Shown one piece after another: positions 1 through 64,000 of a stretch of DNA of 64,000 nt (within the stretch, counting starts at the first letter, position 1; each line of letters starts with the position of its first letter). Where the stretch lies: positions 3,148,782 to 3,212,781 of the forward strand of contig OX638353.1 in NCBI GenBank assembly GCA_951813255.1. Direction: 5' to 3'. The notes under the pieces were generated by a model, which had not been told where the DNA came from, searched no databases, and saw nothing but the letters and a program-made list of their open reading frames with translations. Origin of the DNA: an uncultured Dehalococcoidia bacterium. GTDB taxonomy: Bacteria; Chloroflexota; Dehalococcoidia; Lucifugimonadales; JAAXIE01. The translations under genes were made by a program, and so were the position numbers.

Positions 1-136
1 GCTTTGCAGCGGTATTCGTAAATCGGCATCTCAGTGAGGGGGAGTGCGAGTCGAGGGCTGAGTGATTTTTGAGGGATTGTAGCATACAAGTGGGCGCATG
101 GGGGTGGGAACATCGCCGTAGCTGGACGTTGTTCTT

Positions 137-209
137 GTTCCCATTGTTCCCACGCTCGTAGCTGCGTTGTAGTTGTGACAGTTCCCACAATTTGTTCCCA
201 TCGTTCCCA
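137..209. repeat. five GTTCCCA direct repeats
   Basis: GTTCCCA occurs at 137-143, 146-152, 181-187, 194-200 and 203-209. Two pairs have start-to-start spacing of exactly 9 bases. This could be a cluster of regulator half-sites or an unstable simple repeat. No family is recognised. Confidence 0.6.
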
Positions 210-363
210 TTTTGGCGTGTCTCTGATTCTCAGGGCTGCACGACAGGCTTGGTATCGGGGATTTAGGAGGTTGACTTACGGATCCCTTAATGGAGATAGT
301 ACAACAGTTCTGTAACAAATAAGCAAGGGGGGCTTTGATGGGCTTGGGATGCTGAGGTTTTAG

Positions 364-392
364 TTGCGCCCCATGCTGTGTCCGCGTATACT
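364..392 (+). promoter_or_regulatory. candidate sigma70-type promoter for korAB
   Basis: TTGCGC (364-369), a 17-base spacer and TATACT (387-392) match the bacterial -35/-10 pattern well. Transcription would begin near 399 and leave a leader of about 165 bases before korA. A second TATAAT at 499-504 has no matching -35 box. Confidence 0.4.
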
Positions 393-564
393 GACTCGGT
401 GCATTCAGACACAGTCGAATTTGATCGGTACCTCCTCTAACTACGGCACTCCCCCGTTAACGCGCAGTCCACTCACCCCCAAAGGTTTAGTAGCGAGTTA
501 TAATTGTGGGCGGCTGGCGTGGGAGGCCTAGTGTGCTTTGTGGCGCCAAGGAAGGAGTGGAGGC

Positions 565-2343
565 ATGAGTTCGGGGATGTATGACTTCGCTATGGGAATA
601 GGTGGCGAGGCCGGGCAGGGTATCGCGACGCCCGGTGACATACTTGCCCGAATATTCGTCCGACGAGGCCTTCACCTCACTACGTACAACGCGTACCAGT
701 CGATTATTCGTGGCGGACATATCTTTCTGACGGTGCGCGTCAGCGACGAGAAGATATACAGCCACGGCGACAGGCTGGACCTGCTGCTGTGCCTGAACCA
801 GGACACCATGGACCGGCACCTGAACCTCATGGGACCGGGGTCGCGGGTGGTGTACAACAGCGACAACATCAAGGCGGAAGGGGCTGCCCGCGGTGTGGGC
901 CTGTGCCCGCTGCCGATTGGCGAATTGACCCAGAGCCGGAACCGGCTGGTGCAGAACACTGTGGCCGTGGGGGCCATCATGGCCCTGATGAAGCTGGATT
1001 TCGAGGTGCTGGAGGAGAGCCTTCAGCTACGTTTCCAGAGGCAGGGACAAGCGGTGGTGGACGAGAACGTCCGAGTGGCACGGGCGGGATACGACTACAC
1101 CCTGGCCAACTTCGAGCCCTTTTCCCAAGAAGTAGCCCAACTCGAGAAGCCGATGGCAGTCTGGGCTGGGAATGAGGCCATTGCCATGGGCGCGGCTGCA
1201 GCGGGCATGAAGTTTTACGCTGCTTACCCGATGAGCCCATCCAGTGGCATTCTGCACTGGATGGCCTCGAACGCCCGCAACCTGGGCATCATGGTGAGGC
1301 AGGTAGAGGACGAGATTGGCGTGGCCAACATGACCATTGGGGCGGCCCACGCGGGGTGCCGGGCCATGTGCGGGACATCGGGTGGCGGCTTTGCGCTGAT
1401 GACGGAAGCTATCGGCGCCGCTGGCATGATGGAGATACCGGTGGTGTTCGTGAACGTACAACGGGCCGGTCCCTCGACAGGCGTGCCCACGAAGACGGAG
1501 CAGGGAGACCTGTGGCAGGCGTTGGGCGCCAGCCAAGGGGACTTCCAGAGGTTGATCGTAGCGCCCACCGATGCTCTTGATGCCTTCAACACCATGCCGG
1601 AGTTGTTTAATCTCACAGACTACTATCAGTGCCCCGGCATCGTAATTTCCGACCTGCTGATCTCGGAAGGCAGGTACAGCGTCGACCCAGACGACATCGA
1701 CATGCAACCCACGATTGAACGGGGCAGCCTGATCATGGAGGGCTCGACGACAGACGGGTACAAGCGGTACGAAAACACCGAGTCGGGTATATCACCGCGC
1801 GCTTTGCCGGGTCTGGAGGGCAAGGTGCATGTGGTGGCCACGGACGAGCATGACGAGGACTCGATGCTGATCAGCGACGAGTTCACCAACCCCCACAAGC
1901 GCCGCATGATGGTGGAGAAGCGTTCCCGCAAGATGAGCGACCTGCTGGGGCGTGTGGCCCCGCCCCAGATAGAGGGCGAGGAAGACGCTGACGTGACCCT
2001 AGTGGGCTGGGGTTCCACCTATGGAACCATCAAGGAGGCCTTGGACCTTCTGGCTGTACAGGGGATCAAAGCCAACCAGTTGGCTATCAAGTGGATTGTT
2101 CCCTTCCATGGTGATGCGATTACGGACATTCTGTCCAAAGCCAAGAAGGTTATCGTTGTGGAGAACAACGAGTCGGGCCAGTTCTACCGCTACATGCGCA
2201 GTGAGACGGGCCTCTCAGTGGACGGGCATGTACGGAAGTACGACGGAGAACCTTTCGCCCCACACCACATAGTGCAGGGAGTTATCGATCTGCTGAAGGG
2301 CGAGACAGACAGGTACGTTCCCTACCAGGAAATAATGGTATAA
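565..2343 (+). CDS. korA: 2-oxoacid:ferredoxin oxidoreductase, alpha subunit (fused gamma-alpha)
   Basis: Alpha subunit of a CoA-dependent 2-oxoacid:ferredoxin oxidoreductase of the 2-oxoglutarate/branched-chain type. The enzyme oxidatively decarboxylates a 2-oxoacid to acyl-CoA and reduces ferredoxin. The N-terminal ~180 residues are the gamma-type catalytic domain (GGEAGQG near residue 13). The rest is the pyrimidine-binding alpha domain (AYPMSPSSGILHWMA), followed by a C-terminal transketolase-like domain. The start at 565 is chosen because GGAAGGAG lies just upstream; an in-frame ATG/GTG-type start at 538 lacks a Shine-Dalgarno sequence. From 565 the protein is 592 residues, usual for KorA. 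korB follows 96 bases downstream. The substrate cannot be read from sequence alone; 2-oxoglutarate is most likely. Confidence 0.93.
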   Translation: MSSGMYDFAMGIGGEAGQGIATPGDILARIFVRRGLHLTTYNAYQSIIRGGHIFLTVRVSDEKIYSHGDRLDLLLCLNQDTMDRHLNLMGPGSRVVYNSDNIKAEGAARGVGLCPLPIGELTQSRNRLVQNTVAVGAIMALMKLDFEVLEESLQLRFQRQGQAVVDENVRVARAGYDYTLANFEPFSQEVAQLEKPMAVWAGNEAIAMGAAAAGMKFYAAYPMSPSSGILHWMASNARNLGIMVRQVEDEIGVANMTIGAAHAGCRAMCGTSGGGFALMTEAIGAAGMMEIPVVFVNVQRAGPSTGVPTKTEQGDLWQALGASQGDFQRLIVAPTDALDAFNTMPELFNLTDYYQCPGIVISDLLISEGRYSVDPDDIDMQPTIERGSLIMEGSTTDGYKRYENTESGISPRALPGLEGKVHVVATDEHDEDSMLISDEFTNPHKRRMMVEKRSRKMSDLLGRVAPPQIEGEEDADVTLVGWGSTYGTIKEALDLLAVQGIKANQLAIKWIVPFHGDAITDILSKAKKVIVVENNESGQFYRYMRSETGLSVDGHVRKYDGEPFAPHHIVQGVIDLLKGETDRYVPYQEIMV

Positions 2344-2439
2344 GGAACATGTGTGGGCGTGTCCGGCTTGGACCAAGTGTGGACAACTACCGGGGCTGGC
2401 AGGGGCCGATCCCAAGCCTGAAATGAAAAAGGGGTAGCG

Positions 2440-3345
2440 ATGACGAGCGTTAACGTAGCGGGAGAAGTCCCCGAGGTGAAGCTCACCGCTCGCGATTTCA
2501 AGGGTCTGGTTGACCCGGACTGGTGCCCTGGATGTGGCGACTTCGGAGTCATCAATGGCATCCAGAGGGCCTGCGCCGAGTTGGGGCTGAGGCCGCACGA
2601 AATACTGACGGTCAGCGGTATTGGATGCTCATCAAACCTGCCTGGGTACTTCAACTCCTATGGCATGCACACACTGCACGGACGATCGCTGGCAGTTGCG
2701 ACCGGGGCCAAGATGGCCAACCACGAACTGACGGTGCTGGTCACAGGCGGTGACGGTGATGGCTACGGCATAGGTGGCAACCACTTCACCCACACGGCGC
2801 GACGCAATGTGGACCTGACCTACATTGTGATGAACAACCAGATTTACGGTTTGACGACGGGCCAGATATCCCCGACCAGCACCTTCGGCATGAAGACCAA
2901 GAGCACACCTTTTGGCAGCGTGGAGATGCCGGTGAATCCCATCACCTCGGCAATCATGAACGGGGCAACCTTCGTGTCCCGAGCGTACAGCAGCGACATC
3001 CGCCACCTGACCGACACCATCAAGAAGGCCATCACGCATAAGGGCTTCTCGCTGGTGGATGTGTTCAGCCCCTGTGTGACCTTTAATTTGGACAACACCC
3101 ATGACTTCTTCAAGGAGCATGTGCGCAAGCTGGAGGACGAGGAGCACGACACCAGCGACTGGAAGACGGCATGCGAGAAGGCGATGATGTGGGGCGACAC
3201 GATCTACACAGGTGTCTTCTTCCAGAAGAAGGAGTCCCAAGACCTTGGCGACCAAGAGCCGGTGCTGGAGGACGGGCCGCTTGCCTTCCGTCCATTGGGT
3301 CTGAGCAAGGAGCAAGGTGATCGCGTAGTGCGGCGCATGCTCTAG
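2440..3345 (+). CDS. korB: 2-oxoacid:ferredoxin oxidoreductase, beta subunit
   Basis: Thiamine-diphosphate-binding subunit that pairs with the preceding KorA. The N-terminal WCPGCGDF motif supplies conserved cysteines. The ThDP/Mg motif is GDGDGYGIGGNHFTHT, followed by the expected MNN about 13 residues later (near residue 130). The length of 301 residues is normal for the family. The gene has the same orientation as korA and is followed after 40 bases by an intrinsic terminator, so korAB is a two-gene operon. A separate ferredoxin-like delta subunit is not nearby, so electrons probably go to a ferredoxin encoded elsewhere. Confidence 0.93.
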   Translation: MTSVNVAGEVPEVKLTARDFKGLVDPDWCPGCGDFGVINGIQRACAELGLRPHEILTVSGIGCSSNLPGYFNSYGMHTLHGRSLAVATGAKMANHELTVLVTGGDGDGYGIGGNHFTHTARRNVDLTYIVMNNQIYGLTTGQISPTSTFGMKTKSTPFGSVEMPVNPITSAIMNGATFVSRAYSSDIRHLTDTIKKAITHKGFSLVDVFSPCVTFNLDNTHDFFKEHVRKLEDEEHDTSDWKTACEKAMMWGDTIYTGVFFQKKESQDLGDQEPVLEDGPLAFRPLGLSKEQGDRVVRRML

Positions 3346-3385
3346 CGGTGAGATTGGTCTGCAACTGCTCTCGCGTGGAGAGTTT

Positions 3386-3413
3386 AAGCCCCCTTCAACT
3401 CGAAGGGGGCTTT
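3386..3413 (+). terminator. intrinsic terminator after korB
   Basis: A perfect 11-base-pair stem (3386-3396 with 3402-3412) has a 5-base loop, and TTT follows. It sits 40 bases beyond the korB stop codon and ends the korAB transcript. Confidence 0.75.
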
Positions 3414-3430
3414 CGTATGGGCGTAGGTTG

Positions 3431-3799
3431 CTAGCGTCCTGGCACGTCGATGACGAACCGCCAAGTGCCGTCGGCTTGGCGACGCACGACCTCGATGCTG
3501 TTCCCGTCGTGCTCAGTCACGGTGCCGTCGGCGGCTGTATCAATTACCTTCGACTTGCAGTCCAGCACTGCGAGGTCGCCGGACTGGTGCACCAACTGGC
3601 TCTCATGCCTGAAAGTGCGGCCGCTGGCTACACCCATATCCAAGGCCTTTCGGATAGCATCTATTCCGGCAATGGTCCCGCCACCGGGCATCACCAGCAA
3701 TGCGCCGTCCTCGTAGAGGCTGGCTAGAGCCGCCACGTCGCGTGCGTTGAAGGCGTCGAAGAACTGGGTGTGAACGTCGCCGGGCTCGTGAGCTGCCAT
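3431..3799 (-). CDS. SnoaL/DUF4440-like NTF2-fold protein
   Basis: A small cone-shaped NTF2-fold protein of 122 residues. It has the typical opening helix (FFDAFNARDVAALASLYEDGALLVMP shape), the PGGGTIAGIDAIRKAL segment, and a closing strand that ends in WRFVIDVPGR. Family members are ligand-binding or small-molecule enzymes (isomerases, cyclases) or have unknown function. The start at 3799 is chosen because GGAGG precedes it by 6 bases; the longer open frame to 4036 adds only low-quality sequence and would overlap pgi. It is divergent from pgi and convergent with korB. Confidence 0.8.
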   Translation of the reverse strand: MAAHEPGDVHTQFFDAFNARDVAALASLYEDGALLVMPGGGTIAGIDAIRKALDMGVASGRTFRHESQLVHQSGDLAVLDCKSKVIDTAADGTVTEHDGNSIEVVRRQADGTWRFVIDVPGR

Positions 3800-3916
3800 G
3801 TGGTGCCTCCTGAAGTAGCCTGACTTGAGGTCGGCGTCCTGGGCGCCGGTGCCGATGATTATAATGGCGTTCGGTGTTTCTCGAAGGGGAATCATACCAG
3901 CAGGGGAGTGGCCAAC

Positions 3917-5551
3917 GTGACATTGAGGGGTCTGGGACCGGGCAGTAGTCCAGGTAGCCATGCAGGTGGAATCGAAGCCCGGCTGGGCAAGCTGGATGCT
4001 GAGGATGTGGTCTCCCGGATGTGGCGGAGAGACCATTTGGTGTGGAAGCCTGAGCCGACGGAGATTGAGGACCGGCTGGGCTGGTTAACTGTTTCGCGAG
4101 ATATGCGTGGGGAGGCGTCTGCCCTGGGGGCGTTTGGTCGCGAGGTGGGGGAGGCTGGCTACCGGCATGTGGTGCTATTGGGGATGGGAGGGAGCAGCCT
4201 TGGGCCGGAGGTGCTGCGTAGCGTTTTTGGGTCCGCTGAGGGGTATCCGGAATTGATTGTGCTGGATTCCACAGTGCCGGCTGTTGTCAGGCATGTGAGC
4301 GATGGTATTGATCCGGCCCGGACTCTCTTTCTGGTCTCATCAAAGTCGGGGAGCACTATCGAGCCCAACTGCTTGTATGCGCATTTCCGGGAGATGGTGG
4401 AGGGAGTGCGTGGAGAGCGGGCTGGGGAGAGCTTTGTGGCGGTCACGGACCCGGGCACGGTGCTGGAGAGGATGGGTACGGAGGCTGGATTCAGGCGCAC
4501 GTTTGTCAATCCGCCGGATATCGGAGGGCGGTACTCGGTGCTGTCGTATTTTGGGCTGGTGCCGGCGGCGCTGATTGGTCTGGATGTTGGGGAGTTGCTT
4601 GAGCGGGCGAATGGGATGGCTGGAGGTTGCGCAGCGGATGTGCCAGCATCACGGAATCCGGGGGCCCAGTTGGGTGCATGGATGGGTGAATTGGCGTTGC
4701 AGGGGCGTGACAAGCTCACGCTGGTGACGTCTCCATCGATCGCGAGCTTTGGGTTGTGGGTGGAGCAGTTGCTGGCGGAGAGTACGGGGAAGGAAGGGAA
4801 GGGGATCGTGCCGGTGGTGGGGGAGCCTCTGATGCTGCCGGAGGAATATGGGGATGACCGGCAGTTTGTGTACCTGCGGCTCGAGGGGGACGAGAATGGT
4901 GAGAGCGATGAGTTCGCGGATGCCCTAGCGGGTGCAGGGCATCCCATGATGCGGACCGGGTTGCGTGACCGGTATGACCTGGGGGCTGAGTTCTATCGAT
5001 GGAAGTTCGCCACTGCGATTGCCGGGGCGGTGTTGGGGATCCATCCCTTTGACCAGCCTGATGTGCAGGCGGCCAAGGATATGACGGAGGCTATGCTGGC
5101 GGGGTTGCTGGAGACGGGCCAGTTGGCTGCGCCACAAACGGAAATCCCCCCGGAAGAACTGCTAGCTGTGGTGGAGCCCGGTACGTACGTGGCGGTCCTG
5201 GCGTATTGCGGGCAGACTCCGGGACTGGACGCAGAGTTGCGTGTGCTGCGGAAGAGGATTGCGCAAGGGTATGGGGTGGTTAGCACCGTGGGATATGGGC
5301 CGCGATATCTGCATTCCACGGGGCAGTTGCATAAAGGTGGGCCTGCGTCGGGTAGGTTTCTGCTGCTTACCGCCGATGACGGGGATGATGTCTTGATACC
5401 GGGTCGTCCGTACACATTCGGGCAATTGGCGCGAACGCAGGCGCTGGGTGACTTGCAGGCATTGCAGTCTGTGGGTAGGCGTGTGACGTGGGTGCGTCTG
5501 GGTGGGGATGTGGTTGAAAGCATTCGTGAATTGGCTGGCCGGGTTTGCTGA
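3917..5551 (+). CDS. pgi: glucose-6-phosphate isomerase
   Basis: Interconverts glucose-6-phosphate and fructose-6-phosphate. Two SIS domains are visible: the first has GMGGSSLGPEVL (near residue 90), then a phosphate-binding SSKSGSTIEPN segment (near residue 142). A C-terminal domain is typical of the PGI modules found fused to transaldolase in some bacteria, but no transaldolase portion is present. The start is either GTG at 3908 or GTG at 3917; AGGGGA at 3902-3907 abuts the first and is well spaced for the second. The protein is about 544 residues. gnd follows after 30 bases, so the pair feeds glucose-6-phosphate between glycolysis and the oxidative pentose-phosphate route. Confidence 0.9.
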   Translation: MTLRGLGPGSSPGSHAGGIEARLGKLDAEDVVSRMWRRDHLVWKPEPTEIEDRLGWLTVSRDMRGEASALGAFGREVGEAGYRHVVLLGMGGSSLGPEVLRSVFGSAEGYPELIVLDSTVPAVVRHVSDGIDPARTLFLVSSKSGSTIEPNCLYAHFREMVEGVRGERAGESFVAVTDPGTVLERMGTEAGFRRTFVNPPDIGGRYSVLSYFGLVPAALIGLDVGELLERANGMAGGCAADVPASRNPGAQLGAWMGELALQGRDKLTLVTSPSIASFGLWVEQLLAESTGKEGKGIVPVVGEPLMLPEEYGDDRQFVYLRLEGDENGESDEFADALAGAGHPMMRTGLRDRYDLGAEFYRWKFATAIAGAVLGIHPFDQPDVQAAKDMTEAMLAGLLETGQLAAPQTEIPPEELLAVVEPGTYVAVLAYCGQTPGLDAELRVLRKRIAQGYGVVSTVGYGPRYLHSTGQLHKGGPASGRFLLLTADDGDDVLIPGRPYTFGQLARTQALGDLQALQSVGRRVTWVRLGGDVVESIRELAGRVC

Positions 5552-5581
5552 CAGCACTTGGAAATCGTTGAAGGAGTCGCC

Positions 5582-6490
5582 ATGGAGATCGGGATGGTTG
5601 GCTTGGGGCGCATGGGTGGGGCCATGGCGCAGAGGCTTCTGAGGGCGGGGCATCAAGTCGTGGCGTATGACCCGCGGCCTGAAGCGGTGCAGGCTCTGGA
5701 GGCGGAGGGTCCTTCAGGAGCGGGTTCGCTGGCAGAGATGGTCGGCAAGCTGACTGCGCCGAGGGCGGTATGGGTCATGGCGCCGGTGGGAGAAGCCACG
5801 GAGTCTGCTATTGAAGAAGTGGCGGCCTTGCTTGAGCCGGGCGATACGGTCATTGATGGGGGGAACTCCAATTACAAGGACAGCATGCGCCGTGCTGCTG
5901 TGCTCGCTGACCGTGGGATCGAGTTCCTGGACGTGGGGACCAGCGGAGGCATCTGGGGTCTTGCTGAGGGGTACAGCTTGATGGTGGGAGGCGATGCCGA
6001 GGTCTATGCGAGATTGGAGCCGATATTCCGGGCGCTGGCTCCTGGGGAGGACCGGGGGCATGGGTATGTGGGGAGGGCGGGCGCGGGGCACTACGTGAAG
6101 ATGGTGCATAACGCCGTGGAGTACGGGTTGATGGAGGCGTATGCTGAGGGGTTCGAGTTGCTGCAGGCCAAGGGGGAGTTTAGCTTGGACTTGGCGCAGG
6201 TGGCGGGGATATGGCGTCACGGGAGTGTGGTGCGTTCGTGGCTGCTGGATTTGACGGCGGCTGCTTTGGAGGAGAGTGCTGGGTTGGAGGGGTTGCGGTC
6301 GTATGTGGAGGATTCCGGTGAGGGACGCTGGGCGGTGGAGGAGTCGGTGGAGTTGGCGGTGCCGGCGCCCGTGATTGCGCTGTCGCTGCAGGCGCGGTTC
6401 CGGTCGCGGCAGGAGGAGCCGTTTGCGGGGAGGCTGCTGGCGGCTATGCGGAACCAGTTTGGGGGGCATGAGGTGAGGCGGGCGGAGTGA
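5582..6490 (+). CDS. gnd: 6-phosphogluconate dehydrogenase, decarboxylating, short form
   Basis: Oxidises and decarboxylates 6-phosphogluconate to ribulose-5-phosphate. The N-terminal Rossmann motif is GLGRMGG, the substrate-binding signature is DVGTSGGIWG, and the catalytic Lys/Asn segment is GHYVKMVHNAVEYG. At 302 residues it belongs to the short class (GndA/YqeC-like), which is usually NAD-dependent, unlike the ~470-residue NADP enzyme. The ATG at 5582 has AAGGAG six bases upstream. It is translated in the same direction as pgi. No zwf or 6-phosphogluconolactonase gene is present beside it. Confidence 0.9.
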   Translation: MEIGMVGLGRMGGAMAQRLLRAGHQVVAYDPRPEAVQALEAEGPSGAGSLAEMVGKLTAPRAVWVMAPVGEATESAIEEVAALLEPGDTVIDGGNSNYKDSMRRAAVLADRGIEFLDVGTSGGIWGLAEGYSLMVGGDAEVYARLEPIFRALAPGEDRGHGYVGRAGAGHYVKMVHNAVEYGLMEAYAEGFELLQAKGEFSLDLAQVAGIWRHGSVVRSWLLDLTAAALEESAGLEGLRSYVEDSGEGRWAVEESVELAVPAPVIALSLQARFRSRQEEPFAGRLLAAMRNQFGGHEVRRAE

Positions 6491-6517
6491 GTGTAGGGGT
6501 TGGAGTGGGCTTGCGGT

Positions 6518-6917
6518 CTAGATGGGGCTGGCGCGTATGGGTGGCATGGGGACGAGGCGCTCGTTTACAGAGTCGGCGATGAGCCGAAATTCCTGTAAAG
6601 TTAACTGCCCCTAATAGCGGACTAACGCCAGAAGGGCGGAAAACTACTGATGTGACTCGTCTCCTTCCCTCGAGGATCAATCGAGCCTCACCCATGTCGT
6701 ATTCCACCAGCGTATCATCGCCCAATTGAAACTGTTGTCGCTCCGTGGGTTCGATGCCGAGAGCTTCCAGCAGATCGCGACCGAGGACAGTATAAGAGGA
6801 GCCCGTGTCCACCAGTGCTATGACGTTGAGGGTTTCTCCACCGTTTAGTCCCCCTACTTCAACTTCTACAGAAAAGGTCCCCATCCGATACCCCGATTCG
6901 GTGCCCCTAGTTTGCAT
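6518..6917 (-). pseudogene. retropepsin-like aspartyl protease family protein, frameshifted
   Basis: Small clan AA aspartic-protease-like protein. The catalytic motif VDTGSSYTVL lies near residue 33, with the LLGAV motif downstream. After LLGAV the reading frame is wrong: it runs as an Arg/Pro-rich tail into the gnd gene (to 6444). Removing one A on the coding strand (positions 6601-6602) restores the family ending TLQEFRLIADSVNERLVP and a TAG stop at 6518, clear of gnd. The gene therefore carries a one-base insertion, or the assembly has an error there. Its ATG overlaps the hydrolase stop codon by one base (TAATG), which suggests coupled translation. Confidence 0.7.
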
Positions 6918-7777
6918 TAGGAGAATACCACGTGTGGGAGTTCTTCGCCGTCCTGCTCGCGGAGGAGGAAGTCGCGGAGGAGGCGGTGGAAGGTTTCGGG
7001 TTTCTCGGTCATGGGGAGGTGGGCTACTTCGTCCATGACGGCAAGCTGGCACTGGGGGATGGATTGGCGCAGGGCTTCGCCGTGGGCTAGGGGAACGATG
7101 CCGTCGATACGGCCCCAGATCAGGAGGGTTTCGACATCGAGGGCGGTGACAGCGGATGTCAGGGCGGGGTCAGAATAGGCGCCTTTGAAGAGCTTGGTCA
7201 CCATGTCGCGGCCCTTCCACTGGCGCTCGAACTCGGGGCCTTGGCGCACGTTCTGCCAGTCGGCGCCGAAGCCGTAGGCTTGGGGGGTGGCGACCATTCC
7301 CAACTTGGCGAACATCTTCTGGCCGAAGGTCTCCTCGTCGATTTCGTCGAGGTCGGCCACTGGGCTCTTGGGAAGATCCAAGCCCATGCTGTCGGCCAGG
7401 ACCAGCCGGCTGACGCGCTCGGGGTGCTGGGTGGCTAGGTAGAGGGCCATCCAGCCGCCGATGGAGTGGCCGATCAGGGTGACCTGATCCATCTCGATGG
7501 CGTCCAGAAAGCTCAGGGTGAGGTCGGCGTAGGCTTGGACGCTTTCCATGCCTTCGGGCGGGGTGCTCTGGTTCCAGCCGGGCAGCGCGGGGGCGAAGGT
7601 GTGGGCGACGGTGCCGATGGCCATGTGGAAGGCTTCCCATTTGCCGGCGCCTCCCATGCCGTGGAGGTAGAGGACTGGTTCGATGTCGCCTTCACGGCCG
7701 CCGACCAGATAGGAGACTTGGTGGCCGTTTACGTCTACTCTCTTGCGAGTGAAAATCGCTCCATCGCCTGCGCCCAT
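6917..7777 (-). CDS. alpha/beta hydrolase
   Basis: Alpha/beta-hydrolase-fold protein of 286 residues. It has the oxyanion-hole region LYLHGMGG, the nucleophile elbow GHSIGG (Ser near residue 122), the acid in WGRIDGIVP and the catalytic His in DEVAHLPMTEKP. A cap domain lies between. The family includes carboxylesterases, C-C bond (MhpC-like) hydrolases and haloperoxidases; the substrate cannot be assigned. It lies downstream of an LLM monooxygenase and an unknown protein on the same strand, which fits a small catabolic cluster, but the 116-base gap upstream leaves room for its own promoter. Confidence 0.85.
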   Translation of the reverse strand: MGAGDGAIFTRKRVDVNGHQVSYLVGGREGDIEPVLYLHGMGGAGKWEAFHMAIGTVAHTFAPALPGWNQSTPPEGMESVQAYADLTLSFLDAIEMDQVTLIGHSIGGWMALYLATQHPERVSRLVLADSMGLDLPKSPVADLDEIDEETFGQKMFAKLGMVATPQAYGFGADWQNVRQGPEFERQWKGRDMVTKLFKGAYSDPALTSAVTALDVETLLIWGRIDGIVPLAHGEALRQSIPQCQLAVMDEVAHLPMTEKPETFHRLLRDFLLREQDGEELPHVVFS

Positions 7778-7893
7778 GCGTGGGTTACCTCTTCATTCAG
7801 GTTGGACTTATTGTGGCAACTGGGCCCGGAGGAGGCTAGCTGCCTCGTGGTAGAGGCATCCGTAAGTAGCGGGAGATTAGACGGGCCGTGCGG

Positions 7894-8400
7894 CTAGGCT
7901 GATTCGTTCCACCAGAGTTTGACGCATTCCAACTCGAAGTAGGAGTCGTCGGAGACGGGGTCGGGGGGACTGCCTGAGGGTGTGCTGACGGAGAGGCGGA
8001 TTATGTACCGCTCGCCGATCTCGGCCCGCTTCTGAAGGGATACGGCGGCGTCCTCCGCGTCCTGATCGGGAATGGCGCTGAACTCACCGTACTTGCCTTG
8101 GAACATGACGGTGCGCTCGGAGCCGGTGTGGTAGTGGGCTTCGAGCAGGACGTCGGCATCGTCGGGTATGGGGGTGCCGTCCTTGGTGACCATGTTGAGG
8201 CGGAGGGCTGTGCCCCTGAAGTCCATGGAAGGGCCGACGAAGATGAACTGGTAAGGGATGCCGTCGGCCGCGGTCTCGGGGATCATCAGTTCCCAACCGC
8301 CGGTGGCTATGCCGTCGGCGCTGTTCTCGAACTCGCGATAGGCTTCGGGGGACTCGCGCCGGAGGGTGTAATTGTTGTCGGGGAAGAGGGGAAGAGTCAT
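7894..8400 (-). CDS. conserved-looking unknown protein, beta-rich
   Basis: I do not recognise this 168-residue protein. It is acidic, has no signal peptide or membrane segment, and alternates short hydrophobic strands with polar loops (YQFIFVGPSMDF, ALRLNMVTKDGTPIPDDADVLLEA by shape), suggesting a beta-sandwich. It starts 9 bases after the LLM monooxygenase stop codon and is almost certainly cotranscribed with it, so a role in the same pathway (binding or accessory protein) is likely but unproven. Confidence 0.7.
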   Translation of the reverse strand: MTLPLFPDNNYTLRRESPEAYREFENSADGIATGGWELMIPETAADGIPYQFIFVGPSMDFRGTALRLNMVTKDGTPIPDDADVLLEAHYHTGSERTVMFQGKYGEFSAIPDQDAEDAAVSLQKRAEIGERYIIRLSVSTPSGSPPDPVSDDSYFELECVKLWWNESA

Positions 8401-8409
8401 TGCCTGCGG

Positions 8410-9591
8410 CTACCCGCCATCAGCGGCGACGGGCTGAACTTGAGAGCCCTGTTTCGCGGTTTTAGGCTCGTTAATCTTGCGGAGTTGGGGCATGACCCTT
8501 TCGGCGAAGAGGCGCTCGGAGTTCATCACGTTGAGGTGGTCGTTCTTGCCGACGCGGAACATGCCGAGGAAGTTACCGTAGCCTGCGGTCTCCATATCGT
8601 TGGCGAGCCACTCGGCGACGTAATCGGGGTCGCCGCAGACTATGAAGCCGTTGTCGCGGAGTTTTTCGAAGGGGGTGCCGGGCACGGGCATTTCTGGGCC
8701 CTTGTGACGCTTGCGGTACTCGAAGGAGCGGTCTGTCTGGATGCCGGGTACGGGGGCGGGGACTTGGACGGGGCGGCTGAAGGTGCTGAGGCGGCGCACG
8801 TACATGACGGCCTCGCGGCACTCCTCAATGGCCTTCTCGTTGGTCTCGGCTACGTGGAGATAGCGGGAGCCGATGGCGTACTCGGGGCCGGCATCCCAGC
8901 CGAACTTCTCCTTGGCGACAATGCGGTAGTACTCGAAGGCATCCTGGAAGACCGCGGTGGGGCTCCAGACGCGAGCGATGGGGATGCGTCGTTCGGCGGC
9001 GAACTCGATGGTCTCGGCGGAACCTGCGGGCATCCAGATGGGAAGGGGGTCCTGCAGGGGCTTGGGCCACACTGAGACGGCCTTGAGGTTGTAGAACTTG
9101 CCCTCGTAATCGAAAAGTTCTTCAGTGAGGGAACGCTGCAGGATGTCGTAGCACTCGGCAAAGCGCTCGCGGCTGGTGAAGGGGTCGACGTTGTAGGAGA
9201 CATACTCCTGGGGCACGCCACGGACGACTCCGCCAATGAACCGACCCCCGGAGAGTACGTCCATTTGGGCGAACTCTTCAGCGGTCTGCACCGGGTGCCG
9301 GAGGGGCAGCACGTGACCGATGACTCCGACCTGCATCCGCTTGGTCATGGCGATGAGCGCTGAGGCGAGCACGGTGCAGGAGGGGTTGATGTTGAAGTAG
9401 GTGAAGTGGTGCTCGTTGACGAAGGCCCCGTCGTAACCCAAGTCCTCGCAGGCGGTCCATTCTTCGAGGTGTTCGCGATAGGTGTCTGCCGCAAGCTGGG
9501 GGTCGCAGAACTTGTTGGTCTGCCTTACCTCGGGGCCCACATCGTCGGGGATACCGGGATAAGTGGTCTCATCAAAGGTGTAGAACTTCAT
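8410..9591 (-). CDS. LLM-class flavin-dependent monooxygenase
   Basis: Bacterial-luciferase-like FMNH2-dependent oxidoreductase of 393 residues with the TIM-barrel architecture. Recognisable segments include DLGYDGAFVNEHHF, the strand with MQVGVIGHVLPLRHPVQTAEE shape, and LSGGRFIGGVVRG. Relatives include alkanesulfonate and dibenzothiophene-sulfone monooxygenases and limonene-type oxygenases; the substrate is unknown. AAGGGAG precedes the ATG. It is the first gene of a leftward run with an unknown protein, an alpha/beta hydrolase and an aspartyl-protease pseudogene. Such monooxygenases are strongly expanded in SAR202 Chloroflexota, which agrees with the inferred host. Confidence 0.9.
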   Translation of the reverse strand: MKFYTFDETTYPGIPDDVGPEVRQTNKFCDPQLAADTYREHLEEWTACEDLGYDGAFVNEHHFTYFNINPSCTVLASALIAMTKRMQVGVIGHVLPLRHPVQTAEEFAQMDVLSGGRFIGGVVRGVPQEYVSYNVDPFTSRERFAECYDILQRSLTEELFDYEGKFYNLKAVSVWPKPLQDPLPIWMPAGSAETIEFAAERRIPIARVWSPTAVFQDAFEYYRIVAKEKFGWDAGPEYAIGSRYLHVAETNEKAIEECREAVMYVRRLSTFSRPVQVPAPVPGIQTDRSFEYRKRHKGPEMPVPGTPFEKLRDNGFIVCGDPDYVAEWLANDMETAGYGNFLGMFRVGKNDHLNVMNSERLFAERVMPQLRKINEPKTAKQGSQVQPVAADGG

Positions 9592-9752
9592 CGGGGTGCG
9601 CTCCCTTCAGCAGGACGGGTCAAAAGCATGGGTGGGCACGGCGGAGAGCCGTGCGTAGCGCCTTTTGAATAACACTCCCTAAAGACGGTGTCAAGGCGCC
9701 CCAGCCGGGGCGGCTTGGAGCCGGCGCGCTGGAAGAGGACTTGGGTGCGTGA

Positions 9753-9758
9753 TATAAT
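9753..9758 (+). promoter_or_regulatory. tig: -10 box of a candidate tig promoter
   Basis: A perfect TATAAT lies 33 bases before the tig start codon. The -35 region (about 9730-9735) has no good match, so the assignment rests on the -10 box and position only. Confidence 0.35.
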
Positions 9759-9790
9759 GCCCTAATCCTCCGTTCATTTGGAGAGCCTAG

Positions 9791-11200
9791 TTGATTGTTA
9801 CCAAAGAAGAATCTGAAGCACGACAGGTCGTCCTCAACGTAGAACTCGAACCCTCCGACATCGAACAGCACCTCCAGCGGGTATACCGCCAACTGGTCAA
9901 CCGGGTGCAGATCCCGGGTTTCCGCAAGGGGAAAGCCCCGCGTTCCATAGTAGAGAGCTTTCTTGGGCGCTCGGCCATGGTGCAGGAAGGCCTGGACTCC
10001 ATTGTCACCTCCTCACTGAACCAAGCTTTGGAACAGGAGAGCTTGGAGCCATTCGGAGATCCGGAGATCGACAGCCTGGAACTGGAGCCGGTTTCCTTCA
10101 AGGCCACGGTGCCGCTGGAGCCTGAAGTGGACCTGGGTGCCTTCCGGGACATACGTCTCGAGCCCGATGAGACCGAGATTGCCGATGAGCAGGTCACAGA
10201 GGTACTGGAGCAGTTGCAGCGTAGCAACGGCGTCTGGGAACCGCGCGAGGGACAGGTGCGCTTCGGTGACATGGTCAACCTGGATGTGGACGGCACCATC
10301 GAGGGAAACCGCGCCCTGCTGGAACGTGGGGTAGATTTTGTCCCCCAGCAGGATAACCCCATCCCATTCCCCGGTTTCTCCGTCTATCTTGAGGGGATGG
10401 GGCCGGGTGAGGAGAAGGACTTCACCCTCACAGTACCCGATGACTACCGGGACACGGCCATAGCGGGCAAAGAATGCCGTTTTGAGGTCAAGGTGCTGGA
10501 GATCAAGGAATTCCACCTCCCGGACTTGGACGACGAGTTCTCCAAGGGCATTGGCGAGGGCTACGATTCCATGGAGGAGTTGCAAGAGGACATACGGCGC
10601 CGACTGCACAACGACGCTCAAGAGGCAGCCCAAAGGGAGCTTCAGGAGAAGGCCCTGCAACAGGCAATCGAGGGCGCCAACGTAGTGTACCCGCCGCTCA
10701 CGGAGCAACGGGAACTCGACCGGATGGTGGAAGACCGGGCCCACGCTCTACGTGAGAACCGGTTACAGGCCGAAGATTACGTAGCCGAAGCAGGGAAGAG
10801 TGATGAAGAGGTACGGACGGAGCTACGACCTGAAGCCGCTGAGCGCCTGACACGCTTCCTGGTGCTGCGCCAGTTGAGCCTAGAAGAGGGCATCGAAGTT
10901 ACTGACGACGACGTGGAAGGCGAGATCGACCAGATGGCGGGAACGGGTGAGTCGCAAGAGGCCATCCGCAACGCCTTTTCCACAGATAACGCACGAACCG
11001 CAATAAGAAACGCGATTCTGTCTCGCAAGGTGCAGGAGCGCTTGGGGGAAATCGCCCAGAGCGGTGCGGAGGACTCGCCCGCAATGGACCCGTCTACCTC
11101 TTCCACGACGGACGTGGTCGAAGATGAAGGGTCCGAGGAAGCATCCGACCAGGAAACCGAGCAGGCGACCGGTCAAGCATCAGGCGAACAGCCGGCATAG
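9791..11200 (+). CDS. tig: trigger factor
   Basis: Ribosome-associated chaperone and peptidyl-prolyl isomerase. The ribosome-docking loop GFRKGKAP is at residues 43-50. The FKBP-type domain follows at roughly residues 155-245 ([14 protein letters not shown] to [11 protein letters not shown]), and the C-terminal chaperone arms run to about 420. The last ~45 residues are a Ser/Thr/Glu-rich acidic tail that looks disordered. The start is TTG at 9791, directly giving [12 protein letters not shown], the expected family N-terminus. clpP follows after 26 bases, the standard tig-clpP-clpX arrangement. Confidence 0.95.
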
Positions 11201-11226
11201 GCACAGGAGCTAAGGAGGCAGCCCTC

Positions 11227-11919
11227 ATGGCAATTGACCCCCGTGATATCGGCAGGCCCTATGACTTCAGTAGAACCAGCGGCCTCACCACACCCCAAGA
11301 CATCGTCCCCATGGTCATCGAGACGGGACCCCGTGGCGAGCGGGCATTCGACATCTATTCCTTGCTGTTGAAGGAACGCATCATTTTCCTGGGCACGCCC
11401 ATCAATGACCATATAGCCAACGTAATCGTGGCCCAGTTGCTATTCCTTGAGAGGGAGGACCCGGAAAAGGACATCAGCCTTTACATAAACAGCCCAGGAG
11501 GAGTCATAAGCTCCGGGCTGGCCATCTACGACACGATGCGGTTGATACGACCGGACGTTTCCACGATCTGCGTGGGGATGACTGCGAGCATGGGTACTGT
11601 GCTGTTGACCGGTGGCGTCAAAGGGAAGCGGTACGCGCTACCCAACTCGACGGTGCATATGCACCAGCCCATGGGCGGGGCTTCGGGTCAGGCCAGCGAC
11701 ATCGAAATTGCAGCCCGGGAAATTCTGAGGCTGCAGGACAAGATCCGGCAGATACTGTCGGACGGCACTGGCCAAGACTACGAGAGGATAGCCCGGGACA
11801 CTGACCGTGACTACTACCTGACCGCACAGCAAGCGATGGAATACGGTATCGTCGACGAGGTCATAGGCTCGGGGTCTGAGCTCTCAGCCAACGGCGCGGA
11901 AGTGCCGGAAAACACTTAG
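11227..11919 (+). CDS. clpP: ATP-dependent Clp protease proteolytic subunit
   Basis: Serine peptidase (S14) that forms the tetradecameric proteolytic chamber used with ClpX. The catalytic triad is visible: Ser121 in [10 protein letters not shown], His146 in HMHQP and Asp195 in DTDRDYYL. Length is 230 residues, with a short polar C-terminal extension. AAGGAGG lies upstream of the ATG. It sits between tig and clpX on the same strand and is probably cotranscribed with them. Confidence 0.96.
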
Positions 11920-11993
11920 TTCCAGGGGATCTAGCAGTCTTGATGAGCCGTACCTTGAGAAGTACCAACCTGGGAAGGAAGTAGAGGGCGGCA

Positions 11994-13277
11994 GTGCCCG
12001 CTAGCAGGAGCACCAGCAGGATACGCCAGTGTTCCTTTTGCGGTAAGGCCCAGACCCCAAGCAACCGCTTGGTTGGCGGCCCCAACCGCATATATGTCTG
12101 TTATGAGTGCGTCCGTGTGTTCCAACAGATGGTGGACCAGGATGCGCGTTCCAAGAGGCAGGGCCGCCGCCCACGCAAGCTTCCGACGCCGCGAGAGTTG
12201 CACGAGGCCCTGGACAACTATGTGGTGGGGCAGAATCGTGCCAAACGCGCCCTCAGCGTCGCCGTCTACAACCACTACAAACGGATATGGGATGGTGATG
12301 ACGAGTCGGAGGTCGAGCTCCAGAAGGCCAATATCCTCATAGCCGGCCCCACCGGCTGCGGCAAGACGCTCCTCGCCCAAAGCCTTGCCCGGATTCTTCA
12401 CGTCCCCTTTGCCTTGTGCAACGCCACTTCCCTGACTGAGTCGGGCTATGTGGGTGAGGATGTGGAGAATATTCTGCTGCGGCTTATCCAGAATGCCGGA
12501 TGGGATATCTCCCAAGCGGAACAGGGCATCATCTACATCGATGAGATTGACAAGATTGCCCGCAAAGAGGGAGCCAACCGCTCCATCACGAGAGATGTAT
12601 CAGGGGAGGGGGTCCAGCAGGAGCTACTCAAGCTGCTGGAGGGATTCAACGCCAGCGTGCCACCCCAAGGCGGACGCAAGCACCCGTACCAGGAATTTGT
12701 GCACATCAAGACAGAGAACATCCTGTTCATCTGCGGTGGCACCTTCGAGGGCATGGACACGATTCTAGGCCGGCGCTTGGGCAGCGCGTACTCGCTAGGG
12801 TTCAAGGGGAGCGCTGTCGAGGCCCAAGGCGCAAACAACGGCTCCCACATAGCGCCCGATGACTTGGTGCAATTCGGTCTGATTCCTGAGTTGGTTGGCC
12901 GGTTGCCAGTGGCCGTCACCCTGGACCCCATGGACGAGGAAACGCTGGTGCGGGTACTGACGGAGCCTAGGAATGCCATCATCCGGCAGTACCAGCGCAT
13001 GTTTGACATTGACAAGGTGGAGTTGGTATTCACCGATGAGGCCCTCAGGGCCTGCGCCATGGAAGCCCTGCGAAGGCGCACCGGAGCAAGAGGGCTGCGA
13101 ACGATCATCGAGGAAGCACTGCTGGACGTGATGTACGAATTGCCATCGATGAAGAAGATCGTCCGGTGCGTGGTGGAGGCGGACACGATTGTTCGGAAGG
13201 CGCCGCCCGCTCTCCTCACCGCTATGGGGCAGCGGATGGAGATTCCGGGGGTCTGGCAGGAACGAGATTCTGCCTGA
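11994..13277 (+). CDS. clpX: ATP-dependent Clp protease ATPase subunit
   Basis: AAA+ unfoldase that feeds substrates to ClpP. The N-terminal C4 zinc-binding domain (CSFCGK with CYEC) begins near residue 12. Walker A is GPTGCGKT, the pore loop is GYVGED and Walker B is IYIDEID. The ClpP-docking loop tip reads LGF in place of the usual IGF. The protein is 427 residues. The start is GTG at 11994, preceded by AAGGAA and GAGGG. It follows clpP after 74 bases. Confidence 0.95.
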   Translation: MPASRSTSRIRQCSFCGKAQTPSNRLVGGPNRIYVCYECVRVFQQMVDQDARSKRQGRRPRKLPTPRELHEALDNYVVGQNRAKRALSVAVYNHYKRIWDGDDESEVELQKANILIAGPTGCGKTLLAQSLARILHVPFALCNATSLTESGYVGEDVENILLRLIQNAGWDISQAEQGIIYIDEIDKIARKEGANRSITRDVSGEGVQQELLKLLEGFNASVPPQGGRKHPYQEFVHIKTENILFICGGTFEGMDTILGRRLGSAYSLGFKGSAVEAQGANNGSHIAPDDLVQFGLIPELVGRLPVAVTLDPMDEETLVRVLTEPRNAIIRQYQRMFDIDKVELVFTDEALRACAMEALRRRTGARGLRTIIEEALLDVMYELPSMKKIVRCVVEADTIVRKAPPALLTAMGQRMEIPGVWQERDSA

Positions 13278-13304
13278 GGGTCTCCATGTCCTCTTGCCCT
13301 GTGG

Positions 13305-14132
13305 CTAGTACGTGGGGCCGAGCCCCGTTTGGGCGTCTGCCACGCCCAATAGGCCTGTAATCTCTTGGTCCAGGCATACTCCCTGCACCGGACTGCCTGC
13401 AGCATCCCGCACTGTGCCGTCACCTAGCCGTACTCTGCCTTGTGCCAAGGCCTGCAACGTCTCCGCGATCAGGTAGGGTTCCCGCCGGTACCCCTCCTCG
13501 CGAATATGCTGGAACAGTGGCAGGTCTTCGCCGGGCGACAGCTTTAGGTCAGCCACGGAGATTGAGGTGGCTTGGGGCCAAAGGGCATCGAAGCCGGGGC
13601 CGGTGATGTGGAGGGTGAAGTAGGCGACGACGGGGCCGCGGTCCAAGTCATCGTTTGCTAGGTGGACCATGGCCCCGGTGCGAGTGGCACGGGACTCGAT
13701 GAGTTGCCAGATAACGTCCTGCCACGTGCCCTTGGGGCCGTCGGGCAGGGCGGGATGCAGGTTCAACGTGGGCCAGTTGTGCCAGAGCTCGGGGCCAACG
13801 ATGAGCATGTAGCCTGCCAGCATACAGACGTCCACTTCGTAATCCTGCAATAGCTGCTTCACTTGCAGGTCGTAGGCTGATCGGTGGTCAGCGAGTCTTC
13901 CTTCCCGCTCCTGAGCAAACCTACGGGATGAAAGGGTTACCAGGGGCAACCGGTAACCGTCCACCAGCTTGAAGAAGGCGTCGCTGCCCTCAGCCTGCCC
14001 ATGCTCGCGGTTGGAGAAGACGAACTCAATGGACGCATCCAGCAGGCCATACTGGATGCGCTGTTGGATGAATTGCAAGAGGCCGCGAGAGCCGGGGCCT
14101 CTGCCGGTGGAGAACCAGCCTACTTTCAGCAC
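13305..14132 (-). CDS. formyltransferase family protein (PurN-like)
   Basis: Protein of 275 residues with a formyltransferase fold. The family core NLHPALPDGPKGTWQDVIWQ matches the Asn/His active-site region of glycinamide ribonucleotide transformylase and related enzymes, and TGAMVHLANDDLDRGPVV matches the second conserved block containing the Asp. It is longer than PurN (~200 residues) because of N-terminal differences and a C-terminal extension. It could be a true PurN or a formyltransferase acting on another amine. It starts with GTG, ends the leftward housekeeping run and lies 17 bases after xseB. Confidence 0.75.
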   Translation of the reverse strand: MLKVGWFSTGRGPGSRGLLQFIQQRIQYGLLDASIEFVFSNREHGQAEGSDAFFKLVDGYRLPLVTLSSRRFAQEREGRLADHRSAYDLQVKQLLQDYEVDVCMLAGYMLIVGPELWHNWPTLNLHPALPDGPKGTWQDVIWQLIESRATRTGAMVHLANDDLDRGPVVAYFTLHITGPGFDALWPQATSISVADLKLSPGEDLPLFQHIREEGYRREPYLIAETLQALAQGRVRLGDGTVRDAAGSPVQGVCLDQEITGLLGVADAQTGLGPTY

Positions 14133-14149
14133 AGGGTTACGCCCTTCGC

Positions 14150-14470
14150 CTAGAGCGGTGGCGAGGCCGGAGGCTCTTCGAGGTAGATGCTGCGGAGTTC
14201 GGTCATTTTCAGTTCGGTCTGGGCGAGGAAGCGGTTGCAGACTTGGGCCAGCTTCATGCCCTCTTCGTATTTCTTGGTGGCTTGGTCCATGGTCATGCTG
14301 CCTGATTCCAAGTCTGCTACGACCTGCTTGAGGCGAGTGAAGGACTCCTCGAACGAAAGGTTGGGAATGTCCCCATCATCGGGAGGCGGAAGAAGTTCGT
14401 CGAAGGTGAGGGCCTCCTCGGCGGGCGGGTCCTCCCACATTTGACCGTCAGCAGGGTCGGTGTTCTTCAT
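14150..14470 (-). CDS. xseB: exodeoxyribonuclease VII small subunit
   Basis: Small subunit of exonuclease VII, which degrades single-stranded DNA. The family signature is the helical hairpin SFEESFTRLKQVVADLESG followed by TMDQATKKYEEGMKLAQVC. The 106-residue protein is slightly longer than usual because of a Pro/Asp-rich N-terminus. Its ATG overlaps the xseA stop codon (ATGA), which fits coupled synthesis of the two subunits. Confidence 0.93.
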   Translation of the reverse strand: MKNTDPADGQMWEDPPAEEALTFDELLPPPDDGDIPNLSFEESFTRLKQVVADLESGSMTMDQATKKYEEGMKLAQVCNRFLAQTELKMTELRSIYLEEPPASPPL

Positions 14471-15717
14471 AACAGCCTCGCGCCGGCAAGTACTTTCTGC
14501 GGGCGGGTGCGGGGACGGCGCACGGGTGCCGCCGGCGTATCGCCAGCGGTGGCTGGAACCGCGCCATCGGAGAGGGTGATGCGCAGCGAGTCGCCGTCGG
14601 ATACCTGGCTGACGCTGGTCACGGTTTCCTGCGGGCCCTCCTTCTCCACTATGGCGTAGCCCCTAGCCAGAACTGCGGTTGGATCCAACGCACGGACGCG
14701 TGACTCCAATCCAGAGAGTTCGGCGCCGTGCAGCCGGAGACGCTGATTGAGGGAACTCCAAGCGTCCTGGGTCAGGTCATCCACGCTACGACGCCAGAGG
14801 TCCACATCTGGGCCGGCACGGCCCATGCGCTGGACGAGGGTCGCCACACCCTGCCGCTGCTGGTGCAGTTGTCGAGAGAGGGCGGTCCAAGCCGATTCCT
14901 TGAGGTAGGCGACTTGGGCACCTAGGGCGACCATGTTGGGCACCGCCATCTCGGCTGCTGCTGTGGGTGTGGGGGCGCGCACGTCGGCCACCAAGTCAGC
15001 GATGGTGACATCGCGCTCGTGGCCCACACCGCTGATGACGGGTATTGCGCTGGCATGGATAGCCCGGCCTACGATTTCCTCGTTGAAAGGCCACAATTCC
15101 TCGAGGGAGCCACCTCCACGGGCAACGATGATTGCATCGGGTCGGCCGTCGTCGTTGAGGGCGTCCAGGGCTGCCACGATGCCCTCGGCCGACCCTTCGC
15201 CCTGCACCATGGTGGGGGCCAGCAGGATCTCGACCATGGGATAGTGGCTCTGGAGAACCTTGCGTATGTCCTGAAGAGCTGCTCCGGTGGAAGAGGTGAC
15301 TACTCCCAGCACCTTGGGGAAGGGTGGCAGGGGCCTCTTGCGAGACTCCTGGAATAGGCCTTCAGCTTGCAGCTTGACCTTGAGACGCTCTAACTCGAGG
15401 TAGAGGGGGCCGGTGCCTTCGGGCATGACTGCGTCGGTGATGACGCTGACCTCTCCACGCTGCTCGTAGAAGCTGACGCGGGCGTGGGCCACCACGAGGG
15501 AGCCGTTGGCGAGGAGCCTCCCACCAGTATTGTTGTTGCGGAACATGACGCAACGGAGCTGGGCTGTTGCGTCCTTCAGGGTGAAGTAGGTGTGCCCGGC
15601 TTGGGAGGTGGTCAGATTGGACACCTCGCCGGCAACCCACAGGTCATTGAGCTGCGGGTCTTCTTCCAGAAGCTCCCGCAGGTAGCGGGCTACGAGGGAG
15701 ACGGAATAGATGGCCAC
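14467..15717 (-). CDS. xseA: exodeoxyribonuclease VII large subunit
   Basis: Catalytic subunit of exonuclease VII. It has an N-terminal OB-fold (LWVAGEVSNLTTSQAGHTYFTLKD by shape), the central nuclease domain with VARGGGSLEELWPFN and SGVGHERDVTIADLVAD, and a coiled-coil C-terminal part. Length is 416 residues. The start is GTG at 15717, immediately after the efp stop codon with no intervening base, so it is probably translationally coupled to efp. Confidence 0.95.
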   Translation of the reverse strand: MAIYSVSLVARYLRELLEEDPQLNDLWVAGEVSNLTTSQAGHTYFTLKDATAQLRCVMFRNNNTGGRLLANGSLVVAHARVSFYEQRGEVSVITDAVMPEGTGPLYLELERLKVKLQAEGLFQESRKRPLPPFPKVLGVVTSSTGAALQDIRKVLQSHYPMVEILLAPTMVQGEGSAEGIVAALDALNDDGRPDAIIVARGGGSLEELWPFNEEIVGRAIHASAIPVISGVGHERDVTIADLVADVRAPTPTAAAEMAVPNMVALGAQVAYLKESAWTALSRQLHQQRQGVATLVQRMGRAGPDVDLWRRSVDDLTQDAWSSLNQRLRLHGAELSGLESRVRALDPTAVLARGYAIVEKEGPQETVTSVSQVSDGDSLRITLSDGAVPATAGDTPAAPVRRPRTRPQKVLAGARLL

Positions 15718-16287
15718 CTAGCTGACTCGCTCGGTGTACTCCCCACTGCGCGTGTCGATCCGCACCACCGCTCCGTTTTCCACGAACATGGGCACTTGCA
15801 CGGTTATGCCGGTCTCCAGCACAGCAGGCTTGTTGCCTCCTTGGGCAGTATCTCCCTTTACACCGGGAGGCGTATCCGAGACCTGCAAGTCGACGAAGGT
15901 GGGGAGCTTGATGTTGAGCACATCGCCATGGAAGAAGATGACTTCCACGTTGTCATTTTCCTTGAGGTAGAGCAGCGAATCGCCCAACTGCTCTTTATTC
16001 AAGGGGTACTGGTCATAGGTCTCGAGGTCCATGAAATGGTAGAGGTGGCCGTCGGTGAACAGGTACTGGGCTTCGTGGGGTTCCACGTCGGCAACGGGGA
16101 ACTCGGTGTCGTAGCGCTGGTAGACGCGCTCGAGGACCCGGCCGTCCCTGAGGTTCTTCAGTTTCAGGCGCGTGACCGGGGCCCGTTGCTGCATCTTGTG
16201 TCGCTCGTAGTCCACCACCTCGAAGGGCTGTCCGTCTACTTCGATCATGGTGCCCTTGCGCAGGTTCCCGAATCCGATGGTCGTCAT
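15718..16287 (-). CDS. efp: translation elongation factor P, Gln at the modification site
   Basis: Relieves ribosome stalling at polyproline. Three beta-barrel domains are intact, ending in VRIDTRSGEYTERV, and the length of 189 residues is normal. An ungapped alignment to the E. coli protein over the domain-I loop puts HKMQQRA opposite VKPGKGQ, so the residue at the position modified in most bacteria (Lys34, or Arg32 in the rhamnosylated class) is Gln. The known lysylation or rhamnosylation chemistry could therefore not act here. AGGAGG precedes the ATG. It lies between pepP and xseA in a leftward run. Confidence 0.94.
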   Translation of the reverse strand: MTTIGFGNLRKGTMIEVDGQPFEVVDYERHKMQQRAPVTRLKLKNLRDGRVLERVYQRYDTEFPVADVEPHEAQYLFTDGHLYHFMDLETYDQYPLNKEQLGDSLLYLKENDNVEVIFFHGDVLNIKLPTFVDLQVSDTPPGVKGDTAQGGNKPAVLETGITVQVPMFVENGAVVRIDTRSGEYTERVS

Positions 16288-16336
16288 GCAAGCCTCCTGT
16301 ATTCCCGGGCCTTGGCCCTACTTGTGAGCCTGCCCT

Positions 16337-17404
16337 CTACTTCTTTGACCTGCTAAGCACGCGGGCGCCCGACTCTTCCAAGACTACGTCGTCCTCAATA
16401 CGCACGCCACCCCATCCGCTGAGGTAGATGCCTGGCTCCACTGTGAAAACCATGCCCTCTTCGAGGATGTCCTCGGCCTTGGGCCCTACCCTAGGGTACT
16501 CGTGCACGGCCAAGCCATAGCCATGACCGAGGCTATGGCCAAAGTTGTCTCCGTAGCCTGCCTCGGCAATCACAGTGCGGGAAAGCTCATCGCATTCACC
16601 ACCGGTCATACCCGGCTTCACTATATTGATGGCAGTGAGTTGAGAACCGAGAACGATGTCGTAAATGCGTCGGAACATTTCATCTTGTTCACCCACGCAG
16701 ACGGTGCGGGTAATGTCGCTGCAGTAGCCGTCGACCTTGGCCCCCATGTCGATGACGATGGGCTCGCCTGCCTGTATGGGCCGGTCGGAGGGATGGTGGT
16801 GTGGCATCGCCCCGTTGGGTCCGGCAGCCACAATGGTGTCGAAGCTGGGGCCCTCGGCCCCCCGTTCCCGCATGGCGACTTCCAAGCGCCACGCGACCTC
16901 TTTCTCAGTCATTCCCACGGTGATGGTGGGACAGACGCTTTCCATGGCTTGGTCGGCCACGTCCACCGCGTTTTGCAACGCGGCCAACTCTTCGGCGTCC
17001 TTGTAGACCCGGAGCTGTTCAGCGATGCCACTGGTGGCGACCAAAGCAGGCTTGGTGTCTTCGAGTTGCTGGCCCAAGGCGTCGGACAGGGCGTGGTAGG
17101 ACTGGACTGTCATGTGGTGGCTCTCGAAGCCCAAGCGAGTGGCGCCTGTGTCCTTGATCTGGTCGGCCAGCCAAGACCAGTTTCCGCTGATGCGGACGAC
17201 CTCAAAGTGGGGAGACTGCCCTGCCGCCTGCTCGGTGTAACGGAAGTCGGTGCCAAGAATGGCGCTCTTGTCCGTAATGAACAGGTAGCCAGCGGAGCCG
17301 GTGAACCCGGACATGTAGCGCCGGTTCTCCGGCATGGATATGAGAAGGGCATCGATGCCCTTCTGGGGGAGCAGGGCCCGTATCTTGTCCAGTCTCGTGC
17401 TCAT
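16337..17404 (-). CDS. Xaa-Pro aminopeptidase / M24 metallopeptidase
   Basis: Creatinase-type dinuclear metallopeptidase of 355 residues, PepP/PepQ class, removing residues N-terminal to proline. It has an N-terminal creatinase-like domain followed by the pita-bread domain. The metal ligands are visible as Asp in DMGAKVDGYCSDITRTV (two Asp), His in GHSLGHGYGLAVHE, and two Glu in FTVEPGIY and RIEDDVVL. AGGGAGG precedes the start. It is upstream of efp on the same strand, a neighbourhood seen in many bacteria. Confidence 0.9.
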   Translation of the reverse strand: MSTRLDKIRALLPQKGIDALLISMPENRRYMSGFTGSAGYLFITDKSAILGTDFRYTEQAAGQSPHFEVVRISGNWSWLADQIKDTGATRLGFESHHMTVQSYHALSDALGQQLEDTKPALVATSGIAEQLRVYKDAEELAALQNAVDVADQAMESVCPTITVGMTEKEVAWRLEVAMRERGAEGPSFDTIVAAGPNGAMPHHHPSDRPIQAGEPIVIDMGAKVDGYCSDITRTVCVGEQDEMFRRIYDIVLGSQLTAINIVKPGMTGGECDELSRTVIAEAGYGDNFGHSLGHGYGLAVHEYPRVGPKAEDILEEGMVFTVEPGIYLSGWGGVRIEDDVVLEESGARVLSRSKK

Positions 17405-17641
17405 GCTATCCAGGTCCCTCCCTTGTAAGGTGTCACGGATTATGCCAAGTGGGTTGAGGCGGTAACGTCTCGTCTACCTGAGATATTTTTCGTAGCTGAG
17501 ACATACCTCATTTGCAGCGGAGCATTTTCATCCCAGCTTTTGGCAGATCCGGCCGCAGCAGGTGCGCCGCACCTTGTCGTGTGAAGACAGGGGTACAACG
17601 TCGGGGTATGGTCAGTGGAGTATAGCATGGAGAGACTTGGG

Positions 17642-18082
17642 CTATCCCTCTTGGTCGAGGGATGCCATAAGGTCGAGAGCCGACAGGTAACCACGCCAGC
17701 CAAGCCCGGAAATCTGCCCGCGGGCTATGGGGGCAACCACCGAGTGGCTGCGGAAGCCTTCGCGGGCATGGATGTTGCTGATGTGGACTTCGATCACGGG
17801 CACGCTGGCGTCGGCCAGGGCATCGCGCAATGAGTAACCGTAGTGGGTGAGGGCGCCGGGATTGATGATGATGCCACGGTTGAGCTGCCAGTTCTGCTGA
17901 ATGAAGTCGACTATCGTGCCTTCGCTGTTGGACTGGAAGCATCCGATTTCGTGTCCAAGGCTGGAGGCCCTCTCGGTGACCTGCTTCTCTATATCAGCGA
18001 GGGTCATCGAGCCGTAGAAACTTGGGTCCCGGCGTCCGAGGAAGTTGAGGTTTGGTCCGTTGATAAGGAGGAAGCGGGACAT
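17642..18082 (-). CDS. aroQ: 3-dehydroquinate dehydratase, type II
   Basis: Third step of the shikimate pathway. The N-terminus LLINGPNLNFLGRRDPSFYG contains the conserved Asn and the catalytic Tyr. QSNSEGTIVDFIQ and INPGALTHYGYSLRDAL form the active-site core, and EVHISNIHARE carries the catalytic His. At 146 residues it has the normal length for the dodecameric type II enzyme. It lies 9 bases after the recombinase gene, on the same strand. Confidence 0.95.
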   Translation of the reverse strand: MSRFLLINGPNLNFLGRRDPSFYGSMTLADIEKQVTERASSLGHEIGCFQSNSEGTIVDFIQQNWQLNRGIIINPGALTHYGYSLRDALADASVPVIEVHISNIHAREGFRSHSVVAPIARGQISGLGWRGYLSALDLMASLDQEG

Positions 18083-18091
18083 GGATGCTAC

Positions 18092-19204
18092 CTATCCTTC
18101 CCTATCAAGGGAAGGGTCAAGGGCATGGTCAGTTTCGGGGTCCAGAGGGCGGTTGGGGTCAGGGTCACCGTCACGGGCACGGGGGTGGGAGGTCATGTAG
18201 ACCTGTCGCGCCTGGGTCTGCGTGACGTGGGTGTAAATCTGTGTTGTGGTCGGAGAGGCATGCCCGAGGAGTTCCTGCACCACCCGTATGTCGGCCCCTC
18301 CATCCATGAGGTGGGTAGCGAAGGTGTGGCGCAGAGTATGGGGGTGCACGCCGGGCCGGGTGGCGGCGCGAGAGGCGTGATTGGCCACGATTTTCTCGAT
18401 GCTGCGACGGGAGAGGCGCGCCCCGTAGCGGTTGAGCAAGAGGGGGTCCTCACCGTATGGCAGAGGCTCGCGGGCCTCGGCCAACAGTTGAGGCCTGGCC
18501 CATTCCAGGTAGTCGGCAACGGCCTCTGAGGCGGGACGCCCCACGATGACCACCCTCTCCTTGTTGCCCTTGCCCATGACCTTGATTTCGCGGGTAATGG
18601 ACTCGAAGCTGGCGACCTCCAAACTGGCCAGTTCGGACAGACGGAGTCCACAGGAATAGAGGAGCTCCAGTATCACGGCGTCCCTGGAGCCAAGGGCCTT
18701 TTCCCGGTCCGGTGCGTCCACGAGACGCAGGGTCTCCTCTTTGCCTAGGAATACAGGCAGCAGCTTGTCCACCTTCACCTGCAATGAGCGTCCGTTAGGT
18801 ATTGGGTTAGCTGGGACATCGCCAATCTGCGCCAAGTAACGGTAGAAGGCGCGGAGCACCACGAGCTTCCGGGCCACGCTGGAACGCGCGTAGCCTGTCT
18901 TTCCACGACCTCTGCTCTGCTCCTTAGCCTTAGTGGAGAGCCAAGCTAAGTAGCGGCGCACTTCGGGCCTGCCTACCTCTGTGGGCTCAAGCCCTTCGTG
19001 GCCCAGAAACTGGAAGAAGGGCACCAGATCGGTGGTGTATACCCTGACGGTGTTGGGAGAGCTGCCGCGCCGTCCAGTGAGGTACAAGGCGAAGCTGTCG
19101 AGCAACTCCTTCCAGCGGGGGTTGGGCTCAGGCTCAGACGAGCCTTCTTCCGCTGGTGGCTGCTGCCCGGCGTCTTCGTCGAGTAGGATTTGGCGAATGG
19201 ACAT
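18092..19204 (-). CDS. tyrosine recombinase, XerC/XerD family
   Basis: Site-specific recombinase, probably for chromosome-dimer resolution. It has an N-terminal SAM-like core-binding domain (residues ~30-120) and a catalytic domain with Arg in SCGLRLSEL, Lys in VMGKGNKERVV, His/Arg in HTLRHTFATHL, His in LLGHASPTTTQIYTHV and the nucleophilic Tyr in that last motif. At 370 residues it is longer than XerD (~300) because of acidic Pro/Asp-rich N- and C-terminal tails. The position between topA and aroQ is a conserved housekeeping setting, so it is more likely a Xer protein than a phage integrase. Confidence 0.9.
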   Translation of the reverse strand: MSIRQILLDEDAGQQPPAEEGSSEPEPNPRWKELLDSFALYLTGRRGSSPNTVRVYTTDLVPFFQFLGHEGLEPTEVGRPEVRRYLAWLSTKAKEQSRGRGKTGYARSSVARKLVVLRAFYRYLAQIGDVPANPIPNGRSLQVKVDKLLPVFLGKEETLRLVDAPDREKALGSRDAVILELLYSCGLRLSELASLEVASFESITREIKVMGKGNKERVVIVGRPASEAVADYLEWARPQLLAEAREPLPYGEDPLLLNRYGARLSRRSIEKIVANHASRAATRPGVHPHTLRHTFATHLMDGGADIRVVQELLGHASPTTTQIYTHVTQTQARQVYMTSHPRARDGDPDPNRPLDPETDHALDPSLDREG

Positions 19205-19233
19205 CGATTAAGTACGGAAAAGGGCCCACTGGT

Positions 19234-21780
19234 CTACACTTCAGTGCCTACCAGTTCAGGCTCCTCTTCCTTCTTTTCCGCCTTCTTGCGCCCGCGGCAC
19301 CCGGGGTAGCCGGTGCAGGAGAGGAACATTCCGTAGCGGCCCTTCCTCATTACCATTGGCAGTCCGCATTCGGCGCAGGTCTCGTCGGTCGGCTCCCCGG
19401 ATGACCCTTTGGAGTCGTTCTGGTTACCTGCGGTCTTCTTGATGTTGCGGCATTCCGGATATCCCGTGCAGCCTAGGAAGGGTCCGAAGCGTCCCCGCTT
19501 CAGTGCCATGGGGCGTCCGCACTTGTCGCAGTTCTCGTCGGTTGCCTCATCGGGCATATTCTTGATGTTACGGCACTTGGGGAATCCGGTGCAGCCTAGG
19601 AACTTGCCCATTTTGCCTGTCTTTATGACCATGGGTTTGCTGCACTTCTGGCAAACTTCGTCGGTAGGCTGGTCGGGTTCCTTTTTCTCCAGGTTCCTGC
19701 GGTTCTTGCAGGTTGGGTATCCACTGCAGGCTAGGAACTTGCCGAACCGTCCTGTCTTGATGACCATCTGCTCCCCGCACTGGTCGCAGACTTCCTCGGT
19801 GGGCTCGGGGGCCGCCTTTTCCTCAAGAGGCCGCCGGTTCTTGCATTCTGGATAGCCGCTGCAGGCCATGAACCGGCCGAACCGGCCTGTCTTGATTACC
19901 ATGCCCCGGCCGCACTGCTCGCAGGTCTCGTCTGTGGGTTCTTCTACACGCACCCGGGGCATCTCCTCACTGGCGTGGTCGAGCGAGCCCTTGAAAGGCT
20001 CGTAGAACTCGCGCAGCACGGGCACCCACTCCTTCTCACCTCTAGCCACCTCGTCCAAGCCGTCCTCCATGCGTGCCGTGAAGTTGACGTCCATGATGTC
20101 GCTGAAATACTCATTGAGGAGTTGGCATACGGTGGTGCCGAGGGCGGTAGGGCTTAGCCGTCCGCTGTCCCGGTCTACATAGTTGCGTTCCTGAAGGGTG
20201 GATACAATGGGGGCGTAGGTGCTGGGGCGGCCGATGCCACGCTCCTCCAGTGCCTTCACTAGCGATGCCTCGGTGTACCGGGCTGGGGGCTGGGTGAAGT
20301 GCTGCTTGGAGTCCAGTTTCAGGCAGCTCAGGTCCATGCCTTGGGCTAGGACCGGCAGGGCGTCCTTGTTCTCGTCATCCTCGTCGTCCAAGCCTTCCAG
20401 ATACAGGGTCCGGAAGCCGGGGAACTTGAGGACCGTGCCGGTGGCGCGGAAGAGGTAGCTCTTGCCACCCTCTTTACATACGGCGTCGATATCGGCCGTG
20501 GTGTTGTCGGAGATGGCCTCTGCCATCTGGCTGGCCACCATGCGGGACCAGATTACTTGATAGAGCCGGAGTTGGTCGCGGTTGAGGTTGGCACGGAGGC
20601 TCTCCGGGTCGCGGGCCACTGAAGTGGGACGGATGGCCTCGTGGGCTTCCTGGGCTCCCTTTACCTTGCTACGGAACGTGCGGGGCTTGGCAGGCAGGTA
20701 GTCCTTGCCATAGCGGTTGGCAATGTAGTCACGAGCCTCGGCCAAGGCGGAGGAGGCTACGTTGGTGGAGTCGGTCCGCATATAGGTTATGAGGCCAACT
20801 GGGCCTTCATTGCCTAGGGAGATACCCTCGTATAACTGCTGGGCGAGGGCCATGGCGCGCTTGGCGCCCATGCGCAGCTTGCGCCATGCCTCCTGTTGCA
20901 GGGTGCTGGTGATGAATGGAGGCGCAGGCGACTGCTTGGTCTCGCGGGTACGCACTTCCGCCACCTTGTATGTGGCGCCCTTGAGGCTGCCCTCGATCTG
21001 ATTGGCGTCGGTCTCGTTGGTGATGGCGAGCTTCTTTTTCTGGCCCTTGACCGAGTGCAGCGTTGCATCGAAGGGGCCCTCTTCCTTGCCTGGGGCAGCC
21101 TTGCCTGGTTCGGTCTTGAGCAGTTGGGTCTCGATGGTCCACGATTCGACAGGAATAAAGGCCTGAATCTCCTGCTCGCGGTCGACGACCAAGCGGAGGG
21201 CTACGGACTGGACCCGGCCCGCCGAGAGGCCACGCTGCACACGCCGGGATAGAAGGGGGCTGATCTGGTAGCCCACCAGCCGGTCGAGGATGCGGCGCGC
21301 CTGCTGGGCGCCCACTAAGTGCATGTCCAGATCGCGGGGATGCTCGAAGGCCTCCTTCACAGCAGCGGAAGTGATCTCATGAAAGACCACCCTTTGAATA
21401 GGGGTGGCGCCATCGTTCCAGCCAGCCTCCTCGGCGATATGCCACGAGATGGACTCGCCCTCCCGGTCTGGGTCAGTGGCGAGATAGATTGTGGAAGCGG
21501 CGTTGCCCGCTTTCTTCAGTTCGCTGACGATGGACTGCTTGGTGTCGGAGACGAAGTATTGAGGCTCAAAGTCATGTTCAATGTCCACACCGAGCTTCTT
21601 CTGGGGGAGGTCGCGGACATGGCCCTGCGAAGCCTTCATGATGTACTCGTCGCCGAGGATGCGGGCTATGGTGCGAGCCTTGGCTGGCGATTCGACCACG
21701 ACCAAGTTCTTCTCGGCTTTTGTTGCCTTCCGAGGGGTGCTCTTGACAGCCTTGGTGCTCTGTTTGGCTCTAGCGGCCAT
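19234..21780 (-). CDS. topA: DNA topoisomerase I with five C-terminal zinc ribbons
   Basis: Type IA topoisomerase that relaxes negative supercoils. The Toprim domain starts KNLVVVESPAKARTIARIL near residue 24, and the active-site Tyr is in GLITYMRTDSTN. The C-terminus has five consecutive C4 zinc ribbons (CEQCG, CDQCG, CQKCS, CDKCG and CAECG, each with a second Cys pair ~20 residues on); E. coli has three. The ATG at 21780 is preferred over longer in-frame starts that run into dprA because a GGGGG stretch precedes it and the family N-terminus begins there. It sits 17 bases after dprA. Confidence 0.96.
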   Translation of the reverse strand: MAARAKQSTKAVKSTPRKATKAEKNLVVVESPAKARTIARILGDEYIMKASQGHVRDLPQKKLGVDIEHDFEPQYFVSDTKQSIVSELKKAGNAASTIYLATDPDREGESISWHIAEEAGWNDGATPIQRVVFHEITSAAVKEAFEHPRDLDMHLVGAQQARRILDRLVGYQISPLLSRRVQRGLSAGRVQSVALRLVVDREQEIQAFIPVESWTIETQLLKTEPGKAAPGKEEGPFDATLHSVKGQKKKLAITNETDANQIEGSLKGATYKVAEVRTRETKQSPAPPFITSTLQQEAWRKLRMGAKRAMALAQQLYEGISLGNEGPVGLITYMRTDSTNVASSALAEARDYIANRYGKDYLPAKPRTFRSKVKGAQEAHEAIRPTSVARDPESLRANLNRDQLRLYQVIWSRMVASQMAEAISDNTTADIDAVCKEGGKSYLFRATGTVLKFPGFRTLYLEGLDDEDDENKDALPVLAQGMDLSCLKLDSKQHFTQPPARYTEASLVKALEERGIGRPSTYAPIVSTLQERNYVDRDSGRLSPTALGTTVCQLLNEYFSDIMDVNFTARMEDGLDEVARGEKEWVPVLREFYEPFKGSLDHASEEMPRVRVEEPTDETCEQCGRGMVIKTGRFGRFMACSGYPECKNRRPLEEKAAPEPTEEVCDQCGEQMVIKTGRFGKFLACSGYPTCKNRRNLEKKEPDQPTDEVCQKCSKPMVIKTGKMGKFLGCTGFPKCRNIKNMPDEATDENCDKCGRPMALKRGRFGPFLGCTGYPECRNIKKTAGNQNDSKGSSGEPTDETCAECGLPMVMRKGRYGMFLSCTGYPGCRGRKKAEKKEEEPELVGTEV

Positions 21781-21797
21781 GTTATTCCGGGCCCCCT

Positions 21798-22880
21798 TTA
21801 TGCTCGTACATAGCTCATGCCGCCAACCTGGCGGACCAGTCCCTTCAATTCCATCATTGCCAGCGTACTGCTGACCAAGGCAATGGGCAACTGGCATCGG
21901 CAACGAATCTCGTCGATGTGGAGGGGCTCCAGCGACACATGTTCCAGAACGGAGCGCTCGTCGCCCTCGGGCAGGTCGATGACGCTTGTCATAGCCAGTT
22001 GCTGTGGGACGGAGGACAGGTTGAGTTCCTGCAACACGTCCTCGTGTGTGAGAACCAGCTTGGCCCCCTGCTGTATCAGCAGGTTGGTCATCTTGCTTTT
22101 GGGCGAGAAGATGGTGCCAGGGACGCAGAATACCTCGCGTCCCTGCTCCAAGGCGTGCTGCACGGTGTGCATGGCGCCGCTGCCCTCGCCTGCTTCTATG
22201 ACCAAGGTGCCCAGTGTCATCCCGCTCATAATGCGATTGCGCCGAGGGAACTGCTGAGCGCGAGGTTTGACGCCCAGCGGGTGCTCCGAGACGAGTGCCC
22301 CGTGCTGACTGATGGATGTGGCAAGCGAGGCATGCTCCGGGGGATAGATGATATCCAGCCCGCAGGCAACCACCGCAATCGTTCGCCCACCTGATTGGAT
22401 AGCCTCGGTATGAGCCACGCCGTCGATGCCCCGGGCCAATCCGCTGACCACCGTGATGCCGGACGTGACCAAGTCGCGTGACAGTGTGGAGGCCGCTTGC
22501 CGGCCATAGGCTGTGGCGCTGCGGGTCCCCACGATGGCGACTGAACGCCAGTCGTTGGCGAGTACCTCACCCTTGACGTATAGCACCGGTGGCGGGTCGT
22601 CTATCTCCTTGAGCCGGTCGGGATACTCCTCGTCGCTCCATGTGACCGCGCGGACTCCAGCTTTGGCTAGAAGCTCCGCCTCATTGTCGGGCGAGATGGA
22701 GCCACGGTTGGAAAGAACCTCGCTGACGGCGCGGCTGTCCAAACCGGCGGCCCGGAGCAAGCCTTCGCGGGCAGTCCAAGCCTTCTCAAAGGAGCCGAAA
22801 TGCTCTTGTAGTTGACGAAAGCGGACTGTCCCCAATTGAGGGATGCGGTTGAAGGCCACCCAATATTTGGTGTCGGTCAT
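21798..22880 (-). CDS. dprA: DNA-processing protein DprA
   Basis: Loads RecA on incoming single-stranded DNA during natural transformation. The Rossmann-like domain has VAIVGTRSATAYGR, VSGLARGIDGVAH, ACGLDIIYPPEH and the signature FPRRNRIMSG. A C-terminal winged-helix domain (residues ~300-360) follows, and an N-terminal SAM-like helix-hairpin region precedes the core. Length is 360 residues. It is the first gene of the leftward dprA-topA-xer-aroQ run. Confidence 0.95.
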   Translation of the reverse strand: MTDTKYWVAFNRIPQLGTVRFRQLQEHFGSFEKAWTAREGLLRAAGLDSRAVSEVLSNRGSISPDNEAELLAKAGVRAVTWSDEEYPDRLKEIDDPPPVLYVKGEVLANDWRSVAIVGTRSATAYGRQAASTLSRDLVTSGITVVSGLARGIDGVAHTEAIQSGGRTIAVVACGLDIIYPPEHASLATSISQHGALVSEHPLGVKPRAQQFPRRNRIMSGMTLGTLVIEAGEGSGAMHTVQHALEQGREVFCVPGTIFSPKSKMTNLLIQQGAKLVLTHEDVLQELNLSSVPQQLAMTSVIDLPEGDERSVLEHVSLEPLHIDEIRCRCQLPIALVSSTLAMMELKGLVRQVGGMSYVRA

Positions 22881-22980
22881 AGCGGCAGGGATTCTAGCAA
22901 AGGCTGCGTGGTTACACTAGTGGCGAGATGTCGCGGCTGTCCATCGAATGGACATGAAGGGGATGCAGGGAATGGGATGG

Positions 22981-23069
22981 CGGAGAGGGTGGGATTCGAA
23001 CCCACGAGCCCGGTTTCCCGAGCTACGCGCTTTCCAGGCGCGCCTGTTCGGCCACTCCAGCACCTCTCC
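22981..23069 (-). tRNA. tRNA-Ser(GGA)
   Basis: Minus-strand cloverleaf of 89 nucleotides with acceptor stem GGAGAGG/CCTCTCC, a long type II variable arm, T-loop GGTTCGAATCC and G73. The anticodon stem CGCGC/GCGCG holds the loop CTGGAAA, so the anticodon is GGA. CCA is not encoded. It lies just 3' of the hydrolase gene at 23136-24017. Confidence 0.95.
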
Positions 23070-23135
23070 GGGAACGACGAGCAGCAATCATATCCGCCAA
23101 TTGGCGCATCGTCCAGACCTGCTTTAGGCGTGACT

Positions 23136-24017
23136 TCAGGCTGACTCTGGTAGGGCTTGCAGCCACGCGCTGACCAGGCCCCACACGTAGTCGCGCTGAT
23201 TGGTGTAGAAGTGGTCGGCGCCGGGTATGGACTCGAATCGGAAGTTCTCCACCTCGCCCACCAGCTGGCGCATCACGGGAGGAGAGTCCACGAAGGAGAG
23301 CCGGGGAGTCTCCTCGGTGCCGATGAATAGCAGGGTGGGCACCCTCAGGTTGGGTATGTGCTCCACAATGTCGTAGCGGGCTTCGGGGCCGTACTTGTCG
23401 AGGAACACCCTTGCTGCGATGAGTAGCGGCACGGGATGCGCTGTCTGCAGCAGCGTATCGGGTTGTCCTGCATCCACATGCTGCTGGGCCAGCTGGCACA
23501 CCTGTTGGAACTCCGTCCCCTCTTCCGGGGATTGGGAAAACAGTCGGTACGAAAAGCGTGGAGGGGATGCGGCGATAAGGCAGCGCACCCGGGGATCCTG
23601 CTCCTTGGCCATGTAATAGATGGACTTGACTGCGCCCAAGCTATGCCCCCACACACCGATGCTCTGGAATCCCTGCTCCATCGCGAATCCAAGCCACGCG
23701 TCCCAGTCGTAGCGGCAGTCGTCAACCATCTCATAGGCAGCCCCCAAAGGAGAGCGACCAGCGTTGTTGTAGGCTCCCATGCTGATGGCGTCGTGGCCTC
23801 GATTGTTGACTCGCAGCACGGAGCAGCCCCCGTCCACCAAGCGGTCCGTAGCCTCGTCGAAGACCCCAGCTTGATAGAAGTTTCCGGTTACACCGTGGAA
23901 GCAGATCGCAACATCAATGCCGAACCGGGACGAGCCCGTGGTGCTGGTAGGTCGACGTAGAAACCCGTCGAGACGCAGGTTGTCGCTGGTATGTGTATGC
24001 ACCAAGTCTACGAGCAT
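23136..24017 (-). CDS. alpha/beta hydrolase, serine aminopeptidase / DUF1749-like
   Basis: Alpha/beta-fold hydrolase of 293 residues. Oxyanion region ICFHGVTGNFY, nucleophile elbow GVWGHSLGAVKS, acid region LFIGTEETPRLSFVD and catalytic His in GADHFYTNQRDYVW. The layout resembles the DUF1749/UPF0613 and acylglycerol-lipase-like hydrolases; the substrate is unknown. GGAGG precedes the ATG by 6 bases. No signal peptide, so it is cytosolic. It is the last core-type gene before the accessory island. Confidence 0.8.
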   Translation of the reverse strand: MLVDLVHTHTSDNLRLDGFLRRPTSTTGSSRFGIDVAICFHGVTGNFYQAGVFDEATDRLVDGGCSVLRVNNRGHDAISMGAYNNAGRSPLGAAYEMVDDCRYDWDAWLGFAMEQGFQSIGVWGHSLGAVKSIYYMAKEQDPRVRCLIAASPPRFSYRLFSQSPEEGTEFQQVCQLAQQHVDAGQPDTLLQTAHPVPLLIAARVFLDKYGPEARYDIVEHIPNLRVPTLLFIGTEETPRLSFVDSPPVMRQLVGEVENFRFESIPGADHFYTNQRDYVWGLVSAWLQALPESA

Positions 24018-24340
24018 TGCGCACCTCCGGCTAGGGGTAGGTATGTCCGCTGGTAGAGGGCAGGCATTGGGAAGGATGGTAGTTGGCGGAAGATCACACG
24101 ATCCCCTTGTTCACACAAGCCTACAGTGTTTCAGCAGGTCCCATTGATGCCCGACTCGGATATGAAGACGCCCAGAGCGCTGCTGACCTTGCCGCCAAAA
24201 TCAACTCTGACTCAATAATGCGGCTAATTATGCGTCAAGTGAGGTATTTTTGCGTCAGACCTAGCTGGACCTAGGGAGAGGCTGCCGCAAGACCGGCACC
24301 GATACGATGGGGCGTATACCAGCCAAAAAGCAAGAACGGC
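24018..24340. other. intergenic region at the left edge of the accessory island
   Basis: No convincing gene. A 63-codon plus-strand frame at 24083-24274 lacks a Shine-Dalgarno sequence and any recognisable fold. The region holds one half of an imperfect direct repeat (24231-24258) that recurs beyond the tRNA-like cluster. Confidence 0.5.
24231..24258 (+). repeat. left copy of imperfect direct repeat (possible att-like)
   Basis: The 28 bases from TGCGTCAA match positions 28632-28659 at 22 of 28 positions in the same orientation. The two copies flank the small-gene, transposase and tRNA-like part of the island and the right copy precedes an integrase remnant. An attachment-site origin is an inference. 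Confidence 0.3.
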
Positions 24341-24544
24341 TTAGTCCTCAACCAGCTGCTCTGCTAGCTTCTCAGCATAAGCCATAGCCTCCATCAGATC
24401 CTTGCACCTCTTCATGGACGCTCCATCGTATTGGATATCCCAATCACACTCACCGCTCATCAGCACCACGGGAGATAGACGGAATTTACCCCACGAAAAT
24501 ACTTGTCCTTGGGTGTTATGAGTCCACTTACCTGATTCTGCCAT
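24341..24544 (-). CDS. small orphan protein, 67 residues
   Basis: Not recognised. It has an N-terminal beta-like half containing three Trp residues (KWTHNTQGQVFSWGKF, ECDWDIQYDG) and a C-terminal helix rich in Met, Ala and Glu. No signal peptide. GAAGGAAG lies about 8 bases before the ATG, which supports real translation. It is one of several short minus-strand genes typical of an integrated element. Confidence 0.55.
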   Translation of the reverse strand: MAESGKWTHNTQGQVFSWGKFRLSPVVLMSGECDWDIQYDGASMKRCKDLMEAMAYAEKLAEQLVED

Positions 24545-24581
24545 CTACATGTCTTCCTTCAAAATGATTAACGCTTAGCCA

Positions 24582-24616
24582 CAAAAGAAAAGAGCTAGGT
24601 GATCAGCCCAGCTCTT
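24582..24616 (-). terminator. intrinsic terminator on the minus strand
   Basis: A 7-base-pair stem AAGAGCT/AGCTCTT (24590-24596 with 24610-24616) is followed on the minus strand by TTTCTTTTG. It lies downstream of the 79-residue gene at 24770-25009 and would end its transcript. Confidence 0.65.
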
Positions 24617-24769
24617 GAACCTCGCCATGCCTTGCCAAAATTGTCGGCTGAATTGCCTGACTCACATATCCTACCTTAGTCCGCGGGGCAGTGTCAACGT
24701 GGAGGCCAGACCGGCCTACCATTTCTAAACCTCTATGCTGGTTGACCCATCTAGGAGGACTGTAAACAG

Positions 24770-25009
24770 CTAATCATCCTCTTCGTCTTCGTCCTCAAGA
24801 AGTGTCCTGCCCTTGGTCATAAGTCTCACTTTGGTCGGAGAGTCACCAACACTTTCTATTACCTTAAGGTAATTTCTCCGAATAGCCTCCGTTACAGCTG
24901 CTTCTACGCTGGAACTACTGAGGCCGGACACTTTCAAAGGCAAGTTGACATTGAGCCGAGAACTATCTCGGACCACCTTTAGAACCTTTATTATCCTCGC
25001 CCTATTCAT
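24770..25009 (-). CDS. small orphan protein, possible winged helix
   Basis: Not recognised at family level. The 79 residues start with a basic helix (ARIIKVLKVVRDSSRL), continue through a second Ser-rich helix (SGLSSSSVEAAVTEAIRRNY) and a strand pair (LKVIESVGDSPTKVRLMTKG), and end in an acidic tail EDEDEEDD. That helix-helix-strand-strand order resembles a small winged-helix DNA-binding domain, so a regulatory role is possible. AAGGAG lies 8 bases before the ATG, and a terminator follows at 24582-24616. Confidence 0.6.
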   Translation of the reverse strand: MNRARIIKVLKVVRDSSRLNVNLPLKVSGLSSSSVEAAVTEAIRRNYLKVIESVGDSPTKVRLMTKGRTLLEDEDEEDD

Positions 25010-25158
25010 TCCCTATCTCCTTGTACGAGGGGGCCAGAGAGTGCATCCCTGGCTTCTCACCAAGTCAAAGTCTGGTGCAACGCTGAGGCCGAGATTGCCT
25101 CAAGGCGGAGCCAGCCCCTATACTGAGTACAGACGACTAGATAGGGAAGGCAGGACCC

Positions 25159-25479
25159 ATGCCATCAGCAGCATACAATATCATCCGCTCCGCCATCGTT
25201 GCAAAGCAACAGGTCTTTGCGACATACCACGGGCACAGTCGAGAGTTGTGCCCTCACACCATCGGAACTACCACTGGAATGGAACGGGTTCTATGCTACC
25301 AGTTTGGAGGCAATAGCAGCCAAGGCCGAATAGTGCCGGACTCACCTGACAACTGGCGATGCATGAACATCAGCGAGATGGTCAACATCACTGTGGCAGA
25401 TGGCCCTTGGCATTCAGTATCGCCACACACTAAACCACAGAGCTGCATCGGGGTTGTCGACCTCGAAGTTAGCCACTAA
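25159..25479 (+). CDS. uncharacterised 106-residue protein
   Basis: A cytosolic protein of 106 residues with a WYL-like flavour: an N-terminal helix (AYNIIRSAIVAKQQVFATYHG) and then strands containing conserved-looking CPHTIGT, VLCYQFGG and WRCMNISEM. I recall similar short proteins scattered in proteobacteria and Chloroflexota but no assigned function. AAGGCAGG precedes the ATG. It is the only plus-strand gene among the small minus-strand ones here. Confidence 0.6.
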   Translation: MPSAAYNIIRSAIVAKQQVFATYHGHSRELCPHTIGTTTGMERVLCYQFGGNSSQGRIVPDSPDNWRCMNISEMVNITVADGPWHSVSPHTKPQSCIGVVDLEVSH

Positions 25480-25639
25480 GTGACGCGTGATAGTTTCTGG
25501 CCCTGTCCTCAGCATCGGGGCCTGAGAATATCGTCACATAGCATTCGCCATCCTCGCCAAAAGCCTCTACTCGCCAGTTGGTCGGTAGTCTCTTGTCCTC
25601 AAACACGGTCCACTCTAGCTTCTTCGTTGCTACTATCAT
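25469..25639 (-). CDS. small orphan protein, 56 residues
   Basis: Not recognised. The sequence has a strand-rich N-terminal half (LEWTVFEDKRLPTNWRVEAF) and ends in a short helix. The start at 25639 is chosen because GGAGG lies 5 bases upstream; another in-frame start lies at 25651. It overlaps the 106-residue gene tail-to-tail by 11 bases and is 16 bases from the neighbouring 69-residue gene upstream. Confidence 0.5.
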   Translation of the reverse strand: MIVATKKLEWTVFEDKRLPTNWRVEAFGEDGECYVTIFSGPDAEDRARNYHASLSG

Positions 25640-25655
25640 TCGTCCCTCCATCGAG

Positions 25656-25865
25656 CTAAGGCACTTGCTGGAGCAGGATCCGGCACAAGACTCTAGTACA
25701 GTCTGCTTGCTCGCTTGTTAGCCGCGTAGCCTCTATGGTGTACTCGATGGAGCGGTCTAGCTCCTCCGCAATTTCGTCGCTGTCCCTTAGGGCCATTCCC
25801 AGCGCAATCATGAACGCACCGAGGCCTTCATAACTGAATGGTATCTGTCTGAACTCTAATGTCAT
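25656..25865 (-). CDS. small orphan protein, 69 residues
   Basis: Not recognised. Mostly helical: GLGAFMIALGMALRDSDEIA and ELDRSIEYTIEATRL form two amphipathic helices, followed by a Cys-containing third helix. A GGAG motif precedes the ATG by about 10 bases. It begins only 17 bases after the transposase stop codon, so the 3' end of the insertion sequence must be very short or missing. Confidence 0.5.
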   Translation of the reverse strand: MTLEFRQIPFSYEGLGAFMIALGMALRDSDEIAEELDRSIEYTIEATRLTSEQADCTRVLCRILLQQVP

Positions 25866-25882
25866 TACGCGCCTGCTCCTGC

Positions 25883-26671
25883 CTAGTTCTTGCTGAAGTT
25901 GGGCGTGACGCCCAGGTTGTGCATGGCCTGCACCAGCACGCAGATGTTGTGGCAGAGCACCTTTACCAGCGTCTCGTTGACTCGCGCTGTGTCCGTCTTG
26001 GCCCTGACCACGTCACCAAACTTGGCCTTTATCATGGAGAAGACTGTCTCCACGTTCGACCGCTTATGGTAGTGCTTGTTGAACTCGGCCTCATTGAGTG
26101 TAAAGTGGCGGTACATCTTCGTCCAGAGCTCGTCATTGTTGGGGCCAGAATTCTTCTTGAACGGGATGTAGGGCGTCGCCCCGGCGTCTGCTATGGCATG
26201 CAGGTTCTTCTTACTAGAGTATGCCATGTCACCTGATACCTCACGCACCTCGAAGTTTCGCCTGGTGGTCTCCACAAACTCTGGTAGATACGGCGAGTCT
26301 GCCGATTGTGATGCGGTAGCGTCTGCAACGGTAACGATGTTGCTCTTTACTCCACATATCACATGGAGCTTAGTCCACTTGGCTTCTTTCTGAGATTTGC
26401 CCCACTTGTGGTCGAACCAGCGATGGTAAGCCGTGCTGGCGAAGCCACTGGAGTCTATGGCAAAGTCCTTCTCGATCTCACGGAGAGGCATTGCACTCTG
26501 CTGGATAAGCTGACGCAAGACCGGTGTCATGTCCTCGCGGTCAAAGTAGCGTATGGTAGTGCCAAAGGCTGGCTCCACGTCCATTTGACCTTCCGCTACA
26601 GCGTCACGAACTTCTGACTGAGCCCTGCGGGTGCTACGGATACTTGCGTCATTGGCATTGCCTTCTCTCAA
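25883..26671 (-). mobile_element. DDE transposase, IS4/IS5-superfamily type, N-terminally short
   Basis: Catalytic DDE domain with the three acidic residues in FAIDSSGFAS, VSGDMAYSSKKN and HYHKRSNVETVFSMIKAKFGD. Known relatives of this group are ~350-450 residues and begin with a DNA-binding region; here the 262-residue frame starts late, at TTG 26671, just after an in-frame TAG. The region corresponding to the start of the family (about 60-100 residues) is missing. No terminal inverted repeats were found around it. It is probably a truncated or dead copy, though the catalytic residues are intact. Confidence 0.75.
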
Positions 26672-26907
26672 TCTCTACACCAATATTATAGCAATGGTCA
26701 CACCATATGGGAAGGCTGTTAGCCTACAATAACGAAGGAATGTGACGCGAATGTTGCTGCTGAAGTTGCGAGATTAGACCATCTCATTAAACTACTTGTC
26801 TGATGCAAACCCTGCTTAACACGGTTGACTTTCTGCTCCTGCCATGTAAGGGTGATGGAGCCACAGCAGCCTCAGGTGCCCGACATAGCGAGCCATAGGA
26901 TTTGGCA

Positions 26908-26989
26908 GGGGCCATCGTGCCCCCTTGTTAGCTCGCTTGGGCAAGGCTGCTGTGGCAAGTTAGCCCGCTACCCAAATCTGACAAGGGGG
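26908..26989 (+). promoter_or_regulatory. candidate RNA switch hiding the lipoprotein ribosome-binding site
   Basis: CCCCCTTGT (26920-26928) pairs perfectly over 9 bases with ACAAGGGGG (26981-26989), which contains the Shine-Dalgarno sequence. Nested inside are TTGGG/CCCAA (26937-26941 with 26971-26975) and GGCT/AGCC (26945-26948 with 26962-26965). The same C-run can instead form a hairpin with GGGGC at 26908-26912 (pairing 26919-26923). The two folds are mutually exclusive, as in a translational switch. Unknown ligand or trigger; it resembles no class I know. Confidence 0.4.
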
Positions 26990-26995
26990 TTCCTC

Positions 26996-27703
26996 ATAAG
27001 TAAACGACGCAAGTTCGTCCTTGCCTTGGTATGTTGCCTAGTCACAGTCATAGCGTGCAGCACCATAGTAGGCATAGCAACCAACACAGACGAGCCCACT
27101 GCTCTCAGCACCACCTCCTCGGCCACAACCACTCCCACAGCAGTCTCCACCACTCATACAACCACAGCTACATCCTCAGCCACTCCCACAGGCACGCTAA
27201 CACCCAGTCCCACCGCTCCATCACACCCCAGTCCTACTGCCTCTCCTCAGTCAGCCAGCCCTGTACCGACTCGGAGCGCTGCTGAGGAATTGCTTGCCAC
27301 GCATACTGCTCAGGAACTTCTTGATTGTGACCGCACCACATTGGATCGGCAGCTACAAGGCCGGTCTTATCCTGGAGAGAAGCTATCTGACTGCGAGATC
27401 GCTTATTCGATTGCTAAAGGCAATCAATTAGTTTTCCTTGAGTCTACTAAAGACGCTACACTGCTGAAGCACGCAGCTAATCTGGAAGAGATGTCTGTAG
27501 ACATAAACAGATTAGCACCGGCCACCAATGCAGTAGAGCTACGAGTCCTCTGCAATGCGGTACCAGCGTGGGCACAGCTGGTACAAGAGGCCAGCGAATA
27601 CTATGAGTCTCTTAACGAGCTAGATCTACTCGGCTGGGGCGTAAGCATTCTCAATGCACAGAGATATACCACTGGAATGATAGAAACTTGCAGCGACATA
27701 TAA
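26996..27703 (+). CDS. lipoprotein with Thr/Ser/Pro-rich linker
   Basis: Predicted surface lipoprotein. A basic n-region (SKRRK) and hydrophobic core end in the lipobox VIAC, followed by ~80 residues almost entirely Thr, Ser, Pro and Ala, and a globular helical domain of ~130 residues with four Cys. The function of the globular part is unknown. The AAGGGGG ribosome-binding site points to ATA at 26996 as start; there is no ATG, GTG or TTG at that spot. The open frame extends back to 26825, with an ATG at 26855 that would place the signal sequence internally. Confidence 0.6.
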   Translation: MSKRRKFVLALVCCLVTVIACSTIVGIATNTDEPTALSTTSSATTTPTAVSTTHTTTATSSATPTGTLTPSPTAPSHPSPTASPQSASPVPTRSAAEELLATHTAQELLDCDRTTLDRQLQGRSYPGEKLSDCEIAYSIAKGNQLVFLESTKDATLLKHAANLEEMSVDINRLAPATNAVELRVLCNAVPAWAQLVQEASEYYESLNELDLLGWGVSILNAQRYTTGMIETCSDI

Positions 27704-27751
27704 CGCCCATCCATTCCGCCATCCCTGTGGCTAACTCACTGGGTTGTCCTA

Positions 27752-27834
27752 CAGGGAGTGGCGGAACGGCAGACGCGCAGGCCTGGAAATCCTGTGCCCT
27801 TCAGGGCGTGTGGGTTCGAGTCCCACCTCCCGCA
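27752..27834 (+). tRNA. type II tRNA-like gene, Leu-like body with GGA anticodon
   Basis: The sequence has a leucine-type D-arm (GCGGAACGGCAGACGC), a long variable arm (GCCC...GGGC), a perfect T-arm (GTGGG TTCGAGT CCCAC) and A73. The anticodon loop is CTGGAAA, giving GGA (Ser codons UCC/UCU). Five of seven acceptor pairs form (GGGAG/CTCCC); the first two are mismatched (C/C and A/G), as is the last anticodon-stem pair (C/U). It is either a decayed tRNA or a non-standard one. CCA is not encoded. Confidence 0.55.
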
Positions 27835-27865
27835 ATTGTGCTTCCAGGCCTAGGCTCTCACGGTG

Positions 27866-28093
27866 TCATCCCTTAGGCGGAAACGGATCGTTACCGTAGC
27901 TGTTCTTCTCCCTGATCTTGCCGTCTTTACCATGAATCACCAACTCAGTCCCTTGGCTCTTGGCTATCTCAATACCTTTGTCTATGGCTTCCTGTTGGGT
28001 CTCTGTCACGGCGGCTGCTCTGGACGCTCCGCCTTTCTTGACGGCCCACCCGTCTTTGTGAGGGACTATGTGCTGTGACGGTTTCCTAGGCAT
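27866..28093 (-). CDS. DUF2188 domain protein
   Basis: A 75-residue protein matching the DUF2188 pattern: HIVPHKDGWAVKKGGASRAA, then TQQEAIDKGIEIAKSQGTEL, then VIHGKDGKIREKNSYGNDP with the typical PFPPKG end. The function of the family is not established; members are small, common on mobile elements and in actinobacteria. AGGAGG lies 8 bases before the ATG. It lies on the opposite strand to the tRNA-like genes, between the first and second. Confidence 0.85.
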   Translation of the reverse strand: MPRKPSQHIVPHKDGWAVKKGGASRAAAVTETQQEAIDKGIEIAKSQGTELVIHGKDGKIREKNSYGNDPFPPKG

Positions 28094-28293
28094 GTGCTTA
28101 ACCTCCTATTGAATGCTGGGCACTGCATCTACGATAAGAGAGAACCTGATGCAGCACCAACTCTAGAATTTTCTATCGCGTAGCCTTTCTTCTCCTTCCC
28201 TAATCAGCAGCAAGGACTACGCATGTGTTGCGGCGCTCCTATAGTAAACTTGGGGAACCGAGGGAGTGGTAGTAGCTCCCTCAGCCCCCCAGC

Positions 28294-28366
28294 GCACTCG
28301 TAGCTCAGTGGACAGAGCGCCAGCCTGCTAAGCTGAGAGCCGTGGGTTCGAGTCCCACCGGGTGCG
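28294..28366 (+). tRNA. class I tRNA-like gene with GCT anticodon
   Basis: 73 nucleotides with standard spacing. Acceptor GCACTCG/CGGGTGC pairs throughout with one G-U; the D-stem is GCTC/GAGC and the T-arm GTGGG/CCCAC. The anticodon loop CTGCTAA has U33 and reads GCT (Ser AGC/AGU). The variable loop is only 5 nucleotides (GAGCC), whereas a bacterial tRNA-Ser has a long arm. The body resembles tRNA-Arg. One anticodon-stem pair (C27/A43) is mismatched, G73, no encoded CCA. Confidence 0.65.
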
Positions 28367-28379
28367 CAACAATTTTGCA

Positions 28380-28455
28380 TGGGCTGTAGGTTAACGGAGA
28401 GACCACCGTGCCCCTACCACGGAAGTGTGGGTTCGAATCCCCATCAGCTCCACCA
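28380..28455 (+). tRNA. tRNA-like gene with CCT anticodon, C33 and encoded CCA
   Basis: The acceptor stem pairs except T1/C72 (TGGGCTG/CAGCTCC). The D-stem is GGTT/GACC, the anticodon stem CCGTG/CACGG is perfect, and GGTTCGAATCC marks the T-arm, though two T-stem pairs fail. The anticodon loop CCCCTAC reads CCT (Arg AGG) but has C instead of the near-universal U at position 33. A73 and an encoded CCA complete the 3' end. An intrinsic terminator follows 20 bases later. Confidence 0.45.
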
Positions 28456-28474
28456 GTTAACCAACCCATGAATG

Positions 28475-28495
28475 AATTGCCTTGCGGCAATTTTT
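28475..28495 (+). terminator. intrinsic terminator after the tRNA-like genes
   Basis: The stem AATTGCC/GGCAATT with loop TTGC is followed by a run of T. The same 20-base sequence occurs inverted at 28610-28629. Confidence 0.7.
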
Positions 28496-28513
28496 GTATG
28501 TTAGGCTTCTAGA

Positions 28514-28587
28514 GGCACGGTGCCTGGCTGTCGAGACAGGGATTCAGACCGCGGCTGAATCGGGCTACCAACCTCACCGTGCTACCA
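28514..28587 (+). tRNA. reduced tRNA-like cloverleaf ending in CCA
   Basis: GGCACGG (28514-28520) pairs with CCGTGCT (28577-28583), closing three hairpins: CCTG/CAGG with a 10-base loop; a 7-base-pair GATTCAG/CTGAATC arm with 7-base loop ACCGCGG; and a weak 3-base-pair arm. A73 and CCA follow. The variable loop and normal T-arm are absent, so it resembles a minimal mitochondrial-type tRNA or a decayed gene. Because the acceptor arms are near-palindromic, strand is uncertain. Confidence 0.3.
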
Positions 28588-28609
28588 GAATTTTCTTTAT
28601 TAGGTCTCC

Positions 28610-28629
28610 AAAATTGCCGCAAGGCAATT
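28610..28629 (-). terminator. inverted copy of the 28475 terminator
   Basis: Exact reverse complement over 20 bases of 28475-28494. Read on the minus strand it is a stem AATTGCC/GGCAATT followed by TTTT, so it stops leftward transcripts. With its partner it insulates the tRNA-like sequence at 28514-28587. Confidence 0.55.
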
Positions 28630-28631
28630 AT

Positions 28632-28659
28632 TGCGTCAACTAGGGTATTATTGGGTCGG
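28632..28659 (+). repeat. right copy of imperfect direct repeat (possible att-like)
   Basis: Matches 24231-24258 at 22 of 28 positions. It lies 177 bases before the integrase remnant, as expected for an attachment site, but the match is modest. Confidence 0.3.
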
Positions 28660-28835
28660 GGTGGATTAAGGGCGCAAGTTCGAGCGCTGCTTGACTTTCC
28701 ACGCTGTATTCGTCAATCTCATTCGGAAAGTGATAACTGGGTGGTAGCACGGGATGGGGATACAAGCCTTGGCCGAAGCTGTCATCGGCGGCCTTCGTGA
28801 GGGCTGTGACGACGCCCGGGCGCTAAGGCGACGTA

Positions 28836-29360
28836 TTGGCGCATAATCTCAACTTGCTGGCCAAGTCTACCACAACCAGGGGGGTCTCGCGGACATGGGT
28901 CCAGCGCCTTCGGAGTGACGGGGAGCTGGTCAATCTCGGCCTCGGCTCCTTGCCAGTGGTAACCCTTGCCTGGGCACGGGCCAACGCTAGGGCCGTGGCA
29001 CAAGGCAAGGACCCAAGAGGAGCCGTCACCACTATCCCCACTTTCCATGATGCAGTGGACAAGGTTATCGCGCTCCACCGTGCTTTCTGGAAGGATGGTG
29101 GTAAGTCGGCGGCCCAATGACAGGCCAGCCTTGATTCCAATGCAATGGCAAGGCTGGGCAACAAGCCGGTCGACCGCATTACGACTGAGAACGTTATGGC
29201 GGTGCTAACGCGCATCTAGAACGAAAAGCGGGAGATGGCTCGGCATGTGAGGCAGCGCCTCAGCGCCGTGATGAAGTGGGCTGTTGCACAAGGCTACCGT
29301 GACGACAATCGGGCTTGCGATGCCGTCGGCCGGGGAGGATGGACAACGGCATACGGAACC
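28836..29360 (+). pseudogene. P4-type phage integrase remnant (DUF4102 arm and core-binding part)
   Basis: One reading frame gives the N-terminal arm domain of a P4-like tyrosine integrase (RTWVQRLRSDGELVNLGLGS, then VTLAWARANARAVAQG) and the core-binding domain (RLGNKPVDRITTENVMAVL, QRLSAVMKWAVAQGYRDDN). It is interrupted by TGA at 29118-29120 and TAG at 29217-29219. Both stops stand where relatives have Trp. The catalytic domain is absent: similarity fades after about 29340. This is a dead integrase that probably brought in the island. Confidence 0.8.
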
Positions 29361-29509
29361 GGTTGCCATCATTACGGTGCCAAGGGCTTGTGCTAGGATT
29401 GAAGACTGATGAAGTGAGTATACTGGGGGGTGATAGTAGCTGGCACGCTTCGCTGGCCGCATACGACAGTGCGCCACACGCGCCTCAGATCGGCATTGCC
29501 CCGGTCCCG

Positions 29510-30032
29510 CCTGTGGAGCAAGAAGCTAACGCCACTCCCATTATGGGAAAGTTCCCAGACACAGTTGCAAGATCCGAGCCAGAAGTGAGGCAACTAATTC
29601 CGACGGCCACACCGGCGCCGCGGGCAAGTCTGCAGATCACCTGAACACTTGGCTTTGAGTATCTGGAAGACATGGAAGCCCACGCGGACTTCGTGGTCAT
29701 AGCGACCGTAATTGACGTGGAGTACGCTGACTACCCATCGCAGCGGAACTCCCGTGTACAGTCACGGATAAACGATGACTGGAGTCGTTCCAAAATTGGA
29801 TCCGATAACATCTTGGTCCTGCAGTTCTGCGGCAGCCCGACATACTTCGACGAGGAGTCTCCTCCCTACTTGGTAGGTGAGGAATACCTGTTGTTCCTTC
29901 GGCGTCAACGCGAGAGTAGGGGCGAGGTCAATCCCAAGTTCGCCGATCCTCCACGATACTCGGTTCTTTGCTCCCCAAGGACGCTACCTCATTGAGGATG
30001 ATAGAGTGGAGACTGTCAGTGGATATACGGTG
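29510..30032 (+). pseudogene. broken secreted/surface protein gene
   Basis: A Pro/Ala/Thr-rich segment is followed by a beta-rich domain with ADFVVIATVIDVEYAD, YLVGEEYLLFLRR and, after a frame change, APQGRYLIEDDRVETVSG, which I recognise as a recurrent extracellular domain of unknown function in Chloroflexota. A TGA at 29642-29644 interrupts the frame, and a one-base shift near 29962 is needed to continue. The 3' end fuses at about 30033 to a radical-SAM fragment, which points to a deletion joining two genes. Confidence 0.6.
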
Positions 30033-30825
30033 GAGGACGGGCCGGCGGAGAGGCTGGTCAGGTCTGGGCTGGATGCGCTGATCGTGTCGTTGGACGGGAC
30101 GACGCAGGATGTGTACGAGGTGTACCGGCTGACGGGGCACTTGGAGCGGGGTGCTGGATAACCTGAAACTCATCGCGGAGACGCGGAAGCGGTTCGGCTC
30201 GAAGACTCCGTTTTTTGGAGTGGCAATACATCGTCATGCGGCAGAACGACCATCAAGTAGAGGATGCGAAGCGGATGGCGACGGAGCTTGGGGTGGACAA
30301 CTATCACGTTCAAGCCGGTGGACTTCCCGCATGGGTCGGAGGATATCGAGCTGGCACGACAGTGGTTGCCAAGGGGCGGAGATGGAGGCACGACTGGCGA
30401 ACCCGTTCTGCAAGCCTTACGCCGAGGACGGGGCACGGTGCTGGAGGTTGTGGCGCAGTGCGGTGGTGAACTGGGACGGAGGGTATGCGCCGTGCTGCTA
30501 CCTTACGGATGCATCGGACGATTTTGGGGATGTGCGCACCCACTCAGTGAAGGAAATCTGGAACAACGAGCAATACCGAACGGCGCGGAGGTTGTTCCAG
30601 AAGTCGGGGGCTCCCAAGGAGTACGTGGGGTGCATCGGCTGCATCGTGTACGCGGACTCCAAGGCGGCCAAGTTTCACAAGGAAGCCAGCCTGCCGCAAC
30701 GCAACGGGCACAAGCCAGTGCCGAGGGTGCCGGTGATGCTGAATTTGGCGGGCAAGGACCATGCGCTTGAGGAGTTGGAGCAGCACGAAGCGAGGGCGAA
30801 GGTCCCTGCTGCTGGCGACGACTAG
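30033..30825 (+). pseudogene. radical SAM/SPASM protein remnant
   Basis: C-terminal two thirds of a radical SAM enzyme with a SPASM-type iron-sulfur region. The pieces lie in three frames: RLVRSGLDALIVSLDGTTQD, then IVMRQNDHQVEDAKRMATEL, then KPVDFPHGSEDIELARQWLP, and finally RCWRLWRSAVVNWDGGYAPC with a later CIGCIVYADSK. The CxxxCxxC that binds the catalytic cluster is missing with the N-terminus. At least three frame changes (near 30150, 30211 and 30310) make it non-functional. Confidence 0.75.
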
Positions 30826-31001
30826 AGACTAGGGGTCTTCCGTTGCACCTTCCAGCGTATTAGCCTGAGCGGGCGCATTTCCCACTCGCAGGACATCCCT
30901 AGGTTACATGTGGCAAGAACGACCAGCCGCCGTTCTTTGTCTGCTTGATAAGAAGAGCAGCTTGACAAGAGGGGCAGCTTGATGAGAGAGGCGCTAAAAC
31001 C
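30826..31001. other. intergenic region before ptrB
   Basis: No gene. A short imperfect direct repeat is present: AGCAGCTTGACAAGAG near 30956 and GGCAGCTTGATGAGAG near 30972, just before the ptrB start, of unknown meaning. Confidence 0.5.
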
Positions 31002-33095
31002 ATGACTGAAAGCAGACCCAAGCCGCCCCTTGCGGAGAGGCGTCCCTATAGCATTACGCACCATGGAGTCACGATAGAGGACCCTTGGAACTGGCTGCGG
31101 GACCCTGCGTATCCAACGGTGGAGGACGCTGACGTTCTGGCGTACCTCACTGCGGAGAACGAGTATTTCGAGGCGGCGATGGGGCCGCACCAAGGGTTGA
31201 TCGATACGCTGTTCGAGGAGATCAAGGCGAGGCAACAGCCGGACCTGTCGAGCGTGCCTTGGCGACGGGGGGAGTGGTATTACCAGTGGAGTTACCAGGA
31301 AGGGAGTCAGTACCGGGTGTGGTCGCGGTGGCCGGCGGCGGACGCGCGCGCGCGGGAGGGGCCTACGGATAACGCGCGAACGATTTTGGATGAGCCTGCC
31401 CTAGCGGAAGGCGTGGAGTATTTCCGGCTGGGGTCCCTGTCGGTGGGCAATGGCGGGGCACTGCTGGTCTACAGCACAGATACCGATGGGTCTGAGCGGT
31501 ACAGGATGGTGGTGAAGGACCTGCGCATAGGGGAGATGCTGGGTGATGAGATTGAGGGCACGATAGGGAACGCGGTGTGGGCGGCCGATGACGCATCGTT
31601 CTTTTATACGGTGCTGGATGACAACTGGCGTCCGTGGCAGGTGCGCAGGCATACGTTGGGGCAGCCTGTGGATGAGGATGCGGTGGTGTATGAGGAGACG
31701 GACCCGGGCTTCTTCGTGGGGCTTTCGCTCACGACTTCGAGGGAGTACGTCGTTATCGGCGCGGGGGACCACGTTACTTCCGAGGTGAGGCTGATTGGGG
31801 CGTCGGAGCCGGGGGCGAGTCCGGTCTTGGTTTCGGCACGCCGGACGGGGCACGAGTATTCGGTGGACCACCAAGGGGAGCGATTCGTCATACGGACGAA
31901 CGACACGCACAAGAACGCGCGGTTGGCGACTACGCCTGTGGACGACCCCAGCGAGGGATCGTGGGTGTCACTGGTGGATGCTTCGGACGAACATTACATC
32001 ACGGGCTTCAAGGCGTTCGGGGAGTTCATTGCCGTCGAGGAGCGGGTTGAGGGTCTGGACCACATACGACTGATCGACGGAGACGGGGAGTCGTTCTACA
32101 TACCGTTCCCGGAGTCGACCTATACGGTTGGCATTGAGACGAATTTGGAGTTCCAGACAGACACGCTGCGCCTTGAGTATACGTCGATGGTGACGCCGAG
32201 CACGGTGTTCGATTATCACGTTGATACGAAAGAGCTGGAAGTACGCAAGGTGCAGCAAGTACCGAGCGGATATGAGGCGGGGGACTATGTTACGGAGCGG
32301 TTGATGGCCGTGGCGCGGGACGGGGCGCAGGTGCCTGTGTCGGTGGTGCGGCGGAGGGACACGCCGGTGGATGGAAGCGCGCCGGTGTATCTCTACGGGT
32401 ATGGGGCGTACGGGCATTCCGTACCGCCGTCGTTTTCCACTACGCGGCTGTCGCTGCTTGACCGTGGGTTCATCTTCGCCATTGCGCATATTCGCGGGGG
32501 CGATGATCTGGGGTATCACTGGTACGAGGCGGGAAAGCTGGACAGGCGGACGAACACGTTCAATGATTTCGTGGATGTTGCGCGGCATCTGGTGGAGACG
32601 GGGTATGGGTCTGAGGGACGGATCGCTATAGCGGGAGGGAGTGCCGGAGGGCAGTTGATGGGGGCTGTGGTGAACGAGGCGCGGGAACTCTGGGGAGCGG
32701 TGGCGGCGCATGTGCCATTCGTTGACGTGCTGAACACGATGCTGGATGACTCCCTGCCGCTGACGCCCATCGAGTGGCCGGAGTGGGGGAACCCAATAGA
32801 GGACAGGGATGTTTTCGAGTACATCCGGTCTTACTCGCCATATGACCAACTGACGGAAGGGGAGTACCCGCCCATTCTGGTGACGGCTGGGCTGAATGAT
32901 CCGAGGGTGACCTACTGGGAGCCGGCGAAGTATGTGGCCAAGCTGCGCACTATGAAGAGAGATGACAATTCGCTGCTACTGAAGACCAACATGGGGGCTG
33001 GTCACGGTGGCAAGTCGGGCAGGTACGACCGGCTGTATGAGGTGGCGGAGGAGTATGCGTTCATTCTGGTGAATATGGGGTTGGTGGACTCGTAG
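31002..33095 (+). CDS. ptrB: oligopeptidase B (S9A serine peptidase)
   Basis: Prolyl-oligopeptidase-family enzyme that cleaves short peptides after basic residues. The N-terminal beta-propeller domain (to ~residue 400) begins with VTIEDPWNWLRDP. The catalytic alpha/beta-hydrolase domain has the signature DLGYHWYEAGKL, the nucleophile in AGGSAGGQLMG (Ser547), Asp in AGLNDPRVTYWEP and His in GAGHGGKSGR. The acidic Glu pair expected for dibasic specificity in oligopeptidase B is plausibly in EWPEWGNP. The 697-residue length is normal and no signal peptide is present. It is convergent with the chelatase gene, 7 bases apart. Confidence 0.92.
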   Translation: MTESRPKPPLAERRPYSITHHGVTIEDPWNWLRDPAYPTVEDADVLAYLTAENEYFEAAMGPHQGLIDTLFEEIKARQQPDLSSVPWRRGEWYYQWSYQEGSQYRVWSRWPAADARAREGPTDNARTILDEPALAEGVEYFRLGSLSVGNGGALLVYSTDTDGSERYRMVVKDLRIGEMLGDEIEGTIGNAVWAADDASFFYTVLDDNWRPWQVRRHTLGQPVDEDAVVYEETDPGFFVGLSLTTSREYVVIGAGDHVTSEVRLIGASEPGASPVLVSARRTGHEYSVDHQGERFVIRTNDTHKNARLATTPVDDPSEGSWVSLVDASDEHYITGFKAFGEFIAVEERVEGLDHIRLIDGDGESFYIPFPESTYTVGIETNLEFQTDTLRLEYTSMVTPSTVFDYHVDTKELEVRKVQQVPSGYEAGDYVTERLMAVARDGAQVPVSVVRRRDTPVDGSAPVYLYGYGAYGHSVPPSFSTTRLSLLDRGFIFAIAHIRGGDDLGYHWYEAGKLDRRTNTFNDFVDVARHLVETGYGSEGRIAIAGGSAGGQLMGAVVNEARELWGAVAAHVPFVDVLNTMLDDSLPLTPIEWPEWGNPIEDRDVFEYIRSYSPYDQLTEGEYPPILVTAGLNDPRVTYWEPAKYVAKLRTMKRDDNSLLLKTNMGAGHGGKSGRYDRLYEVAEEYAFILVNMGLVDS

Positions 33096-33102
33096 CGGGT
33101 AT

Positions 33103-35214
33103 TCAGCCGGGCTTGACAGAGTCCTCTGCTTGGTCCGCACAGAGGCGCACGGCGTCGGCCACCGTGGCAGAGTGGAGTTCCTCCAAGGTGATACATGGTG
33201 CGCCCATGGCTGCGGCGAGGGGTGCTGCGAGACGCAGGCGAGGGAAGCCGGTCTCGGTGTCGATAACGACTGAGGGGATGCGCTGATCCCTGATGGTGGA
33301 GGCCATGGCCTTCGATTCGTCCATGGCGAGTCCGCTGGCGGCGCCAGACAAGGGTGCCGTTGACGAGTCTGCGCTCATGCTGACGTTGGCCCTTCCATCG
33401 GACATGACAACCAAGAGTGGGAGGACGCTGCGGTCCTTCATCTTCTCAGCTTCCACCACTTCCAATGCGATCATCAGGCCGCGACTGAGGGGTGTGCGGC
33501 CTCCTGTTGGCATGTCCCATAAGAGGGTCTGAGCCAAGTCGACGCTGGAGGTGGGGGGCAGTAGCATTTGGGCTGTGGCCCCACGGAAGGCGATGAGGCC
33601 GACGCGGTCGCGTCGCTGGTAGGCGTCGAGGAGAAGGGAGAGGATGGCGCCCTTAACGGCGACCATGCGGCGCTGGGCACCCATGGAGCCGCTGGCGTCG
33701 ACGACAAAGAGGATGAGGCTGCCAGTTTTGGTCTCGCGGACTTTGCCGCGGATGTCCCAAGGCTCGATGAGCAGGGCGGGTCTGAGGGCGTTGTCTGGGG
33801 CGTCTGGGGTGTCAGTGCGCCTTACCGCCTGATGAGGGGCAGCGGCGCGCAGGGTGGCGTCGAGGGCAAGGTCGGTGGGTTTCGATTCGGGAACGGCGGC
33901 TGCTACGTAGCGACCAGTGGACGAACCGCTGACGGTCCTAGCGCGGCGGCCGGTGGAGGAGCGGGCGCGGTGGTCGGGAGGCTTGATTTGGAGGGGACGG
34001 ACGGAGAAGGGCGTGCCTACTTCGAAATACTGGTCCTGCTGGCCGGGGCCGTCGGGGCTGTCGGGGGATTCGCCGTCGGGCTCCGGTAAGTCTGGGTCTC
34101 CGTCGTCGGGGTCGTTGGGAGTTGATGTGTCATTGCCGGAGGGTTCGCGGTGGCGGGACTGGTTCTGGAACTCGTCCATCATGGAGTCGAGCTGGTCGGT
34201 GGCTAGGTGGGGCTGCTGGAAAGGCTGGCGACGCTGGCGGTGCAGCAGAGCCATTTCGGCGGCCTCGCGCACGTCCTCGGGGGCGACTTGGTCCCTGCCC
34301 TCGTAGGCCGCGATCGTGCTGGCGGTCTTGTACATGACGATGTCGGCACGGAGGCCGTCGACGTCGTAGGCGGCGCAGATGCCGGTTATGAGTTGGAGGA
34401 TGTCGTCGGGCACCGTGACGTTGGGAAGGAGTTCGCGGCTACGGAGGATATGGGCCCGCTCAGCCGCTTCGGATTCCTGCCAGCGGTCCATGAAATCGTA
34501 GGGGTCAGACTCGTAGGCGATGCGACGCTTGACGACTTCGCGGCGCTCGTTGGGGGTGAATGCGCCGTCCACTTCGACGGCTAGGCCGAAGCGGTCAAGG
34601 AGTTGGGGGCGCAGGTCGCCTTCCTCGGGGTTCATGGTGCCGACGAGGATGAATTCGGCGGCGTGGCTGACGGAGATGCCCTCGCGCTCGACGTAGTTGC
34701 GGCCCATGGCGGCGGCGTCTAGGAGGACGTCGACCAAGTGGTCGTTAAGGAGGTTGACCTCATCGACATAGAGGATCCCGCGGTGGGTGGAGGCAATGAG
34801 GCCCGGTTCGAAGGTGCGGTGGCCGGTCTTGATGGCCTGCTCGATGTCGAGGGATCCGACGAGGCGGTCCTCGGTGGCGCCGATGGGCAGTTCGACGATA
34901 CGGACTTGGCGGCTCACGGATGGAGCGTCTCCTTGCGGGGAGTCCTGAGGCTGGCACCACTGGCAAAGGCCTTGGCGGTTTTCGGGAGGGCAGCTGTAGG
35001 GGCAGCCTCGGAGCACGGTGACCTCAGGGAGGAGGGAGGCGAGGGAGCGAACGGCGGTGGACTTGGCGGTGCCCTTCTTGCCTCGAATGAGGACACCGCC
35101 GATGCGAGTGTTGACGGCGTTAAGAATCAGGGCGCGCTTCATTGCGGTCTGGCCCACGATAGCGGTGAAGGGGAAGCGGGGCTCGCCGCGCTGTTGTGAG
35201 GGTCTACCGGCCAT
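33103..35214 (-). CDS. fused ChlI-ChlD type cobaltochelatase ATPase
   Basis: AAA+ motor and integrin-like subunit fused in one 703-residue protein. The N-terminal ChlI part has FTAIVGQTAMKRALILNAV, Walker A GKKGTAKST and Walker B ILYVDEVNLL. A Pro/Asp-rich linker (around residues 370-430) leads to a ChlD-type VWA domain with the MIDAS motif DASGSMG. The fold is shared with magnesium chelatase, but the cobN, cbtA and cbtB neighbours indicate that it drives cobalt insertion with CobN. The start at 35214 is chosen by homology; the open frame continues into cbtA. Last gene of the leftward B12 operon. Confidence 0.88.
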   Translation of the reverse strand: MAGRPSQQRGEPRFPFTAIVGQTAMKRALILNAVNTRIGGVLIRGKKGTAKSTAVRSLASLLPEVTVLRGCPYSCPPENRQGLCQWCQPQDSPQGDAPSVSRQVRIVELPIGATEDRLVGSLDIEQAIKTGHRTFEPGLIASTHRGILYVDEVNLLNDHLVDVLLDAAAMGRNYVEREGISVSHAAEFILVGTMNPEEGDLRPQLLDRFGLAVEVDGAFTPNERREVVKRRIAYESDPYDFMDRWQESEAAERAHILRSRELLPNVTVPDDILQLITGICAAYDVDGLRADIVMYKTASTIAAYEGRDQVAPEDVREAAEMALLHRQRRQPFQQPHLATDQLDSMMDEFQNQSRHREPSGNDTSTPNDPDDGDPDLPEPDGESPDSPDGPGQQDQYFEVGTPFSVRPLQIKPPDHRARSSTGRRARTVSGSSTGRYVAAAVPESKPTDLALDATLRAAAPHQAVRRTDTPDAPDNALRPALLIEPWDIRGKVRETKTGSLILFVVDASGSMGAQRRMVAVKGAILSLLLDAYQRRDRVGLIAFRGATAQMLLPPTSSVDLAQTLLWDMPTGGRTPLSRGLMIALEVVEAEKMKDRSVLPLLVVMSDGRANVSMSADSSTAPLSGAASGLAMDESKAMASTIRDQRIPSVVIDTETGFPRLRLAAPLAAAMGAPCITLEELHSATVADAVRLCADQAEDSVKPG

Positions 35215-35236
35215 CAGGTGTTCGCACCGGGGAGGA

Positions 35237-36007
35237 TCATTGCAGGACGCCTGCAGCAGGGGCAGGTCCGCGGACCTGTTCAGCTTGGGAACGCTCGTGC
35301 CAGATGAGAGCGAGGGCGACACCCACGGCAAGCAGGATCCAGGTCAGGTAGTGGCCAACCATGGTGAGGGTGCGGAATAGCTCAAGGAGATCGATGGGTA
35401 CTGGGACTGGGTCGGGGTTGCCGGGGAAGGAGAAGACTATGGCCAAGGCTATGCCGGCGTAGGCCGCGAGAATTGTCGCGTAACCCGCCAAGCGTGTCGA
35501 CACAACGGGGACGTTCTCATTGATGCGACGGAGGACGTCCAGAGCGAGGCCCACTGCGAGGGCGGAGACGAGCATGAAGAGGGTCTGACCCAACTGCCTC
35601 GCCACCAATGTGGCCCCGTCGCCGACGCCGGGAGGGTTGAGGGGATACTTGATAAAGGGAAAGAGGGACATGCTCCAGAAGCCGAGAGCGCCAACGGCTA
35701 GGGCTACCCATATGACGGGCCAGCTTGGGGCAGCGCGGTGGAGGAGGACGAACCCTACCGAGAAGAAGAGTCCGATGATTGCGCCATAGATACCAGTGCC
35801 GAGGGTCATGCCGAGGCGTTGGACGCCGAGAGAGACCTCGGTGCTGGGGGATTCTGCTGCAGGTGCGGCGGGTTGGGTGGCGGAGCGCTCCTCTTCCAAG
35901 GCGATGGAGCGTTCCATGACGGGCACCGTGAAGAGGTTGTGAAACCCGCCGACGAGCAGGCCGGCAATCAAGCCGATGACGACAGAGGTGACCAGAAGCC
36001 GTTTCAC
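35237..36007 (-). CDS. cbtA: predicted cobalt transporter subunit CbtA
   Basis: Membrane protein of 256 residues with five to six predicted helices, matching the CbtA family: an N-terminal helix with GLIAGLLVGGFHNLFTVPV, a central GTGIYGAIIGLFFSVGF helix, and FPFIKYPLNPPGVGD, the family signature loop. With CbtB it forms a predicted B12-regulated cobalt uptake system. GTG at 36007 has GGAGG upstream. Its stop codon lies 22 bases before the chelatase start. Confidence 0.9.
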   Translation of the reverse strand: MKRLLVTSVVIGLIAGLLVGGFHNLFTVPVMERSIALEEERSATQPAAPAAESPSTEVSLGVQRLGMTLGTGIYGAIIGLFFSVGFVLLHRAAPSWPVIWVALAVGALGFWSMSLFPFIKYPLNPPGVGDGATLVARQLGQTLFMLVSALAVGLALDVLRRINENVPVVSTRLAGYATILAAYAGIALAIVFSFPGNPDPVPVPIDLLELFRTLTMVGHYLTWILLAVGVALALIWHERSQAEQVRGPAPAAGVLQ

Positions 36008-36181
36008 TTACTGCCTCCACCCTTCCTTAATTGTCTCCAACGCACTGGAAGTCCCGCCCGGTGTTTCAGGTGCACCGGTCAATGGGGTATCCATCCTCTC
36101 CATGGGAGGAACTTAGAACTACCCGGAAGGGGATGTGGCCCCTCCCGCGTGTTGGCTAGGCCATTGCCACCAACGATGGAG

Positions 36182-36388
36182 TTAGTGGCACATCAGGGCA
36201 ACGTGGCGGGCGTGGTGGAAGAACTCGTGGACGAAGCCCATGTTGGCTCCCACTGAGCCGAAGGCTGCCCCATGGACGCTGCCGTCGACATAGCCGACGA
36301 AGTACAGGGCTACGAAGGCGAGCAGGAACCAAGGGGCCAGTCCTGCCAAGCTCTCCCGACGGATGCTGCCTGCGAATATGCCTGCCAT
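36182..36388 (-). CDS. cbtB: predicted cobalt transporter subunit CbtB
   Basis: A 68-residue protein with one transmembrane helix (LAPWFLLAFVALYFVGYVDG) and a His-rich C-terminus (HEFFHHARHVALMCH), exactly the CbtB architecture; the His residues probably bind cobalt. It lies between cobN and cbtA on the same strand. The 174 bases between cbtB and cbtA hold no gene. Confidence 0.92.
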   Translation of the reverse strand: MAGIFAGSIRRESLAGLAPWFLLAFVALYFVGYVDGSVHGAAFGSVGANMGFVHEFFHHARHVALMCH

Positions 36389-36425
36389 GGATTCCTCCTG
36401 TTTTTTGAGTGTGTGCTCCCGCGAC

Positions 36426-39400
36426 TTATGGCGGGCTAGGGGGCTTGGGCTTGAGGTACCGGGCCCCTTCCTGCCGGGCTTCTAAGTGGGCCTCCATCTC
36501 GAGATAGAGCTGCATCAGCTTCTCCCGCATCCCGGGCGAAGGTTCCTCCCACAGCCCTCTTTCAATGGCTTCCAGCAGCCTTTCGATGACTCCCTTCAGT
36601 GCCCACGGATTGCTCTGCTGGAAGAACTGCTGGGTGTCGGGGTCGAGGACGTAGCTTTCGGTGACGTTCTCGTACATCCAGTCTTCGATGACCTGAGCGG
36701 TGGCGTCGTAGCCGAACATGTAGTCCACGGTGGCTGCCAGTTCGAAGGCCCCCTTGTAGCCATGGCGTTTCATGGAATCGATCCATTTGGGGTTGACGAC
36801 GCGGCTGCGGAACACCCGGCGGGCCTCATCCTGCAGGTCGCGGTTGCGGGCGCGAGAGGGGTCGGCGCTGTCGCCGAAGAACTGGCGTGGGTTGCGTCCC
36901 GTCAGCGCGCGGACGGTGGCAATCATGCCTCCGTGGTACTGCATGTAGTCGTCGCTGTCGAAGATGTCGTGCTCGCGGGTGTCCTGGTTCTTGGCGGCGA
37001 CCACGATCTGGCTGAAGCGCTTTCTGAACTCGGAGCGTGCGCTGACTCCGTGGCGCTCCTGGGTGTAGGCGTAGCCACCCCAAGCGGTGTAGACCTCGGC
37101 GAGGTCCTGCACTGTTTCCCAGTTGCGTTCGTCGAGGACGGTGAGGATGCCCGCGCCATAGGTGCCGGGCTTGCTGCCGAAGATGCGGTAGAGGCTCACG
37201 CTTCGCTGATCTGCTTCTGAGGCGTCCTGCGCCGGGTCGGTGGACTTAGCCAAGTCCTCGTGGAGGTGCTTGACCACGTAGTTGTCCTGCGGGGCCTCAT
37301 CGAGGGAAGCCACAAGTTCCACGGCTTGGTCGAGGAGGTTTATCAGGTTGGGAAAGGCGTCGCGGAAGAAGCCGCTGATGCGCACGGTGACGTCGATACG
37401 GGGGTGTCCCAAGTCTTCCAGCGGGATGACCTCAATGCCAAGCACGCGGCGGCTTTCGGGCTGCCAGACGGGCCGGACGCCGAGGAGTTGCAGTATCTGG
37501 GCTATGTCATCGCCGTGGGTGCGCATGGCGGATGTGCCCCAAACGACCATGCCCACCATCTCGGGGTAGGCGCCTTCCTCTTCGAGGTATTTCTGCAGGA
37601 GGGAGCCCGCGAGTTGTTTGCCCGTTTCCCAAGAGGCGGGAGAGGGGATGGTCTTGGGGTCGACGGAGTAGAAGTTGCGCCCGGTGGGCAGGATGTTCGC
37701 CATGCCACGAGTGGGGGCACCGCTGGGCCCGGGCGGCACGAACTTGCCATCAAGGCCGCGCAACAGGTTTCCGATTTCGTCGGGTGTGCGCAGAAGGGCG
37801 GGGTATATGGTGTCAGCTACGTACTCCAGCACCCTCTGGGTCTGCGCATCGCATTTGCCGAGGATGTTCTGGACAACAGATCCGACGGCGCCAGAGTGGA
37901 AGCCTCCATCCAAGAGCTGGCGATATGTTTGGCGACAGAGCATTTCGATGCGCTCCAGCAGGTCGCCATTGGTACGGGCGGGCGTATCGTCGAGTGCCTG
38001 CAGCGCATGAGGCACCGGAGTAGCGGGGGGTTCGGCAAGGTCGTCGGTCAGCTTGGAGTAGTCCACGCCGAGGGCCTCGGCGATGGACCGGCGAAGGCTG
38101 GGGATGCCGCTTATGTCAAGCCGGGTGAGGGCGCAGAGGAGGCCCACCATCTGTTCGTCGCCAGGGGTTTCTCCGAGGATGTGAAGGCCGTCTTTGATCT
38201 GGGCATCCTTGAGTTCGCAGAGGTAGCCGTCGATTTCGAGGATGAACTCAGCGAAGTCGTCGGGCTGGGAGTCAATGCCGAGGTCCCGGTGGAGTTCTGC
38301 CTGCTGGACGACTTCCCATATCTGGGCTTCGAGAAGGGGCAACTTGGCGGGGTCGAGGGTCTGGCACTGGTAGTGCTCGTCCATCAACTGCTCGATGCGG
38401 GCTATGTCGCCGTAGCTGTCGGCGGTGGTCATGGCCGGTATCAGGTGGTCGACGATGGTGGCGTGGGCACGGCGTTTGGCTTGGGAGCCCTCGCCGGGGT
38501 CGTTGATGATGAAGGGGTAGAAGAGGGGCAGGTCATCCAGTGCGACTTCGGGATAACAGGAGGGGGAGAGTCCAATGCCCTTGCCCGGCAGCCATTCGAG
38601 GGTACCATGCTTTCCGAGGTGAAGGATGGCGTCGGCTTGGAATTCGTCGCGAATCCAGCGGTAGTAGGCGATGTAGTGGTGGGTGGGGGCCATGTCGGGG
38701 CTGTGGTAGATGGCAATGGGATTCTCGCCAAAGCCGCGCGGAGGTTGGAGCCCCACGAACACGTTGCCCAGACCTATTCCGGCAATGGCAAGGCTGCCGT
38801 TGGTCCGGTATACCTGGCCTGGGGGGGCGCCCCAGTCGCCCGTTAGTTGGGAGGCGACGTCATCGGGGAAACGGGAGAACCACTCGACATACTGCCGTGT
38901 ATCGACGTGGCCTGCTGCCAGCCTCAGTTGCTCCTCGGTGAGGAAGTCGCGGTCATTGCTGCAACGTTCGATGATGCGATGGACCAGCGCGTCGCCGTCG
39001 TCGGGGATATCTGTGACGACGTATCCGGCGTCCTTGAGGGCGTGGAGAACGCGGATGGCAGAGGCCGGGGTATCCAGACCAACGGCGTTGCCGATGCGGG
39101 CGTCCTTGGTGGGGTAGTTGCTGAGGATGATGGCGAGCCTCTTGTCGGAGTTGGGCTTCATTCCGAGCTTGGCTTGTTTGACGGCCAGTCGCGCGACCAG
39201 ATCGATGCGGTCCTCGCGTGGCACGTAGCGCTGCAACCGGCCGTCCAGCCTTGATGGAGCGTCGACCGAGGCTTCCTCTTTGAAAGAAATGGGAACTGAT
39301 ATGAGGCGCCCGTCGAACTCCGGAAGGGCCACGCTCATTGCGGTGTCGATGGGCCCCAGGCCCAGGTCACTCTCGAGCCACTCGTCCTGACTGCCGGTGC

Positions 39401-40274
39401 TGATGATGGCTTGGACCATAGGTATGTTGAGATGGTCGAGGTAGTCCACAGACCAGCCTGTGGCGATGGCCGGGCCTTCGGCGCTCAATTCCCCCATGGA
39501 CATGCCCATGGTGTTGATAACGCAGTGCACCCTTGGTGTGCCATCGGGAAAAACGAGGTAGTCAGTGAAGGCGCGATTGGCTTGGCCGTCGCCGCCGGGG
39601 CTGTGCTTGAGGCTGAAGGCAAACACCGGCAGGACGTTGGCGTCCAACGCTTCCAACCTGCGGATGAGGGCATCGATGGGAAGGAGGTTGCCGCTCATCC
39701 AGTGGGCGCGGTAGAAGAGGAGGCCGATGGAGGGGCGCCCCGGTCGGAAGCGTTGGGCGGTGTAGGAGTCGATCGCTGTGCCGTCAGCTATGTCGGGGTG
39801 GTAGACACCCTCCCAGGGAAGGGGCGCTGGGGCCTCGTGGCCGTAGGCGCTGCCGAAGTAGGTGTCGCTGAGGAAAAGCAGCAGGTTCTGGAAATTCGCG
39901 ATACCGCCCTGCATGAGGTAGGCGAAGACGGTCTCGACCTCAGCGACAGGGACGGTGCAGGCGGTGACGATGTCCTCGTCCCATTCCTGATGGCCGGGGC
40001 AGGCGATAAGGGGCAGACCTTCGTTACGACAGTGGCGTACCAAGGAGTCGAATGTCTCGGGCATGGCCCGCTTGCCGCCGAGGAGCCGGAGAACGACAAC
40101 ACCGGCTTGGGAGGCCAAGTCCATGATTTCGCCGGTTGTTCCCTCGGACCGGGACGACGCCGGATTCATTGCTGCCACCTGCGGAAAGCCGGCGGGCATG
40201 GCCGATAGCGCCCGCTCTGCGGTGAGCAGGTCGGTGTCGGCGGTAGTTATGAGAAGAATGGACTTCTGTTGCAT
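36426..40274 (-). CDS. cobN: cobaltochelatase subunit CobN
   Basis: Large catalytic subunit (1282 residues, full length) of the ATP-dependent cobaltochelatase that inserts Co2+ into the corrin ring. Conserved CobN/BchH blocks include HLGKHGTLEWLPGKG, LPTGRNFYSVDP, EMVGMVVWGTSAMRTHGDD and GDSADPSRARNRDL-type sequences. The partner ATPase is not CobS/CobT but the fused ChlI-ChlD protein three genes downstream. It follows cbiE after 9 bases. A 528-codon open frame on the opposite strand is a GC-bias artefact. Confidence 0.96.
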   Translation of the reverse strand: MQQKSILLITTADTDLLTAERALSAMPAGFPQVAAMNPASSRSEGTTGEIMDLASQAGVVVLRLLGGKRAMPETFDSLVRHCRNEGLPLIACPGHQEWDEDIVTACTVPVAEVETVFAYLMQGGIANFQNLLLFLSDTYFGSAYGHEAPAPLPWEGVYHPDIADGTAIDSYTAQRFRPGRPSIGLLFYRAHWMSGNLLPIDALIRRLEALDANVLPVFAFSLKHSPGGDGQANRAFTDYLVFPDGTPRVHCVINTMGMSMGELSAEGPAIATGWSVDYLDHLNIPMVQAIISTGSQDEWLESDLGLGPIDTAMSVALPEFDGRLISVPISFKEEASVDAPSRLDGRLQRYVPREDRIDLVARLAVKQAKLGMKPNSDKRLAIILSNYPTKDARIGNAVGLDTPASAIRVLHALKDAGYVVTDIPDDGDALVHRIIERCSNDRDFLTEEQLRLAAGHVDTRQYVEWFSRFPDDVASQLTGDWGAPPGQVYRTNGSLAIAGIGLGNVFVGLQPPRGFGENPIAIYHSPDMAPTHHYIAYYRWIRDEFQADAILHLGKHGTLEWLPGKGIGLSPSCYPEVALDDLPLFYPFIINDPGEGSQAKRRAHATIVDHLIPAMTTADSYGDIARIEQLMDEHYQCQTLDPAKLPLLEAQIWEVVQQAELHRDLGIDSQPDDFAEFILEIDGYLCELKDAQIKDGLHILGETPGDEQMVGLLCALTRLDISGIPSLRRSIAEALGVDYSKLTDDLAEPPATPVPHALQALDDTPARTNGDLLERIEMLCRQTYRQLLDGGFHSGAVGSVVQNILGKCDAQTQRVLEYVADTIYPALLRTPDEIGNLLRGLDGKFVPPGPSGAPTRGMANILPTGRNFYSVDPKTIPSPASWETGKQLAGSLLQKYLEEEGAYPEMVGMVVWGTSAMRTHGDDIAQILQLLGVRPVWQPESRRVLGIEVIPLEDLGHPRIDVTVRISGFFRDAFPNLINLLDQAVELVASLDEAPQDNYVVKHLHEDLAKSTDPAQDASEADQRSVSLYRIFGSKPGTYGAGILTVLDERNWETVQDLAEVYTAWGGYAYTQERHGVSARSEFRKRFSQIVVAAKNQDTREHDIFDSDDYMQYHGGMIATVRALTGRNPRQFFGDSADPSRARNRDLQDEARRVFRSRVVNPKWIDSMKRHGYKGAFELAATVDYMFGYDATAQVIEDWMYENVTESYVLDPDTQQFFQQSNPWALKGVIERLLEAIERGLWEEPSPGMREKLMQLYLEMEAHLEARQEGARYLKPKPPSPP

Positions 40275-40283
40275 TGCTCTGCC

Positions 40284-40955
40284 CTAGGGTTTGGGCTCCG
40301 TCACGGGGGTTTTGCCACTGAGGAAGACCAGAATCGAGAGGTCGCTGAACTCCTGAGCGAGTTCGCTGCACTCTTTCAGCGTGCCTCCCCAACGGACCTC
40401 ATCATCGAGGGAAAGTTCCTGGTAGACCTTGACCGGCAGGTCGCCAGAGACGCCGGCGTCTAGCAGACCCTTGGCGATTCCGGCGGGCATCAGGTCGAAG
40501 GGGCGGGGCAGCATGATGACATGCCTGCGCCTTTCCTTCAGGTAGTGGACCGCTTCCGCCAAGTCGTCGTCTTCCGCTCGCTTGTGCAGGGTGATGAAGA
40601 CAGCGTCCTCCAAGGAGATGCCTGAACGGGCCATTGCAACCTGCACTGAACTGATGCCGGGCACCAGCTTCACTTTGCCAGCACGGCGGCGCACCCTAGC
40701 CAGCAGTTCACTGGCGGAGACGTTCAGGTCGCCCCAGCAGCAGACGACGCACCGCTTGCCCTGCTGTGCTTGGGTTCCGGCGTACTCGAGGACCTCTTCC
40801 TGGTCGCGGTAGGTCATGGGCCGGACCTCGGCATCCGCCAGCCATGGCTTGACCACATAGAGGACTGTCTTGAATCCCAGCACCAAGTCGGCATGCTGCA
40901 GTTCGCGCTGTGCCTGCAACGTCAGCATGCTGGGGCAGCCGGGGCCGACGGCCAC
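40284..40955 (-). CDS. cbiE: cobalt-precorrin-7 (C5)-methyltransferase / CobL N-domain type
   Basis: Tetrapyrrole methylase that methylates the corrin macrocycle (C5, and C15 with a CbiT partner not found here). VGPGCPSMLTLQAQRELQHAD and the VPGISSVQVAMARSG motif are characteristic of CbiE. The only standard in-frame start is GTG at 40955, but family similarity (TITVVAVGPG) extends about 5 residues further upstream, where an AGGAGG (41007-41012) sits 9 bases before an ATC at 40997. First gene after the leftward riboswitch. Confidence 0.88.
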   Translation of the reverse strand: MAVGPGCPSMLTLQAQRELQHADLVLGFKTVLYVVKPWLADAEVRPMTYRDQEEVLEYAGTQAQQGKRCVVCCWGDLNVSASELLARVRRRAGKVKLVPGISSVQVAMARSGISLEDAVFITLHKRAEDDDLAEAVHYLKERRRHVIMLPRPFDLMPAGIAKGLLDAGVSGDLPVKVYQELSLDDEVRWGGTLKECSELAQEFSDLSILVFLSGKTPVTEPKP

Positions 40956-41039
40956 GACGGTGATTGTGTTGAGTCCGTTGTCGCTAGTCTCAGGGATGAG
41001 CCTGCTCCTCCTGGTCCCGTAGGTCGGAAATTGGGCAAC

Positions 41040-41073
41040 AAAAAATCCCTAGCTCTACTTCTTGCCAGGGATT
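41040..41073 (-). terminator. riboswitch-controlled terminator before cbiE
   Basis: On the minus strand, AATCCCT (41067-41073) pairs with AGGGATT (41044-41050) around a 16-base loop and is followed by TTTTTT (41045-41040). It lies between the riboswitch and cbiE, so it is the likely expression platform. Confidence 0.75.
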
Positions 41074-41145
41074 CTGGTTTGCTACCGGATTGGCGGGTAA
41101 CGCCAAAGGGGCCGTTCTGTTGTGCGCAGAAGCAGAGCACCTCAA

Positions 41146-41290
41146 CCCGGGCAGGTTTCCTGACTTACGAGCTATTGACTCTGTCAATGCCCGATCACAG
41201 TGGCGCAACCGTGGCGGAATCTCACCGCCTTCCCCTATGTTGCCGTAGTGGCATACCGGGTGGGCCGAATCGGTTGTTAAAGGGCGCCTC
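41146..41290 (-). promoter_or_regulatory. cobalamin riboswitch controlling cbiE-cobN-cbtBA-chelatase
   Basis: Minus-strand aptamer with the expected core blocks in order: GGGGAAGGCGGTGAGATTCC, GCGCCACTGTGATC, and the B12 box AGTCAGGAAACCTGCC (complement of 41150-41165). Adenosylcobalamin binding would favour termination at 41040-41073 and shut down the leftward operon. Confidence 0.88.
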
Positions 41291-41307
41291 TTGATGAGGG
41301 CAGCCGT

Positions 41308-41367
41308 ACTCTAGTGCCCGAGGCGGGCCTTGTCAACGTTGACAGGCGGGGAAACCGCTGCTAGCAT
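41308..41367. promoter_or_regulatory. back-to-back B12 promoters sharing a palindromic -35 region
   Basis: The 14-base palindrome TGTCAACGTTGACA (41331-41344) contains a perfect TTGACA on each strand. Rightward: TTGACA 41339-41344, 17-base spacer, TAGCAT 41362-41367. Leftward: TTGACA (complement of 41331-41336), 17-base spacer, TAGAGT (complement of 41308-41313). The predicted transcription starts fall just upstream of the two riboswitches. Confidence 0.75.
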
Positions 41368-41389
41368 CGCGCCAAAATTTAGGCCAACC

Positions 41390-41560
41390 CTACCGGCGCC
41401 CCCGACAAACGGGGGTGAACAGGGAAAGCGGTGAGAATCCGCTGCGGAGGTGCCACTGTAACCGGCGAGCCGCCCGCTGAGGCCACTGTCCCGAAAGGGA
41501 TGGGAAGGCGCGGGAGAGGCGAAGACCCGGGAGCCAGGAGACCTGCCGGGCAGGGCTGAG
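41390..41560 (+). promoter_or_regulatory. cobalamin riboswitch controlling btuC and downstream cob genes
   Basis: Plus-strand aptamer with the core blocks CAGGGAAAGCGGTGAGAATC, GGTGCCACTGTAACC and the B12 box GCCAGGAGACCTGCC (41532-41546), plus the optional long peripheral arm between them. It precedes the btuCFD-cob operon by about 110 bases. Confidence 0.93.
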
Positions 41561-41635
41561 CGGTCGCTCTTCTACCCAGGGAGTGCCTCAGGCGGCGGCC
41601 AGGCTGCCTCGATGAGAGGCAAAGCCGAACCATCC

Positions 41636-41670
41636 AACCCCTGGCGCAGCAGAGCGGCAGGGGTTTTCTG
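41636..41670 (+). terminator. expression-platform hairpin carrying the btuC Shine-Dalgarno sequence
   Basis: AACCCCTG (41636-41643) pairs perfectly with CAGGGGTT (41658-41665), followed by TTCTG. The 3' arm contains AGGGG, the only good ribosome-binding site for the TTG start at 41671. The hairpin could therefore block both transcription and translation. Confidence 0.65.
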
Positions 41671-42825
41671 TTGCATACAACGGACTCCAGAGCGCCTGAC
41701 CTGCGCTCTGACGAAGAGAGGCCAGCCCCGCGCACACCGGCGGCGCAGCGTTCCCCATGGTGGTCGCGTGTCGGGGCTTCCTTTATCGAGTCCCCTGTGC
41801 TGCTCAAGCTTGCGGCTGGCTCGGGCATCCTGTTTCTGCTCGGCTTCGTCCTCGTTGTAACTGCCTCAGCCCTTGGACCGTACACAATTCCCATCAGCCA
41901 TACCCTCGATATCCTGCTGGAGCAGTTGGGGTTGGGCCAAGCGAATGCCACGGCCACGGAAGAGGCGATTGTTGCCTCCGTCCGCCTGCCCCGGATCTGC
42001 TTGGCCCTGATTGTTGGCGCGGCCTTGGGGGTGGCTGGAGCGGTCATGCAAGGGCTGTTCCGCAATCCGATGGCCGACCCGGGCATCATCGGTGTGTCCA
42101 CCGGAGGGGCGTTGGGTGCGGTGGTCGCGATTGCCATTGGAGCTCACGCAGCATTCACGCTTGCGCTCCCGGCTATGTCCTTCGTTGGGGCTACCAGTGC
42201 GCTGGTGCTGGTTTATGCCGTGGCCTCGGTGGGTGGGCGCTTTTCGATGGCGGCTCTGTTGCTGGCTGGCATAGCCGTCAGCGCTTTTCTGGCTGCCATC
42301 ATCGCCGCCATCGTCCTGTTCACGGAGGACCTGGAGGCGCAGCGCGAGATGCTGTTCTGGCTGGCGGGAGGCTTGGATGCCTCGCGATGGTCCGAGGTGC
42401 GCATCGCCCTTCCTTTCGTGGTGCTGGGCGTGGGGGTGGCCATCGTTCTGGCGCGAGACCTGAACCTTCTGATGGTGAGCGAGGATGAGGCCCGCGCACT
42501 GGGCGTGCGGGTGGGGCTTACGAGAAACACGCTGCTGCTGACAGCTTCACTTATTACGGGTGCGGCGGTTGCCTTCTCCGGCACCATCGCCTTCGTGGGG
42601 CTGGTGGTGCCCCACATTCTGCGACTGGTCACAGGGGCGGACCACCGTGTGCTGGTGCCTCTGAGCGCTCTTGGGAGCGCGGTGTTCCTGCTGGCTGCGG
42701 ACACGCTGGCCCGGCTGGTCATCGCGCCTGCGGAGGTAAGCGTCGGCATTATCACCGCCCTCGTGGGAGCACCCTTCTTCCTCACACTATTGGCCCGGAA
42801 TAAAGCACGGGCGTCGATGTTGTAA
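41671..42825 (+). CDS. btuC: FecCD/BtuC-type ABC permease
   Basis: Inner-membrane permease of 384 residues with about ten helices. The family signatures LPRICLALIVGAALGVAGAVMQ and NPMADPGIIGVSTGG near the first third, and GTIAFVGLVVPHILRLVTG near the C-terminus, are typical of the FecCD family. The location behind a cobalamin riboswitch and before a binding protein, an ATPase and cob genes points to corrinoid import. The start is TTG at 41671, as required by the AGGGG site in the upstream hairpin; the first ~40 residues are polar. Confidence 0.88.
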   Translation: MHTTDSRAPDLRSDEERPAPRTPAAQRSPWWSRVGASFIESPVLLKLAAGSGILFLLGFVLVVTASALGPYTIPISHTLDILLEQLGLGQANATATEEAIVASVRLPRICLALIVGAALGVAGAVMQGLFRNPMADPGIIGVSTGGALGAVVAIAIGAHAAFTLALPAMSFVGATSALVLVYAVASVGGRFSMAALLLAGIAVSAFLAAIIAAIVLFTEDLEAQREMLFWLAGGLDASRWSEVRIALPFVVLGVGVAIVLARDLNLLMVSEDEARALGVRVGLTRNTLLLTASLITGAAVAFSGTIAFVGLVVPHILRLVTGADHRVLVPLSALGSAVFLLAADTLARLVIAPAEVSVGIITALVGAPFFLTLLARNKARASML

Positions 42826-42869
42826 GCGCGACCGTTGAGGTTTTCCGCAGTAGGAGAAATGGAGTTGAT

Positions 42870-44162
42870 ATGACGGGTATCAGGCAAGTCCGATTCTTGA
42901 TTCTAACAGTCGTAGTCCTCATGACAGCGGTGCTGGCGCTAATGGCGTGTGGGACGGATGAGGAACCCACGGTTGAGCCCAGCCCGGTCGCTACATCCGT
43001 CACCGTTCAGGAGTCGCCCACTCCAGCCGTACAAACAGCCACGCCAACTCCGACGCCCATGTCGACCGCCACGCCCATGCCAACTGCCACAAGGGCCACA
43101 CCAACACCAGTGACCGTGGCCCCTCTAGCCACTGTGAATCCCACATCCGCGCCGACGCCCTCGCCGCCCGCTGTCCCAACGCCCGCCACGATGCCGATGA
43201 CTACACCCACTCCACCCCCGACGCCCGTGCCTTATCCGGAGGTGCCGGGAATTCTGGACGTATCCAATCGGGGGTGGCCGCGAGAGGTGGAGACAGTGGA
43301 GGGAGTGATAAGGCTGGATGGCCCGCCGGAGCGCATACTCACCTACTCCCTCGGCCATGATGAGTTAGTCCTGTCACTGGTCGCTCCTGATCGCATCGCC
43401 GCTATCGGCAAGTTCACCACCAACGACAGCTACTCCAACGTGGTGGGTTGGGTGACGGACATCGCCGTATACGAGAAGGGAGCGGAGAACGTCCTTGCCC
43501 AAGAGCCTGACCTGTTCATCGCGTCCAAGTTCACCAAGGCAGACATCGTTGACCTGATAAAGGAGTCGGGGGTGCCGGTAGTCCGGCCGTCTCTAGAGAA
43601 CTCGTCGGAAGGGAACATACCTAACATCCTGCTTTTGGGATATCTGCTGGGTGCAGAGGAGAGTGCGTTGGAACTGGCCGCTGAAATCCAAGAGCGACTG
43701 ACGATGGTTTCAGAAAAGGTGCTGCCCGACGACGACTCAAGCCGTCCTGATGTCATAGCCATCACCCGTTACTCGGAGAAGATTTATGTGCCGGGAAGCG
43801 GGACTACTGAGGGTGGAATCATTGAGGCAGCGGGGGGTGTAAACGCGGCGACTCGCGAGGGTCTTGAGGGCATCCAAAAAGTGAGCATTGAATCAGTAGT
43901 CTCCATGAACCCGGAAGTGATCCTCATAACGCAGACCAGGGAATCGGGTGGGGATGCACTGCGAGAAGACCTGCTCCAGCATCCCGCCTTGGTCGCGGTA
44001 CCCGCCGTGGTAAATAACCGGATTCACGTGGTGGGTTCCAAGACTTTCACCACCCTTTCGCACTGGAACGTTCGGGGAATCGAAGAGGCGGCGACGCTCT
44101 TGTACCCAGAGCAGTTCGCGGGGACCACATTCATTGATTTCCAGCCTTATGACAGGGAGTGA
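42870..44162 (+). CDS. btuF: corrinoid-binding lipoprotein of ABC transporter
   Basis: Substrate-binding protein of 430 residues of the periplasmic-binding-protein type (FepB/BtuF). The signal peptide ends in LMAC, so it is a lipoprotein. A ~80-residue linker of Thr/Pro/Ala repeats holds the binding domain away from the membrane. The two-lobe domain begins RGWPREVETVEGVIRLDGPP and carries PERILTYSLGHDELVLSL and, late, IEAAGGVNAATREGLEG. Cobalamin is inferred from riboswitch and neighbours; iron-siderophore binding proteins look alike. Confidence 0.87.
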   Translation: MTGIRQVRFLILTVVVLMTAVLALMACGTDEEPTVEPSPVATSVTVQESPTPAVQTATPTPTPMSTATPMPTATRATPTPVTVAPLATVNPTSAPTPSPPAVPTPATMPMTTPTPPPTPVPYPEVPGILDVSNRGWPREVETVEGVIRLDGPPERILTYSLGHDELVLSLVAPDRIAAIGKFTTNDSYSNVVGWVTDIAVYEKGAENVLAQEPDLFIASKFTKADIVDLIKESGVPVVRPSLENSSEGNIPNILLLGYLLGAEESALELAAEIQERLTMVSEKVLPDDDSSRPDVIAITRYSEKIYVPGSGTTEGGIIEAAGGVNAATREGLEGIQKVSIESVVSMNPEVILITQTRESGGDALREDLLQHPALVAVPAVVNNRIHVVGSKTFTTLSHWNVRGIEEAATLLYPEQFAGTTFIDFQPYDRE

Positions 44163-44166
44163 TTGC

Positions 44167-44970
44167 GTGGCCGTGAGCACCAGCCAAGTAACGATTGCGG
44201 CTGTGGATCTAGTCGTGACACTTGGCGGGACTTCCGTGCTGAAGGGTGTGTCGCTCGAGGCTCGCCCCGGCGAGATGGTGGGCCTCATCGGCCCCAATGG
44301 CGCAGGCAAGACCACATTGCTGCGGGTGCTGGCTGGCCTGCTGCGCCCGGAGTCAGGCTCGGTGAACCTGGCGGACACGCCCCTTGGGGGCATGAACGCC
44401 AGCGAACGCGCACGCAGGATCGCCTTCATGCCCCAGCACGATACTGCGCATCCCTTCACGGCGCTGGAAACGGTGTTGATGGGGAGATATGCCCACTTGG
44501 GACGGTTCCAGCTTGAGGGGAAACAGGACCGCAGGATCGCCCGGGAGGCCATGGCCCGTACCGACACGCTCAGGTTCGAGGGACGGCAGTTGGACCGCTT
44601 GTCGGGAGGCGAGAGGCAACGGGTCGTCTTAGCCCGCACCCTAGCGCAGCAGGCGTCCACCATCCTCCTTGACGAGCCCTCGGCCAGCTTGGACCTGCGT
44701 CACCGGCTCTCGATGATGGAGACATTGCGGGAAGAGGCGGCCAATCGTTCGGTAGCGGTGGTGGTAGCCATGCATGATGTGTCGCTGGCTGGTCGTTACT
44801 GCGACCGGCTGGCGCTGCTGTCCGAGGGCGTCGTCGTAGCCGAGGGCCAGCCGGGAAGGGTCCTCACCGCCGAGAACTTCCGCGCCGTATTCCGTGTGGA
44901 GACGGCGGTGGAAGTGGACGCTGCGACAGGCTATCCACAGGTGTGGCTGATCGGGCCAACTTCCCAGTAG
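44167..44970 (+). CDS. btuD: ABC transporter ATPase, BtuD-type
   Basis: Cytosolic ATPase of the corrinoid importer. Walker A GPNGAGKTTLL, Q-loop FMPQHD, signature LSGGERQRVVLARTLAQ, Walker B TILLDEPSASLD and the switch His in AMHDVSLA. GTG at 44167 is preferred because AGGGAG lies 7 bases upstream; in-frame starts at 44134 and 44149 overlap the end of btuF. Length from 44167 is 267 residues, and the end shows a FecE-like accessory stretch. Confidence 0.9.
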   Translation: MAVSTSQVTIAAVDLVVTLGGTSVLKGVSLEARPGEMVGLIGPNGAGKTTLLRVLAGLLRPESGSVNLADTPLGGMNASERARRIAFMPQHDTAHPFTALETVLMGRYAHLGRFQLEGKQDRRIAREAMARTDTLRFEGRQLDRLSGGERQRVVLARTLAQQASTILLDEPSASLDLRHRLSMMETLREEAANRSVAVVVAMHDVSLAGRYCDRLALLSEGVVVAEGQPGRVLTAENFRAVFRVETAVEVDAATGYPQVWLIGPTSQ

Positions 44971-45001
44971 AGGCAGCTTCCGTGCCTGATAGGAGGAATG
45001 T

Positions 45002-45568
45002 ATGACCAGCGAGACCGAGGAGCACAGGCCGGTCAGGACGCCACCCATCCGAAAGGGTCTGGTGGTGATTAATACGGGAAACGGCAAGGGCAAGACCACG
45101 GCGGCCTTGGGCGTCCTGTTCCGAGCGTGGGGGCGGGACATGCGTGTGCACATGTTCCAGTTCCTGAAGCACACGGGCGCCAGGTTTGGCGAAAGCCGGG
45201 CCGCTAACAAGCTGGAAATCCCTTGGGGGGCCATGGGTGACGGTTTTACCTGGCTCAGCAAGGACATGGACAACACGCAGGAGTTGGCCCGCCATCAATG
45301 GGAGAACTGCAAGCAGGCCATTCTCTCGGACGACTACGACCTGATCGTGATGGACGAGTTTACCTATGCCATGCACTACGGCTGGATCCCGGTGCAGGAC
45401 GTGATAGACGTACTAAAGCAGAAACCCCACATGCTGCACGTCATCATTACGGGAAGGCACGCGCCTGAGGAACTCATCGAGTTCGCAGATCTGGTCACGG
45501 AGATGCGAGAAATCAAGCACCCCTACCGGGAACAGGGCATCAGGGCGCAACCAGGCTTGGAGTATTGA
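45002..45568 (+). CDS. cobO: cob(I)yrinic acid a,c-diamide adenosyltransferase
   Basis: CobA/BtuR-type enzyme of 188 residues that transfers the 5'-deoxyadenosyl group of ATP to cob(I)alamin precursors. The P-loop is [31 protein letters not shown] and [22 protein letters not shown] are characteristic. AGGAGG lies 5 bases before the ATG. First biosynthetic gene after the importer. Confidence 0.95.
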
Positions 45569-45572
45569 TGCC

Positions 45573-46673
45573 ATGGGCACTAACTCCGCCAAGATACGAG
45601 AGGCCATTGAGCAGATACGGCCAGCGGACGTTCAAGCGATGGAGCGTGCCGAATCAAGGCAACTCAATCTCACCAAGCCACCGGGGAGCTTGGGACGACT
45701 GGAAGAGGTCTCCATTCGTTTGGCGGGCATATTCGGCACCGAGAAGCCTGTGATTGGAGGTAAGGCGGTCATAGTCGCGGCTGGCGACCACGGCGTGGTG
45801 GCGCAGGGTGTCACGGGCTACCCACAAGAGGTTACAGCGCAGATGGTGCTGAACTTTTTGGCAGGTGGCGCGGCCATCAGCGTGCTCTGCCGGCACTTGG
45901 GGATGCGCCAAGTAATAGTGGACGCCGGGGTGATGTCGGATCTGCCCAGTCATCCCGATCTGCGTAGCCTCAAATTCGGCCGAGGCACCGCCGACATCAG
46001 CCAAGGCACCGCCATGACCCGTCAACAGGCGGAACAGTGCATCGAGGCTGGCATCAACCTTGCGGTTGAGGTCATAGAGTCGGGCATCGACCTGATTGCA
46101 ACGGGAGACATGGGCATCGGCAACACTACGGCGTCCAGCGCTATCACTTCTGCCGTGACGGGGATCCCGCCCGAGGAGACCACCGGGGAGGGCACAGGCC
46201 GTACCCCGGAGGAACTGCAGCACAAGACCCGGATCGTGAGGCAAGCGTTGGAAGTGAACTCTCCCGACCCCAGCGATGGTCTTGATTTACTGACCAAGGT
46301 GGGAGGGTTCGAAATCGGGGTGCTGGCAGGGGTCGTGCTGGGGACGGCAATGCAGAGACGGGTTGTGGTGGTGGACGGGTTCATCTCCAGCGCGGCAGCC
46401 TTGGTCGCCAATGCCCTGTGCCCTAGAGCCCGCGACTACATGGTCGCCTCTCACGTATCGGCGGAGCGGGGACACCGGGTCGCATTGACGGGCCTAGGGC
46501 TGTCGCCAGTGCTTGACTTGGGGATGCGCTTGGGTGAAGGCACGGGCGCGGTGCTTGCCATGCCCATTATAGAGTCGGCGGCAGCATGTCTTTCGGAAAT
46601 GGCAACGTTCGCTGAAGCGGGTGTATCAGACCGCGATCCTGACCCGACCTCTAACGGTGAGGCCACATCGTGA
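45573..46673 (+). CDS. cobT: nicotinate-nucleotide:dimethylbenzimidazole phosphoribosyltransferase
   Basis: Activates the lower-ligand base to alpha-ribazole phosphate. 366 residues. Signature regions: TKPPGSLGRLEEVSIRLA, VAAGDHGVVAQGVTGYPQEV, ATGDMGIGNTTASSAI and the catalytic Glu in MRLGEGTGAVLAMPI. Starts 4 bases after cobO and overlaps cobS by 4 bases (GTGA), indicating coupling. Confidence 0.95.
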   Translation: MGTNSAKIREAIEQIRPADVQAMERAESRQLNLTKPPGSLGRLEEVSIRLAGIFGTEKPVIGGKAVIVAAGDHGVVAQGVTGYPQEVTAQMVLNFLAGGAAISVLCRHLGMRQVIVDAGVMSDLPSHPDLRSLKFGRGTADISQGTAMTRQQAEQCIEAGINLAVEVIESGIDLIATGDMGIGNTTASSAITSAVTGIPPEETTGEGTGRTPEELQHKTRIVRQALEVNSPDPSDGLDLLTKVGGFEIGVLAGVVLGTAMQRRVVVVDGFISSAAALVANALCPRARDYMVASHVSAERGHRVALTGLGLSPVLDLGMRLGEGTGAVLAMPIIESAAACLSEMATFAEAGVSDRDPDPTSNGEATS

Positions 46674-47473
46674 CCGGACTGGGCTCGGCCATAGGGTTTC
46701 TCACCATCCTGCCAGTTGGATCACGGGATCCCGCGGGCTTGGCATCTTCCCGAATGTGGTTCCCAATCGTCGGGCTGCTCTTGGGCGTAGTTCTCTCGGG
46801 GCTCGATCTACTCATGCACTGGGGGTATCCTCTATTTCGAGAAGAGCCATACCTCTTCCCTCCATTCCTCGGCGCGGTATTTCTCGTGGTAGTGCTCATA
46901 ATCCTCACGCGGGCGCTGCATCTCGACGGGTTTATGGACTCCTGCGACGGCCTGCTGGGCAGCTTTGACAGGGAGAGACGCTTGGAGATTATGAGGGACT
47001 CCCACGTGGGAGCCTTTGCCGTTACCGGAGTGGCCGGTCTGTTGCTGGTGAAGGCTGCGGCCTTGGTCTCCCTGCCGTCGGTTGGCAGGATGTGGGTGCT
47101 GCTGCTTTTCCCCTGCCTGTCCCGCTGGGCCATGCAACTAGTGCTGCAGGTATTTCCGTACGTCCGAAGCCGGGGCATCGCCACGCCGTTCCTGGAGCGC
47201 AGTGGCTGGTGGCAGTTGGCCGCAGGTCTGGTCGTGACCCTGGTAGCCACCCTAGCTCTCACCGGACCGTTTGGTCTGGTGCTCTGGGGTGGGGCGACCG
47301 CTACCGGGTGGGGAGTTGGGTCGTGGGCCGCCAAGCAGCTCGGTGGAACAACCGGAGACGTGTATGGCGCAGTCAACGAGGTGGTTGAAGCAGTGGTGTT
47401 GGCATTGGCCGCGGTCCTAGCTCATGGCCTCTCAGACTCTCTGTTTGCTCCAATTCACGAGTGGGCTTGGTAG
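46670..47473 (+). CDS. cobS: adenosylcobinamide-GDP ribazoletransferase
   Basis: Integral membrane enzyme (267 residues, about 6 helices) that joins AdoCbi-GDP and alpha-ribazole to make cobalamin (phosphate). The Mg-binding motif DGFMDSCDGLLG and the preceding RALHL are the family hallmark. GTG start overlapping the cobT stop codon. cobS here means the cobalamin synthase, not the aerobic chelatase subunit of the same name. Confidence 0.94.
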   Translation: MTGLGSAIGFLTILPVGSRDPAGLASSRMWFPIVGLLLGVVLSGLDLLMHWGYPLFREEPYLFPPFLGAVFLVVVLIILTRALHLDGFMDSCDGLLGSFDRERRLEIMRDSHVGAFAVTGVAGLLLVKAAALVSLPSVGRMWVLLLFPCLSRWAMQLVLQVFPYVRSRGIATPFLERSGWWQLAAGLVVTLVATLALTGPFGLVLWGGATATGWGVGSWAAKQLGGTTGDVYGAVNEVVEAVVLALAAVLAHGLSDSLFAPIHEWAW

Positions 47474-47491
47474 CAAGGGAGAACACCGGCA

Positions 47492-48454
47492 TTGGAATGG
47501 AGAGTGTTTCCAGGGGAGTGGTATTTGGATGCAGGCGTGCTGCTCCTAGCGTTGGGAATTGACTTTATCCTACGCGAACTGCCCAACCCCATACACCCGG
47601 TTGTCTGGATGGGGAAACTCGTGTCGCTACTTGAGCGGGTGGTCCCACCGGAGACAGGACGGCTGCCACCACTGGTTTGGGGCGGACTCATGGCTATCGC
47701 AGTGCCTGCAATTTTCGGCGGGCTAGCGTGGCTTGCTGCCAACGCGCTGCGGGAGCTGGGCAGCATCCCCTACCTGCTGGGCGGGGCACTCCTCCTCAGT
47801 ACCAGCTTCGCTGTTTCCGGACTGGCCAAAGCTGCTAGGAGCGTCCAGAACGCGATGAGGGAAGGAAGCTTGGGCGAGGCGCGTAGAGGACTTCGGAGCT
47901 TGGTGAGTCGCGAGACGGCCACTTTGGACCGTTCGCTTGCTGCGGCAGCTGCCATAGAATCCGTGGCCGAGAATACCACCGATAGCTACGTAGGCCCGTG
48001 GCTCGCCTTCGCCCTGCTGGGCTTGCCGGGAGCTTTCGCCTACCGTGCCATGAACACCTTGGACAGCATGATCGGTTATCGAGGAAGGTACGAGTATCTG
48101 GGGAAGGCGTCAGCCAAGCTGGACGATGCCATCAACCTACTGCCAGCGAGAGTGAGCGCAGCTCTCATCCTGGGGGCGGGCTCTGTCTTCCGGTCACCCG
48201 CCAACAAGGGATGGCGAGTGGCGCTTTCAGGCCGTGGCCTAACCGCAAGTCCAAACGCTGGATGGACCATTGGGGCCATGTCAGGGGTTCTCGGTGTGGC
48301 CTTAGAGAAACAGGGGCACTACCGCATCGGCGACGGTCTACGGGAGCCAGAGCCTGAAGACATCGGTCGCTCCATACACGTCGCCTACTTGGTAGCTGCC
48401 ATAGCCGTTGCTCTCACGGTCGGGGCCTTGGCCCTGCGCGGTCTCTCGGGATGA
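47492..48454 (+). CDS. cbiB: adenosylcobinamide-phosphate synthase
   Basis: Membrane protein (CbiB/CobD family, 320 residues) that attaches (R)-1-amino-2-propanol phosphate to adenosylcobyric acid. Signatures: HPVVWMGKLVSLLERV near the N-terminus, SLVSRETATLD and ESVAENTTDSYVGPWLAFALL in the middle and YRAMNTLDSMIGY. Its substrate partner is made by PduX and CobD encoded downstream. Start 18 bases after cobS. Confidence 0.95.
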   Translation: MEWRVFPGEWYLDAGVLLLALGIDFILRELPNPIHPVVWMGKLVSLLERVVPPETGRLPPLVWGGLMAIAVPAIFGGLAWLAANALRELGSIPYLLGGALLLSTSFAVSGLAKAARSVQNAMREGSLGEARRGLRSLVSRETATLDRSLAAAAAIESVAENTTDSYVGPWLAFALLGLPGAFAYRAMNTLDSMIGYRGRYEYLGKASAKLDDAINLLPARVSAALILGAGSVFRSPANKGWRVALSGRGLTASPNAGWTIGAMSGVLGVALEKQGHYRIGDGLREPEPEDIGRSIHVAYLVAAIAVALTVGALALRGLSG

Positions 48455-48469
48455 TGTTTGGGAGAAGGC

Positions 48470-49048
48470 ATGCCTAGGGAGTTGATTTTCATCCTTGGAG
48501 GGGCTCGCTCCGGCAAGAGCGCCTTTGCCGAACGGCTGGCGCAGCAGGCAGGCCGTGTCCTGTTCGTGGCCACTGCTCAAGCGCAGGACGATGACATGAG
48601 GCGGCGTATTGGCGTGCATCGCGCGAAGCGCCCACCGGAATGGAGCACGCTGGAAGAACCGCACGACTTGGCATCGGCCATCCCTTCAGCCTTGGAGGGT
48701 CACGACACCTGCCTGCTGGACTGCCTCACGTTGTGGATCAGCAACCTGCTGCTGGCCAAGGAGGGCAACCTCCATGCGGAAGCCGAAATTCTGGAGGAAG
48801 TCCACCGGCTGCTGGACGTCTACGATAGCTCGCACGCCACTTGGATAGTGGTGAGCAACGAAGTGGGGCTGGGCGTTGTTCCCGCGACACGGTTGGGCAG
48901 CCGGTACCGTGATGTATTGGGGCGGGTGAACCAAGCGGTTGCCTCACGCGCCGACAAGGTCTACCTGATGGTGGCAGGGCTGGCGTTGGAGATGAAGTCC
49001 CTCGGCGCAGTGCCCTTTGTCATGCCGGAGCCACGGTCTGAATCATGA
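48470..49048 (+). CDS. cobU: adenosylcobinamide kinase / guanylyltransferase
   Basis: Bifunctional enzyme (CobU/CobP, 192 residues) that phosphorylates adenosylcobinamide and then transfers GMP. P-loop GGARSGKSAFAERLA, guanylate-acceptor region HRAKRPPEW, and DCLTLWISNLLL. ATG at 48470 has GGAGAAGG just upstream; an in-frame TTG at 48458 is less likely. Its stop overlaps the pduX ATG. Confidence 0.95.
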   Translation: MPRELIFILGGARSGKSAFAERLAQQAGRVLFVATAQAQDDDMRRRIGVHRAKRPPEWSTLEEPHDLASAIPSALEGHDTCLLDCLTLWISNLLLAKEGNLHAEAEILEEVHRLLDVYDSSHATWIVVSNEVGLGVVPATRLGSRYRDVLGRVNQAVASRADKVYLMVAGLALEMKSLGAVPFVMPEPRSES

Positions 49049-49950
49049 CCCGGATGCAAGCAACCATGAAAGCGTCGGCGGCCGCCCCTGGGACATGTGG
49101 CGAACTATGCCAAGGGCTCGTGGAAGGTGTTGTCTGCATGGTGACATGCCCTATAGATATGTACAGCGTAGCCACAGTAGAGCTTTTCCCGAGTGATGGC
49201 GAAGTGTCGGGCCCAGCGGATTCACCCAAGGCACGACGCGCAGTGCAGGCCACTCTCGACTACCTGCAGGAGGATGCACTGGCAGCAAGCCTCTCCCTTG
49301 ATTCATCCTTGCCACGGGGCAAGGGCATGGCCAGCAGCACTGCTGACGTGGCAGCAGCGATCGTTGCAACTGCATCGGCCCTAGGGCGAGAGCTAGCCCC
49401 TGAGCAGATAGCTGAAATCGCCCTTGGCGTGGAGCCCAGCGACGGGATCATGTTCCCCGGCATTGCGCTGGTCGACCACAGAGCCGGGCGAGTCGCTCGA
49501 ACGCTGGGCCCGCCACCTCCGATGCGGATTCTGGTCCTGGATTTCGGAGGCGCATTGGATACCGTTGAGTTCAACCGTGTCGACCGGAAGGAAATTCTCA
49601 AGCGCACGGAGTCCGACACTGCACGGGCGGTATGCTTGATAGAGGAGGGTATCAAGTGCCGGGACATCGCCCGCATCGGAAGGGGCGCCACACTCAGTGC
49701 CATCGCCAACCAGCAAGTGCTTTTCAAACCCGGTTTGGAGGCGGCACTGGAGTTGTCCCAGTCGGTGGGGGCGTTAGGCATGAACGTAGCTCACAGCGGT
49801 ACCGTGATCGGTATCCTGCTGCCCGATGACGGCAGCATTGCTGGTCAAGCAGCCTCCTTGGCGTGGGAACGGCTGCACGGTCTGGAATCAGTCCGGTGCC
49901 AGCGTGTCGTGGGCGGGGGCGTCACCGTAAGCAGGCTCTCCAGATGTTGA
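49045..49950 (+). CDS. pduX: L-threonine kinase (GHMP kinase family)
   Basis: Phosphorylates L-threonine to L-threonine-3-phosphate for the aminopropanol arm of cobalamin. The GHMP signature SLPRGKGMASSTADVAAA and an N-terminal PGTCGELCQG identify the PduX-like group. 301 residues. The ATG overlaps the cobU stop (ATGA). The following gene, cobD, decarboxylates its product, which supports the assignment over other GHMP kinases. Confidence 0.88.
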   Translation: MTRMQATMKASAAAPGTCGELCQGLVEGVVCMVTCPIDMYSVATVELFPSDGEVSGPADSPKARRAVQATLDYLQEDALAASLSLDSSLPRGKGMASSTADVAAAIVATASALGRELAPEQIAEIALGVEPSDGIMFPGIALVDHRAGRVARTLGPPPPMRILVLDFGGALDTVEFNRVDRKEILKRTESDTARAVCLIEEGIKCRDIARIGRGATLSAIANQQVLFKPGLEAALELSQSVGALGMNVAHSGTVIGILLPDDGSIAGQAASLAWERLHGLESVRCQRVVGGGVTVSRLSRC

Positions 49951-49966
49951 GCGCAGGACGATCAGC

Positions 49967-51025
49967 TTGATCGGGACTGTCCACGGAGGCTTGGACATAG
50001 GCGAATTGCGTTCGTTGGGCCTTAATCCCGATGAGGTGCTCGACTTCAGCTCCAACATCAATCCACTGGGGATCTCAGCAAAGGTGAAGCAGGCGGTGGG
50101 TGAGGCTGACCTGTCATCCTACCCTGACCGCCACTGCCTAACATTACGTGAGGCCATCGCAGACCGCGCGGGAGTCGGGATCGAGAACCTGCTCATGGGT
50201 AACGGCTCCACCGAACTCATCCACCTGCTGGCACGGGCCTGCCTGAAACCCGGAGACAGGTGCCTGATATTCACACCCACTTTCGGAGAGTATGAGGCGG
50301 CTGCCGTCATGGCCGGTGGGGAGTTGTATACCTTGGAAGCCAGCGAGCGTGACGGGTTTCAGTGGTCTATCGACCCAGCGTCCAACACAATCCGGGAACT
50401 GCGCCCCAGACTCGTCTTCCTGTGCAACCCCAACAACCCGACCGGGGTTTATCTTGAGCGCGATGCAGTGGAACAGATCGTGGACGCCGTAGGGGCTCAT
50501 GGCCTGCTGGTCTTGGACGATGCCTATGCCGGTTTGTCGGGCCATCAGTGGGACTCGACACCGTTGCTCGGTCATGGCAATGTTGTCATCTTGCACTCGA
50601 TGACCAAGGATCATGCCTTGGCAGGGGTCCGCTTGGGCTACCTGATGGCTAGCCCGGATGTGATCACAAAGGTGGGTGGGCTTCAACCTGCTTGGAGTGT
50701 CAACACAGTCGCCCAAACTGCCGGTCTCGCTGCACTGCAAGATGAAGCCCACGTAACTGCTGGGCGGCACGCGGTCCAAGAGAGCAAGGCTTACCTCCAC
50801 GCAGAACTGAACGACTTGGGCATCCCCGCCAATGCCTCGGCTGCCAACTTCATCCTAGCCAAGGTTGGCGACGCGCCCGGACTGCGGAGCGCCCTGTTGC
50901 GCCGGGGCATCGCAGTGCGCGATTGCACCTCCTTCGGACTGCCCCAATTCGTACGCATCGCTGTGCGCCGCCGGGATGAGTGCGTCCGCTTGGTGTCCGC
51001 GCTCAAGGAAGCACTGGCAAAATGA
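49967..51025 (+). CDS. cobD: threonine-phosphate decarboxylase
   Basis: PLP-dependent fold-type I enzyme of 352 residues that converts L-threonine-phosphate to (R)-1-amino-2-propanol phosphate. Relatives of histidinol-phosphate aminotransferase: DFSSNINPLG at the start, LLMGNGSTELIHLLARA, FLCNPNNPTGVYL, VLDDAYAGLSG and the PLP-Lys in HSMTKDHALAGVRLGY. The gene starts with TTG at 49967 behind AGGA. It overlaps cobQ by 4 bases (ATGA). Confidence 0.93.
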   Translation: MIGTVHGGLDIGELRSLGLNPDEVLDFSSNINPLGISAKVKQAVGEADLSSYPDRHCLTLREAIADRAGVGIENLLMGNGSTELIHLLARACLKPGDRCLIFTPTFGEYEAAAVMAGGELYTLEASERDGFQWSIDPASNTIRELRPRLVFLCNPNNPTGVYLERDAVEQIVDAVGAHGLLVLDDAYAGLSGHQWDSTPLLGHGNVVILHSMTKDHALAGVRLGYLMASPDVITKVGGLQPAWSVNTVAQTAGLAALQDEAHVTAGRHAVQESKAYLHAELNDLGIPANASAANFILAKVGDAPGLRSALLRRGIAVRDCTSFGLPQFVRIAVRRRDECVRLVSALKEALAK

Positions 51026-52551
51026 CAAGTCCCAAGCTGGCCAAGGTCATCATGGTGCAGGGGACTTCGTCCCATGCAGGGAAGTCGGTGCTGGCAACGG
51101 CCCTCTGCCGGATCTTCGCGCAGGACGGGTTGTCGGTCGCCCCGTTCAAGGCCCAGAACATGTCCCTGAACTCCTACGCCACGCCCGATGGCGGCGAGAT
51201 CGGACGCTCCCAAGCTGTGCAGGCCTCGGCAGCCATGGTGGCCCCACAGGTGGAGATGAACCCTGTTCTGCTGAAGCCGGAGGGCGAGAGGCGCTCGCAG
51301 GTGGTGGTTCTGGGGCGTCCGCAAGTCGTTGTTTCGGCACGCGAGTACTACCAGCTAAAGACGACCCTGTGGGAGACCGTCACATCTTCCCTAGACCGGT
51401 TACGTACAGAGTACGACATGGTAGTAATAGAAGGGGCAGGCAGCCCCGCGGAGATAAATCTCAAGGAACACGACATCGTCAACATGCGGGTGGCGCGTTA
51501 CGCCGGGGCCCCTGTCTTACTAGTGGGTGACATCGACCGTGGAGGGGTTTTCGCTCAACTCATTGGCACCATGATGCTCCTCGAACCGGAAGAGCGGGCT
51601 CTCGTAAAGGGCCTTGTGATCAATAAGTTTCGCGGCGACCCTTCCCTCCTCACTTCCGGCCTCGGCCTCCTCAAGGAACATACTGGCGTGTCGGTAATAG
51701 GCATTCTGCCCTACTTCTTCGATATCCACATCCCCCAGGAGGACTCGCTGGGCCTGCCTCCATCAGACAGCGATGCTGAAGGGGCCTTGGTGGACATCGC
51801 CGTGATGCGTCTGCCTCACATCGCCAACTTCGACGACTTCGATCCCCTGCGGCAGGAGACCGGCGTGCGGGTCCGCTTTGTATCCACAGAAGAGGAGTTC
51901 GGAGATCCCGACCTGATCATCATCCCAGGAAGCAAGACCACGGTCCTTGATCTCCACTGGCTGCAAGGCCAGGGACTGGCTGAGCGCATCCTTGCCGCCC
52001 GCCGGGCTGGCACGCCGCTGATAGGAGTCTGTGCTGGGTATCAGATGCTGGGCGCCACACTTTTGGACCCCGATGGTGTGGAGTCGCTTGAGAAAGAGAC
52101 TCGCGGTTTCGATCTCCTGCCCACCACCACTACCTTCCTGAAGGAAAAGTCCACTCACCAAGCCACCGGGCGGGTGACGGCCAGCCGTGGACTTCTGGAG
52201 TCGTGCCGAGAGGCCCAGTTTACCGCTTACGAAATCCACATGGGCCTGACTTCGGTGCAGGGTTCAGCCAACAGCCCCTTTTCGGTTGAGTACCGCTCCC
52301 GCCAACGCATCGACGCAGATGAAGGTGTGCTTGATGGCGATGGTCTCACCTTAGGCACGTATCTGCACGGACTGTTCCATAACCGCGCCCTCCGCCGCTC
52401 GATTCTGGAACATGTCGCGAGCCTCAAAGGGGTGACTCTCCCCCCTTCCGCTGACGACATCGACCAGAACGCCGAATACGACAAGCTGGCGGCGTTCGTG
52501 CGTCAGCATCTCGATATGAACCTGGTGTATCAAGTGACAGGACTGCAGTAG
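51022..52551 (+). CDS. cobQ: adenosylcobyric acid synthase (glutamine-hydrolysing)
   Basis: Amidates four side chains of adenosylcobyrinic acid a,c-diamide using glutamine. 509 residues. The N-terminal ATPase domain has GTSSHAGKSVLATALCR and FKAQNMSLNSYATPDGGEIG. The C-terminal class I glutaminase domain has the nucleophile Cys in IGVCAGYQMLG and the His in TYLHGLFHN. The longer open frame from 50980 is not used; ATG 51022 overlaps the cobD stop codon. Last gene of the rightward B12 operon. Confidence 0.95.
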   Translation: MTSPKLAKVIMVQGTSSHAGKSVLATALCRIFAQDGLSVAPFKAQNMSLNSYATPDGGEIGRSQAVQASAAMVAPQVEMNPVLLKPEGERRSQVVVLGRPQVVVSAREYYQLKTTLWETVTSSLDRLRTEYDMVVIEGAGSPAEINLKEHDIVNMRVARYAGAPVLLVGDIDRGGVFAQLIGTMMLLEPEERALVKGLVINKFRGDPSLLTSGLGLLKEHTGVSVIGILPYFFDIHIPQEDSLGLPPSDSDAEGALVDIAVMRLPHIANFDDFDPLRQETGVRVRFVSTEEEFGDPDLIIIPGSKTTVLDLHWLQGQGLAERILAARRAGTPLIGVCAGYQMLGATLLDPDGVESLEKETRGFDLLPTTTTFLKEKSTHQATGRVTASRGLLESCREAQFTAYEIHMGLTSVQGSANSPFSVEYRSRQRIDADEGVLDGDGLTLGTYLHGLFHNRALRRSILEHVASLKGVTLPPSADDIDQNAEYDKLAAFVRQHLDMNLVYQVTGLQ

Positions 52552-52835
52552 TCTTATCGCGGGACTTCAGGCTTGCTATCTCCTTATCTCTCGATTCTTT
52601 GTTCGCTCAACCATTCTGCTGAATACTCGATTCGAATTCACTCTTGCCGATTACATGCCGCCACACCTCATTCAAAGGCACTATCTCCCTGTTGTTGAAC
52701 GTTGCCGTCCTTTGTCATTAACGGCCTTAAACTGAGCCATTTATAACGGGTTGGAATTGAGCCACCCGAGTAGCAAGGGCATCATCACCGCACACTGGGC
52801 TGAGGTGGTTGCAAAGATTGCTAAGAGGTGGAGAT
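52552..52835. other. intergenic, left edge of a decayed IS21-like element
   Basis: No gene. From about 52733 the sequence has GAGCCA-type motifs (CTGAGCCATT, TTGAGCCACC) 20-35 bases apart, resembling the repeated end sequences of IS21-family elements, leading into the IstA remnant. Confidence 0.4.
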
Positions 52836-53065
52836 GTGAAAGAGATTTACGAGATGCATGGCCCGGGGCCACTCGGCGCGGGCGATCGCCCGAGAACTGG
52901 GCCTGGCCCGTAACACGGTGCTCAGGTATCTGCACTCGCCGGAAGCGATGCTCCCCAAGCCGAGGGCGGCACGGGGGTTGCTCCTGGACCCCTACACCGA
53001 GCACATCGACCGGCGGATGGCCCAAGGGCTGGAGAACTGCATAGTATTGCTGCGGGCGTCTGCCT
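52836..53065 (+). pseudogene. istA: IS21-family transposase IstA remnant
   Basis: N-terminal helix-turn-helix part of IstA: VKEIYEMHG, then HSARAIARELGLARNTVLRY, then SPEAMLPKPR and DPYTEHIDRRMAQGLENCIV. One extra C in the CCC run at 52862-52864 breaks the frame; removing it restores the consensus MHGRGHSARA. Similarity stops near 53065, so the catalytic rve domain and istB are missing. Confidence 0.8.
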
Positions 53066-54480
53066 TTTCCGGCCATACGGAGTGTCGGCTGAGATGTCGG
53101 TGGCTAGCGGTCGTCGTCGAAGCCCAAGTGTCCATAGTGCCCTCGGCTGGTATTGGGCGGCGTGGCTTGTGGGAGTGGCCCGGCAATATCGCCGCTTCCA
53201 CTTTGAGGGGTGACAGGTTACGCGACCTCCCTGGTCAGTGACTATGTCGACATTGCGAGTTCCGGGGCGCTCCTTTTGGCTACGGTGTTGCTATTCAACA
53301 TCACAAAGCAGGTCACGTCGGACCAGAACGCCCTACATCAGCGTGGCGAAGAGGCCGCATCGTCCGCAACTTGAGGGGACGGTGGCACCTCGACTTTTGC
53401 ATCAGCTTTGGGGCTTTTGCATCAAGGGGGGGTTGCACCAAAGCCCGGATCCAAGCTGCGAGTTCCTCGACTCCGGCATTTTTGAGGCGCACGAAAACTA
53501 CTTTGGGCTCATCCGGGCGGCATTATTGTTCGATAGACAAGAAGCTGGAATATGTTCTTAGTCCACTGCCTCAGCTTGGGGGGTGTGGGGAGTCAAGACC
53601 GTTTGCCTATGTGCACTGCTCATCGGGACAGTTGAAAGGTGCACCGGCGGCGCTCCACTTGCCACGTTGCGCCAGTGGGGTTGGTAGCAACACTCACCTC
53701 CCAGCGGGCATAGTCTCGCAGCCGCATGAGCAGGTGACGATTTGGGACTTGGGCCGTCCAGCTTGTGCCGACTGACTTGGGCGACCTGAGGGCACGCTGC
53801 CTGTAGATGCTCCTGCCCTCGGCCGTCTTTGATGTGCCTCTCCACGGGTCCGTATCGCCTTCTGAGAGCTCTATTACATGCTGGATGACTAAAGACGCAC
53901 AGACAGGCGCCGAAACAAGATCAGAACGCGGACTTGAGGGCTGACGACGTCGCACCCGCGATCCGGCACATACTGGGAGGCCCCGTTCAACGCGACACCG
54001 GTCCGCACCGAGGACAACAGCGTAGAGGCGGTGGTGGGGACGCTCCAAGACCTGACCCCGCTGCAGGGGTTGGAGCGTTTGCAGGCCGAGTTCCTGGGCA
54101 ATGGTGAGCCACGATCTGAACACCGCCCCACGACCTTCGTCCGAACACTTGCTAGATGGGGCTACAGTAGAGGGCGAACAAGCCTGCCAATGTGTCATAT
54201 CCTGAACAGACGAAGATACCCGTCAGCAGCTTTGTAGGTTTCTCACGGACGACCACGCAGTATTCAATAGATATGGAAGAGGAGGTTCACAAACGCGACT
54301 CGCGGGCTGTTCCTGTCCGAATCGAGCGTTGGAACTGCTCAGCCTGGACCCACTTGGGAAATAGCACGACCACACACTTCCCATGGGCAAGAGGAATTTT
54401 GCCCATTCCATTAGTAGTATCAGAAGTGGTAACGAGATTTTTAGAAGACTAATTTTGTAGCTAAGAAAGTTAGTTTTTGG
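53066..54480. other. degenerate region with a PAS/histidine-kinase fragment
   Basis: Most of this stretch has no recognisable gene; several 60-190 codon frames on both strands lack ribosome-binding sites and conserved motifs. At 53962-54126 there is a clear fragment of a PAS/PAC-histidine kinase: TYWEAPFNATPVRTEDNSVE, TLQDLTPLQGLERLQAEFLG, then after a one-base shift at about 54100 the phosphoacceptor start MVSHDLNT. Nothing of the kinase ATPase domain follows. Confidence 0.6.
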
Positions 54481-54565
54481 CGGAGAGGGTGGGATTCGAA
54501 CCCACGATCCCTTGCGAGATACCGCTTTTCGAGAGCGGCGCCTTAAGCCTCTCGGCCACCTCTCC
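54481..54565 (-). tRNA. tRNA-Ser(CGA)
   Basis: Minus-strand cloverleaf of 85 nucleotides with acceptor GGAGAGG/CCTCTCC, type II variable arm, T-loop GGTTCGAATCC and G73. The anticodon stem CCGCT/AGCGG encloses CTCGAAA, anticodon CGA. CCA is not encoded. It borders the degenerate island at 52.6-54.5 kb, a common insertion context. Confidence 0.95.
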
Positions 54566-54770
54566 TCAGCAGGACTGAGGATATCTTACACTGTTGGTGC
54601 CCGCAAGATGATTTGGGGTTGCGGAGCATTTTGTTGCTAGGCGAGGTCAAGTATGCTTGACATCATTCCTATGGGACACTAACATACGGCTGGATTCCCA
54701 CGCCCCCCAAGCGTGGAGACTCTGAGCCATTGAGTTCCCCCCGCCGGGTAGACACATGTAAGGAGGCCCC

Positions 54771-55211
54771 ATGAGGCGGTTTCTGGGTACGAAGGTATCA
54801 TTCGTTGTTCTAGGCATGCTTGCGGCCGTACTCTCGATCGGTGTCGTTTGGGCAGCAGGCGCCCCTGGGCCATGGTCTCGCATCGTTCTAGAGCCTCAGA
54901 CCTCCGAAATAATAGTGCATCCGCATACGGTGGCGATCACCCCCGAGAGTAAGCGACCTGCCTTTGAAGTCTTGGGATCCGGATTCATCCCTGGTGAGTT
55001 GATCTTCATCCAGATCGAGCGTGAGCCAGAGGGCAACATCGTCATACCTTTGGGAGCAACCGAGGCCCGGGCCAACGATAACCGCGCCTTCTACGTCCAA
55101 GTGCATGCGATCCCCACCGATATAGACCCGGGGATATACACGGTGAAGGCGTCTGGCACCAGAGGGTCCGCGGTGGCGACTCAGGCCCTACGGGTCATTG
55201 AAGAGAAATAG
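54771..55211 (+). CDS. secreted protein with Ig/TIG-like domain
   Basis: A 146-residue exported protein. Signal peptide: basic MRRFLGTK, a hydrophobic stretch VSFVVLGMLAAVLSIGVVW and an AAGA-type cleavage region near residue 30. The mature part is a single beta-sandwich with the pattern FEVLGSGFIPGELIFIQIE and DPGIYTVKASGTRG, as in IPT/TIG and other Ig-like surface modules. Strong AAGGAGG upstream. Function unknown; it is transcribed alone. Confidence 0.75.
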   Translation: MRRFLGTKVSFVVLGMLAAVLSIGVVWAAGAPGPWSRIVLEPQTSEIIVHPHTVAITPESKRPAFEVLGSGFIPGELIFIQIEREPEGNIVIPLGATEARANDNRAFYVQVHAIPTDIDPGIYTVKASGTRGSAVATQALRVIEEK

Positions 55212-55332
55212 CGTCGCTTCTGGCTTGGATACCCTGAAGCTGTAAACCAGCGGCCCCGGCTTCGCCACCCTAGTGATGGAGTCGGGGCTGTTGCTGTCTT
55301 CGAGTAAACGCGCGCTTGGATATCCGGCGGCG

Positions 55333-56211
55333 CTAGGGCGGGTTCCGTATCACGCGAAGCTTCCGCATTCGCCTTCCCAACAGAGATGCCACTCGCACTT
55401 TCAGGTCGCCGAGAGCCACCTCATCTCCGTCCTCCGGGATCTTTCCCAAGGCGCCGTGCACGTAGGCGCCGATGGTGTCGTAAGCCGGTTCCTCAATGGG
55501 CAATCCCGTCCACTCCGCCAGTTGGTCCAAGCTGACCATAGGGTCCACTAGGAGATCGCCCCCAGGGACCCTCATCACTTGGGGATCCTGCTTGAGGGCA
55601 GAGAATTCATCTTCAATCTCGCCGACGATTTCCTCCAGAAGGTCCTCGACGGTGACGAGTCCTTCGGTGCCCCCATATTCGTCCACCACGATTGCCATCT
55701 GGATGTGCATTTCCTGCATTTCCTGCAACAGATCATCCAGCAGTTTGGATTCGGGGATGAAATGGGTGGGACGGATGATGTCCTTGACGTCCCTGCGATC
55801 AGTGGCATCGGCCAGAATCTCCAGCACGTCTCTGACATGCAGGACACCGACGATGTGATCGGGCGTGGTGTCGTATACGGGGAGGCGGCTATGCCCGGTT
55901 TGCGCCATCTGCTGGGCAACATGCCTCAGGCTGGAGTCCTTTTCCACGGTGACCATATCAACGCGGGGAACCATCACCTCGCGTGCAGTGGCTTCTTCCA
56001 GTCGGAGGATAGCGTTGAGCATGGCCCGCTCCCGGGTGTCCATGCGCTCCTGCATCTCCTTGGTGATCAGGAACTCATCGCGTTCATTCTTGCCGTTTCC
56101 GTTCTCCACAGCCGGTTTACGGCTCCGGTCGCCGTTTAGAGAGTCCCCCCGACGGAAAGGAGATAGTACGGACCTTGTGAGGGCTGAGCCCCAACCACTG
56201 AAGCTAGGCAT
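55333..56211 (-). CDS. CorC/HlyC-like CBS-domain protein
   Basis: Cytosolic protein of 292 residues built from two CBS domains and a C-terminal CorC_HlyC (transporter-associated) domain. Characteristic segments: LEEATAREVMVPRVDMVTVE, GHSRLPVYDTTPDHIVGVLH, MAIVVDEYGGTEGLVTVEDL and EEIVGEIEDEF. It lacks the DUF21 membrane domain of CNNM transporters, so it resembles CorC, linked to Mg2+/Co2+ efflux. ATG 56211 is favoured over GTG 56217 because GGAGGGG sits just upstream. The 238 bases between it and glmU hold no gene. Confidence 0.88.
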   Translation of the reverse strand: MPSFSGWGSALTRSVLSPFRRGDSLNGDRSRKPAVENGNGKNERDEFLITKEMQERMDTRERAMLNAILRLEEATAREVMVPRVDMVTVEKDSSLRHVAQQMAQTGHSRLPVYDTTPDHIVGVLHVRDVLEILADATDRRDVKDIIRPTHFIPESKLLDDLLQEMQEMHIQMAIVVDEYGGTEGLVTVEDLLEEIVGEIEDEFSALKQDPQVMRVPGGDLLVDPMVSLDQLAEWTGLPIEEPAYDTIGAYVHGALGKIPEDGDEVALGDLKVRVASLLGRRMRKLRVIRNPP

Positions 56212-56449
56212 GGTCACACCCCTCCAGGGAAGCCGTGGAAGTGGCTATTGGAAGAGCGTGGAGACAGTAAGAAGGGCTTACACTGAAACAGGCGGCCGTA
56301 CCCCTGCGATAGCGTCCTTCCGAAAGGGAGGAGGACTTGAAGGCGTCAACCATCGCCGGGGCTGGGCTCGTCTGTCCTAAATGGCTAGTATCCAAAGTGT
56401 GCAGAACTCCCGTCCTTGTTCAAGGGCAGGGCGGGGGCCCGTCAGTAAC

Positions 56450-57814
56450 TTACCTCTTCTTCTCGGTGAGCCTTTTGCTCCTGCGTATCTTAGCAGGGAC
56501 GCCCACTGCCAGTCTAGCCGGGGGCACGTCGTCAGTGACGACCGAGCCCGCAGCGGTTATCGAACCCTCTCCCACGCGTACCGGGGCTACCAGCATGGTG
56601 TCGGAGCCGATGAATGCACCGTCTTCGATAACTGTGTTCTGGTGTTCCACGCCGTCGTAGTTGCAGGTGACTGCCCCAGCGCCTAGGTTCACCCCTGCGC
56701 CGACGGTTGCATCGCCCACGTAGCCAAAATGTCCCATGGCCGAACCCTGGCCCAAGCGACTGTTCTTCACCTCGCAAAAGTTGCCCAAGTGCACGCCGCG
56801 CTCGATATACGCGCCTGTCCGTAAGTGGCTAAAGGGGCCCATCTCCACGTCTTCTTCCAGCACAGCCCCTTCTACATGGGAGGCGACCACTCGGCAGCGG
56901 TCGCCTATCTGCGAATCACGTATCACTGAGCCCGGTCCCAGGGTACATTCTGAACCCACTCGCGATGGTCCCAGGATCATGGTGTTGGGGTAGATGATGG
57001 TGTCCTGCCCCAGATGGACCGATGCGTCGATGAATGTGGTCGTGGGGTCGACCATGGTGACCCCCTGTCGCATCCACTCTCCGCGTATACGGCCATGCAG
57101 AGCCGCCACAGCATTGGCCATCTGCACCCTGTCATTGATGCCCAAGACCTCAGAGGGCTCGCTCACTTCCAGGGTTTCAATGCCAACCTCCTGCTGGGCG
57201 GCCATCTCAGCAAGGGAGGTCAGGTAGAACTCGCCACGGCCTGCTATGGGTATCTGCGCAAGTTGGGCCCAGAGCCAGGAGGCCTGGAACCAGTAGGCCC
57301 CGCCGTTCACCTCTTGGGATACTGTTGCCCCGTTGGCTTCCACGGCTTCGACGATTCCCGTGACACGTCCGTCAGGTCTTCGCGCCAAGCGTCCCATGTC
57401 CGTAGGCATGTCGGCAGAGGAGACGATGATGGACATGGATGCCCTGCGAGAAAGATGGACATCGAGGAGGGATTTCAGGCTGCTGGGGCGCACCAAAGGA
57501 GTGTCCCCGCCGATGACGGCTAGGTGGTCGGCCCGGTCGCGCAGCACAGAGGCAGTCTGCAAGAGGGCATGCCCGGTGCCCAAGGGCTGGTGCTGTACCA
57601 CGTACTCCACGCTGTCACCAAGGAGAGAGCGCACAGACTCCTCGTTGGAGGGGGAGACCACTACCACCACGTACTCCACGCCAGCCTGGCGTAGCGTCTC
57701 CACCGGATAGAGGAGCATCTCCCGGCCACACAGCTTGTGCAGCACCTTAGGCAGCTTGGACCTCATACGAGAGCCAATTCCGCCAGCCAAGACTACTCCG
57801 GCCCGTCCGTTCAT
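56450..57814 (-). CDS. glmU: bifunctional UDP-GlcNAc pyrophosphorylase / GlcN-1-P acetyltransferase
   Basis: Makes UDP-N-acetylglucosamine for peptidoglycan. The N-terminal nucleotidyltransferase domain has LAGGIGSRMRSKLPKVLH (near residue 10) and GTGHALLQTA. The C-terminal left-handed beta-helix of hexapeptide repeats begins about residue 250 and contains NCNYDGVEHQNTVIEDG-type acetyltransferase motifs. 454 residues, full length. GGGAG precedes the ATG. Confidence 0.95.
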   Translation of the reverse strand: MNGRAGVVLAGGIGSRMRSKLPKVLHKLCGREMLLYPVETLRQAGVEYVVVVVSPSNEESVRSLLGDSVEYVVQHQPLGTGHALLQTASVLRDRADHLAVIGGDTPLVRPSSLKSLLDVHLSRRASMSIIVSSADMPTDMGRLARRPDGRVTGIVEAVEANGATVSQEVNGGAYWFQASWLWAQLAQIPIAGRGEFYLTSLAEMAAQQEVGIETLEVSEPSEVLGINDRVQMANAVAALHGRIRGEWMRQGVTMVDPTTTFIDASVHLGQDTIIYPNTMILGPSRVGSECTLGPGSVIRDSQIGDRCRVVASHVEGAVLEEDVEMGPFSHLRTGAYIERGVHLGNFCEVKNSRLGQGSAMGHFGYVGDATVGAGVNLGAGAVTCNYDGVEHQNTVIEDGAFIGSDTMLVAPVRVGEGSITAAGSVVTDDVPPARLAVGVPAKIRRSKRLTEKKR

Positions 57815-58022
57815 CTGCTTACTCCCTGCCCGGGACCGGGTCCGCTAGAGCCACCGGGTTGAAGGTACCACGATGTTGGTCATCGGCTCATGGTAGGCAA
57901 GCCCTTTCCCAGCGTCAAGCCGAGTGGCTCGGGTATATCTGTCACCGCGAATGTGGAGTGTTTGAACGCCGTGCGAGCGGCCTATAGCCGATGAATCCTA
58001 TGTCAGGGAACGGCAGTGATGA

Positions 58023-58028
58023 TATAAT
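58023..58028 (+). promoter_or_regulatory. -10 box directly before the antiporter gene
   Basis: A perfect TATAAT ends 8 bases before the first start codon (GTG 58037, ATG 58040). A weak -35 match (ATGTCA, 58000-58005) has a 17-base spacing. No Shine-Dalgarno sequence is present, so the mRNA may be leaderless. Confidence 0.45.
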
Positions 58029-58036
58029 TCTTTGCT

Positions 58037-59329
58037 GTGATGCCATCGGTGCTCCCCGCGGGTGGGGAAGTTACGCATATAGTCACTCAGCTGGTACTCC
58101 AGCTGGCTATCATACTCATTGCCGCCAAGCTGAGTGGCGAGCTGTGTATGAGAGTGCTGCGTATACCCCCCGTACTGGGGGAGTTGGCGGCAGGCGTTAT
58201 CATTGGCCCCCACCTCTTGGGCGGAATCCCCATCTTCGGCTGGGAAGCCTTCCCCGTACTGGTCGATGGTGGAGTCATACCTGTCAGCACCGAACTCTGG
58301 TCCATAGCCCAGGTTGCCTCCATTGTGCTCCTGTTCTTCGTTGGGCTCGAGCTCAACCTCCAGGTATTCCTCAGGTATGCCGGTCCAGCTACTGCCGTGG
58401 CCCTGGGTGGCGTTCTGCTACCGTTCATTCTGGGTGCCGTTGGAACCGTGGCCATGGGCTACGCTGACAGCTTCACCGATGTCCAGTCCCTGTTTGTGGG
58501 CGCCATTATGACCGCCACCTCAGTAGGCATAACTGCCAGAGTGCTGTCAGATTTGGGGGCCTTGGACTCATCCGAAGGCGTTACTGTCATCGCCGCGGCC
58601 GTCGTGGACGACGTCCTGGGGATCATTGTGCTCACTGTGGTGGTGGGCATTCACGCAGCTGGCGGGGTCTCCGCTTCCAATGTCGGGATTGTGGCAGCCA
58701 AGGCCTTGGGGTTCTGGCTGGGTCTGTCGGTCATCGGCACCCTGGTCGCGCCCTATGTAGCTCGGGCAATCGGTGCCATGCGCGTCCGCGGGGCGCGAGT
58801 GGCCCTCTTCTTGGGACTGGCGTTCCTCGCTGCGGGGTTGGCGGAGACCTTCGGCTTGGCCTTTATCATCGGAGCCTTTTCCATGGGATTGGCCCTATCC
58901 GGCACCAACTTGGCCAAAGAACTAGAGGAGCCCCTGAGTGCGGTGTACGAGGCTTTGGTGCCCGTTTTCTTTGTGGTGATGGGCACCTTGGTGGATATCT
59001 CCTCGATGGTTGACACCATCGTCTTCGGGGTCGTCATAACGCTGCTGGCCATCGTTGGGAAGGTTGTGGGCGGAATACTTCCTGCCCTCTTCACGGGATT
59101 CAATATGAGAGGCAGCTCCAGAATCGGCATAGGCATGCTACCCCGTGGAGAAGTGGCCCTGATAATCGCCGGCATCGGTCTTGCCGAGGGGGTTATAGGC
59201 GAGGAAATCTTCGGCGTCTCAATACTGATGACGGTCGTCACCACTATCCTCGCTCCTATGGGGCTTGTGCTCCTTTACCGCAACAAAGCGGAGGGTCGGC
59301 GAGCGGTGGCGTCCCGCCAGCGTCGTTAG
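58037..59329 (+). CDS. cation:proton antiporter, CPA2 (KefB/NapA) family
   Basis: Integral membrane protein of 430 residues with 12-13 predicted helices. PPVLGELAAGVIIGPHLLG and FFVGLELNLQVFLRYAG are CPA2 signatures, and AAAVVDDVLGIIVLTVV contains the Asp-Asp pair expected for electrogenic Na+/H+ exchange. No cytosolic RCK/TrkA domain is attached. The first start is GTG 58037 or ATG 58040, immediately after a TATAAT box. The transported ion (Na+ or K+) cannot be fixed from sequence. Confidence 0.88.
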   Translation: MMPSVLPAGGEVTHIVTQLVLQLAIILIAAKLSGELCMRVLRIPPVLGELAAGVIIGPHLLGGIPIFGWEAFPVLVDGGVIPVSTELWSIAQVASIVLLFFVGLELNLQVFLRYAGPATAVALGGVLLPFILGAVGTVAMGYADSFTDVQSLFVGAIMTATSVGITARVLSDLGALDSSEGVTVIAAAVVDDVLGIIVLTVVVGIHAAGGVSASNVGIVAAKALGFWLGLSVIGTLVAPYVARAIGAMRVRGARVALFLGLAFLAAGLAETFGLAFIIGAFSMGLALSGTNLAKELEEPLSAVYEALVPVFFVVMGTLVDISSMVDTIVFGVVITLLAIVGKVVGGILPALFTGFNMRGSSRIGIGMLPRGEVALIIAGIGLAEGVIGEEIFGVSILMTVVTTILAPMGLVLLYRNKAEGRRAVASRQRR

Positions 59330-59444
59330 TCTCTTCGCTTGCTACTCTATCCTCGTGAGCCTTGTGGACTAAAATGCCCTGCTCTGGTGGTCCCAAGCAA
59401 ATGCACGTCGAGCCATGGATGCTCGGCGAAATAGGAGGCAATTC

Positions 59445-59909
59445 ATGGAAGTAGAGAAGAAACTGGAAGAGATGGGCTACACGTTGCCCCAGCCCCCCAT
59501 CCCCGGTGGGAACTACGTGGGCGCCGTGCAGACGGGCAACTTGGTGTACGTAGCTGGTGTGGTCAACCGGTTGCCCGATGGCGGATACACCGCCGTGGGC
59601 AAGGTGGGGACGCAAGTGACCATCGAGGAGGGCTACGCTGCTGCAAGGCAGGCAATTCTCAACTCGCTGGCCAACCTGAAGGCTTGCATCGGCGATTTGG
59701 ACCGGGTCACCCGTGTCGTCAAGCTCCTGTGCATGGTCAACTGCGCTCCCGACTTCGGTCAAACCCCACAGGTGGCTAACGGCGCGTCCGACCTGCTGGT
59801 CGGCATCTTTGGAGAAAAAGGTCGGCATGCGCGTTCCGCCGTGGGAATGGGCAGTCTTCCGAATACAGTGCCCATTGAAATCGAGATGATCGTCGAGGTG
59901 GCCGACTAG
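59445..59909 (+). CDS. RidA-family (YjgF) protein
   Basis: A 154-residue trimeric RidA-like protein. The family hydrolyses reactive enamines/imines or has related roles. The core strand LVYVAGVVNRLPDGGY, the helix QAILNSLANLKACIGDLDRV and a C-terminal VPIEIEMIVEVAD are visible; the Arg that binds carboxylate in canonical RidA (usually in R-x-x-V near position 105) is plausibly the Arg in HARSAVGM. ATG 59445 has AGGAGG 6 bases upstream. It is close to the tail of nadE, convergent. Confidence 0.85.
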   Translation: MEVEKKLEEMGYTLPQPPIPGGNYVGAVQTGNLVYVAGVVNRLPDGGYTAVGKVGTQVTIEEGYAAARQAILNSLANLKACIGDLDRVTRVVKLLCMVNCAPDFGQTPQVANGASDLLVGIFGEKGRHARSAVGMGSLPNTVPIEIEMIVEVAD

Positions 59910-59923
59910 GCGGGACCAGCCCC

Positions 59924-61663
59924 CTAGAACTGCCTGTACCGGTTGACGATAGGTAGGCGCCGGTCTCGCCCAAAGGCGCGTGGGGTGATTTTGACCCCCG
60001 GTGGGGCTTGGCGCCTCTTGTACTCGTTACGGTCGGCGGCGGCGATGACCTGTCGCACGATTGATGGGTCGAAGCCCATGTCGATGATGTTCTGGTAGCT
60101 TCGGTCCTCCTCGATGTAGGCACGCACAACTTGGTCCAGTATCTCGTAGGGTGGGAGACTGTCCTGGTCGGTCTGGTCAGGGCGCAACTCGGCGCTTGGG
60201 GGTTTGTCGAGCACAGCTTGAGGCACAATCGGCGCCGGATGACCATTGGCGTTGCGCCACCGGGCTAGGTCGTAGACCAGTGTTTTGGGCACGTCCTTGA
60301 TGACTGCAAACCCTCCGGCCATGTCGCCGTACAGTGTGGCGTACCCCATGGCGAGTTCGCTCTTGTTGCCGGTCGTGAGCACCAGCCAGCCATACTTGTT
60401 GGAGATGGTCATCAGCACGTTGCCGCGTATGCGGGCCTGAACATTCTCCTCAGCAACGCCCGCCTCGGTGTCGCGCAGGTAGGGTTCTAACATCTCTTCG
60501 AAGGCGAGGTGGGCTGGCTCAATGGGTACCTCCCAGAGCTCAATGCCCAGGTTCTCCGCCAGTTCCCGCGAGTCGAGGATGCTTCCCTCGCTGGAGTAGC
60601 GTGAGGGCATGGTAACTCCGAGGACGTTCTCCGGTCCCAAGGCGTCGGTGGCGACACATGCGGTAAGGGCGGAGTCGATTCCTCCCGACAGACCAATAAT
60701 CACCTTGCGGAATCCGTTCTTGTGTACGTAGTCGCCCGTCCCTACCTCCAAGGCGCGGTACACCTGACCGACGGGATCCAGAGGCCGGGCGATGCCGTCG
60801 GAAGGCAACGCGGGTCGGACGACTTCGCTTATGCCAGACACGTGCACTACCTTGGAGTGCCCGTTGACGTCCGAAGGTCTCAAGCGCGTCTTGCGGGGCC
60901 GTGGGTCGCGCAGGCGGGAGCGGAAGACCGCCTCCACGTCCAAGTCAGCCACCAGCAGCGTCTCCTCGAATTCAGGGCCTTGTGCCACCAATTCGCCCCC
61001 CGGCCCGAAGATGGCGCTGTCGCCATCGAAGACCAGTTCGTCCTGCCCGCCCACGGTGTTGAGGTAGGCTACATACAACTCGTTGTCAGAAGCGCGGGTG
61101 GAGACCATCTTGCGACGGAAACTACCCTTGCCCAAATGGTAGGGCGAGGCGTTGATGTTGACCACCAATTGGGCCCCAGCCTCCCTCTGCACAGCAGTGG
61201 GGCCGGATGGGTACCAGATGTCTTCGCAGATGTTGAGTCCGACGCCCACGCCGTTTACCACGAATACAGGGCATTCCCTGCCCTGTTTGAAGTAGCGTTC
61301 CTCGTCGAAGACGCCGTAGTTGGGCAGGTACACTTTGTGGTACACCCCCACAACCTCGCCATCGTGGGCTAGAGCGCAGGCGTTGTAGATATCATCGTCG
61401 GCATCGACGAAGCCGACGGCCACGGCCAGTCCTTTGGAAGCAGCCGCAACCTGACGCATGGCTTCGTGGTTGGCTTGGATGAAAGAGGGTTTGAGGAGCA
61501 GGTCCTCCGGCGGGTAGCCGGTCACAGTGAGTTCGGGGAAGGCGATCAGGTCGGCGGAGAGTTCGCGGGCCCTCTGGACATATTCCAAGGCCTTGGCCAC
61601 GTTGCCTTCAAGGTCGCCAACTGTCAGGTTTATCTGCGCTAGGGCCAGACGAAAGCTGTGCAT
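59924..61663 (-). CDS. nadE: NAD+ synthase, glutamine-dependent
   Basis: Final step of NAD biosynthesis. The N-terminal nitrilase-type glutaminase domain has the Glu in LIAFPELTVTGYPPEDLL, the Lys in HKVYLPNYGVFDEERYF and the nucleophile Cys in LNICEDIWYPSGP. The C-terminal ATP pyrophosphatase domain has the P-loop GLSGGIDSAL (near residue 310). 579 residues, normal for the two-domain bacterial form. Confidence 0.95.
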   Translation of the reverse strand: MHSFRLALAQINLTVGDLEGNVAKALEYVQRARELSADLIAFPELTVTGYPPEDLLLKPSFIQANHEAMRQVAAASKGLAVAVGFVDADDDIYNACALAHDGEVVGVYHKVYLPNYGVFDEERYFKQGRECPVFVVNGVGVGLNICEDIWYPSGPTAVQREAGAQLVVNINASPYHLGKGSFRRKMVSTRASDNELYVAYLNTVGGQDELVFDGDSAIFGPGGELVAQGPEFEETLLVADLDVEAVFRSRLRDPRPRKTRLRPSDVNGHSKVVHVSGISEVVRPALPSDGIARPLDPVGQVYRALEVGTGDYVHKNGFRKVIIGLSGGIDSALTACVATDALGPENVLGVTMPSRYSSEGSILDSRELAENLGIELWEVPIEPAHLAFEEMLEPYLRDTEAGVAEENVQARIRGNVLMTISNKYGWLVLTTGNKSELAMGYATLYGDMAGGFAVIKDVPKTLVYDLARWRNANGHPAPIVPQAVLDKPPSAELRPDQTDQDSLPPYEILDQVVRAYIEEDRSYQNIIDMGFDPSIVRQVIAAADRNEYKRRQAPPGVKITPRAFGRDRRLPIVNRYRQF

Positions 61664-61686
61664 CTTGCAGGCCAGTATAGCACGGG

Positions 61687-62124
61687 CTATCTGGAGCGCC
61701 TGCGACGACCGGAGCGGGCTCTTGCAGGATTGCGCCTAGGGCCCAGCGCCTCTATGGCCTGCAGCTGCCGCGACTCGGCCACGCGTAAACGCCGTGAGCA
61801 GGCGTCGAGGACATTGAGGTACTGGGATTTCATGGAGGCCTCTTGGGCCCCAGGGAGGCGTTTTTGCATGGTGGCGTAGTCGGCGAGGAGAACGGCAAAT
61901 CGGCGCACGGCCTCTTCGGAGATATCCTCGGCTTTCCCCTCTTCCACTTGCCTTCTCAGACGCGGAGGCAACACTCCCATCATTCTGCGGAAGCGTGCCT
62001 CCTGGTCTTCATGCGTGCGCTCCAAAGAGTCCCAACTGCTGGTCCAAGCCCGGAATATGGAGAGAGGTATGACGATGGGAAGAAAGACCAGTCGCAGGTA
62101 GAAGAAGATACTCTCGCGGTGCAT
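61687..62124 (-). CDS. unknown protein with one N-terminal membrane segment
   Basis: Not recognised. The 145-residue protein starts with a hydrophobic segment (FFYLRLVFLPIVIPLSIF) and continues as charged helices rich in Arg, Glu and Ala, ending in an Arg-rich tail. A membrane-anchored coiled coil is likely. It lies between gltD and nadE on the same strand, so it may be cotranscribed. Confidence 0.6.
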   Translation of the reverse strand: MHRESIFFYLRLVFLPIVIPLSIFRAWTSSWDSLERTHEDQEARFRRMMGVLPPRLRRQVEEGKAEDISEEAVRRFAVLLADYATMQKRLPGAQEASMKSQYLNVLDACSRRLRVAESRQLQAIEALGPRRNPARARSGRRRRSR

Positions 62125-62148
62125 AGACCCTGTCTCACAAGCCCCGGT

Positions 62149-63612
62149 CTACCGCCGGTCGTACTTGGTGGCCACCCAAGGAAGGCCAGTGGACCCCATA
62201 AGGTACTTGTCGATCCCATGCGCTGCGGCCCGTCCTTCGGCGATGGCCCACACTACCAGTGACTGGCCCCGGGCCATGTCGCCAGCAGCAAAGATGCCCG
62301 GCACGCTCGTGGCCTTGTCCCTGTTTACCGAGATATTCCCCCGATCGTCCAACTCCACTCCCAGATCGGTTAACATGCCCTCGTGTTCCGGGTGGAGGAA
62401 GCCCAAGGCCAGTAGCACTAGCTCCGTATCAATCGTAAAGTCCGAGCCCTCTATCTCACGCATAGTCGGGCGCCCGTTCTCCCCACGCACCCACTCCACA
62501 TACACAGCGTGCAACTGCGACACCTGGCCGTTGTCGCCACTGAAGGACTTGGTAGCCACGCAGTAGTCCGTAAGCCCGCCTTCCTCATGAGCTGCCGAGG
62601 GACGCAGGATGATGGGCCACTCAGGCCATGGATTCCCGGCGTAACGAGTCTGGGGAGGCTCCGAAAGAATCTCCAGTTGGTGCACCACCTCAGCGCCCTG
62701 CCGGTGGGCGGTGCCCAAGCAGTCAGCCCCGGTGTCGCCACCCCCAAGAATCACCACGCGACGCCCCTCAGCGCTAATCCGTCGCACCCCATCTAGGGCC
62801 TGTCCCATATCCAACCGGTTCTGCTGCGGCAGGTACTCCATCGCGAAATGGATTCCATCCAGGTCCCGCCCCGGCACATCCAGGTCCCGGGCCTGCGTTG
62901 ACCCCCCCGACAGCAGGATCGCGTCATAGCCAGTTTTGAGCTCTGAGACAGGGTAGTTCACCCCGACATGCGCCCCGGTGCGGAACTCCACGCCTTCAGC
63001 TTCCATCAGATCCAGCCGGCGTTGCACGATCTCCTTCTCCAGCTTGAACCCAGGTATACCCAGAGTGAGCAGACCGCCAATGTACTCGTCCCGCTCCAGC
63101 ACGGTGACCGAGTGACCCGCACTGTTAAGCTGCGCCGCTGCCGCCAATCCTGCCGGCCCTGAGCCGACAACCGCCACCTTCTTTCCGGTACGTGTCTGAG
63201 GCGGGCGGGGCTGCATCCAGCCTTGTTCAAAAGCTCGGTCGGCTATGGCCCGCTCGATGTGCTCGATAGCCACAGCGTCTTGGTTGATTGCCAGCGTGCA
63301 GGAAGCCTCGCACGGCGCAGGGCAGATGCGACCGGTGAATTCCGGGAAATTGTTGGTGGTGGAAAGTGCCGCCATGGCGCTTTCCCATTGGCCCCGGTAC
63401 ACCAAGTCATTCCAGTCGGGGATCAGGTTGCCCAGAGGACAGCCACTATGACAGAAGGGAACCCCACAGTTCATGCAGCGGGCCCCTTGATTCCGGGCTT
63501 GCTCCTCAGTCCAGTGCTCGTAGAATTCGCGGAAGTGCTGGACTCGCTCCGGCACCGGTCGCCTAGAGGGCAGTTGACGGCCGAACTCCTTGAATCCTGT
63601 GACCTTACCCAT
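62149..63612 (-). CDS. gltD: glutamate synthase small subunit
   Basis: FAD and iron-sulfur subunit (487 residues) that passes electrons from NADPH to the large subunit. The N-terminal cysteines [16 protein letters not shown] and [10 protein letters not shown] hold the [4Fe-4S] clusters. FAD-binding [14 protein letters not shown] lies near residue 145 and a second dinucleotide-binding motif [17 protein letters not shown] near 290. The start overlaps the gltB stop codon by 8 bases, so the two are coupled. Confidence 0.95.
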
Positions 63613-64000
63613 CGGCTACCAACTCTTCCACAGCTTGTTGTCGCCTCTCTTCCAGCACCCGGCGATAATCTATCGGAAAGACCTTAAGGAACTTGGGCAG
63701 GCTGTCCCTCCAATGGGAGAGCACGCGTTCCGCAGGCCCGCTTCCCGTGTAGCGCAGGTGGTCTTCAATCAGCCCGCGCAGCAGGTCCTCGTCCTCTGCG
63801 TCGACCACTGGTTCCAGCGTCACCATGTCGGTGTTGCACCGCTCCCGGAAATCGCCATCCTCATCCAGCACGTAGGCATATCCGCCACTCATCCCGGCAG
63901 CGAAGTTCCTGCCAGTCGGGCCCAGCACCACCACAACCCCACCGGTCATGTACTCACAGCCATGGTCTCCCACGCCTTCAACGACGGCATGAGCCCCGCT
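63605..64000 (-). CDS. gltB: glutamate synthase large subunit, C-terminal part (partial)
   Basis: The 3' end of gltB, truncated by the window edge. The frame is open to 64000 and encodes the end of the GltB beta-helix domain with [20 protein letters not shown] and [18 protein letters not shown], followed by the short C-terminal helix. Together with gltD it forms NADPH-dependent glutamate synthase for ammonium assimilation. Confidence 0.94.

What the first reader, a model, noticed from the sequence alone, without database searches (positions are those of the whole stretch)
27752..28587. A cluster of four atypical tRNA-like genes inside an accessory island
Within 840 bases there are four plus-strand tRNA-like sequences, none with a normal set of features: one Leu-like with a GGA anticodon, one class I tRNA with a GCT anticodon, one with C33 and CCT, and one reduced CCA-ended cloverleaf. 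Two share an identical 17-base T-arm, and CCA is encoded in the last two only. The cluster sits beside a dead integrase, as in mobile tRNA arrays. If expressed, these could misread or recode codons for the element; otherwise they are a decaying array.
Basis: partly seen in the sequence, partly recalled or inferred. Interest (0 to 1): 0.72.

Follow-up and report, generated by a model that had tools for sequence, protein, structure and literature searches.

The report
Decaying tRNA relics in mobile island
Three spare transfer-RNA genes (not four) sit in the wreck of a mobile element in a bacterial chromosome; two are structurally broken and the third is well formed but its anticodon no longer matches its body, so together they look like mutated leftovers rather than a new way of reading the genetic code.

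Summary
Three of the four sequences are tRNA-like by ARAGORN and Rfam: 27752-27834, 28294-28366 and 28380-28455. The fourth (about 28507-28590) is a stable hairpin with no tRNA match. It lies between two exactly complementary 20-base copies of an intrinsic terminator. The three tRNAs are supernumerary: the host has canonical Ser-GGA, Ser-GCT and Arg-CCT genes.

In each, the anticodon disagrees with the body: a Leu body reads Ser (GGA), an Arg body reads Ser (GCT), and an Ala-like acceptor (G3:U70) reads Arg (CCT). The first and third are the two lowest-scoring tRNAs in the genome, with broken pairs or an inserted base. Only the second is well formed.

The setting is a low-GC island with a P4-type integrase relic (two in-frame stops, no catalytic domain), a transposase and a DUF2188 gene. 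No relative in 250 genomes of the order or 400 of the phylum carries the second tRNA's signature. In viral contigs such class I GCT tRNAs are no commoner than unused-anticodon controls, and only 16 of 33 fold intact, against 115 of 121 for Arg-TCT.

Best reading: remnants of tRNA cargo of a dead mobile element, drifting. A rare mistranslating tRNA is not excluded for the second gene, but is unlikely.

The parts
27752..27834 (+). tRNA 1: class II, Leu body, Ser anticodon GGA; pairs 1-72, 2-71 and 31-39 broken; no encoded CCA
   Evidence: ARAGORN; Rfam 37.5 bits with mismatches marked; nearest relatives are Leu-TAA tRNAs of the order; loop and stems
28294..28366 (+). tRNA 2: class I, Arg(TCT)-like body, Ser anticodon GCT, A20 and G73 present, only pair 27-43 (C/A) open; followed by CAA, not CCA
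   Evidence: ARAGORN; Rfam 66.9 bits; nearest relatives Arg-TCT tRNAs of the order
28380..28455 (+). tRNA 3: anticodon CCT with C33, T1/C72 mismatch, one extra base in the T loop, Ala-like acceptor stem with G3:U70 and CCA
   Evidence: ARAGORN; Rfam 42.2 bits; 3' end matches host Ala-TGC; D arm of a kind seen in phage tRNAs
28474..28493 (+). intrinsic-terminator-like hairpin after tRNA 3
   Evidence: 2 found, 1.2 expected by shuffling; sequence GAATTGCCTTGCGGCAATTT + TTGT
   Evidence: no tRNA match; fold z -2.9 (+) and -3.5 (-); no relatives except short patches
28610..28629 (-). exact inverted copy of the terminator palindrome
   Evidence: I2, 20 of 20 complementary to 28475-28494; the 20-mer occurs nowhere else in the genome
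27866..28093 (-). intact 75-aa DUF2188 gene between tRNA 1 and tRNA 2
   Evidence: Pfam PF09954 E 5e-25; found in 2 of 147 genomes of the order
28836..29393 (+). P4-type tyrosine integrase relic: arm-binding and central domains, in-frame TGA at 29118 and TAG at 29217, no catalytic domain
   Evidence: translation; Phage_int_M E 1.8e-19 and Arm-DNA-bind_3 E 3.6e-4; stops
25883..26671 (-). DDE transposase (IS) in the same island
   Evidence: PF01609 E 1.1e-19
24226..24257 (+). left copy of a possible 31-base imperfect direct repeat bounding the island
   Evidence: local alignment score 18 with 28626-28657, best of 500 shuffles 15
28626..28657 (+). right copy of that possible direct repeat, upstream of the integrase relic

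Best explanation
The cluster is what is left of tRNA genes carried by an integrative element that no longer moves. The element brought extra tRNA genes (a Leu-TAA-like, an Arg-TCT-like and a third with an Ala-type acceptor stem). The host already has every isoacceptor, so selection on the copies was relaxed and they drifted. Anticodon changes turned two of them into nominal Ser tRNAs and one into a nominal Arg tRNA, and stems broke in two. tRNAs 2 and 3, 12 bases apart and followed by a terminator, are probably the remains of one transcription unit. The fourth sequence is a hairpin tied to the duplicated terminator, not a tRNA. Shown: three tRNA-like genes, their pairing defects, supernumerary status, dead integrase, accessory context and absence from relatives. 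Inferred: mobile-element origin of the tRNAs themselves, relaxed selection, and no present function.
For: A canonical set is present elsewhere in the genome, including class II Ser-GGA and Ser-GCT and Arg-CCT. tRNAs 1 and 3 are the two lowest-scoring of 53 tRNA matches. Specific defects: 1-72, 2-71 and 31-39 open in tRNA 1; T1/C72, C33 and an extra T-loop base in tRNA 3. GC falls from about 0.61 to 0.50-0.57 over 24-30 kb. The integrase has two stops and no catalytic domain; transposase; DUF2188 gene in 2 of 147 genomes. The tRNA 2 signature is found in this genome only, in 250 of the order and 400 of the phylum. Class I GCT tRNAs in viral contigs number 10, against 9 for the unused anticodon ACT, 9 for three Ser UCN anticodons together, and at least 120 for normal TCT. 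Stem intactness is 16/33 for class I GCT against 115/121 for TCT (Fisher P 3e-9, and 4/9 against 115/121 within viral contigs, P 2e-4).
Against: tRNA 2 has all arms paired except 27-43 and a mid-range score, so decay is not visible there apart from the anticodon. tRNAs 2 and 3 keep tandem spacing and a terminator. All three anticodons disagree with the body in a way the relevant synthetase would probably tolerate (Leu and Ala do not use the anticodon; Arg keeps A20, C35, U36, G73), which pure decay does not require. The intactness control mixes collections: most GCT cases are from GTDB genomes, the TCT cases from viral contigs. No close relative was held, so the ancestral state could not be read directly.
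Confidence: 0.77

Rival explanations
1. Functional dual-identity tRNAs. At least tRNA 2 is charged with Arg by the host ArgRS and inserts Arg at AGC/AGU Ser codons (and, if expressed, tRNA 1 puts Leu at UCC/UCU and tRNA 3 Ala at AGG), giving regulated mistranslation, comparable to Streptomyces tRNA-ProX.
For: Arg identity elements A20, C35, U36, G73 are all in tRNA 2, which lacks the long variable arm expected of a bacterial tRNA-Ser; bacterial Arg, Leu and Ala identity sets as tabulated in PMC9976931. tRNA 2 scores 66.9 bits. A non-U33 base occurs in known mistranslating tRNAs (PMC11415595) and in tRNA 3.
Against: No conservation in order or phylum; sporadic and often broken elsewhere; no synthetase gene found among the island genes tested; tRNAs 1 and 3 damaged; no promoter-like site found, though that scan covers only sigma-70 type.
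Confidence: 0.07
2. Anti-defence decoys or replacements: mobile-element tRNAs with altered anticodon loops that escape host anticodon nucleases.
For: Phage tRNAs with anticodon-loop mutations have been proposed to do this (PMC10264068); tRNA 3 has a deviant loop CCCCTAC; its D arm is of a kind seen in phage tRNAs.
Against: A replacement tRNA must still decode its own amino acid's codons; here the anticodon itself is changed away from the body in all three. Broken acceptor and T stems in two. The element is dead, so any such role is past.
Confidence: 0.06
3. Attachment-site remnants: the tRNA-like sequences arose from repeated integration at tRNA 3' ends, the usual target of P4-type integrases.
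For: tRNA 3's last ~27 bases match the 3' end of host Ala-TGC except one extra base and lie about 380 bases upstream of the integrase relic.
Against: All three have full 5' halves, tRNA 3 matching Ala at the 5' acceptor strand too; no partial tRNA copy was found at the left side of the island; the candidate flanking direct repeat (24226-24257 and 28626-28657) is not tRNA sequence.
Confidence: 0.06
4. Assembly or base-calling error creates the oddities (indel in tRNA 3's T loop, frameshifts nearby).
For: The genome is a single contig of unknown platform; the extra base in tRNA 3 is in a C run (CCC to CCCC); the SPASM gene at 30.0-30.8 kb is frame-broken.
Against: Substitutions (C33, T1, anticodons, 1-72 and 2-71 of tRNA 1) are not homopolymer errors; nearby chromosomal genes are long and intact, e.g. 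697 aa at 31002.
Confidence: 0.04

Closest known systems
Mobile-element and phage tRNA genes / tRNA array units (PMC5966550, PMC6409571)
   Same: tRNA genes clustered in a horizontally acquired region beside integrase remains, redundant with host isoacceptors; density 3 tRNAs in about 0.7 kb
   Different: Only three tRNAs; the definition needs at least 20; damaged; the element is dead
tRNA-ProX of Streptomyces and other dual-identity bacterial tRNAs (PMC11415595)
   Same: Body of one amino acid with anticodon of another; one member also lacks U33
   Different: No conservation across species, no dedicated synthetase alongside, C33 rather than A33, two of three with broken stems
nev-tRNAs of nematodes (PMC4300185)
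   Same: Redundant tRNAs whose anticodon and identity disagree; those are leucylated in vitro and mature in vivo yet cause no detectable mistranslation
   Different: nev-tRNAs are conserved and eukaryotic, with a V-arm on Gly/Ile-anticodon tRNAs; here the anticodon is changed on Leu and Arg bodies
4-bp anticodon-stem tRNAs of bacteria (PMC13092985)
   Same: tRNA 2 has an open 27-43 pair, leaving a 4-bp anticodon stem
   Different: The proposed effect concerns CNN anticodons reading NNA codons; this one is GCT
Allo-tRNAs (reviewed in PMC7609411; acceptor/T-branch details partly from own knowledge)
   Same: Unusual tRNAs found in genomic surveys, with Ser anticodons among them
   Different: Those have 8/4 or 9/3 acceptor/T branches; here the branches are the normal 7/5

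Membership tests
bacterial tRNA gene (RF00005) | score over the curated cut-off | tested here: met
   three of four sequences at 37.5, 66.9, 42.2 bits against 29; the fourth has none even at E 5
tRNA array unit | at least 20 tRNA genes | tested here: not met
   3 tRNAs; definition PMC5966550
tRNA array unit | at least 2 tRNAs per kb | tested here: met
   3 in 704 bases
cargo of an integrative mobile element | integrase gene or relic adjacent and accessory distribution | tested here: met
   integrase relic; GC; transposase; DUF2188 gene in 2 of 147 genomes
dual-identity (mistranslating) tRNA | identity elements of one amino acid with anticodon of another | tested here: met
   by sequence only: nearest relatives Leu, Arg, Ala against anticodons Ser, Ser, Arg (identity sets PMC9976931)
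dual-identity (mistranslating) tRNA | conserved across species | tested here: not met
   signature of tRNA 2 in own genome only: 1 of 250 and 1 of 400
dual-identity (mistranslating) tRNA | dedicated synthetase nearby (as for tRNA-ProX) | tested here: not met
   no synthetase domain in the island genes tested
dual-identity (mistranslating) tRNA | aminoacylated and used by the ribosome | not testable with these tools
   needs tRNA sequencing, charging assay and proteomics
allo-tRNA | 8/4 or 9/3 acceptor/T branch | tested here: not met
   7-position acceptor and 5-position T stem in the alignments

The most novel reading that the evidence does not exclude
tRNA 2 is expressed and charged with Arg, so the host statistically misreads AGC/AGU Ser codons as Arg: a mobile-element-borne mistranslating tRNA outside Actinomycetes, with no dedicated synthetase.
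Probability: 0.05. Interest if true: 0.65.

Novelty: new member of a known kind. Interest (0 to 1): 0.2.

Why it matters
If only relics, it is a clean example of how redundant, mobile-element tRNA genes lose stems and drift to mismatched anticodons. The survey here gives a background rate: about two dozen class I GCT sites in roughly 85,000 species' genomes, and about half of all such tRNAs examined broken. Claims of natural recoding tRNAs can be judged against that. If tRNA 2 were active, it would be a rare natural case of tRNA-driven Ser-to-Arg mistranslation.

Tried and rejected
A recurring class I GCT tRNA family: tested by counting illegitimate anticodons in viral contigs, in GTDB genomes and by stem intactness; not enriched and often broken. 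A recurring Leu body with Ser anticodon: 14 viral contigs matched, but several look like tRNA-Leu(UAA) interrupted after the wobble base by a group I intron (recognised by eye), leaving a few scattered cases. A homologous cluster in relatives, phages or plasmids: only single-tRNA matches. The fourth sequence as a tRNA on either strand: no match, and no meaningful relative. It was also compared by eye with integron attC core sites: only one half-site (GTTAGGC) fits, so rejected. Shared T-arm and absent CCA as signals: both ordinary in this genome. Island context for two other odd host tRNAs (L044, L046): no Pfam domains found around them, inconclusive.

Full report
What is there. ARAGORN finds three plus-strand tRNAs in the stretch: 27752-27834 (GGA), 28294-28367 (GCT) and 28380-28455 (CCT). 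Rfam's tRNA model agrees at 37.5, 66.9 and 42.2 bits. The fourth sequence is not a tRNA: neither program reports it, and Rfam gives nothing there even at E up to 5 except chance-level matches. It is a long hairpin, about 28507-28590, folding better than shuffles on either strand (z -2.9 and -3.5). It is framed by two exactly complementary 20-base palindromes, 28475-28494 and 28610-28629. The first of these is a good intrinsic terminator directly after the third tRNA. Neither the hairpin nor the 20-mer recurs in the genome, and relatives share only short patches.

Anatomy of the three tRNAs. tRNA 1 has a class II Leu body; its nearest relatives are Leu-TAA tRNAs of the order, 87-89% identical over the core. 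Its loop is CTGGAAA (GGA), and pairs 1-72, 2-71 and 31-39 are open. tRNA 2 is class I; its nearest relatives are Arg-TCT tRNAs, about 84% identical, so one change at position 34 would give GCT. All stems pair except 27-43. tRNA 3 has loop CCCCTAC (C33, CCT), a T1/C72 mismatch and one extra base in the T loop. Its acceptor stem carries G3:U70, and its 3' end matches the host Ala-TGC gene. Its D arm (TAGGTTAACGG..AGACC) is of a kind found in phage tRNAs of many isotypes. By the bacterial identity sets reviewed in PMC9976931, tRNA 2 keeps the Arg set (A20, C35, U36, G73), tRNA 1 the Leu discriminator A73 with a large variable region, and tRNA 3 the Ala G3:U70. In all three, therefore, anticodon and body disagree. 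This is inference from sequence; charging was not tested.

Ordinary features. The host has a full canonical set, including class II Ser-GGA and Ser-GCT and an Arg-CCT, so the three are supernumerary. The identical T-arm of tRNAs 1 and 2 also occurs in host Leu-TAA. Several canonical host tRNAs (Lys-TTT, Val-GAC, Phe, Thr-TGT) lack encoded CCA.

Setting. GC falls from about 0.61 to 0.50-0.57 between 24 and 30 kb. Inside are a DDE transposase, an intact DUF2188 gene between tRNAs 1 and 2 found in only 2 of 147 genomes of the order, and a P4-type integrase relic. The relic has Phage_int_M at E 1.8e-19, in-frame TGA and TAG stops, and no catalytic domain. A 31-base imperfect direct repeat at 24226-24257 and 28626-28657 scores 18 against a best of 15 in 500 shuffles and may mark element ends; this is suggestive only. 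The island is flanked by an alpha/beta hydrolase gene and a prolyl oligopeptidase gene.

Function or decay. tRNAs 1 and 3 are the two lowest-scoring of 53 tRNA matches in the genome, while tRNA 2 is mid-range. The tRNA 2 signature (class I, A20, GCT) occurs in this genome only, among 250 genomes of the order and 400 of the phylum. In IMG/VR the class I GCT pattern is found in 10 stretches, against 9 for ACT (an anticodon bacteria do not normally use), 9 for three Ser UCN anticodons together, and at least 120 for normal Arg-TCT. In GTDB genomes, 23 stretches match among about 85,000 species, scattered over many phyla. Of 33 distinct class I GCT cases, 16 have intact stems, against 115 of 121 TCT cases (Fisher P 3e-9, and P 2e-4 within viral contigs alone). 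The larger comparison mixes collections, so the second figure is the fairer one. Such tRNAs thus look like sporadic mutants rather than a maintained class. Leu bodies with Ser anticodons are likewise rare and scattered.

Mechanism most likely. A now-dead integrative element brought redundant tRNA genes. With host isoacceptors present, the copies drifted: anticodons changed, and stems broke in two of the three. tRNAs 2 and 3, 12 bases apart and ahead of a terminator, are probably the rest of one transcription unit. I put this at 0.77. The mistranslation reading (0.07) survives only for tRNA 2. The known parallel is tRNA-ProX of Streptomyces, which is conserved and comes with its own synthetase (PMC11415595). 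Nematode nev-tRNAs show that mature identity-mismatched tRNAs need not cause detectable mistranslation (PMC4300185). Anti-nuclease tRNAs (PMC10264068) and attachment-site origin fit less well.

Known kinds. By definition this is not a tRNA array unit: 3 tRNAs against a minimum of 20 (PMC5966550). It is a new, ordinary member of the known kind 'mobile-element tRNA genes and their relics'.

Noticed in passing
window 28252-28292: Strong hairpin (GAGGGAG/CTCCCTC core, fold z -3.8) ending just upstream of tRNA 2; role unknown, possibly a second terminator-like or repeat element.
   Followed up: partly
window 41133-41275 (-) and 41377-41565 (+): Two divergent cobalamin riboswitches back to back, 57.7 and 104.1 bits, about 100 bases apart.
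   Followed up: no
L044 (G000:C1:1626912-1626975) and L046 (G000:C1:2125203-2125274): Two more odd host tRNAs: an Ile-TAT with no matching acceptor stem and a Met-CAT near-copy of the gene in L003 with a broken acceptor; likely further tRNA relics.
   Followed up: partly
L090 (IMGVR_UViG_3300005535_000017) around 140-4640: Large phage tRNA array with class-switched tRNAs: Leu-TAG and Leu-CAA with short variable loops and an Ile-TAT with a long variable arm; L088 has a similar long-armed Ile-TAT and L092/L094 short-looped Leu tRNAs.
   Followed up: no
L276 (from about base 744) and L281 (from about base 1525): Leu-like tRNA with Ser anticodon GGA and an apparently 9-bp acceptor stem (GGGCACCTA/TAGGTGCCC), in two viral contigs; resembles allo-tRNAs.
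   Followed up: no
L278, L280, L282: Three viral contigs with the same tRNA carrying an apparent 4-base anticodon (tgga by ARAGORN) near a tRNA called Pyl (cta) and an Ala tRNA.
   Followed up: no
L250 and L254 (JAUIBA010000005.1): Two Arg-like tRNA genes in one Bacteroidia contig with an insertion of roughly 20 bases in the anticodon arm just after the anticodon loop (CTGCTAACCT.CCTGCCGG.AGGCAGG), like a short palindromic repeat.
   Followed up: no
window 30000-30825: SPASM-domain (radical SAM-like) gene broken by several frameshifts at the right edge of the island; pseudogene or sequencing indels.
   Followed up: partly
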